From NCBI GenBank assembly GCA_016871015.1, contig VFZX01000040.1, forward strand, positions 1 to 32,693: a DNA stretch of 32,693 nt. The letters run 5' to 3'. The notes beneath the pieces were generated by a model. The model was not told the origin of the DNA, made no database searches, and saw only the letters and a program-made list of their open reading frames with translations. The number at the start of each line of letters is the position of its first letter. The first letter of the stretch is position 1. Of this stretch, positions 1 through 32,693 are shown piece by piece. This stretch comes from Acidobacteriota bacterium. Its GTDB lineage: Bacteria; Acidobacteriota; Terriglobia; Bryobacterales; Bryobacteraceae. The translations under genes and the position numbers were made by a program.

Positions 1-33
1 GTCCGGGTTGTAGGCGCGGTACCCCTTGGGCAT
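1..33 (-). CDS. 5' end of a probable IS1182-type transposase (truncated by window edge)
   Basis: Reading leftwards from an ATG at 33, the 11 visible codons give MPKGYRAYNPD. From family knowledge, IS1182/DDE transposases very commonly begin with this kind of sequence (M-x-K-G-Y-R-x-Y-x-P-D). Only the first residues are inside the window, so no catalytic residue can be seen. The element would lie mainly to the left of the window. The call rests on a short N-terminal signature and could be a chance match. Confidence 0.5.
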   Translation of the reverse strand, partial: MPKGYRAYNPD

Positions 34-192
34 AAAACATTATGTACTGGTTTTGTTCTATCCGTTCCCACGATGTTCGGGAATTCTCGGACAGGCTCCT
101 AGACTCCCTCGATCGCGCCCGTCTGATTTTCAACCGTGCTCCGCTGATCGTTTTCGATCGGCTTCCATTCGTCCCCAGCCATACTTCGAATC
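34..192. other. Intergenic stretch, possible left end of the insertion sequence
   Basis: No gene is seen between the transposase start and the end of the metallo-hydrolase gene. GTTCGGGAATTCTCGGACAG at 75-94, followed by GCTCC and then CTAG, has the look of an IS terminal inverted repeat and an insertion boundary near 100. The opposite IS end is outside the window, so the repeat cannot be paired. A 5-bp stem with a TTTT loop at 146-159 has no following T-run and is not called a terminator. Confidence 0.25.
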
Positions 193-1044
193 TCAATTTA
201 CCTTCAGCTCAACCCAAAATCCCGGAAAGCTCCGCTCCCACCGAGGCGCCGCTCCCCATCCGGACAGCTTGGTCACGTCGAGCGCCTTCCCCACGTCATC
301 CTTCGCCTTCCCGGACCGCTTCTGCGTCATCAGATCCTCCCGCAGCGTCTCAAACGACTGCTTCCAGCGGACCAGATCCTCGCGCTTCAGAACCGGTCCG
401 TGGCCCGGGATCACCGTCTCGAAGTCGAGCGCCAACACGCGTTCGATCGTGCGCGGCCACTCGATCCCGCTGCCGCCCGCGGTGTAGTCGATGAACGGCG
501 CGTTCGCCACGAACATGTCTCCCATGTGGACCGTCTTGTGCGCCGGGAAGTAGATCACCGCGTCGCCGTTGGTGTGGGCGCGTCCGAAATGCTGCGACCG
601 GACCACCTTGCCGCCCAGCCGGACCGTGAACTGCTGGGAGAAGCTCAACCGCGGAAGTCCCGGCATTTTGCGCTCCTCCATGTTCACCCGCGCGTTCTCG
701 TGCGCGACAATCTCGATGCCCTGCGCCATCAGCTTCGCGTTCCCGCCCGTGTGATCCCCGTGCTGGTGAGTGTTGAGCAGGTACTTCACCGGTTTCGACG
801 TGATCGACAGGACCTTCTCCATGATCTGCGGCACATCCTTTTCGAACTTGTCGTCCACCAGAATCACTCCGTCGGCTGTCTCGTAGACCGCGACGTTGCC
901 GCCGTTGCCGACGATGATATGCAGGTCGTCGAACAGTTTGGTGACGGTGAGCGCCTGTTGGGGAGGCTGCTGCGTGAACGCGATCCAGAGTCCGGTGCCG
1001 GCGGCCAGCGTGAGCGTGAAGCGGGTGAACAGTGTCTTCGTCAT
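193..1044 (-). CDS. Secreted metallo-beta-lactamase-fold hydrolase
   Basis: A 283-residue MBL-fold protein. The zinc signature is intact: NTHQHGDHTGGN gives the HxHxDH motif. A later HMGDMF supplies the bridging Asp and IPGHGPV the last metal His. The N-terminus after MTKTLFTRF is hydrophobic and reads like a signal peptide ending near residue 22, so it probably acts in the periplasm. An earlier in-frame start at 1083 would overlap the divergent FAD gene. The ATG at 1044 is preferred because it leaves the signal peptide at the terminus and sits 9 bases after a TACAAT box. The substrate is unknown. The family includes subclass B-like lactamases, quinoprotein relay hydrolases and glyoxalase II relatives, and the sequence does not decide among them. 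Confidence 0.85.
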   Translation of the reverse strand: MTKTLFTRFTLTLAAGTGLWIAFTQQPPQQALTVTKLFDDLHIIVGNGGNVAVYETADGVILVDDKFEKDVPQIMEKVLSITSKPVKYLLNTHQHGDHTGGNAKLMAQGIEIVAHENARVNMEERKMPGLPRLSFSQQFTVRLGGKVVRSQHFGRAHTNGDAVIYFPAHKTVHMGDMFVANAPFIDYTAGGSGIEWPRTIERVLALDFETVIPGHGPVLKREDLVRWKQSFETLREDLMTQKRSGKAKDDVGKALDVTKLSGWGAAPRWERSFPGFWVELKVN

Positions 1045-1053
1045 GGTGGGGAC

Positions 1054-1059
1054 ATTGTA
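1054..1059 (-). promoter_or_regulatory. Candidate -10 box for the metallo-hydrolase gene
   Basis: TACAAT on the minus strand (5/6 match to TATAAT) ends 9 bases before the ATG at 1044, and there is no Shine-Dalgarno sequence between them. That spacing would give an almost leaderless transcript. No convincing -35 box is seen. Confidence 0.35.
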
Positions 1060-1081
1060 GCGCTTAGTACGATGAGAGGAC

Positions 1082-2935
1082 ATGAAACCGTTGCTGTTTG
1101 CCCTGGCCGCTGCTCTGGCCCCGGCTCAGGAAGTGGAGACGGACCTGTGTGTCCTGTCCGCGACACCCGGTGGAATCGCCGCGGCAACGGCGGCGTCGCG
1201 CCTGGGGACCCGGGTCCTGCTCATTGAGCGGACCGGCCATATCGGCGGATTGCCGGCCAACGGCCTCGGCATCACCGACATCCACACGCGGTCCGCTGTG
1301 GGCGGAATCTTCAAGGAGTTCGTGGGCGCGATCCGCGAGGACTACGTGCGGCAATACGGCGAGAACTCCCAACAGGTGAAGGACTCTTCGGGCGGCTACC
1401 ACTTCGAGCCGCATGTCGCCGAGCGGGTCTTCGAGCAGCTTGTGTCCCGCGAAAAGAACATCCGGCTGATCCGCGGCTACGAATTCCGGGGACAAGCGGT
1501 GGTCGAAGGCGGCAACCTCAGGTCCATTACGGTGGTCGAGCGCAAAACAGGACAGCCGCTCCGCGTTTCGGCCAAAGTTTTCGTCGACGCGACCTATGAA
1601 GGCGACCTTGCGGGAGCCGCCGGAGTCCCCTACCGGATCGGTCGCGAGAGCCGCGACGAGACGGGCGAGCCGTACGCCGGAGTCTACTACGCCTACTTCG
1701 GCACCAAGGAGATCGAAGACGATCCGCGCACCGGACAGGGCGACTCGCGGATCCAGGCCTACAACTTCCGCCTGTGCCTGACCAAACGGCCCGACCTCCG
1801 GGTTCTTCCCGCCAAGCCGGAAACCTACAACCGCGCCGACTACGCGAGCCTCATTGACGACATCCGCAAGGATTACGTTACCGCCTTCGGAGCCACGCCT
1901 CGGACTACCGCTGGGATCTTCAATATCGTTCCCGTTCCCAACGGCAAGAGCGACACCAACAATCATCACAACAGCCTGGTCTCAACCGATCTGCCCGAGG
2001 AAAACTACCCGTGGCCGGAAGCCAACTGGGAGTGGCGGGACAGGTTCGAGAAGCGCCTGCGGGACTACACGCTCGGGCTGCTATGGTTCGCGCAAAACGA
2101 TCCCGGGCTCCCGGACTGGTTCCGGCAGCAGGCGCGCGAATGGGGCCTGGCGCGCGACGAGTACCAGGACAACGGCAACTTTCCGCGCCAAGTTTACGTG
2201 CGCGAGGGGCGCCGCATGGTGGGCGAGTACAGCTTCAGCGCCCACGACGCACTGGTGAAGCCGGGGGCCGCGCGCACGCCGGTCCATGCCACCACGATCA
2301 CCGCGAGCCACTATGCCATCGATTCGCACGCCTTGCGCAAGCGCGAGCCGGGGAAGCGGTCGCTCGACGGATTCATGGGACTGGGCCACATTACCAAACC
2401 CTACACCGTGCCCTATGGCGTGATGGTCCCCACCAAGATTGACGGACTGCTGGTTCCGGTGGCCGTGTCGGCGACGCACCTCGGATTCGGAACCCTGCGG
2501 ATGGAACCCTGCTGGATGGCGATGGGCCAGGCGGCAGGCACCGCGGCGCACCTGGCGATCCGCGCTGGATCCACGCCGCGGCGCGTCCCGTTGACCGGTA
2601 TCCAACGGTCGCTGCTCGCGCAGGGACAGGTGCTGGTCTACTATCGCGATCTTGCGGGCCAGGAGCAGGAAGCCTGGTTCGCGGCCATGCAGTACTATGC
2701 GGCCCGCGGCTGGTTCGGCCAGTGGGACGCTGAGCCGGACCGTCCGGTGATGCGCGGCGAAGCGGTCCAGTGGCTGGAGACACTCGGCACGCAGATCTGG
2801 GACCGTGGACGGCCGCTCGAGACCCTGGACTGGCCGGTGTTCGAAAAGTGGCTCGGCAAAAAAATTCTACGCGGACAGGCACCGTACGTGTTACGGAAGG
2901 AGTTCGCGCAGACACTCTACAAGGAGGGCAAGTGA
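1082..2935 (+). CDS. FAD-dependent oxidoreductase (FAD_oxidored family), exported
   Basis: A 617-residue protein. Residues 1-16 look like a short signal peptide (MKPLLFALAAALAPAQ). A dinucleotide-binding fold follows, with V-L-S-A-T-P-G-G-I-A and the acidic end of the second strand in LLIER. The family usually has G-G-T-P-G-G here, so the first glycine position is Ser/Ala. The rest matches the large secreted FAD-oxidoreductase family often labelled xanthan-lyase-like, including the late GHITKPYTVPYGVMVP and RMEPCWMAMGQAAGTAAHLA segments that close the FAD site. AGAGGA at 1075-1080 is the ribosome site. The gene overlaps the next one by four bases (GTGA), so it is probably translated together with the aminotransferase. 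The substrate cannot be read from sequence. Confidence 0.85.
   Translation: MKPLLFALAAALAPAQEVETDLCVLSATPGGIAAATAASRLGTRVLLIERTGHIGGLPANGLGITDIHTRSAVGGIFKEFVGAIREDYVRQYGENSQQVKDSSGGYHFEPHVAERVFEQLVSREKNIRLIRGYEFRGQAVVEGGNLRSITVVERKTGQPLRVSAKVFVDATYEGDLAGAAGVPYRIGRESRDETGEPYAGVYYAYFGTKEIEDDPRTGQGDSRIQAYNFRLCLTKRPDLRVLPAKPETYNRADYASLIDDIRKDYVTAFGATPRTTAGIFNIVPVPNGKSDTNNHHNSLVSTDLPEENYPWPEANWEWRDRFEKRLRDYTLGLLWFAQNDPGLPDWFRQQAREWGLARDEYQDNGNFPRQVYVREGRRMVGEYSFSAHDALVKPGAARTPVHATTITASHYAIDSHALRKREPGKRSLDGFMGLGHITKPYTVPYGVMVPTKIDGLLVPVAVSATHLGFGTLRMEPCWMAMGQAAGTAAHLAIRAGSTPRRVPLTGIQRSLLAQGQVLVYYRDLAGQEQEAWFAAMQYYAARGWFGQWDAEPDRPVMRGEAVQWLETLGTQIWDRGRPLETLDWPVFEKWLGKKILRGQAPYVLRKEFAQTLYKEGK
2921..2927 (+). 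promoter_or_regulatory. Strong Shine-Dalgarno that fixes the aminotransferase start
   Basis: AAGGAGG lies four bases before GTG at 2932. The same frame is open upstream to 2770, but that part is antisense-like and overlaps the FAD gene. This site and the GTGA overlap decide for the GTG start. Confidence 0.7.
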
Positions 2936-4266
2936 GCTCAAGCAGGATCTTCGAGGCATACGCGGCCAAGACGCCGGGGTCGGCGCGTCTCTACCAGCGG
3001 GCGTTGGAGAACTTTCCGAACGGCGTGACGCACATCGGACGCCACCTGCGTCCGCATCCGCTGTTCGTGGACCGCGCCAACGGACCCTGCAAATGGGACG
3101 TCGACGGCAACGAGTACGTCGACTACTTTGGCGGACACGGGGCGCTGCTGCTCGGCCACAACCATCCGGCAGTGACGGAGGCGGTGGTCCGCCAGGCGCC
3201 ACGCGGGGTCCACTACGGCGCGTCGCATGAGCTGGAGGTGGAATGGGCGGAAGCGATCCGGTCGATGATTCCATCCGCCGGGCGGGTCCGGTTCACGACT
3301 TCCGGCACCGAAGCCACGCACCTGGCGCTGCGGCTGGCGCGGGCTCATACGGGAAAGCCGAAGGTGATCCGGTTCCTCGGACACTTTCACGGATGGCACG
3401 ATCACGTGGCGTTTGGCGCGGATGTCCCAGCCGGGATCCTGCCGGGAGTCGCTGAAGGGATGCTGTTGTGCCGCCCCAACGACATCGAGCAGGTCCGCGA
3501 GCTGTGTGCCACGCGGGGCGACATCGCCGCCATCATCCTCGAACCCACCGGCGCGACGTTCGGCCAGATTCCGTGTCCGCCGGAGTTCCTGCGGCAACTG
3601 CGCGAGGTGACGCTTGAGCATGGGATCCTGCTGATCTTCGACGAGGTGATCACCGGATTCCGCGTGTCGCCGGGAGGAGCGCAAGCCCACTACGGAGTGA
3701 CGCCGGACATGACGACGCTCGCCAAGATCATCGCGGGCGGATATCCAGGCGCGGCGGTTGTGGGGCGCCCGGAGGTGTTCGAGCCGATGTCGGGCAGCCC
3801 TCCGCGCGTGGCGCATCAAGGCACATACAACTCCGGACCCGTGTCGGCGGCGGCCGGCATCGCGACCCTCCGCGTGGTGCGCCAAACCAGGATCACGCAA
3901 CGCGCCAATGACACAGGGGCCGCGATCCGCGACGGGATCAACGATGTCTGCCAACGGCGTGGGATTCCCTGGTGCGCGTACGGGGAGTTTTCGGGGTTCC
4001 ACATTTTCACCAATCCGGGGCGGCAGCCGGTGGGTCCCGCGGACATCTACGCCGGCAAGGTCCCGTTCACAGTTCTGAAAGGAGGGACACGGCAAGACTT
4101 GGTCCACCGCATACGCGCTGGATTCTTGGCGGCGGGAGTGGACCTCACTGGCTGGCCCGGCGGTGTCGTGTCGGGGATGCATGGCGCGGCGCACGTTGAT
4201 CGCACGGTCACGGCGTTTGAAGCGCTCGTTGGAATGCTTGAAGAAGAAGGAGAGTTCCAGCCATGA
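2932..4266 (+). CDS. Class III PLP aminotransferase, glutamate-1-semialdehyde aminomutase-like
   Basis: A 444-residue fold-type I PLP enzyme. Visible marks are FTTSGTEATHLALRLARAHT (phosphate-binding SGTEA), HFHGWHDH, the cofactor Asp in IFDEVITGFR, and the Schiff-base lysine in TTLAKIIAGGYPG at about K265, the place expected for glutamate-1-semialdehyde 2,1-aminomutases. The N-terminal NFPNGVTHIGR segment also matches that subfamily (usually N-x-P-G-G-V-x-x-x-x-R). However, its neighbours are an FAD oxidoreductase and a DUF2278 protein, not haem genes. A role in a secondary pathway is as likely as tetrapyrrole synthesis, so no hemL symbol is given. It ends in an ATGA overlap with the next gene. 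Confidence 0.85.
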   Translation: MSSSRIFEAYAAKTPGSARLYQRALENFPNGVTHIGRHLRPHPLFVDRANGPCKWDVDGNEYVDYFGGHGALLLGHNHPAVTEAVVRQAPRGVHYGASHELEVEWAEAIRSMIPSAGRVRFTTSGTEATHLALRLARAHTGKPKVIRFLGHFHGWHDHVAFGADVPAGILPGVAEGMLLCRPNDIEQVRELCATRGDIAAIILEPTGATFGQIPCPPEFLRQLREVTLEHGILLIFDEVITGFRVSPGGAQAHYGVTPDMTTLAKIIAGGYPGAAVVGRPEVFEPMSGSPPRVAHQGTYNSGPVSAAAGIATLRVVRQTRITQRANDTGAAIRDGINDVCQRRGIPWCAYGEFSGFHIFTNPGRQPVGPADIYAGKVPFTVLKGGTRQDLVHRIRAGFLAAGVDLTGWPGGVVSGMHGAAHVDRTVTAFEALVGMLEEEGEFQP

Positions 4267-5255
4267 TTCGATATTCCGTTCTGCGCGGCAAGGTGGTGGA
4301 CCACCGGCGCGAGGATGACGACCCGCAGTCGCCACACTTCACGATCTTCGTGGAGGCGGATGGCCGGCGGATCCGGTGCCCGGTGAACGTCCGGTCCACT
4401 GACAAGTCCGAGGTCTGGTTCAAGTTCGTCGAGGACTTGAGGCATCCGGTCGTCGACGAGCTGCGCCTGATGGACGAGGGCATCGTCCGCGATCCGGAGC
4501 GCCGCCTGCGCCTGGACTTCATCCGCGAGCCGCTGTTTGACCGCCTCACCATGCGCCAGCTTCCGTTCACGGGTCCTCTACCGCAGGATGACCTGCAGGA
4601 CCGGATCGCCGTGTTCGCCGAACAGGCGCGGGTGAATCGCGAGGCGGACCTGTTCGTATTCGGCGAAGTGTTCGGAGGTGGCGGCGGACAAGGAGTCCAC
4701 GACATCCACATGAACCAGGGCAACAACCAGCAGCACCGGTCAAGCGACGGGGTCTTTCAGGACGGTGCGCTCATTTTCCGTTTTCCGTCGACCGGCTGGC
4801 TCGGATTCTTCACCGCGTTCAATTCGCAGGTGTGGGCCACGGATAACGATGGGCACCGGCTGCAGGGATTCGCCGAAGGTCCGCTGGCGCGGTTCGACGA
4901 GCCCGCGCCGGATGCGGGACGCGCGGAGCCGATGGCCGAGGTCGCAATCGTCGCCGCGCTGTTGAATCCGGATGGTCCGGATCAGGGCAAGGAGACGGTG
5001 ACGCTTATGAACTTCACAACCCGTGAGGTCAGGCTGGCCGGATGGAAGCTCCTCGACCGCCAGGACAAGGCGGAGTCCCTCCAGGGCCGCATGCTCGACG
5101 CGGGCGGATCGCTGATCGTCCGGCTGCGCGGCGATGGGGCGCAATTGAGCAACAACGGCGGCTCGATCCGGCTGGTGGACGCGAGCGGGGCCGTGGTGGA
5201 CTCGGTTACGTACTCGAAGAGCGACGCGGTGAGCGGCCGTCTGATGCGGTTCTAG
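4263..5255 (+). CDS. DUF2278 (YukJ-type) protein with C-terminal lamin-tail domain
   Basis: A 330-residue protein of two parts. Residues 1 to about 215 match the DUF2278/YukJ family: the opening YSVLRGKVVD, the HFTIFVEADG strand, a conserved VNVRSTDKSEVWF, and the G-G-G-G-Q-G-VHDIHMNQGN segment. Residues from about 225 to the end form a lamin-tail-like immunoglobulin domain (AALLNPDGPDQGKETVTLMN, then a GWKLLDRQDK strand and NNGGSIRLVDASGAVVDSV). The fused tail is a known architecture in this family. No signal peptide is seen. The function is unknown; lamin-tail domains in bacteria often accompany nucleases or hydrolases. It starts inside the aminotransferase stop (ATGA). It ends so that its TAG overlaps the stop of the convergent receptor gene. 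Confidence 0.8.
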   Translation: MIRYSVLRGKVVDHRREDDDPQSPHFTIFVEADGRRIRCPVNVRSTDKSEVWFKFVEDLRHPVVDELRLMDEGIVRDPERRLRLDFIREPLFDRLTMRQLPFTGPLPQDDLQDRIAVFAEQARVNREADLFVFGEVFGGGGGQGVHDIHMNQGNNQQHRSSDGVFQDGALIFRFPSTGWLGFFTAFNSQVWATDNDGHRLQGFAEGPLARFDEPAPDAGRAEPMAEVAIVAALLNPDGPDQGKETVTLMNFTTREVRLAGWKLLDRQDKAESLQGRMLDAGGSLIVRLRGDGAQLSNNGGSIRLVDASGAVVDSVTYSKSDAVSGRLMRF

Positions 5256-8200
5256 AATTCGATTCTCAGTCCCAGGATCACCGTGCGTGGGCCCGTCTCG
5301 TCCTGCCCCTGCAGGCCGCTGATCCGGCCCACGCTGGTGGGCGCGGAGATGTTCGCGTTCGGCAGATTGAAGTTCGGGCGGTTGAACGTGTTCGTCGTCG
5401 ACAGGCTCACTTCGATGCGGCCGGACTCCTTGAACGGAATGTACTTGAATAGCCCTAGGTCGAAGTTGACCGTCCCCGGGCCTTCCAGCACGCCGATGCC
5501 GGACGTTCCGAAGCGGCCCGCGTTAACCGGGGGTACGGCGAAGGCGGACACGTCGAACCAGCGGTGGATGGTTCGCTGACTCTTCGGAAGGTTGCCGTTG
5601 GCGATCCGGTCCGGCCGTCCGCCGATGGTGTTCGTGTTGGACGGATCGCGTCCCGCGAAGGTCGGCGTGAACCGCTGGCCGGTTTGCAGCAGCGTGACAC
5701 CAGCGATGCGCCATCCACCCACGATCAGGCCCGCTGGACCGCGCGCGTTGGCGAGCCACTTGCGGCCGCGCCCGAACGGCAGTTCCCAGATGTAGCTCGA
5801 CACCATCCGGTGGCGCGACATGTACAAGTCATCCCCGCGCTCGGAGGAGCGGTCATAGGTGTTGGCGATCACCGCGCCCTGCTCGCCGCTGTCAATGCCG
5901 TGGGCGAGTTGCTTGGCCCAGGTCCATCCCACCTGGTAGTAGACGCCCTTGGTGAGCTTCCGCTCCGCCTCGAATTGCAGCGCGTGGTACATCGCGTTTC
6001 CACCGTTCTCGACGAAGGTCACGTTGTTGTACTGCGGAAACGGCCTGCGGTTGTTGTTAAACGGAACCGTGCTCGCCACGGGCTGGTTCAGGTTCCGCCG
6101 GTAGAGCAGGTTCACCGACCGCGTGCCCAGGTACGACGTCCGGAATCCAGTGCCCGCGAACTCCTGCTCCATCGTGAAGTTCCACTGCATCGTGTACGCA
6201 TTGAACATGTGCACCGCAAGTCCGGTCGCGTTCTGCGCGCCGAGCGTGCCCGCTGAGAGGAACGGCTCCGGGAACTGGAACTGCGGACGCCCGCCCACGA
6301 TATTGTTTGTGAAGAACTCGTCGGAGGTGAAGGGCCCGCCACCGCTGGTGCTGCTGAATGTGCTGCTCGAAAGCTGATTGCGATAGACGCCCCATCCGGC
6401 GCGGACCACGGATCGCGCATGGCCGAACGGCCGCCATGCGACTCCGGCGCGGGGATCGAAGTTGTTGTTGTCGGCGCGCCGGAGTCCGCGCTCGGGGAAG
6501 CCCGCCTGCGCCGCCGTCACTACGCTGATCGTGCGCGGAAAGATCGGGCTCACTTGGCTCAGCCCCTGTTGGTTGGGAACCACGAGCGCACCGGTTTTGG
6601 GATCGAAGCTGAACTGGCGGCCGGTCTTCTCACTGAACGGGTTCATCCACTCATAGCGGAGTCCGAGATTCAGCGTCACGTTCCGGTGGACCTTGAAGTC
6701 ATCCTGGATGAAGCCCGCGTAGAACTGGTTGGTTCCGTCGACGCGCTCCTGCGGCGTCGACCGGCTGGTGGTGCGCGGAATACCCAGCAGGAAGTCGGAA
6801 TAGGCGAATCCGGTAAAGGTTCCCGGAAAGTCGTACTGGCCGTAGATCCGGTTGGGGATCGGCTGGTTCTGCAACTGTCCGGTGCGGAAGTTGAATCCCA
6901 GTTTGATGGAGTGCTTGTTCTTGATGATCGTCAGGTTCTCGATAAAGTCGTAGAACAGGTTCAAGGGACCACTGTTGAACTCAATCTGCGTGATCGAGGA
7001 AAAGCCCGTGATCGCGAACACCGGCAGTGCGCGGATGTCCTGCGTGGTGGTGAGTCCGCGGATGCCGAGTTCGCGCACGATCGGAAGTCCGCTGATCGGA
7101 CCCTGGCGCGGATTCTCGTGCCGCGCCATCCCGAAGCGGACCTCGTTCACCATCGTGGGAGAGATGATGTGAGTGTCGACGATGGCGAGGTTGCGGATCT
7201 TGCGGAGCTGGTCGCGCAGGCCGACGTTGGGAAGCTCGCCTTCGGGCACCGGAGTCGGCATGTTGCGCCAGGTGTAGCGCGCGTACATGGAGTTGCTGCC
7301 GGTGAAGCGGTGGTCGCCGCGGACATCGAAGTGATCCCAGTACGGTGCGTTGGACACAGTGGCGCGGAGGTTCTGGTTGAGCAGGTCCGGACCGCCGAAA
7401 TTGGGCACGGGATAGAACCGCTCCTGCGCCCGCAGGGTCACGGGATTGATCCGCGCGGTGGGGATCACGTTGCCCGCAAACGGCTGGTTGCTGTTCAGCG
7501 GATCGAGAATCGGAATCACGGCGCCCGCGTTGTTCACCACGCGCGAGAAGTCGCCACGCCGCAGCGCGAGCGACGGAACGCTTGAGTTGAACAGGGTCTG
7601 GCGGTGGTCGCGGTTGCCTTCGAAAGCGCCAAAGAAGAAGGTCCGGTTGCGGCCGTCGTATTTCGGCAGCACCACTGGACCGCCGATGCTGCCTCCGAAC
7701 TGGTTGTAGACGCGGAACGGAACGTTGGTCTGGAAGTAGTTCCGCGCGTTCAGGCTCCCGGTGGAGTACTGCCAGAATCCACTGCCGTGCAGTTGGTTGG
7801 TCCCGCTTTTGCTGGTGACGGTCACGGAGGCGACGTTGCTGAACTCGGCGCTGGCGGTCACCATGTTGAGCTTCATCTCCTGGACAGACTCAAAGCTCGG
7901 CTGCATCGGTGTGATCTGGCCGCCGCCCTGGTCGCCGAGAGTGACGCCGTCCATCACGAAGCTGTTCTGGTTGCTGCGCGACCCGCCGAACGAGTGCGAC
8001 GACGCGCCTTCATAGCGGAACGATCCGGGCGACAGGCTCATAAACTTGAAGATCCCGCCTCCGAACGCGTCGCCACGAACGAAGTTGAGCGGCAGCTCGC
8101 GCATCTGCTGTCCGGTGCGGACATCGCTCACCGCGCCTGTCTCGGATTCAACCACCGGCGTCTGCGCCTCGACATTCACGGTTTCGGTGATCTGGCCGAC

Positions 8201-8518
8201 GGTCATCTGGATGTCGATGCGCAGGATTTGCGCGGTTTCAAGCGTCACGCGCCGCTGCACGTAGCGCTGGAATCCGGCGGCCTCGGCGGTGACCGTGTAC
8301 GGACCCGGGAGCAGGTAGGTCAGATCATAGTTCCCCGATTCATCGGTCGTGGTCTCCTTGGCCGCGCTCGTGCCTTCGTTGGTGGCGATGACGCGGGCAC
8401 GGGGAATCGCGGCGCCCGCTGGATCGCGGAGGCTTCCCACGATGGTTCCGAAGGTCGATTGCGCGGGAAGAAGGCTGACAGCCACCAGCAGACCCGCAAG
8501 GGCACACCCAGCTCGCAT
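5252..8518 (-). CDS. Oar-like TonB-dependent receptor with carboxypeptidase-regulatory domain
   Basis: A 1088-residue outer-membrane protein. Order: signal peptide (MRAGCALAGLLVAVSLLPAQ); a CarboxypepD_reg-like beta-sandwich at about 25-105 (GTIVGSLRDPAGAAIPRARV, then NYDLTYLLPGPYTVTAEAAG); a plug domain at about 120-235; and a long beta-barrel ending with VILGLRIEF, the terminal Phe typical of outer-membrane barrels. The frame is open to 8662, but the ATG at 8518 has GGAGGT eight bases upstream and places the signal peptide first. Acidobacteria carry many such receptors, usually for oligosaccharide or peptide uptake or adhesion. The ligand cannot be inferred. The secreted amidase upstream on the same strand may share a substrate. 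Its stop overlaps that of the convergent DUF2278 gene. Confidence 0.9.
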   Translation of the reverse strand: MRAGCALAGLLVAVSLLPAQSTFGTIVGSLRDPAGAAIPRARVIATNEGTSAAKETTTDESGNYDLTYLLPGPYTVTAEAAGFQRYVQRRVTLETAQILRIDIQMTVGQITETVNVEAQTPVVESETGAVSDVRTGQQMRELPLNFVRGDAFGGGIFKFMSLSPGSFRYEGASSHSFGGSRSNQNSFVMDGVTLGDQGGGQITPMQPSFESVQEMKLNMVTASAEFSNVASVTVTSKSGTNQLHGSGFWQYSTGSLNARNYFQTNVPFRVYNQFGGSIGGPVVLPKYDGRNRTFFFGAFEGNRDHRQTLFNSSVPSLALRRGDFSRVVNNAGAVIPILDPLNSNQPFAGNVIPTARINPVTLRAQERFYPVPNFGGPDLLNQNLRATVSNAPYWDHFDVRGDHRFTGSNSMYARYTWRNMPTPVPEGELPNVGLRDQLRKIRNLAIVDTHIISPTMVNEVRFGMARHENPRQGPISGLPIVRELGIRGLTTTQDIRALPVFAITGFSSITQIEFNSGPLNLFYDFIENLTIIKNKHSIKLGFNFRTGQLQNQPIPNRIYGQYDFPGTFTGFAYSDFLLGIPRTTSRSTPQERVDGTNQFYAGFIQDDFKVHRNVTLNLGLRYEWMNPFSEKTGRQFSFDPKTGALVVPNQQGLSQVSPIFPRTISVVTAAQAGFPERGLRRADNNNFDPRAGVAWRPFGHARSVVRAGWGVYRNQLSSSTFSSTSGGGPFTSDEFFTNNIVGGRPQFQFPEPFLSAGTLGAQNATGLAVHMFNAYTMQWNFTMEQEFAGTGFRTSYLGTRSVNLLYRRNLNQPVASTVPFNNNRRPFPQYNNVTFVENGGNAMYHALQFEAERKLTKGVYYQVGWTWAKQLAHGIDSGEQGAVIANTYDRSSERGDDLYMSRHRMVSSYIWELPFGRGRKWLANARGPAGLIVGGWRIAGVTLLQTGQRFTPTFAGRDPSNTNTIGGRPDRIANGNLPKSQRTIHRWFDVSAFAVPPVNAGRFGTSGIGVLEGPGTVNFDLGLFKYIPFKESGRIEVSLSTTNTFNRPNFNLPNANISAPTSVGRISGLQGQDETGPRTVILGLRIEF

Positions 8519-8524
8519 AGACAC

Positions 8525-8557
8525 CTCCAAGCAAGAGATAGTGTTGGATCGAGTATA
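8525..8557 (-). promoter_or_regulatory. Candidate -10 box and ribosome site of the TonB receptor gene
   Basis: TATACT (minus strand, 8557-8552; 5/6 match) lies 33 bases before the ATG at 8518. A GGAGGT Shine-Dalgarno lies between them. No good -35 box is seen 16-18 bases upstream. The box lies in the 88-base gap after the amidase gene, so the receptor could be transcribed separately. Confidence 0.4.
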
Positions 8558-8606
8558 CACTCGCAAGCGCGGCGATGAGAAGCTCACAGGCCGGGCTCGT
8601 ATACCC

Positions 8607-10142
8607 TCAGTGCAGCGGCGGAGCAGAAGCAGGCGGACGGCGGTGGCGCGTGCCCTGCTCATACGCGTAGGCGAGACGGATCAACACTGTCTCGCTCCAC
8701 GGCCGTCCAAACAGCGTCATGCCGGCGGGCAGGACCGCGCGTGTGTATCCCATGGGAACGGTGACCGCCGGGAATCCCGTGGTGGGAGAGAAGAACTGGC
8801 TGTTGTCGCCGTGCGGCGAGTTGAGATCGCCGGTGAGCCTGGGCGGATTGCTCCAGGTCGGATAGGCGAAGGCGTCGAGCTTGAGCCGGTCCATTGTGGC
8901 GAGCACGGCGGCGCGCACTTGATCGCGGTAGCGGGTCTCGGCCTGGCACGCGGTGGACTCTGGCCCGTTGAGCGGGCTCTTCACAGCGTTCTCAATCCGC
9001 GCGTGGACGTTGGGGTGGAAGCGGCGCGATGCGAGGATCGACTTGAGATCGCGGAACGGCGCGCCGGGACGCGCGGCCAGAAACGCGTTGAGGTCGTAGT
9101 GGAAGCCCATGCAGGGACCTGCGTCGGCCGCGCGGCGGATCGCATCCAGGCCTTCCACCGCAGCCGGATCGACGATCACGGCGCCCGCCCGGCGGAGGTC
9201 CTCGACTGCCTTCAGGAACACCGCGGTGACCTCCGCGCTCATGGTGGGCCGCTCGTAGGCCTGGCGCAGGATGCCAATGCGCGCGCCCCGCAGCCCGGCG
9301 GGATCGAGCGCGGCGATGTAGTCTTCGCGCGGACGCGACGCCGCGGCGGCGGTCACCGGATCGGCCGGGTCCGCGCCCACGATCACCTGAAAGACGCGGG
9401 CGGCATCCTCGACGGTGCGCGCCATGGGACCGGCGATGTCGGCGAGCAGGTTGAGCGGAAACACGCCGGCACGGCTTGTAAGGCCCATGGTCGACCGGAT
9501 TCCGGCGAGCGCCTGGTGGGCGGAGGGTCCGCGGATCGAGTTGCCGGTGTCGGTGCCGAGACCCACGAGACCGAAGCTCGCGGCCACGGCGGCAGCAGTT
9601 CCGCCGCTCGATCCCGCGGTGACGTGGCGGAGCGAGTAGGGATTCCGCGAGTAGCCCGGCAGGATCGAGCTGACGGTCTCATACGGGCTGAATGCCCATT
9701 CCGCCATGTTCGATTTGGCGAGCACGATCGCCCCGGCCTCCTTGATCCGCTTCACCTGGTGTGCATCCTCGCGCGCGACGTAGCCTTCAAAAGCGAGCGC
9801 GCCGTTGGCCGACTGCAGTCCGAGGGTCTCGAAGTTGTCCTTGACGATCGTGGGGACGCAATGCAGGGGTCCGGTGAGTCCTCTCTCCGCGTACCTGCGG
9901 TCGAGCTCCGCCGCCTGGGCTTCGGCGTAGGGATTCAAGACTACGAGCGAGTTGATCGCCGGACCGTTCCGGTCATAGGCCTCGATCCGGCGGAGATACT
10001 GGCGGACCAGCTCGCGGCAGGAGAGACGGCCCGCCTGGATCGCCGCGTGGACCTGGGCGATGGTGGCCTCGGTGACTTCGAACGGGGGTGGCGGCTGGGC
10101 GGCAAGAACGGCGGCCAGTGCGGTTAACGCGGGAAGTCGCAC
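8607..10142 (-). CDS. Secreted amidase (amidase-signature family)
   Basis: A 511-residue amidase starting at GTG. The first 16 residues (MRLPALTALAAVLAAQ) form a signal peptide, so it is probably periplasmic. The Ser-cisSer-Lys triad is visible: Lys at about 101 in PTIVKDNFE, the cis-Ser in TAGSSGGTAA (about 178-181), and the nucleophile Ser at about 202 in DTGNSIRGPS. The length is normal for the family (450-520). The preferred amide is not predictable; relatives hydrolyse peptide, aryl or fatty-acid amides. It lies 88 bases upstream of the TonB receptor on the same strand. It is divergent from rmuC with only 23 bases between starts. Confidence 0.88.
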   Translation of the reverse strand: MRLPALTALAAVLAAQPPPPFEVTEATIAQVHAAIQAGRLSCRELVRQYLRRIEAYDRNGPAINSLVVLNPYAEAQAAELDRRYAERGLTGPLHCVPTIVKDNFETLGLQSANGALAFEGYVAREDAHQVKRIKEAGAIVLAKSNMAEWAFSPYETVSSILPGYSRNPYSLRHVTAGSSGGTAAAVAASFGLVGLGTDTGNSIRGPSAHQALAGIRSTMGLTSRAGVFPLNLLADIAGPMARTVEDAARVFQVIVGADPADPVTAAAASRPREDYIAALDPAGLRGARIGILRQAYERPTMSAEVTAVFLKAVEDLRRAGAVIVDPAAVEGLDAIRRAADAGPCMGFHYDLNAFLAARPGAPFRDLKSILASRRFHPNVHARIENAVKSPLNGPESTACQAETRYRDQVRAAVLATMDRLKLDAFAYPTWSNPPRLTGDLNSPHGDNSQFFSPTTGFPAVTVPMGYTRAVLPAGMTLFGRPWSETVLIRLAYAYEQGTRHRRPPASAPPLH

Positions 10143-10165
10143 TCAACGAGGATACACTGTAGGGT

Positions 10166-11473
10166 ATGGAACATTTCATGCCAGTTCTGTTTTTACTCGC
10201 GGGAATGGCTTCCGGCTTCCTGCTCGGCTGGTTCCTCATGAAGACCGGCCGCGACCATCTCCGCTCGCAGCTCGCCGCCCGTGACGCCGAAGCGGCCGGG
10301 CTGCGCCAGCAGAACGCCACCCTGCGGGAGAAGGCCGCCGTCCTCGAGGACCAGCAGTCGCGGATGCCGGAGATGTTCAAGGCCCTGTCGTCGGACGTGC
10401 TCCACGCAAACAGCAAGGCCTTCCTCGACCTTGCGCGGACAGCGCTCGAACGGTTCCAGGACGGCGCCCGGAGCGACCTAGGCGCGCGGCAACAGGCGAT
10501 CGACGAGATGGTACGTCCGCTGCGCGAGTCCCTGACGCGCGTGGATGCGAGCCTGGCCGACATGGAGCGCAACCAGGCCGAGCAGTTCGGCTCGATCTCG
10601 GCGCTACAGCAGCAGATGCGGCAGGAAACGGTGGGGCTGCTGCAGGCCTTGCGCGCCCCGTCGGTCCGCGGGCGGTGGGGTGAGATGCAGCTCCGGCGCG
10701 TGGTGGAGCTTGCGGGAATGCTTGAGTATTGCGATTTCCGGCAGCAACAGATGGTCGCGGGCGAGGATGGCGGGCTGCGGCCCGATGTCGTGATCCAGCT
10801 TCCGAATGACCGGCAGGTGGTGGTTGACGCCAAGGTCCCGCTGAAGGCGTTTCTGGAGGCGCTCGACACGCAGGACAGCGAAGTCCGCGCGCGGCTCATG
10901 CGGGACCACGCGCGCCAGTTGCGGGAACATCTGATGAAGCTCGGCGGGAAGCGGTATTGGAGCCAGTTCACGGGATCGCCTGAGTTCGTCGTCGGGTTCG
11001 TCCCGTCGGATGCGATCTTTAGCGCGGCGCTGGAGCAGGATCCGTCGCTGCTCGAGTTCGGAGTAGGACAGCGGGTGATTCTCGCCACACCGGCGACTCT
11101 CATCGCCCTGCTGCGCGCCGTGGCCTATGGCTGGCAGCAGCAGCGGATCACGGAGAACGCGCGCCAGATCAGCCAGCTCGGCCAGACCATGTACGAGCGG
11201 CTGCGGGGGTTCGCGCTGCATTTGAGCGAAGTCCGGAAGAATCTCGCGCGCACGGTGGAAAGCTACAACAAGGCGGCGGGGTCGCTCGAGAGCCGCGTGC
11301 TGGTGACGGCGCGGCGGTTCCAGGAGCTGGGAGTGGGCGCCGCGTCCGGCGAGATCGACCTGGCTGAGCCGGTGGAGCTGATGCCGCGGGGCTTGCTGAT
11401 AAAGGACGCCACCGAATCCGACGATAGACCCAGAGCGATGTCCGCGAAATCCCAATCCGAGCTGTTTGTCTGA
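10166..11473 (+). CDS. rmuC: RmuC family DNA recombination protein
   Basis: A 435-residue protein. A single membrane anchor lies at about 5-24 ([19 protein letters not shown]), followed by a long charged coiled coil to about 160. The RmuC domain begins at [19 protein letters not shown] (about 165-185), the family hallmark. [16 protein letters not shown] and [13 protein letters not shown] are further conserved segments of the nuclease-like core. In Escherichia coli, RmuC limits inversion between short inverted repeats; its biochemical activity is not firmly established. The ATG follows TACACT at 10153-10158 by seven bases and has no Shine-Dalgarno. It overlaps the next gene by one base (TGATG). 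Confidence 0.9.
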
Positions 11474-12966
11474 TGCGGGCGCGGCTGGCGCTGCTGGCCG
11501 TTGCGCTGGTTCCATCGGCGTGGGTCGCCTGGGAGTGGAGGGCGATGCCCCACCTGGGCTTCTACCACGACGACGCGATCTATTTGGTGTCCGCTAAATC
11601 GATCGCCGAGGGTGGCGGCTACCGGATCGCGAGCCTTCCCGAACAGCCCTACCAGACCAAGTATCCGCCGTTGTGGCCGCTGGCATTGGCGCTGGTGTGG
11701 AAGGTGGCGCCGCAGTTTCCGGCGAATCTTCCCTGGCTTGCGCTGCTTGCATGGGCGATGATTCCGGTGTGCGTGACGCTGGTTGAGCGGCTGCTGCGGG
11801 ATGAGGGGTTCGGACCGTGGGAATCGGCTGGAATCGCGGCGGCGATGGCGGTGTCACCGGCCGTGGTGATGCCGGGTACGATGCTGCTGTCCGATCTCGC
11901 GTTCCTGGCTTTGTTGGTAGCCTCGCTGACCGCCGCCGGACGCGGGCGGTTCCTGGTGGCGGGAGTGATGGGCGGGGCGGCGTTCCTGGTCCGGACCGCG
12001 GCGCTCCCGCTGCTGGTGGCGGTCCCGCTGTGGGCGGCGCGGCGGCACGGCTGGCGGGCGGGGGTGGCGTTCGCGGCCAAGATGGCGCCGGCGGTGGTGG
12101 CGTGGCTCGTCTGGACGGCGGTCCACCGGGAGCAGAACCCGGATGCGATGACGATGTTCTACACCAGCTATCTCGCCTACTGGAAGGCGGACTTGGCTTC
12201 GCTGAGTGTCGGTGAGCTCGCCGCCGGGAACGCGGCCGCGTTGTTCTCGGCAATGAGCCAGCTTCTGGTCTTTGACGGGAATGAGGGGTTCCTCGCGGTA
12301 GCGGTTGGGCGGATCTGTGCGGCGGCGGCCGTGGCCGGAGTTGTCCGGTTGCACCGCGCCGGGAGAATGCAGCCTTATGCGTGGTTCGGTGCGCTCTACA
12401 CAGGACAATTGCTCGTCTGGAATTACCCGCCGGATCCGCGCTTCGCCCTCCCTGTGTTCCCCTTGCTGATTGCGGGCGCCTGGACCGAGTTCCGCCAGCT
12501 TGGATCGAGCCTCGAGGCGGCCTGGAAGCGCAACAGGCGCGGCGACCGGGTGGCCGCGGCCGCGATCGGAGGCGCAGTGGCGGGATTCGCAGTCCTCGCC
12601 GTGCAGGGTTCGCTGCATGGGACTTTGCTCGCGCTGCCGGCGGTTTACCGGGCGCACGCGGCGCAAACGGGAGCCAGTGCTGCGCCGCTTCCGCCCGGGG
12701 CGCTCGTGCTCTCCTATGAGGATCCGGTCGTCTACTTGCGGACCGGACGGCGCGGATACAGCCTGCGGATTCCACCTGGACTGCAACGGCGCGGAGATCC
12801 GGTGGCGATTGAGGCGCACCTGGCGCAGCTCCCGGCGCTCGCGCGGCGTCACGGATTGACGCACGTGGTTACCGGTCCGTCGGACTACCATTTGGACAGC
12901 CCGGAGATCTCGCTCCCGATCTACCGTAGACAGGTCAAAGCGCTGGGACTGCCTGGAGCCGAGTAG
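11473..12966 (+). CDS. GT-C type membrane glycosyltransferase (PMT/ArnT-like)
   Basis: A 497-residue multipass membrane protein. After the first membrane helix comes FYHDDAIYLVSAKSIAEG, the acidic pair on the first periplasmic loop that binds metal and the lipid-phosphate sugar in GT-C enzymes. TKYPPLWPLALALVW follows, the usual proline-rich segment of ArnT/PMT relatives. About ten further hydrophobic segments are visible, then a soluble C-terminal domain from about residue 390. The donor would be a polyprenyl-phosphate sugar and the reaction periplasmic. The acceptor (lipid, glycan or protein) is unknown. Its start overlaps the rmuC stop, so the two are co-transcribed, which does not imply a common function. 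Confidence 0.75.
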   Translation: MRARLALLAVALVPSAWVAWEWRAMPHLGFYHDDAIYLVSAKSIAEGGGYRIASLPEQPYQTKYPPLWPLALALVWKVAPQFPANLPWLALLAWAMIPVCVTLVERLLRDEGFGPWESAGIAAAMAVSPAVVMPGTMLLSDLAFLALLVASLTAAGRGRFLVAGVMGGAAFLVRTAALPLLVAVPLWAARRHGWRAGVAFAAKMAPAVVAWLVWTAVHREQNPDAMTMFYTSYLAYWKADLASLSVGELAAGNAAALFSAMSQLLVFDGNEGFLAVAVGRICAAAAVAGVVRLHRAGRMQPYAWFGALYTGQLLVWNYPPDPRFALPVFPLLIAGAWTEFRQLGSSLEAAWKRNRRGDRVAAAAIGGAVAGFAVLAVQGSLHGTLLALPAVYRAHAAQTGASAAPLPPGALVLSYEDPVVYLRTGRRGYSLRIPPGLQRRGDPVAIEAHLAQLPALARRHGLTHVVTGPSDYHLDSPEISLPIYRRQVKALGLPGAE

Positions 12967-13775
12967 CTACAAACCTTCGCTGAATCCCCAGCTGAAGTTC
13001 GGACGGCGGACGGGCAGGTAGATGCGAAAGGTGGCGCCGCGCCCCGGTTCACTATCGAGGAAGATCTGCCCCTGCATGTTCTTGAGCACGCGGCTCACGA
13101 TTGCCAGCCCCATGCCGGACCCGCGGCCCTTGGGCTTGGTGGTGAAGAACGGCTCGAAGATGTGAGCCTGGATGTCGTGCGGGATTCCGGACCCGGTGTC
13201 GCGGACAGTCAGCCGGATCGCCGTATCAGCGAATTCGCCGCCGCCTGGGTGATCCGCCGTCTCAAACGAAAGCTGCCCGCCGCCGGGCATGGCGCGCAGG
13301 CGTTCAGCGCAAGATTCAGCAGAGCCTGGTGGATCTGGCCCGGATCACCATTGATAAACGGCGTCGCCGCATCGAGCGAAAGTTGGATCCGGATGCGCGG
13401 CTAAACGGACCGCTTGAGCAATTCGGCTACTTCGTGCACCGAGGCATGCAGGTCCACGGGCATGAGGCGCCTGATGCCGCCGCGCGTGAAATTCATCAAC
13501 TGGCTGGAAAGCTCGATCGCCCTCTCGGAAGCCTTGCAGATGACGGCGGCCGCATCGCGCGACTCCTGTCCGGCGTCCTCGGCCGACTGGATCAAGGCCG
13601 CGTGGCCGAGAATGCCGGTCAAAATGTTGTTGAAGTCGTGGGCCAGTCCCCGCGCGAAGAGGTGAAGATTGTCCTCGGTGGTCTCAAGAACCTGCGCCGC
13701 CCGGCGGTTCCGCTCCAGTTCAGCCTGGAGCGCCTGAATATGCTCTCGAAGCTGAGACAGCTCCGGTTCTGGCAT
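12967..13775 (-). pseudogene. Cytosolic histidine kinase, broken by a stop codon and a one-base deletion
   Basis: Read across three segments, this is a small two-component kinase without a sensor domain. It has a coiled-coil start (MPEPELSQLREHIQALQAEL), a dimerisation/phospho-acceptor helix with GLAHDFNNILTGILGH, and an ATPase domain with VRDTGSGIPHDI and GSGMGLAIVSRVL. The frame is interrupted twice. TAG at 13401-13403 falls after LLKRSV, and the same frame then resumes with PRIRIQLSLDAATPFINGDP. At about 13291-13295 the expected N-A-C-D-A-M-P-G-G-G is spelled TGCGCGCCATG. Adding one A gives TGC GAC GCC ATG, the normal family sequence. So there is one nonsense change and one single-base loss. 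No response regulator is adjacent. The stop abuts the convergent glycosyltransferase gene with no spacer. Confidence 0.8.
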
Positions 13776-13814
13776 CAGTCCAGTATAGCGAGAACACCCG
13801 CTTCCGCACCGGTG

Positions 13815-13859
13815 TTGACGGTCCTCTCCCGGCGCGGCTATCATGGGAGGGTTAAGGAG
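13815..13859 (+). promoter_or_regulatory. Promoter and ribosome site of the tat operon
   Basis: TTGACG at 13815-13820 and TATCAT at 13839-13844 are separated by 18 bases, both 5/6 matches to the housekeeping consensus. AAGGAG at 13854-13859 is placed nine bases before the ATG of tatA. This is the clearest sigma-70-like promoter in the window. Confidence 0.65.
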
Positions 13860-13868
13860 TATCGCAAA

Positions 13869-14354
13869 ATGCCGCTGGGCTGGCAGGAAACCATCTTCAT
13901 CTTCGTCCTTGCCTTGCTCGTTTTCGGCCCCAAGAAGCTGCCGGAATTGGGCAAGACCATTGGCAAGGCGATGACGGAGTTCCGGCGCGCCTCGAGCGAG
14001 CTCAAGTCCACTTGGGATCGTGAGATGCACGCGTTGGAAAAGGAAACCGAGTCGGTGCGGGAAGCCACGCAGCAGGTCGACAATCAGCTTCAGACCTCCT
14101 ACGATGACGGCTATTCCTACTATGACTCAAACTACGAGTACAATCAGGGTTCGACTCCCTCGAATCCCGACGGCTCGGCTACCGTAAGCGAATCCGCATC
14201 TCAGGACGCTGAACAGACCGCTACCGCTACTGCCTCCACCGAGGTTGCCGCAGCTCCCGAATCGACTGAAGCCTCTCCGGAAACGGCGCCCCCGCCACCT
14301 GCCGGAGCCGCTAGCGATTCCAGCTACAAACCGGCGGCCCCGGTAAGCGCCTAG
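13869..14354 (+). CDS. tatA: Twin-arginine translocase subunit TatA/TatB with a long tyrosine-rich tail
   Basis: A 161-residue Tat subunit. The first part is canonical: a short N-terminal membrane helix (ETIFIFVLALLVF), the GPKKLPELGKTIGKAM hinge (F-G-P-x-K-L-P-E-L), and an amphipathic helix with FRRASSELKSTW. From about residue 75 the protein leaves the family norm. A Tyr/Asp-rich run (SYDDGYSYYDSNYEYNQ, about 77-93) is followed by a low-complexity Ser/Ala/Glu/Pro tail. Typical TatA proteins are 60-90 residues. TatA and TatB cannot be separated here, and the length with GPKKLPELGK could suit either. The ATG follows AAGGAG. The preceding frame is open to 13329 but is antisense to the kinase. 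tatC follows 31 bases later. Confidence 0.88.
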   Translation: MPLGWQETIFIFVLALLVFGPKKLPELGKTIGKAMTEFRRASSELKSTWDREMHALEKETESVREATQQVDNQLQTSYDDGYSYYDSNYEYNQGSTPSNPDGSATVSESASQDAEQTATATASTEVAAAPESTEASPETAPPPPAGAASDSSYKPAAPVSA

Positions 14355-14385
14355 CGAGACCGGCGCTCGTTCGCGACTGAGACCA

Positions 14386-15519
14386 ATGAGTTCGGAAGAC
14401 AAAAAGCAGGCCCCGGCCCCTGAGGGGTCCGGACCGCCAGCGGATACAACCGTTTACCACGATCAGGCGACGGACGCGACGAGCGCCTACACCTATTACG
14501 ACGACTACGGCTACGAGCAGAGTTCCCCGGAAACCGCGGTCGAAACGGCGGCCCCTGAGGCAACCGCCGTCGTTCCCCACTCCACTCCTGCCGGGCCACC
14601 TCCGCCACCTCCGCCGTCCGAGCCGCAAGAGGATGAAGAGGACGACGGCATGCTCCGTATGTCGTTCCTCGAACACCTCGAGGAGTTGCGGGCCCGGATC
14701 CTCAGCGCCTTAATCGGCATGGGCGTCGCCTTCGTCGCCTGCATCGGGTTCTCCGAACGGATCTGGAGCGCCATCCAGGGTCCGGCAACGGAGGCTCTCA
14801 AGGCTGCCGGGGTCGTGCCCCCAAAGCTGGCGGTCACAACGCCGACCGAGGCGTTCTCGATCATCTGGGTGAAGGTGCCCGTGCTGGTGTCGCTGTTCCT
14901 GGCCTCTCCCTGGATCCTCTACCAGGTCTGGTCCTTCGTCTCGCCGGGATTGTACAAACACGAGCGCAAGTGGGCCGCCCCCTTTGTGATCAGCTCCGCG
15001 TCGTTGTTCGTGATTGGCGGCGCGTTTGCCTATTTCGTCGCCTTCCCTCTAGGACTCGGATTCCTGCTCGGCATCGCGACCGGCAACGACCTCACGGCGG
15101 TGGTGACCATCACCGAGTATTTCGACCTGTTCTTCAACGTCACCCTCGGACTGGGGATCGTTTTCGAGCTGCCGATCCTGATCTTCTTCCTGTCACTGCT
15201 GAGGATCGTCACACCGGCGTTTTTGATGCGGAACTCCCGCTACGCGATCCTGATAATCGTCATCGTCGCGGCGGTTTTGACACCCACACCGGACGTCATC
15301 AACCTGATGTTGATCTCGGTGCCGATGATGGTTCTCTATTTTGCGGGAGTCCTCGCCAGCTACCTCCTGTTCCTGAGCCGGGAGAACAAGAAGTTCCCCT
15401 GGATGTTGATTCTGCTTGGACTGATTGGCGTCCTGGCGGTCACGGCTTCGTTCGTCTTCGCGGCGGTCCGGGTCTACGGATTCAGGCTCGTGGACCAGTG
15501 GCCGTACCTCGTGAAATAG
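14386..15519 (+). CDS. tatC: Twin-arginine translocase subunit TatC with an N-terminal extension
   Basis: A 377-residue protein, where most TatC proteins are 240-280. Residues 1-88 are an unusual disordered extension: a Tyr/Asp cluster (YTYYDDYGYEQ, about 34-44), a poly-proline stretch (PPPPPPPSEP), then acidic residues. The canonical core starts at MSFLEHLEELRARI, the cytosolic segment that recognises the twin-arginine signal. Six membrane helices follow, with FVSPGLYKHERKW and LTPTPDVINLMLISVPM as family landmarks. The tail is short. With tatA it gives a minimal two-gene export system. The DUF1501 protein in this window carries a TRRDFF motif and is a candidate substrate. Confidence 0.93.
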   Translation: MSSEDKKQAPAPEGSGPPADTTVYHDQATDATSAYTYYDDYGYEQSSPETAVETAAPEATAVVPHSTPAGPPPPPPPSEPQEDEEDDGMLRMSFLEHLEELRARILSALIGMGVAFVACIGFSERIWSAIQGPATEALKAAGVVPPKLAVTTPTEAFSIIWVKVPVLVSLFLASPWILYQVWSFVSPGLYKHERKWAAPFVISSASLFVIGGAFAYFVAFPLGLGFLLGIATGNDLTAVVTITEYFDLFFNVTLGLGIVFELPILIFFLSLLRIVTPAFLMRNSRYAILIIVIVAAVLTPTPDVINLMLISVPMMVLYFAGVLASYLLFLSRENKKFPWMLILLGLIGVLAVTASFVFAAVRVYGFRLVDQWPYLVK

Positions 15520-15564
15520 ACCCCCACTTTGCGGTAATCCTGATCTACAATAGGGGGTATCGAT

Positions 15565-15771
15565 ATGGATGTTCCAAAACTGATCAAGGAGTTGACGGTC
15601 GAGCGGGAGCGTCTGGATCAGGCCATCGCGGTGCTGGAGTCGCTGGCGGTCCAGGAGCCTCCGGTCAAGCGCCGTGGGCGGACGGGGATGGCGCCCGCTG
15701 AGCGCGCGGAGGTGTCGACACGCATGAAGCGTTATTGGGAGAAGCGCAAGAACGGCTCGCGCAGATCCTAA
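15565..15771 (+). CDS. Small basic protein, uncharacterised
   Basis: A 68-residue protein. The N-terminal half is a heptad-like amphipathic helix (VPKLIKELTVERERLDQAIA, then VLESLA). The C-terminal half is strongly basic (KRRGRTGMAPAERAEV, then RMKRYWEKRKNGSRR). This two-part layout is common among short Acidobacterial hypothetical proteins and suggests nucleic-acid binding by a dimer, but that is inference. AGGGGG at 15552-15557 is an acceptable ribosome site, and TACAAT at 15546-15551 is a possible -10 box, so it may have its own transcript although it follows tatC by 45 bases. Its TAA overlaps the TAG of the convergent DUF4159 gene. Confidence 0.7.
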   Translation: MDVPKLIKELTVERERLDQAIAVLESLAVQEPPVKRRGRTGMAPAERAEVSTRMKRYWEKRKNGSRRS

Positions 15772-16574
15772 TGCGTCAAGGCGTAGATCACATAGTTCAC
15801 GCCTAGCCGGTAGGCCATTGACGCGTATTGCTCGGGATATTCCGGCAGGTCCGCCCACTCCCATGCATCGCCCAGGTCCTGATTAAAACAGATGGCCACC
15901 AGGACCCGGCCCTGGTCATCCACCACCGCGCGCCAACGGGGCTCGATGCCCCCGCGTTCGATCTGGTCGCCGTGGACCACATTCAGGCCCGGCACGCGCA
16001 CGCGCTTGGAAAGATCGTAGACGGAGTGGAAGATCGGATCGTTCTCAGCGAGTTCGATCACCGCGTGGCCAGGCAGGACCTGATGGATCCCCTCCATGAA
16101 CCCTGCCCATTCGTACTCGTTGTGGAAGTCGTCCACCATCAGGAATCCGCCGCGCTCGAAGAATTTCTTCAGCCGTTCCGCATGCCGCGGACTGAAGTCC
16201 CAGTCGCCCGCCCCCACGGCGTAGAGCCAGGGCCAGTCGTACATGTCGTCGCTCTCGATGTCAACAATCTGCTCGACCGACCGCGCATGGACCCTTGTCA
16301 GCCGCCGCAGGCCTTGAATAAACTGGCGCTCAGACTTGTTCGCGTCGATCCCCCAGCGCGACCGGTACCAGCCCCGCCCGCCGCGGTCGCGGTTTGACCG
16401 GTAGCGCAGCCGGGCGAAAGCGAACTCCGTCTTCTCCCAGGCGTCCGGCGGATCGTCGGCCGGATCCTGCATTTCGTGCTCGTACTGCTGCCACCGCCGC
16501 GTGCCGGAACTGCGCTGTGCCGCGGCCGCGAACACGAACAACACAGCGGCGCCAACGAGCCAGCGAGCGGCCAT
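15768..16574 (-). CDS. DUF4159 domain protein, secreted
   Basis: A 268-residue protein with a signal peptide (MAARWLVGAAVLFVFAAAAQ). The remainder fits DUF4159: EFAFARLRYRSNRD near the start, GWYRSRWGIDANKSERQFIQ, a glutamine-amidotransferase-like segment with RHAERLKKFFERGGFLMVDD, then FHNEYEWAGFMEGI and the late GRVLVAICFNQDLGDAWEWA. Related domains occur with MoxR/VWA (BatA-like) aerotolerance clusters, and a MoxR-like ATPase is encoded divergently just upstream, which may be meaningful. The domain resembles class I amidotransferase folds but has no clear nucleophile Cys, so it is unlikely to be an enzyme. The function is unknown. Confidence 0.8.
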   Translation of the reverse strand: MAARWLVGAAVLFVFAAAAQRSSGTRRWQQYEHEMQDPADDPPDAWEKTEFAFARLRYRSNRDRGGRGWYRSRWGIDANKSERQFIQGLRRLTRVHARSVEQIVDIESDDMYDWPWLYAVGAGDWDFSPRHAERLKKFFERGGFLMVDDFHNEYEWAGFMEGIHQVLPGHAVIELAENDPIFHSVYDLSKRVRVPGLNVVHGDQIERGGIEPRWRAVVDDQGRVLVAICFNQDLGDAWEWADLPEYPEQYASMAYRLGVNYVIYALTH

Positions 16575-16582
16575 GCCTGATT

Positions 16583-16857
16583 CTACGATGAAACGGCGGC
16601 CCGTTTCCGTTTGAGCTCCGTCATCACGGTGACAACCAGTTCCTTGGCGTCCGTAATGTAATCTGCTTGGCGATCAACTGAACGTCCATGGCCGGCTTTC
16701 CCGGCTGGCGGGCGCTTTGGCAGTAGACTCCGTGCTGGCCCACCAAAACCAGCGCATCCGTGAGAATGTCCAGCGTCAACGCCAGCCGTCCGCGCTCGGA
16801 TCCCATTTGGAACTCGTACCGTTCCAATTGGCTGGCGTAGTAGTCATCGGAGCTCAT
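16583..16857 (-). CDS. Small hypothetical protein, apparently frameshifted by one missing base
   Basis: From ATG at 16857 the frame reads MSSDDYYASQLERYEFQMGS and on through LTLDILTDALVLVGQHGVYC to DVQLIAKQ. It then turns into an unlikely tail and stops at 16624. In the adjacent frame, beginning at 16669, the sequence QADYITDAKELVVTVMTELK continues to a TAG at 16583. One lost base in GCC-CAA (seen as GCCAA, about 16669) would join them into a 91-residue protein ending eight bases before the DUF4159 start, a normal operon spacing. No family is recognised. It has no signal peptide and appears helical. As written in the window, the product is the 77-residue truncated form. Confidence 0.55.
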
Positions 16858-16916
16858 TTTCATCTTGGATGACACCGGATGCCGGGAAGATGCACTGTTT
16901 GGGACAATGGCTAGGT

Positions 16917-17747
16917 ATGGTCGTTGAAGTAGAATCCGTCCCGCTGCATCTGGCGCATCCCGACGAGTTGAATGTCCGCTGGGTGGGGCAGGAAGAGGTG
17001 ATGCGCCAGTTGCTGGCCGCCTGGCTGGTGCTCGATCCCACGGACTTGCCGATGAATCCGCGCCTGATCGGCAAACCTGGCGTCGGCAAAACCACTCTCG
17101 CCTATGCCGCGGCTGAACGGCTGGGCCGCGAGATCTACATCATGCAGGCCACGGTCGACACGCGTCCGGAGGACCTGATCATTACTCCTGTGATCGAGGG
17201 GGAACGAAAGCTTCGCTACGTCGCATCGCCGCTGGTCACCGCCATGCTGCGGGGAGGGATCGCGATCCTCGACGAGGGCAACCGGATGAGCGAGAAGAGC
17301 TGGGCGTCGCTCGCACCCCTGCTTGACAACCGCCGCTACGTCGAATCGATCGTCGCCGGGATCAAGATCAAGGCGCACCCGAACTTCCGGCTGGTGGCCA
17401 CGATGAACGATGACTCCTCGACCTTCGACCTGCCCGAGTACATCCAGTCCCGCCTGCAGCCGCAGATTCTGATCGACTTCCCCGACCGCGAGGAAGAAAT
17501 GCGGATCCTCAGCGAGAACCTGCCGTTCAGCGACGAGGATGTGCTCCGCTATGTGACCGATTTCCTCCAGCAGGCCCACTCCAATGAAGAGCGCTACACC
17601 GTGCGCGACGGGTTGAACATCGCGCGGTTCGCGTTGAAGCTCCGCTCCGTCGAGGGCCGGCGCGCGCTCCCGATCCGCGACGCGCTCCACACGGCGATCC
17701 TGCAGACGCTTGGCGGCGAGGCGTTGCGCTATGTTCCCCGAAGCTGA
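16917..17747 (+). CDS. MoxR-like AAA+ ATPase
   Basis: A 276-residue AAA+ protein. Walker A is GKPGVGKTT (about 52-60), Walker B is IAILDE (115-120), sensor 1 is VATMND (N164), and the arginine in QSRL (about 179) fits the finger position. The small lid domain follows from IDFPDREEEMRIL. MoxR ATPases usually act with a VWA-domain partner to remodel or load metals into target proteins. No VWA protein is adjacent here; instead the next gene is a 605-residue protein overlapping by 17 bases. Starts at 16869 and 16890 are possible. I prefer 16917 because it leaves space for a promoter before the divergent gene and GACAAT lies eight bases upstream. Confidence 0.82.
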   Translation: MVVEVESVPLHLAHPDELNVRWVGQEEVMRQLLAAWLVLDPTDLPMNPRLIGKPGVGKTTLAYAAAERLGREIYIMQATVDTRPEDLIITPVIEGERKLRYVASPLVTAMLRGGIAILDEGNRMSEKSWASLAPLLDNRRYVESIVAGIKIKAHPNFRLVATMNDDSSTFDLPEYIQSRLQPQILIDFPDREEEMRILSENLPFSDEDVLRYVTDFLQQAHSNEERYTVRDGLNIARFALKLRSVEGRRALPIRDALHTAILQTLGGEALRYVPRS

Positions 17748-19548
17748 AGGCGCGGGCAGCCTCGAGCGCGGACACATCACCTATTTCCCTGTGGCGCCGG
17801 GGCGGATGGAGTTCGCCATCGCGGTCCGGCGTGCGATCCTCGACCAGGACCCGGATGTCGTCGCGGTGGAACTGCCGGTGTCGCTCGAGCGCCTTTACAT
17901 GGACGCCGTGAAGCGCCTGCCCCGGATCTCGGTGGTCGTCTATCCCGAAGATGAGGAAGGAGAACGCGGCGTCTACGTTCCGGTGGAACCGTGCGACCCG
18001 TTCACCGAAGCGATCCGCACCGCCAAGGAGATCGGTGCGGAAGTGATGTTCATTGAGCCCGACCTCGGCGACCGGCCCCACATCTCCGATGCCTACCCCG
18101 ATCCCTACGCGCTCCGCCGGATCCCGCTCGACCGCTACATCGAGGCTTATCGCGTGTTTCCGCAGGAGCGGACCGACGAAGTGTCCGCGCATGCTTCAGG
18201 AATCGCCTGGAAGCTGCAGGGCAGCGATCCGTCACGATCGTTGCTTGTGGTGCTGTCGCTCAACATGCTCGACCCGGTTCTCGACGCGATGGAGGCTCCG
18301 CAGGATGAGCCGGCCCGCCGCCGGGTCTATGGATCCCCGGGCCTGGCCAATGCCCATCCCGACTGTCTGGCCGAGGTCGCGATCGAATATCCCTACCTGC
18401 AGCAGCGCTACGAGCAGTTCCGGACCACGGGAGGGGACGCGCTGATCGACCGTCCGCGGGTTCAACTGGACTTGCTGAAGGAAGCCGAGGCCAACTACCA
18501 AAAGAACACCGGCGAGGTTCTGGCGCACTGGCAGCGGCGCATGATCGCCCGCTACACGCGGAACCTGGCGATGATCTCGAGCGATCTCACGGCGTCGCTG
18601 TTCGACATCGTGGTCGCGGCGCGGAACATTGTGGACGACAACTACGCGTGGGAGGTCTGGGACCTGGCCAACCGCTATCAGGCGCAGGAGTCCGCCAGCG
18701 ACATCGAGACCCTGAATCTGTCGAGCGAAGACGTCTGGTTCCGCACGCGCCGCATGCGTTTGCGCCGCCGCACGCGCAAACCGCGGCAGCGCGCCGCGCC
18801 CGCGTCGCTCAAGCCGCGGAAGAAGGAGTCGAGGCCAGGCGAGTGGGCCAAAGAGCTGAACGGGGACGCAATCTGCTCGTATCCTCCCGAGGACATCGTG
18901 ATCGAGGACTACGGCGAGTACTTGAAGCAGAAGGCGAATAGCCTGCTCTCCGAGGAGCGGTTGCGCGTGGAGCCGTTCCTGACCTCGCTGCTCGACGGGA
19001 TCGATCTGCGGGAGACAATCCGCAACTGGCACGCGGGCAAGCTGTTCGTCAAGAACCTGCAGAAAATTGCCGGCCAGGTGGGTGCTGTCGTGGTGGTCTT
19101 TGATCCCGGCCACGACAGCCGGTATCCGTATCTGCGCACCTGGCTCGGTGAGCACTCGAATGAGTCCGACATGGCCTACTACGCGACGGATCCATTTGCC
19201 AACCTCGTCGGACCCGGCATCGGACGCGGCGAGTACGGCGGATTCCTGATGACGCGCCCGGCGCGCCGCCTGGAGAACATCTGGACGGACCCGAGCTACG
19301 ATTCCGCCGACAACAAACCCGAACGCCTGCTGCTCGCCGCGCTCGACTACTCGCTCGAACGCTACGTCGTCTATGTCGCCGCCAAGCCGCCCCGGTCGAT
19401 CTTCCGCTCCGTGGCGTCCCACCTTGGACGCCGGATCATCTACGTTCCCATAGGACAACTGGCGTCGCCCAAACTGAAGAAGCTGCGTGTTGTGCACGTG
19501 CTCGACGGGCAGCACCGCCGCCGGACCGCGAAGGACTACGTCTGGTGA
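17731..19548 (+). CDS. Uncharacterised MoxR-partner protein with TraB/DUF5682-like N-terminus
   Basis: A 605-residue protein whose start overlaps the MoxR gene by 17 bases, so the two are almost surely coupled. The N-terminal part (GHITYFPVAPGRMEFAIAVR, then DPDVVAVELPVSL) resembles the opening of TraB/PrgY and DUF5682-type domains, in which a conserved glycine-histidine and a Glu-Pro-rich strand line a putative active site. DUF5682 proteins are known to occur beside MoxR ATPases, which supports the comparison, but it is not a firm match. Residues about 338-370 form a highly basic linker (RTRRMRLRRRTRKPRQRAAP). The C-terminal part contains VVVVFDPGHDSRYPYLRTWL and a final RRIIYVPIGQLASPKLKKL. 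No signal peptide or membrane helix is seen. The function is unknown. Confidence 0.65.
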   Translation: MFPEAEGAGSLERGHITYFPVAPGRMEFAIAVRRAILDQDPDVVAVELPVSLERLYMDAVKRLPRISVVVYPEDEEGERGVYVPVEPCDPFTEAIRTAKEIGAEVMFIEPDLGDRPHISDAYPDPYALRRIPLDRYIEAYRVFPQERTDEVSAHASGIAWKLQGSDPSRSLLVVLSLNMLDPVLDAMEAPQDEPARRRVYGSPGLANAHPDCLAEVAIEYPYLQQRYEQFRTTGGDALIDRPRVQLDLLKEAEANYQKNTGEVLAHWQRRMIARYTRNLAMISSDLTASLFDIVVAARNIVDDNYAWEVWDLANRYQAQESASDIETLNLSSEDVWFRTRRMRLRRRTRKPRQRAAPASLKPRKKESRPGEWAKELNGDAICSYPPEDIVIEDYGEYLKQKANSLLSEERLRVEPFLTSLLDGIDLRETIRNWHAGKLFVKNLQKIAGQVGAVVVVFDPGHDSRYPYLRTWLGEHSNESDMAYYATDPFANLVGPGIGRGEYGGFLMTRPARRLENIWTDPSYDSADNKPERLLLAALDYSLERYVVYVAAKPPRSIFRSVASHLGRRIIYVPIGQLASPKLKKLRVVHVLDGQHRRRTAKDYVW

Positions 19549-19551
19549 GCT

Positions 19552-19863
19552 TCAGCCGGGAGTGACCTGGGTCAACTCGAGGACCAGCAGTGTCCGGCAC
19601 TGGAGGCACACCAGTGCCGTTTCGCCCTGGTACACTTCTGCCGATCCGCACGCCGCGCAAGGCGCCGCCGGATCGGCGGGATCCCGTGGGGTTTCCGGAG
19701 GTTCCACCCGCGGGGCTTTCCCGCCGGCCACCTGGGTTGCGGGCTCGAACGTAGCGAAGCAGTCCGCGCACACGTGGTTGAAGCAACACGACGGCGTGCA
19801 ACTGTAGGAGACGTCCGCCGAGCTGCAAAGCGGGCACCGGATCTCAAGCTTACGCGCCTGCAC
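19552..19863 (-). CDS. Double zinc-ribbon protein
   Basis: A 103-residue protein starting at GTG, five bases after the methyltransferase stop. It holds Cys clusters typical of zinc ribbons: CPLC, CTPSCCFNHVCADC and a second pair CAAC with CLQC, separated by a Pro/Ala linker. An ATG further upstream (19929) lies inside the methyltransferase gene and would add a Ser/Thr-rich stretch with no domain character, so GTG is preferred. Such proteins bind zinc and often mediate protein or nucleic-acid contacts. No specific role is inferable. It converges on the preceding plus-strand gene with three bases between stops. Confidence 0.65.
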   Translation of the reverse strand: MQARKLEIRCPLCSSADVSYSCTPSCCFNHVCADCFATFEPATQVAGGKAPRVEPPETPRDPADPAAPCAACGSAEVYQGETALVCLQCRTLLVLELTQVTPG

Positions 19864-19867
19864 GCCG

Positions 19868-20740
19868 CTACCGGACCCCGTACAGGTGATCCCGGACGAA
19901 ATCGTGTTGGTGATCCGGGCGGGTGACAACCGTGAATCCCGCCTCGCGGAGCGCGGTGTCCACTTCCTTGCGCGAGCGGAACCAGTCCCCGTGGCCGCGT
20001 TCGGCGCGGAAATCGTGGCAGGCGATGCAGACGGAGCGGGTCATCGCCAAGGTCCGCTTCATGCCCGGCAATGCGAGACGTTCGGCTCCCTCAATGTTCA
20101 TCTTCAGGAAGTCGACCCGGCCGAGTTTGTGTTCGTCGCAGATCTCGTCGAGTGTCCTCCCTGGCACGCGCACCATCGGCCGCTTTTGCGACTCGTCGAC
20201 GGTTGAGTGCAGGTACCAGGTCTCGGCCTCGTCCGCCGGGACACATTCGATCTCGATCGCGCCGGGCTCGCCAGTGACCGCGCATTGAATCCGGGTCACG
20301 TTGTCCATGCGGTTCTTCTCACACAGGCGGGTCAACAGCATGAACGTATTGGGCTCGGCTTCGATCGCAATCACTCTTCCCGAGGGTCCCACGTCGATCG
20401 AAAACGGCAGAACGTATTCGCCGCGGCCCGCGCCCACATCAATGATGACGTCGCCGTGCTTTGGCCGGTACTTCCAATACCACTGGTCCTCGGCGTTGTA
20501 GAACAGGCGCTTGGAGCTTTTCGGAAAATCCTTGAACTCGGCGGCATAGTAGCGGAACGTGAGGTAGTCGGGAAACACATACTCGCCTGTCTTGTGCATC
20601 CACATTCCGTCGTAGAAGACCCGCGCCGAAGGGTCGGATTGTCTAGCCAGAGTCGTGCCGAGAGTCGACAAGACAGTCCGTCCGCCTGGCCGGTCGAAGA
20701 GACGGAAAAACTGTCCGGCAAGTGTCATCTCGCGAGGCAT
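19868..20740 (-). CDS. FkbM-family SAM-dependent methyltransferase
   Basis: A 290-residue methyltransferase. Motif I is IIDVGAGRGEYVLPF, and the acidic end of strand 2 is in VIAIEAEPNTF. The FkbM signature follows with RVDFLKMNIEGAERLALPGM (D-x-x-K-x-D/N-x-E-G-x-E) and a late CHDF. The family O-methylates sugars and other small molecules. The N-terminal 90 residues form an extra helical region with aromatic clusters (YWKYRP) that may bind the acceptor. The ATG at 20740 sits seven bases after CATAAT (20753-20748); an ATG two codons upstream is equally possible. It follows hrpB by 48 bases on the same strand. Confidence 0.85.
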   Translation of the reverse strand: MPREMTLAGQFFRLFDRPGGRTVLSTLGTTLARQSDPSARVFYDGMWMHKTGEYVFPDYLTFRYYAAEFKDFPKSSKRLFYNAEDQWYWKYRPKHGDVIIDVGAGRGEYVLPFSIDVGPSGRVIAIEAEPNTFMLLTRLCEKNRMDNVTRIQCAVTGEPGAIEIECVPADEAETWYLHSTVDESQKRPMVRVPGRTLDEICDEHKLGRVDFLKMNIEGAERLALPGMKRTLAMTRSVCIACHDFRAERGHGDWFRSRKEVDTALREAGFTVVTRPDHQHDFVRDHLYGVR

Positions 20741-20788
20741 CACCATAATTATGGGGCATCGCGGGACCTTGCCGGGTACCGGTACGGT

Positions 20789-23113
20789 TCAGCCCGGATT
20801 CTCGGGCCAGGGGTGCTTCGGATACCGGCGCGAAAGCGAGGTGCGGAGATCCGGATACCACTTCGTCCAGAATCCCGCGAGGTCCGAGGTCACTTGCACG
20901 GGCCGTTGATTCGGGGCGAGCAGATGCACCACAGCCGGCACCCTCCCGCCAGCCAGACGCGGAGTCTCGCGCATCCCGAAGAAATCCTGAAGGCGCGACG
21001 CGATCCAGGGCGGTTGTCCCCGCGCGTACCGCACCCGTGCGGTCCGGCCGCGCGGAAGCTTGAACCGCTCCGGTGCCAGCTCCTCCACCTTGCGGCGGGC
21101 ATCCGCGGGCAGGGCGGCGAGAGCGGCGCGCACCAGTCCACCATCACCTGCTGCCTGTTTCAGCTCCGCGAAGCTCCTGAGCCCATGGCACAGTGCCGCC
21201 AGCGCGTTCTCCAGGCGGACCTCAGGGATATTGGCATGCTGTCCGGCGAAGGCGATCCGGGCGAGCGCTTCTTCCACTTCGCCCGAGTCCACGAACCGTT
21301 CGATCCCTTCTTCGACAGCCTTCGCCGCGAGCAGTCCGGCGGCGGCTTCCAGGTCGACGCTACCGGACCGGCTCTCCTCGATCACCAGGTTGCCGTACAG
21401 CAACGCACTGACCGATTCCACGCGCTGCGCGGTCCGGTTCCATTCGACGCCCGACTTCTCCGTGATCAGGTGCGGGAAAAAATCGAGCAGCCATTCCGGT
21501 TCGATCGCGCTCGCCAAGCGGACCAGCGGCAGTCCGCGTTCCCGCCGCTCCTCGATATCGACGGCGACCATCAGATCCGTGCGGACGCAGCTCGTATCCG
21601 ACAGAACCGCGGATCCGCCCCCGCTCAATAGCAGCTCGTTGCCGGCGCCCCTACGCTTGGCAACCCGATCCGGAAACGCGCGCAGCACGGCTTTGAGGAC
21701 CGCTGACTCGGGAGCCCGGCTCCTGCCGCTCTTCCGGGTGAGCTGGTCATACAAGCGGCGCGTGTGCGGAGCCCAGTCACGGCTCTCCGCCAGGTTCAGC
21801 AAATCCGATGGACCCGCTGTGGAACGCCCCGGCCCGATCCGCTCGCCGCCACTGAGCGCCGCCGCCATGGCGCAACCGGTTTGGCCCGCGTCCAAGACCA
21901 GCGACGCGAGGCGCGGATGAAGCGGGAGCCGTGCCATCTCCCGTCCGCGGGAATCGGCGTTTAGCAGGTCGAGCAGTCGCGACGCTGCTTCCAACGCTTC
22001 CGGTGGTGGAGGCTCGAACCACGGAACGCTGTCCGGACGGATCCGCATGGCGGACAGTTCCAGGCACAAGCCGCTGAGTTCGCGCCGCAGAATCTCAGGC
22101 GTCTCGTGCTCGGGACGCCGCACGAAGTCTTCGAGTGGATAAAGGCGGATCACCCGGCCAGGACCCGTGCGTCCCGCGCGGCCGGCCCGTTGGGTGGCCG
22201 AAGCCTTGCTCACACGGACCACGTCGAGCGAGGGAAGCCCCGTCCAGGGAGAATCGCGGGCGACGCGTGCTAGGCCCGAATCGATCACCGCGGTGACGCC
22301 GTCAATCGTCAGCGAACTCTCGGCGACATTGGTCGACAGGATGATCTTGGGGCGCGTGGACCGGGTCACGGCGCGGTCTTGCTCTTCAGGAGACAAGTCG
22401 CCATGAAGCGGCAGGAGATCCGCACCCAGCCGTGAGGCGAGCGCCTGGCACTCCCTGGCCGTGGCGCGAATCTCCGCCGCGCCGGGCAGAAACACCAGCG
22501 TGTCGCCCATCCATCCTTCGCCGTTCAAAGTCTCGATCGCCGTCCGCACCTGGACCTCGAGCGGAGCGGAGGAGTGCGGCGAGTGGCGGATGTCCAGAGG
22601 GAACAAGCGGCCTTCGCTGCGCACAACCGGACAGCCGCCCAGGTAGCGCGAGGCGCGTTCGCCTTCGAGCGTCGCCGACATCACGATCAGCTTCAGGTCC
22701 CCGCGGCGCGACAACTGGAGCCGCCGCAGCAGCGCCAGCGCAACATCGCCGTCGAGGTGGCGCTCGTGGAATTCGTCCAGCACCACCGCGGACACTCCAC
22801 GCAGTTCCGCATCACTCATCAGGCGGCGGGTCAGGACGCCTTCGGTCAGGAACCGCAGCCGGGTCCGCGGGCCGGACACCTCCTCGAAGCGTACCTGGTA
22901 GCCGGTGGTCTCGCCCACGCGCTCGCCCATTTCGAAGGCAACACGGCGCGCCGCCATACGCGCCGCGATCCGGCGTGGCTCAAGAACCAGCACCTCGCCG
23001 GGCAGATGCCCAAGGAGCGCGGGTGGGATCCGCGTTGTCTTGCCTGCTCCTGGCGGTGCTTCGACGGCCAGGCAGGGCCAACGGACAAGATGCTCGGCGA
23101 TCCGCCCCAGCAC
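20789..23113 (-). CDS. hrpB: ATP-dependent helicase HrpB (DEAH/RHA type)
   Basis: A 774-residue superfamily 2 helicase. Motif I is APPGAGKTT, motif Ia PRRIAARMAA, motif II DEFH (a DEAH variant), motif III SAT in VMSATLEGE, and motif VI QRAGRAGRTGPG. The HA2 and HrpB C-terminal domains follow and the length is normal (about 800). Most HrpB proteins start 12-20 residues before motif I. The GTG at 23113 gives such a start, and the in-frame codons upstream (SELPADR) also look native, so a non-canonical start at 23140 cannot be excluded. The first gene boundary is 23 bases after the DUF1501 stop. Its cellular role in RNA processing is poorly defined. Confidence 0.92.
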   Translation of the reverse strand: MLGRIAEHLVRWPCLAVEAPPGAGKTTRIPPALLGHLPGEVLVLEPRRIAARMAARRVAFEMGERVGETTGYQVRFEEVSGPRTRLRFLTEGVLTRRLMSDAELRGVSAVVLDEFHERHLDGDVALALLRRLQLSRRGDLKLIVMSATLEGERASRYLGGCPVVRSEGRLFPLDIRHSPHSSAPLEVQVRTAIETLNGEGWMGDTLVFLPGAAEIRATARECQALASRLGADLLPLHGDLSPEEQDRAVTRSTRPKIILSTNVAESSLTIDGVTAVIDSGLARVARDSPWTGLPSLDVVRVSKASATQRAGRAGRTGPGRVIRLYPLEDFVRRPEHETPEILRRELSGLCLELSAMRIRPDSVPWFEPPPPEALEAASRLLDLLNADSRGREMARLPLHPRLASLVLDAGQTGCAMAAALSGGERIGPGRSTAGPSDLLNLAESRDWAPHTRRLYDQLTRKSGRSRAPESAVLKAVLRAFPDRVAKRRGAGNELLLSGGGSAVLSDTSCVRTDLMVAVDIEERRERGLPLVRLASAIEPEWLLDFFPHLITEKSGVEWNRTAQRVESVSALLYGNLVIEESRSGSVDLEAAAGLLAAKAVEEGIERFVDSGEVEEALARIAFAGQHANIPEVRLENALAALCHGLRSFAELKQAAGDGGLVRAALAALPADARRKVEELAPERFKLPRGRTARVRYARGQPPWIASRLQDFFGMRETPRLAGGRVPAVVHLLAPNQRPVQVTSDLAGFWTKWYPDLRTSLSRRYPKHPWPENPG

Positions 23114-23136
23114 CCGGTCGGCCGGAAGCTCAGACC

Positions 23137-24543
23137 TCAGACGAGAATCTCGCGGAGCACGCGGGCTGGGAACTCGTCCGTAATCCGCTCATCGCGGCCC
23201 TCGCGCCGGAACACGAGGTCCCGGTGGTTCATGCCGAGCTGGTGCAGCACGGTTGCGTGAAAGTCGTGGACACTGACCCGGTTCTCAGCCGCGCGGTAGC
23301 CGATTTCGTCCGTTGCGCCGTAGGTGATGCCGGGTTTGAAGCCGCCGCCCGCCATCCAGATGCTGAAGCCTGACGGCCCGTGATCGCGGCCGGCCGTCGG
23401 ACCCGGATCCTGCGCGATCGGCAGGCGGCCAAACTCACCACCCCAGATGACGAGGGTCGAGTCGAGCAGTCCGCGGTCCTTCAAGTCGCGGACCAGCGCC
23501 GCCGACGGCCTATCTGTCTTGGCGCACGAATACTCAAGGCCCTTGCGGATGTCGTTGTGGTTGTCCCAGATCTGGCCTTCGATGTAGACCTGCACCAGCC
23601 GGACGCCACGCTCGACCAGCCGCCGCGCCATCAGGCAGCGCTTGCCGAACGACGCGGTCCGTTCGTCGGTGAGTCCATACGCCTCTTTGGTGGTATCGCT
23701 CTCTTTGGAAATGTCCAGTGCATCGGTGGCCGCCATCTGCATCCGTGCGGCGAGCTCATAGTTGGCGATGCGCGCTTCGAGATCGACGTTCCCCGCATGC
23801 CGGTCGCGATGGGCGGAATCGAGCTTGTGCAGCAGCGTGCGGCTCAGGTCCGTGATTCCCGCCGGATCCGGATTCTTGGCGTTCAGGTTCAACACGGGCG
23901 ATCCCTCGGACCGGACGCGCGTGCCCTGGTACACCGCGGGCAGCCAGCCGGACTGCCAGTTCTGCGTGAAGTTCACCGGCGGCCCCTTGGGATCATCGAG
24001 CACCACGTAGGCGGGGAGATTCTGGTTCTCCGATCCCAGACCGTACACGATCCAGGCGCCGAGCGACGGCCGTCCGGGGAGAATCCGGCCGCCGTGCATC
24101 AGGAACAGCGCGGCTTCATGCGCCAGATGCGTGGTGAACATCGACCGGATGACGCAGATGTCGTCGGCGGCCTTGCCCAGGTACGGCAGCAACTCGGACA
24201 ATTCGGTGCCGGACTTTCCGTGGCGGCTGAACTTGTAGTGCGACGGCATCAGTCCGCCGGTCTGGCGGACGGCGCGCACCTCGGCGGCAAGGTCGCGGCT
24301 CGGCGGCTGTCCGGCGTACTTGGCGAGAGCGGGCTTGTGGTCGAACAAATCGACCTGGCTGGGACCGCCATTTTGGAAGAGCTGGATCACGGCCTTGGCG
24401 CGCGGCGCGTGATGCGCCTTCTTTGGCGTGAGGTCGTAGACACGCTGTTCCGCCGCGAGCCCGTCCCGGGCGAACAGCGACGCCAGGGCGGTGCCGAGCA
24501 ATCCGTCCTGCATCCGCGAGAAGAAATCGCGCCGTGTCGTCAT
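23137..24543 (-). CDS. DUF1501 protein with twin-arginine signal
   Basis: A 468-residue member of DUF1501, a sulfatase/alkaline-phosphatase-fold family of Planctomycetes, Verrucomicrobia and Acidobacteria. The N-terminus TTRRDFFSRMQDGLLGTALA is a good twin-arginine signal (RR, then a hydrophobic core), so it should be exported folded by the Tat pathway. Family landmarks are IQLFQNGGPSQVDLFDHKP, HGGRILPGRPSLGAWI, VIWGGEFGRLP and GRDHGPSGFSIWMAGGG, the last lining the metal site. The ATG at 24543 has GAGGAG upstream and is preferred to an ATG at 24561. It overlaps nothing but follows the PSCyt gene by ten bases, the standard pairing for this family. The substrate is unknown. Confidence 0.9.
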   Translation of the reverse strand: MTTRRDFFSRMQDGLLGTALASLFARDGLAAEQRVYDLTPKKAHHAPRAKAVIQLFQNGGPSQVDLFDHKPALAKYAGQPPSRDLAAEVRAVRQTGGLMPSHYKFSRHGKSGTELSELLPYLGKAADDICVIRSMFTTHLAHEAALFLMHGGRILPGRPSLGAWIVYGLGSENQNLPAYVVLDDPKGPPVNFTQNWQSGWLPAVYQGTRVRSEGSPVLNLNAKNPDPAGITDLSRTLLHKLDSAHRDRHAGNVDLEARIANYELAARMQMAATDALDISKESDTTKEAYGLTDERTASFGKRCLMARRLVERGVRLVQVYIEGQIWDNHNDIRKGLEYSCAKTDRPSAALVRDLKDRGLLDSTLVIWGGEFGRLPIAQDPGPTAGRDHGPSGFSIWMAGGGFKPGITYGATDEIGYRAAENRVSVHDFHATVLHQLGMNHRDLVFRREGRDERITDEFPARVLREILV

Positions 24544-24553
24544 AGCAGTCTCC

Positions 24554-27322
24554 TCAATCAATGTACAAGAACTCCGCCGCGTTCATCAACGTGTGGCACA
24601 GCGAGGCCAGCCCCATCCAGCGGGCGCGGCTGGCCACCGGCTCGGCGGGGAGCTCGGCCTTGAGCTGGCGCGTCCATTCCGTAGCCGCTCCGTCGATCAG
24701 GGCACGTGACGCCTGAACCTCGTCCGCGGTGGGCTTGCGGGCGAACGCCAGCAGGTAAGCACGCTCGATCTGCCGGCCCGGATCATCTCCTGCCACATCC
24801 ATGATCCGCCCTGCCATGTATCGCGCGCTGGTGCGTGTGAGGTCGCTGTTTAACAAGTGCAGTGGCTGCGAGGCCACGACTGAGTGTCCGCGGCGCATGC
24901 AGTTCGGATTCGGGAACGGCATGTCGAAGGCATCGAGCAGCGACACCGGCTGTGTGCGCCGGTGTTGCGCGTAGACGCTGCGGCGGCCGCCTTGCTTGCC
25001 TTCCTCGGTGATCACTTCGCCGTCGGGCTGGACCTTGAACTTGTCGGCTGGTCCGAACTGCCGCGTGTCGAGCCGTCCGGCCAGCATCAGGATGGAGTCG
25101 CGCACGGACTCGGCGTCGATGCGGAGGAACGGGTAGGCACTGAGATCGCCTTCGCCCAACGTGGGGCTGGATCGCTGGCGGTAGACCGTCGACGTGAGAA
25201 TCAGCCGGTGCAGCGCCTTGATGTCCCAGCCCGTTCGCACGAATTCAGTCGACAACCAATCGAGCAGGGCTTGATTGGCGGGAGCAGTCCCCATGCGGCC
25301 GAAGTTTCCGGCCGAAGACACCAGGCCGGTGCCAAAGTGATGCTGCCAGATGCGGTTCACCATCACCCGCGCGGTCAGCGGATGGCGAGGATCGGTGAGC
25401 CACTTCGCGAGAGCAAGGCGCCGGCCACTCGAGTGAGCGAGCGGCTGGTCGCGGTATTCGGGGAATCCGGCAGACAGGATCGACAGTGCGCCTGGAGGCA
25501 CTAGTGCGCCGGGCGTTGTGGAATCGCCGCGGTGCAGGATCCGGGTGGGCGGCGGCTCGGGTCCAAGATCGAATAGTGCGCGGACCAGAGGGAGCGGCTT
25601 CAGCTTGGCGCGTTCCTCGCGGATCCGTGTTTCGTTCGCAGCTCGCGCGGCCTTGAAGTCCGGATACGCTTCTTCGAGCGCGGGGATCTTGCCTTCCTTG
25701 ATTCCCTTGTCGGCAGCGAGCCGGGCGCGGTAGGTTTCGAGCGTCTTCTCTTGTTCGCCCTCGATCTCGCGGATCCGCGCGTTGACCGGATCGTTGTGCG
25801 CCTGAGCGTCGCGATATTCGGAGAAAGCCTTGGGGATCAAGTAGCGCGTGTTGTTCTCGTCGCACTTGGCGCCGACGCCTCCGCACGGGAACTCGCCCGG
25901 CAGCCAGTGGAACGGATCGAACGCGGGTGTGAGCACGGCGACCAGCCGGTAGTAGTCGCGCGTCGGGATGGGATCGTACTTGTGGTCGTGGCAGCGTGCG
26001 CATCCGACCGAGAGTCCCATTACAGCGGATCCGAGGACCTCGATCTGGCCCGCGATCACGTCCATGCGCTCGGGGATGAAGTTCTGCTCCGTGCTGTTGG
26101 TGCCGTCCGGCGCCATCCGCCAGAATCCGGTGGCTGCCAGGAGATCGAGCTGCCCGGTGGTGAGGTCCGGCGCGGTGCGGAAATCGAACGTCTCGTCGCC
26201 CGCGATCTGCTCGGTGAGGAAGCGGTCGAACGGCTTGTTCGCGTTGAATGCGCGGATCACGTAGTCGCGGTAGCGCCAGGCGTGCGGGCGGTTGGCATCG
26301 CTGTTGTTGCCGCCTTCGCTGTCGACGTAGCCCACCGCGTCGAGCCAGTGGCGGCCCCATCGCTCTCCGTAATGGGGAGATTCGAGCAAGCGGTTGACGA
26401 GTTTTTCGTAGCGGTCCGGCGCGCGATCGGAGGCGAACGCCTCGATCTGTTCGGGCGAGGGCGGGAGTCCGGTGAGATTGAAGAAGACGCGCCGCAGCAG
26501 GACCATCGGATCCGCTTCCGGTGAGAAGCTCTTCGATTTCGACTCGAGATCAGCCAGCACGAACGCATCCACCGGAGTCCGGACCCGGGTGGCGGCGCGG
26601 ACCCGGGGCTGCGGCGCGCGGACTGGGGTCTTGAACGACCAGAACTCGCGGTCTTTGGCCTTGATCGCCGGGTCATTCACCGCGCTCACCTGGACCGGCT
26701 GCTCTGGGTCGGGTGCCGCGCCTTCGGCGATCCACTGCTTGACCTTGGCGAACTCGCCGTCGGTGAGCCCGCGCACGGAAAACTGTTCCTGCAGCTTGGG
26801 CGGAGGCATTTCCTGCGCGCCGATCCGCTTGACCAGCAGACTGTCCTCGGGCTTGCCCGGCACGATCGCGGGTCCGGACTTGCCGCCCCGCAGCATCGCC
26901 TCGCGCGTCCTGAGGTCGAGTCCGCCCTGTTTCTCCCGGCGTCCGTGGCAGACCCAGCACTTGGCGGCGAGGACGGCTTGCACGTCGCGCTCGGCGACTG
27001 GCGGCTTGCGCTCCTCATTCTCGATCCAGGAGCGGATCGCGGCGATTTCAGGTTCGCTCAGCTTGGCTCCGCCCATCGGCATCTTGCCCGATGCGATGAG
27101 GCTGAGGAGCACGCTATCGACCGGGCGTCCGGGAACCACGACCGCGCCGGACTTTCCTCCGCGCAGCACCTGGGTGATCGATTCGAGCGAGAGTCCGCCG
27201 CTGGCCGTCTTCGCGTTGTGGCAGCCTTGGCACTTGGCGCGGAACAGGGGGTGGATGTCCGCTTCGAACGTCGCGGCCGGGGCGAGCAGGGTGGCGGAGG
27301 CCAGAAGAAACGCAAACCTCAT
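24554..27322 (-). CDS. PSCyt1/DUF1549/DUF1553 cytochrome-like protein
   Basis: A 922-residue exported protein with a signal peptide (MRFAFLLASATLLAPAA). Two haem-binding motifs lie near the start: CQGCH at about 33-37 and CWVCH at about 128-132, each part of a planctomycete-type cytochrome c domain. DUF1549 follows (PVDAFVLADLESK, FFNLTGLPPSPEQIEAF, RWGRHWLDAVGYVDSEG), with CARCHDHKYDPIP in its second half. DUF1553 forms the C-terminal third (RRLALAKWLTDPRHPLTARV, then RIWQHHFGTGLV, ANFGRMG). With DUF1501 it forms a conserved two-gene unit seen in many polysaccharide-degrading Planctomycetes and Acidobacteria, although no biochemical role is agreed. It has no Shine-Dalgarno. Confidence 0.92.
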   Translation of the reverse strand: MRFAFLLASATLLAPAATFEADIHPLFRAKCQGCHNAKTASGGLSLESITQVLRGGKSGAVVVPGRPVDSVLLSLIASGKMPMGGAKLSEPEIAAIRSWIENEERKPPVAERDVQAVLAAKCWVCHGRREKQGGLDLRTREAMLRGGKSGPAIVPGKPEDSLLVKRIGAQEMPPPKLQEQFSVRGLTDGEFAKVKQWIAEGAAPDPEQPVQVSAVNDPAIKAKDREFWSFKTPVRAPQPRVRAATRVRTPVDAFVLADLESKSKSFSPEADPMVLLRRVFFNLTGLPPSPEQIEAFASDRAPDRYEKLVNRLLESPHYGERWGRHWLDAVGYVDSEGGNNSDANRPHAWRYRDYVIRAFNANKPFDRFLTEQIAGDETFDFRTAPDLTTGQLDLLAATGFWRMAPDGTNSTEQNFIPERMDVIAGQIEVLGSAVMGLSVGCARCHDHKYDPIPTRDYYRLVAVLTPAFDPFHWLPGEFPCGGVGAKCDENNTRYLIPKAFSEYRDAQAHNDPVNARIREIEGEQEKTLETYRARLAADKGIKEGKIPALEEAYPDFKAARAANETRIREERAKLKPLPLVRALFDLGPEPPPTRILHRGDSTTPGALVPPGALSILSAGFPEYRDQPLAHSSGRRLALAKWLTDPRHPLTARVMVNRIWQHHFGTGLVSSAGNFGRMGTAPANQALLDWLSTEFVRTGWDIKALHRLILTSTVYRQRSSPTLGEGDLSAYPFLRIDAESVRDSILMLAGRLDTRQFGPADKFKVQPDGEVITEEGKQGGRRSVYAQHRRTQPVSLLDAFDMPFPNPNCMRRGHSVVASQPLHLLNSDLTRTSARYMAGRIMDVAGDDPGRQIERAYLLAFARKPTADEVQASRALIDGAATEWTRQLKAELPAEPVASRARWMGLASLCHTLMNAAEFLYID

Positions 27323-27330
27323 CAATCGAC

Positions 27331-27336
27331 AGTATA
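27331..27336 (-). promoter_or_regulatory. Candidate -10 box of the PSCyt-DUF1501 transcript
   Basis: TATACT on the minus strand ends eight bases before the ATG at 27322, with no Shine-Dalgarno between. It would give a nearly leaderless mRNA for the five minus-strand genes down to 19552. A -35 box is not clear. Confidence 0.4.
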
Positions 27337-27353
27337 TTCTGGATTGACGGCTG

Positions 27354-27876
27354 ATGAACGCGGACGACTACGCTTGGAGGATCGTGCCGGGCGAACGAGA
27401 GTGATCTGCTTGAGCAGGCCGGTACGAATGGCTCCAGACGCGACGCGTTTCACGCCGCCCGGGCTGAGGCCGGCCAGGCAGTGCGTTTGGGACGGGGTGT
27501 CGAGCTTGATGCGATAGCCGCGCGAGACTTTGTCCGGCAGTCTTCGGCACCAGAACGGGTTCTTCGGACGGCCGCCCTCCTGACGAAGTTGTCCGAGGCG
27601 ATGCCGCCACACGTCGAAAAATATGGCTCCGCGCAACTCGGTTTGGGACGGCCTCGACGATGCACCACGGTCTCAAGATCAGGTCAGCAACATGCTCGAC
27701 CAATTCCATCCGGGGCTGAAAGTGACGCCGGTTAACGTGAATGAGACCGCCATCAAGCGGATCGTGACTGGATCAGCGTGGACTCAGGCCATCGGCCGGC
27801 GGGCGAATCGGCTGAAAGTCGCTCTGAGCCCGCTTACTCAAGACGAGCCCAGAATTCGAGTGACCGCAAACCGGCG
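27354..27876 (+). pseudogene. Decayed or frameshifted upstream part of the nitrilase-like gene
   Basis: No intact gene covers this stretch, but protein-like sequence moves between frames. From ATG at 27354: MNADDYAWRIVPGERE, then TGA at 27402. In the next frame from about 27399: ESDLLEQAGTNGSRRDAFHA and on to RTAALLTKLSEAMPPHVEKY. In a third frame from 27623: LDQFHPGLKVTPVNVNETAI, IVTGSAWTQAIGRRANRLK and QDEPRIRV up to about 27860. The nitrilase frame then takes over (PADGDPHPFVIDAVDN). At least three frame changes are needed to join them. No domain is recognised. The alternative is that only the part after 27778 is coding and the rest is chance. Confidence 0.4.
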
Positions 27877-28596
27877 GACGGCGATCCGCATCCATTCGTC
27901 ATCGACGCCGTCGACAACGAGGATTCGCAGTGCCAGCGCCTTGCGAAGATACTCAAGGAGTGTCGCGACCAGGGTGTGGCGATCCTGGTACTGCCCGAGC
28001 TTCGAGTGACACCCACGCTCGAAGGAGTGGTCCGGGGATGGCTCGGCGCGCAGACCAACACGGACGGGCTTCTGTTGGTCGTGGCTGGAAGTTGGCACGT
28101 CATGGACGGAGGCCGGTACGTCAACCGGAGCATCGCGTTCGACCACCGCGGACACGAGCTGTGGCGCAACGACAAACTCGCCGAGTACAACGTGAGCCCG
28201 GGAAACGTCGCCAAGAACCCGTCGTATTGGGTGGACCGTGGCGTCGGCCCAAGCGGTGCTGTTGAGGACATCCGGGCCGGCCGCGTTCTGGCTGTCGCCG
28301 ACACTCCCCTGGGCCGCTTGACGTCCGCCATTTGCGCAGGCTTCTTTCAAGGACGGGCGGCGGACGTCATGCGGCAGTCGGGAGCGAACTTCTTTTTCGT
28401 GCCCGCGATGACCAACAAGATGGATGACCTGGAGCGGCTGGCGGCGGATCTGGTCCGCTACCGGGCTGGGTCATTCATCGCCAACTGCGGCCATTTCGGA
28501 GCCAAGGCCCCCTGCTATTGGCAGGCGGGCAGCGGCGAATCCGGGCGGGCGCGCCGGCGGCAGCGGATTCTGATCTGGACTCTGGGCGATACTTAA
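27778..28596 (+). CDS. Carbon-nitrogen hydrolase (nitrilase-fold) protein, probably truncated
   Basis: A 272-residue frame from GTG. The nitrilase-superfamily catalytic triad is complete: Glu74 in ILVLPELR, Lys133 in LWRNDKLAEYN, and Cys186 in SAICAGFF. The chain after the Cys is short (about 85 residues), and the region before residue 35 is not native-looking, so the first strand of the fold probably belongs to the adjacent frame (see 27354-27876). These enzymes hydrolyse nitriles, amides or carbamoyl compounds. Nitrilase domains also occur fused to or next to defence proteins. It is the first gene of the right-hand island, and its 3' end contains the candidate promoter of the winged-helix gene. 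Confidence 0.6.
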   Translation: MDSGHRPAGESAESRSEPAYSRRAQNSSDRKPADGDPHPFVIDAVDNEDSQCQRLAKILKECRDQGVAILVLPELRVTPTLEGVVRGWLGAQTNTDGLLLVVAGSWHVMDGGRYVNRSIAFDHRGHELWRNDKLAEYNVSPGNVAKNPSYWVDRGVGPSGAVEDIRAGRVLAVADTPLGRLTSAICAGFFQGRAADVMRQSGANFFFVPAMTNKMDDLERLAADLVRYRAGSFIANCGHFGAKAPCYWQAGSGESGRARRRQRILIWTLGDT

Positions 28597-28604
28597 GGTA
28601 TGCT
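28576..28604 (+). promoter_or_regulatory. Candidate promoter of the winged-helix/NACHT unit
   Basis: TGGACT at 28576-28581 (4/6 match to TTGACA) and TATGCT at 28599-28604 (4/6 match to TATAAT) are separated by 17 bases. They lie across the last codons and stop of the nitrilase gene. Transcription would begin near 28611, three to four bases before the ATG at 28615. Confidence 0.4.
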
Positions 28605-28628
28605 TTAGGTGGACATGCCACCTAAAGC
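28602..28628. promoter_or_regulatory. Perfect 11-bp inverted repeat around the start codon (putative operator)
   Basis: GCTTTAGGTGG at 28602-28612 and its exact complement CCACCTAAAGC at 28618-28628 flank a five-base loop ACATG that contains the start codon of the winged-helix gene. It overlaps the end of the -10 box and the predicted transcription start. It fits an operator for a dimeric repressor; in RNA it could also form a hairpin hiding the start codon. Confidence 0.6.
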
Positions 28629-29235
28629 GACCCGTCCGCCGGATCTGTTCACCGCAACCATCGACGAGGTTGTGGATGCTGGAATCACAGCCCTTGGTGG
28701 CGATGAGGAGCTGCTGCACATGGTGGACCAAGCCCTCCACCTCCGCCACTATGACCTAAAGAAATACCCCGAGACCCGAGAGGAGCTCAAGGATGCTCTG
28801 TCCCGGATCGTCGAGTCCCGCCCGGCTCGCGACCTCAATCTTACCCTCACGCAGGCCATGGCAGCCAAGTGGGAGCACCTGCACGAATTGATCGCGAACG
28901 AGGAAGAAGCAATTCCGTTGGCGGAAGAGGCCAGACAGTTCGTCAACCGGAGCGAGTACGCCAAGCGGGTGTTGGAGGCGTTGCGTGATGGTCCGAAACC
29001 GAGGAAGGAACTACGGGCCATCGTCGGCGGGGACTCCAACTTGTCGCAGGTGCTGGCGCGCATGGAGGCGCGCGGGCTGATCGCGAGGACTCCGGGCGCT
29101 GACGGCCGGTCGGTGGATGTCGCCATGGGAGTCATTGGCGTGGACCTGCTGGCTCCGCGGCCGGTGCTTCCATCGCTCCACGCTGGCGCCGTTCTTGAAC
29201 GTTCAGTGACGCTCCATGACCTCCGGGCTGCTTAA
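28615..29235 (+). CDS. Winged-helix DNA-binding regulator of the island
   Basis: A 206-residue protein. Residues about 1-110 are helical with no recognised family (ITALGGDEELLHMVDQALHL, then REELKDALSRIVESRPARDL). Residues about 118-170 form a winged helix: KRVLEALRDGPKPRKELRAI is the first helix pair, GDSNLSQVLARMEARGLIAR the recognition helix, then TPGADGRSVDVAM the wing. It is MarR/ArsR-like in layout. A GTG two codons earlier (28609) is possible. A perfect inverted repeat around its own start suggests autorepression, as in defence systems controlled by winged-helix proteins. Its TAA shares one base with the ATG of the giant NACHT gene (TAATG), so the two form one unit. Confidence 0.75.
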   Translation: MPPKATRPPDLFTATIDEVVDAGITALGGDEELLHMVDQALHLRHYDLKKYPETREELKDALSRIVESRPARDLNLTLTQAMAAKWEHLHELIANEEEAIPLAEEARQFVNRSEYAKRVLEALRDGPKPRKELRAIVGGDSNLSQVLARMEARGLIARTPGADGRSVDVAMGVIGVDLLAPRPVLPSLHAGAVLERSVTLHDLRAA

Positions 29236-32200
29236 TGCCCTACTACGTCACCTTCTATTCCTTCAAAGGCGGTGTTGGGCGGACCCATACCCTGGTCAAC
29301 ACCGCCCTCATGCTCCGCAACCTTGGACACCAGGTCCTCATCTGGGAGGCGGACCTCGAAGCGCCGAGCCTGTTGAATCTGCCCGTGTTCGAAAAGGCCC
29401 GCGGTGAAGTCAAGCTCGGGTTGATCGACGCGCTGACCGGGGCGGCGGGCACAGTTGAGTGCATCACCGAATGCCAGGGACTGCGCATCCTGCCTGCTGG
29501 CCAACCCGGCAAGACCTACGAAGCCACCTACGGCCGCTTCCAGGAAAAGTTCGCCACCGACGCGACGGCGCTGGCTCTAAAGTTCGATCAGATTCGCGCG
29601 CAAATCGACACGCTGCCGGTGGACATTGTGTTGATCGACTCCCGTACCGGATTCACCGACCTCGGTGCGATCTGCACGGTCCAGCTTGCGCACCTCGTGG
29701 TTCTCGTGTTCCGGCTTGGACAGCAGGATCTCGAGGGGACCCGCTGGCACTGGACCCTCGACACAGCCCGAATGAAGCGGATCGGACGGCGTGTGGAACT
29801 CCAGACCCGGCTGGTGGCCGCGATGGTGCCCGAGGACCAGCCCGATCTCGTGATGGAGCGTCTGAAGGCGGCAAAAGAAGCCGGACTGGAAGTCAAGTAC
29901 CGGGTCCCGCTGATTCCGGAGTTCATGCTGTATGAACGGATGCCTGCCGCGGACTTTCCGGGATGGCCGATTACCCAGGTGTACCGGGATCTGGCCGCGG
30001 ACATCGAAGGGCTCGCCCGGCAACAGAAGATCGAGCAGGAGCCCGCCGCAGCCAAACCCCAGGTGCGAGACCGGGACAAGCAGGGCCGCGAATTCGAGGA
30101 CAAGGTAGCGGCAGTGCTCCGGTTAATGGGCTTCGAGGTCAAGACGGACCTCCTGATCGAGGGCCGCCAAGTGGACTTCCTCGCCGTGAAGCGGGACACT
30201 CTCCAGGAAACGCACTGGCTGGGCGAATGCAAGGACCACGCCAAGGATGCCGGCGTCGATACGCTCGACGCGCTCCACTCGGGCCTCCGCGCCTACCAAC
30301 GCAGCGTCCCCCAAGCCCAGGGACTCATCGTCGCCCGGACCGGCTTCACCAAGGAAGCCACTGCCCACGCCAAGTCCCTCGGCATCGCCCTCAAGACCTA
30401 CAGCGAACTCCTCGACGGCCTGGTGGACCTCCGCTTCTACGTCCCCTCCCTCATCCGCGACGTCACCGGCCAGGACATCGAACGGCTCTACGTCGACCCC
30501 ACCGTCTTCCCCGAATCCACACGCCAGCTCACCAGCCTCGACGCCTTCATGGACCAGTGGCTGAACGAAGCCAGCTCCACCCACCTCACCCTGCTCGGCG
30601 ACTACGGCACCGGCAAAACCTGGTTCACCCGCCGCTGGGCCGCACGCCTGGCCGAAGCCTACCAAAAAGACCCGGCGCGCAACCGCTGCCCCATCCGGAT
30701 CGACCTCCGCGCCGCGGCCCGCGCGCTCAGCCTCGAGAACGCGTTGTACGAGCACTTCCAGCGCCAGTCCGGCCGCCTGGTGGATCCCAAGGCCGTGCTC
30801 CACCTGCTCTCCGAGGGCCGCTGCGTGCTGATCTTCGACGCCTTCGACGAGATGGCCACCCAGGCTAACTGGGACGTCACCGTCCAGAACTTCCGCGAGC
30901 TGACCCGTGCGGCGCAGGGGCGCGCCAAGGTGGTCCTGACTTGCCGGACCCACTTTTTCCGCACCCAGGACGAGGTCGCCGCGCTGGTCGAGGGCCGGCA
31001 GTCCGGGATCTCGCCCGAGGCCCGCTCGCTCTACGCCGAGGTGTTCGGCAAGACCGGATTCAGCGTGGCGTATCTGCGGGACTTCGACGCGCGGCAAATC
31101 AACCACTATCTGAAGCTCGCGGGGGCCGAAGCGGTGATTCCGCTTTTCGATCAGATCTCGGGACTGAAGGAGATCGCCGGACGTCCCGTGCTGCTGGACA
31201 TGGTGGTGAAGTCCGCGCCGGCCCTGAAGGGACGCGAGCGGGTGAAGCTCGCGACCCTGTACGAGACCTACACCGAAGAGTGGCTCCAGCGCGCGGATTG
31301 GCGAAGCTCGCTCGACCGCGAGGGGCGGCGGCGGATGGCGCAGGAGATCGCGGTCCGGCTGTGGGAGACCGATGGCGCGCGGATGCATCATTCGGAATTG
31401 CGGGCGGTGGCCGGGCTGCTGCGGGACCGGGCGAAGAACCTGGACGAGGTGGACGTGATCGAGTCCGAGGTCCGCACGGCGTCGTTCTTCACGTGGAAGG
31501 ATGGCGAGGGGAACTACGGGTTCTCGCACCGGAGCTTTCTCGAGTTCTTCCTGGCGCAGTGGGTGGCGCGGAACATGCAGGCGGGGCCGTCGGTAGAGGC
31601 CCTGCGGCTGCGGCGGCTGAGCCCGGAGGTCATGGGGTTCCTGGTGGACCTGTGTCCCCGGGAGGCGCTGGAGCGGTGCGTTCATGCGGTGTTCGAGGGC
31701 GGGTATGTGCCGCGGGCGTCGGAGAACGCGCTGCTGTTGTACCAGGCGGCGGGACTGGCGCGTCCGCGGCGGTTCGAACTGGCGGGAGCGGAGTTGGCGG
31801 GCTGGCGGCTGCCCGGGCTGGATCTGACGGGCGCGAATCTGCGGGGGGCGAAGCTGGGGGATGCGGATCTGGCGGGGGCGTGTGTGGAGGGTGCGGATCT
31901 GTGCGAGGCAGTTTTCACGCGGGCGATGCTGGATGGGGTCCGGGCGCGGGGGGCGCGGTGCGTGGGTGCGGATCTCTCAGGCGCGTCGATGGTGGATGCG
32001 GATTTTGAGGGTGCGGCGGTGGAGGGTGCGGACTTCCGGTTTGCGTTGGCGGTCCGGGCGCGGATGCCGGAGGTGAGCGCGATGGGGTTGTCGCGGCGGA
32101 TGGAGGAGGCGGTCCGGCCGGTGGTGCAGTCGTTTGTGCGGGAGGGGGAGATGTGCGTGGCGTGGCATCCGTCGGCGCCGTTGCTGGCGGTGACGGCTGG

Positions 32201-32693
32201 CACGGCGATTGTGATTCTCGACGCGGTCACGTTGTCAGTTCATCGCGCGCTGGAGGGGCACACCTATTGGGTTCGGAGCGTGAGTTGGCGGGGAGACGGG
32301 AAGCAGTTGGCGAGTGGCGGGGACCAGACGGTGCGGGTGTGGGACGTGGAGAGCGGCCGTGGAGTGCGGGTGCTGGAGGGGCACGCGGGTACGGTTGGGA
32401 GCGTGAGTTGGCGTGGAGACGGGAAGCAGTTGGCGAGTGGCGGGGATGACAGTACGGTCCTGGTGTGGGATGTGGAGAGCGACCGTGGAGTGCGGGTGCT
32501 GGAGGGGCACGCGGGTGCGGTTGAGAGCGTGAGTTGGCGTGGAGACGGGAAGCAGTTGGCGAGTGGCGGGGATGACAGTACGGTCCTGGTGTGGGATATG
32601 GAGAGCGGCCGTGGAGTGCGGGTGCTGGAGGGGCACGCGGGTGCGGTTCAGAGCGTGAGTTGGCGTGGAGACGGGAAGCAGTTGGCGAGTGGC
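29235..32693 (+). CDS. Giant ParA(KGGVGR)-Mrr nuclease-NACHT-pentapeptide-WD40 protein, 3' end beyond window
   Basis: I translated the frame from ATG at 29235 to the window edge: 1153 codons without a stop. Domains: (1) residues 1 to about 255, SIMIBI ATPase with FKGGVGRT (K11 kept, second Walker Lys replaced by Arg16), EADLEAP and Walker B VLIDSRTG (D135). (2) About 283-390, Mrr-like PD-(D/E)xK nuclease: E288, D314 in QVDFLAV, E331-C-K333, and GLIVARTGFTKEATAHAK. (3) About 430-780, NACHT: LLGDYGTGKT (K461), VLIFDAFDEM (D535, D538, E539), KVVLTCRTHFF, and the late YGFSHRSFLEFFLAQ. (4) About 849-935, pentapeptide repeats (A-D/N-L-x-G). (5) From about 972, WD40 repeats still running at 32693. 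It is likely a cytosolic STAND-type sensor with a nuclease effector. Wobble use shifts from C-ending to G-ending codons after about 31000. Confidence 0.85.
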   Translation, partial: MPYYVTFYSFKGGVGRTHTLVNTALMLRNLGHQVLIWEADLEAPSLLNLPVFEKARGEVKLGLIDALTGAAGTVECITECQGLRILPAGQPGKTYEATYGRFQEKFATDATALALKFDQIRAQIDTLPVDIVLIDSRTGFTDLGAICTVQLAHLVVLVFRLGQQDLEGTRWHWTLDTARMKRIGRRVELQTRLVAAMVPEDQPDLVMERLKAAKEAGLEVKYRVPLIPEFMLYERMPAADFPGWPITQVYRDLAADIEGLARQQKIEQEPAAAKPQVRDRDKQGREFEDKVAAVLRLMGFEVKTDLLIEGRQVDFLAVKRDTLQETHWLGECKDHAKDAGVDTLDALHSGLRAYQRSVPQAQGLIVARTGFTKEATAHAKSLGIALKTYSELLDGLVDLRFYVPSLIRDVTGQDIERLYVDPTVFPESTRQLTSLDAFMDQWLNEASSTHLTLLGDYGTGKTWFTRRWAARLAEAYQKDPARNRCPIRIDLRAAARALSLENALYEHFQRQSGRLVDPKAVLHLLSEGRCVLIFDAFDEMATQANWDVTVQNFRELTRAAQGRAKVVLTCRTHFFRTQDEVAALVEGRQSGISPEARSLYAEVFGKTGFSVAYLRDFDARQINHYLKLAGAEAVIPLFDQISGLKEIAGRPVLLDMVVKSAPALKGRERVKLATLYETYTEEWLQRADWRSSLDREGRRRMAQEIAVRLWETDGARMHHSELRAVAGLLRDRAKNLDEVDVIESEVRTASFFTWKDGEGNYGFSHRSFLEFFLAQWVARNMQAGPSVEALRLRRLSPEVMGFLVDLCPREALERCVHAVFEGGYVPRASENALLLYQAAGLARPRRFELAGAELAGWRLPGLDLTGANLRGAKLGDADLAGACVEGADLCEAVFTRAMLDGVRARGARCVGADLSGASMVDADFEGAAVEGADFRFALAVRARMPEVSAMGLSRRMEEAVRPVVQSFVREGEMCVAWHPSAPLLAVTAGTAIVILDAVTLSVHRALEGHTYWVRSVSWRGDGKQLASGGDQTVRVWDVESGRGVRVLEGHAGTVGSVSWRGDGKQLASGGDDSTVLVWDVESDRGVRVLEGHAGAVESVSWRGDGKQLASGGDDSTVLVWDMESGRGVRVLEGHAGAVQSVSWRGDGKQLASG
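32250..32693 (+). repeat. Tandem near-identical WD40 coding repeats
   Basis: Repeat units begin with CTGGAGGGGCAC at 32250, 32373, 32499 and 32625. The first period is 123 bases and the next two are 126. Each encodes one 41-42 residue WD40 blade (EGHAG-x-V-x-SVSWRGDGKQ, then VWDVES, G-V-R-V-L). Copies 2-4 are nearly identical in DNA. The array continues past the window edge, so the copy number is unknown. Confidence 0.85.

Follow-up and report, generated by a model that had tools for sequence, protein, structure and literature searches.

A tyrosine-rich acidic motif in the tail of a TatA-type protein is conserved across an acidobacterial order and evolves separately from a similar cluster in TatC

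The long tail of a TatA-family protein encoded beside tatC in an acidobacterial genome carries an acidic tyrosine cluster that is present in 172 of 179 relatives at the level of the order (Bryobacterales), and the pattern of its conservation points to selection for a tyrosine-specific acidic motif. A cluster of similar composition in the N-terminal tail of TatC is found in 86 of the same 179 relatives, and its changes are nearly always unaccompanied by a change in the TatA tail. The stretch analysed (the window) comprises 32,693 nucleotides of contig VFZX01000040.1. Its initial annotation had singled out the two motifs, which prove to be conserved beyond the genus, and had suggested that they might bring TatA and TatC together or serve as a shared docking site. 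The relevant features are as follows.

13869..14354, + strand: TatA-family gene (161 residues), which adjoins tatC and encodes an FGP/LP 'TatAbasal' signature and a long tail
14097..14147, + strand: Tyr/Asp cluster of the TatA tail, residues 77–93, SYDDGYSYYDSNYEYNQ, with six tyrosines (from the sequence and the conserved columns)
14178..14219, + strand: second conserved block of the TatA tail, residues 104–117, from column frequencies (order consensus approximately STVSASATQGAES)
14386..15519, + strand: tatC gene (377 residues; Pfam TatC, 209.9 bits)
14386..14655, + strand: disordered N-terminal extension of TatC, residues 1–90, outside the Pfam domain and with low pLDDT
14488..14520, + strand: Tyr/Asp cluster of TatC, YTYYDDYGYEQ, residues 35–45, with five tyrosines and a sixth at residue 24
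15400..15471, + strand: extra hydrophobic helix of TatC after TM6, residues 339–362, a seventh transmembrane helix as predicted by AlphaFold2

The Pfam domain TatA_B_E covers residues 3–48 of the 161 residues of the TatA-family protein (62.4 bits against a cut-off of 21) and the Pfam TatC domain covers residues 96–313 of the 377 residues of TatC (cut-off 25.1); both tyrosine motifs fall outside these domains. The AlphaFold2 model of the TatA-family protein has a short helix (residues 5–19) and a long helix (residues 24–79), followed by a disordered tail that starts within the tyrosine cluster and has pLDDT values below 50 at residues 89–142 and 144–152. The N-terminal tail of TatC has pLDDT values below 50 at residues 1–10, 13–21, 32–47 and 49–57. 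These models agree with the earlier description of both tails as disordered. The motif positions given at that time were correct for TatA, while those for TatC (34–44) were one residue off. Both tails had also been regarded as additions that ordinary Tat proteins lack, which holds for the TatC N-tail of about 90 residues but not for the TatA tail, as a long tail is usual in TatB (the Escherichia coli TatB chain in 9dzz has 171 residues). From the established Tat topology, both tails would lie on the cytosolic side, as had been assumed.

The TatC model has the TatC fold: Foldseek matched it to seven chains of TatC, TatBC or TatAC entries, among them 9e07, 9dzz and 4b4a, with E values of 2.3e-9 to 6.4e-8. 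The tatC gene of the window is the sole TatC match in the 8.66 Mb genome, and together with the adjoining tatA-type gene it probably encodes the Tat receptor pair of the order. The pair shares its domains, gene order and fold with the TatBC receptor (TatA-family protein plus TatC). It differs from that receptor in the tyrosine/acidic tail motif, in the N-tail of TatC, in the additional hydrophobic helix at the TatC C-terminus and in having an FGP/LP 'TatAbasal' signature instead of TatB.

The subunit type of the long protein was assessed from models, motifs and gene order. The NCBIfam models tatAE and tatB both match below cut-off (47.1 against 56.5 for tatB), and PRK14861 ('twin arginine translocase protein A') matches just above its own cut-off (62.7 against 62). 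In 176 aligned proteins the columns F19, G20, P21, L24, P25 and F38 are occupied at 99–100%. The long protein thus carries the signature described for TatAbasal (F-G-P, L-P and a terminal Phe; PMC5201420) and not that described for TatB (an X-G-P hinge and an amphipathic helix without an end Phe; PMC5201420). Gene order reads as TatB: in the genome of the window the long gene lies beside tatC on contig C40 and a short gene lies on contig C592. The latter (L002; C592:2436-2588) encodes a TatA-family protein of 55 residues with an FGG hinge and no tyrosine. At least two TatA-family matches were found in 59 of 61 order genomes, with adjacency to tatC being read in the fetched loci. Second-gene loci were read in 31 cases, namely that of the window genome and the 30 top-scoring matches: a short protein with an FGG/IP signature and no tyrosine could be read in 26, the long protein turned up in two, and the remaining three were not usable. 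Of the chains with solved structures, TatB of M. xanthus (9e03) is the best sequence match of the long protein. The arrangement given for Acidobacteria/Solibacteres, '(B)C <-> A2' (PMC3827258), fits a role like that of TatB as far as gene order goes. Since the motif rules read 'TatAbasal' and not TatB, it is gene order that supports a receptor role, and on this ground the long protein is probably a TatA-type protein in the TatB-like place of the receptor.

The TatC loci came from GTDB contigs, of which 80 out of 141 were kept, and from genomes at the level of the family (a match in 146 of 150), the order (61 of 61), the class (148 of 151) and the phylum (146 of 149), with some further regions added. 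A part of these matches was read as DNA, 296 loci in all, with a small share from the class and phylum; TatC was present in 295, giving 243 distinct TatC cores. These cores form the rows of the counts below and are not independent species, several being nearly identical. Coverage placed 185 loci among the order-level relatives, from which six were dropped to leave 179: four with a TatC N-tail that was out of frame or unreadable (L038, L228, L280 and L281) and two without TatA in the locus (L039 and L051). L099, in which the TatA frame is broken, is counted among the 179 and was excluded from tree states and alignments. L071, which has no TatA in its own locus, was placed by coverage among the 58 other rows and is probably a cut member of the order, judging by its C-terminal helix; setting it aside leaves 57 outsiders, four of them without TatA in the locus. 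A cluster was scored where at least three tyrosines fell within 20 residues.

In the window, the TatA-family protein and TatC each have six tyrosines in one 20-residue stretch. This density was reached by none of the 296 open reading frames in a 400-kb sample of that genome, and by one of 320, one of 296 and two of 314 in samples of equal size from three other genomes. Across the 8.66 Mb genome, DNA patterns of the two motifs match at no other position, the second pattern having been allowed two mismatches with one match of its reversed control. No third protein with the motif was found in the genome by the two patterns, nor by a looser tyrosine-cluster search among the open reading frames in 400 kb of it. 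A search for plasmid-borne relatives gave two records that match residues 3–50 only, with the tail in neither.

The two motifs are alike in composition and not in the order of their letters, so that the resemblance first noted stands for composition alone. When the motifs of TatA and TatC were aligned, 279 of 5000 letter shuffles scored equally well or better, which is not significant at the 5% level, and the mean z over 83 pairs was 0.92. A duplicated or homologous motif is therefore unsupported.

The TatA-tail cluster is conserved at the level of single tyrosines. In the alignment of 176 TatA proteins, tyrosine occupies four columns at 79–90% and two more at 52–57%. Over 4000 random pairs of TatA tails, the proportion of identical aligned cells was 68% for Tyr, 40% for Gly, 39% for Ala, 37% for Asp and 31% for Pro. 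MAFFT favours the alignment of tyrosines, but proline is rewarded similarly, and given its low retention alignment bias alone is a poor account of the value for tyrosine. An alignment-free measure leads in the same direction: the number of tyrosines per TatA tail is under-dispersed, with a variance/mean of 0.46, the lowest of 12 residues. The zone consists of 25% Tyr, 18% Ser and 16% Asp, with 0.6% Lys and Arg together and hardly any Phe or Trp (Y:F:W of 944:11:3, compared with 388:10:2 in TatC). All 171 TatA clusters tested are net negative; Lys or Arg occurs between the first and last tyrosine in nine of the 171 and within a wider 24-residue window in 66. The tyrosine codons are mixed (823 TAC and 336 TAT), which indicates that it is the protein that is conserved and not a DNA repeat. 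Taken together, the retention of tyrosine above other residues, its under-dispersion and the near absence of Phe and Trp point, at the level of sequence, to selection on the TatA tail for a tyrosine-specific acidic motif.

Seven members of the order lack the TatA cluster, five of them in the one clade that contains the genus g24. Outside the order, among the 57 rows (four without TatA), there is one TatA cluster, one TatC cluster and no row with both. Two further blocks of the TatA tail are conserved in the order after the tyrosine cluster, EGTVA and that at residues 104–117, of which the copy in the window species has diverged from the order consensus.

In the 86 rows that bear it, the TatC cluster has a consensus of approximately Y-Y-D-D-P-Y, in which tyrosine fills one column at 86% and another at 95%. 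The letter order differs from that of the TatA consensus. Missed start codons do not account for its absence elsewhere: none of the 93 negative rows hides a cluster where the frame is open within 80 residues above the start used. Only two negative rows have an N-tail shorter than 40 residues, L137 (36 residues) and L178 (24 residues). In L178 the match to TatC is truncated (coverage 215), which makes its scoring as absent, as one of the 88 rows with the TatA cluster only, unsafe. In family f8, outside the order, L197 and L199 have short tyrosine runs in the TatC N-tail (IYDYDYGG and PYSGYSGG) together with a short, tyrosine-free TatA tail; these runs were apparently gained independently.

The initial annotation had named a survey of co-occurrence as a check on its proposal. 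Among the 179 order-level rows, 84 have both clusters, 88 the TatA cluster only, five neither and two the TatC cluster only, these last being L099, with its broken TatA frame, and L181, which has two tyrosines at that place. Of the 58 others, 51 have neither, five come from loci without TatA, and the other two bear a single cluster, that of TatC in L197 and that of TatA in L211. Independent occurrence in relatives, which the initial annotation had named as evidence against its proposal, is largely what the 88 rows with the TatA cluster only show. A FastTree tree of TatC cores was calculated for 191 rows, in which 68 of 188 inner branches are well supported. By parsimony, the TatC cluster changed at least 24 times and the TatA cluster six times. 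Eleven supported independent pairs have different states of the TatC cluster; among these, the TatA cluster was on average unchanged in 10.1 and changed in the same direction in 0.9. Independent contrasts of the tyrosine counts in TatA and TatC gave r = -0.105 (p = 0.21); the mean count in TatA is 7.0 without the TatC cluster and 6.2 with it, a weak trend that the contrasts do not confirm. A partner-match score was 29.7 for own partners and 29.1 for strangers, the former being reached by 679 of 5000 permutations. Co-evolution of the clusters is rejected on these four comparisons (parsimony changes, independent pairs, contrasts and matched against mismatched scores).

Counts of changes alone cannot separate gain from loss. 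In the sister family f3, however, the TatC cluster is present in all 16 rows and the TatA cluster in 15 (the exception being L181). As this family carries both, both clusters are probably, by parsimony, ancestral to the order, with the TatC cluster having been lost repeatedly.

Tails after the amphipathic helix of E. coli-type Tat proteins have been called unconserved and dispensable (PMC13186574), and what follows this helix in TatB is given as disordered or mobile, in passages that deal with no tail motif (PMC13323110). Against this published view, a whole order conserves a Tat tail down to individual tyrosines, so that the function of such a tail becomes testable by a few tyrosine substitutions; the independent losses of the TatC cluster provide natural comparisons with and without it. 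In the full-text literature, with most subscription journals outside its scope, no paper was found on an N-terminal extension of TatC in Acidobacteria, on a tyrosine-rich TatA or on TatC of Bryobacterales, and for a TatC with seven transmembrane helices the only match was one general review.

The reading that we favour, tentatively, is that the acidic tyrosine tail is a weak multivalent site that catches a positively charged partner in the cytosol. The motif, tyrosine-specific, acidic and poor in Lys and Arg, directly follows the long amphipathic helix of the TatA-type protein. Several tyrosines together with Asp and Glu on this flexible tether could catch such a partner through cation–π and charge interactions and keep it near the translocase. 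As likeliest partners we regard the short TatA, through its basic amphipathic helix, or the twin-arginine region of substrate signal peptides. In TatC, the cluster may be an accessory second sticker of the same kind, ancestral and with many losses; being lost so often, it would add strength and not be an obligate mate. The persistence of the TatA cluster where the TatC cluster is lost supports the capture site. Analogies for it are the motifs of the plant factors STT1 and STT2 that bind twin arginines and the π–cation contacts of the synaptophysin tail, both described below. Against it stand the binding site for signal peptides that TatC already has, the Lys or Arg in the wider windows of 66 of 171 TatA clusters and the published view of Tat tails as dispensable. 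Within this proposal the cytosolic side, the sticker chemistry and the receptor role are what we infer, alongside the observed conservation, predicted disorder, tyrosine specificity and evolutionary uncoupling.

A higher load of Tat substrates in cluster-bearing genomes found no support in a count of Tat signals with TIGR01409, in which at most 137 first-look candidates were scored per genome in 46 selected genomes. The median number of matches was 32 in 14 genomes with both clusters and 33 in 18 genomes outside the order, with no excess in the former; per Mb the values were 5.22 and 6.92 (p = 0.31). All 28 order genomes taken together have fewer Tat signals per Mb than the 18 outsiders (p = 0.028). 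The 14 genomes classed as lacking the TatC cluster include one, G024, that also lacks the TatA cluster. A crude Tat-signal scan of four 400-kb samples had at first pointed to a higher load; it gave 14 of 296, 16 of 320, 8 of 296 and 4 of 314, with many false positives by eye.

Alternatively, tyrosine–tyrosine stickers might make TatA-type tails self-associate and so concentrate the subunits at the membrane in a condensate-like manner, which TatC may join. The tail is tyrosine-rich, disordered and multivalent, and a constant TatA cluster with an optional TatC cluster would fit. The tyrosine-repeat cytosolic tail of synaptophysin offers a precedent by analogy: it self-associates via its tyrosines, acts by π–cation contacts and is likewise tyrosine-rich, disordered and negative on a membrane protein (PMC8424992). 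Synaptophysin is an unrelated animal protein with 10 repeats, whereas the Tat tail has a single cluster of about six tyrosines, a low valence for self-association. The net negative charge of every TatA cluster would also oppose it unless a counter-ion or partner were present, and we consider self-association unlikely.

It is less likely still that the tail docks a dedicated, order-specific cytosolic helper such as a chaperone, a protease adaptor or a membrane-stress protein, although the two conserved blocks that follow the tyrosine cluster are as would be expected in a multi-motif docking tail.

A more elaborate form of the capture site, in which a seven-helix TatC and an antenna tail that catches twin-arginine signals (or TatA) before the TatC site make up a distinct form of Tat, is improbable. 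If it were true, the antenna would be a built-in bacterial counterpart of the condensate-forming sorting factors STT1 and STT2 of plants, which through acidic and hydrophobic motifs (WEEPD and LVP-W) within disordered regions bind the twin arginines of thylakoid Tat signals (PMC8740050). The likeness lies in disordered acidic/hydrophobic motifs and is an analogy of working only, with binding of twin arginines being proposed for the tails described here. STT1 and STT2 are soluble ankyrin proteins, for which no homology is claimed, while these tails belong to the translocase itself.

That the motifs of TatA and TatC bind each other and so join the two proteins, as originally suggested, we judge very improbable. 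The genes are adjacent, family f3 keeps the two clusters almost throughout, the five order rows that lack the TatA cluster in the co-occurrence survey lack that of TatC as well, and alignment of the whole tails is slightly above that of shuffled ones, which scored as high in 22 of 2000 cases. On the other side, the TatA cluster stands alone in nearly half of the order-level rows, changes in the status of TatC occur nearly always without a change in TatA, the numbers of tyrosines in the two proteins show no co-variation and the match with the own partner is no better than that with a stranger. Further, both clusters are net negative in all 83 pairs tested. With TatC changing while TatA stays, with no co-variation and with strangers matching equally well, a dedicated TatA–TatC dock is unlikely. 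Capture of a third, positively charged partner or association of the TatA tails with one another is the better fit, and the shared docking site of the initial annotation may hold for such a third partner.

Phosphorylation of the tyrosines, as in the tails of bacterial tyrosine kinases, with a resulting switch in Tat activity, is more doubtful again. It would explain why Tyr is kept and Phe excluded, and BY-kinases autophosphorylate a tyrosine-rich motif that is likewise on a C-terminal tail (PMC3795738). The Tat proteins differ in having no kinase domain. A match to TIGR01007 above the cut-off was found in 39 of 44 selected genomes and lacking in five; three genomes of family f3 without such a match (G153, on one contig, G154 and G160) have both clusters. 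This persistence of the motif in cluster-bearing genomes without a kinase match weakens the case for phosphorylation by a BY-kinase. The literature matches on tyrosine phosphorylation of Tat concern other subjects, as judged by their titles and the beginnings of their abstracts.

Least probable is drift of functionless low-complexity sequence, the alternative that the initial annotation had itself raised: the tails are rich in Ala, Ser, Thr and Pro and variable in length, the TatC cluster is often gained or lost and most of the TatA-cluster-less members share one clade, but for TatA the tyrosine retention, the under-dispersion and the near-universal presence in the order reject it, while for the TatC cluster alone it is less firmly excluded.

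TatC is described as having six transmembrane helices (PMC13186574). The TatC of the window departs from this description in the AlphaFold2 model, which adds a helix at residues 339–362, and it is a variant that is still a member of the family. By hydropathy, 178 of the 179 order-level rows have a hydrophobic C-terminal stretch, which none of the 57 outsiders has (with L071 set aside), and the TatC of the order is probably a seven-helix protein as modelled. The basic loop RENKKFPW before the extra helix suggests that this helix would run outward, with the C-terminus predicted to be outside. TatA and TatB bind at the TM5/TM6 site of TatC (PMC5201420); the extra helix, if real, would carry the C-terminus of TatC across the membrane directly after TM6 of this site.

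The C-terminal extension of TatC (15388-15519) is conserved and mostly ends in W-P-[FY]-L. Three g24 genomes (G118, G138 and G171; loci L138, L143 and L196) have a tandem pair of tatC genes. Upstream of the TatA-family gene, on the - strand at 12967-13775, there are pieces that by eye resemble a histidine kinase. The frame looks broken, as the pieces are set apart by a stop codon and a shift of frame; either the gene has decayed or the assembly is in error here.
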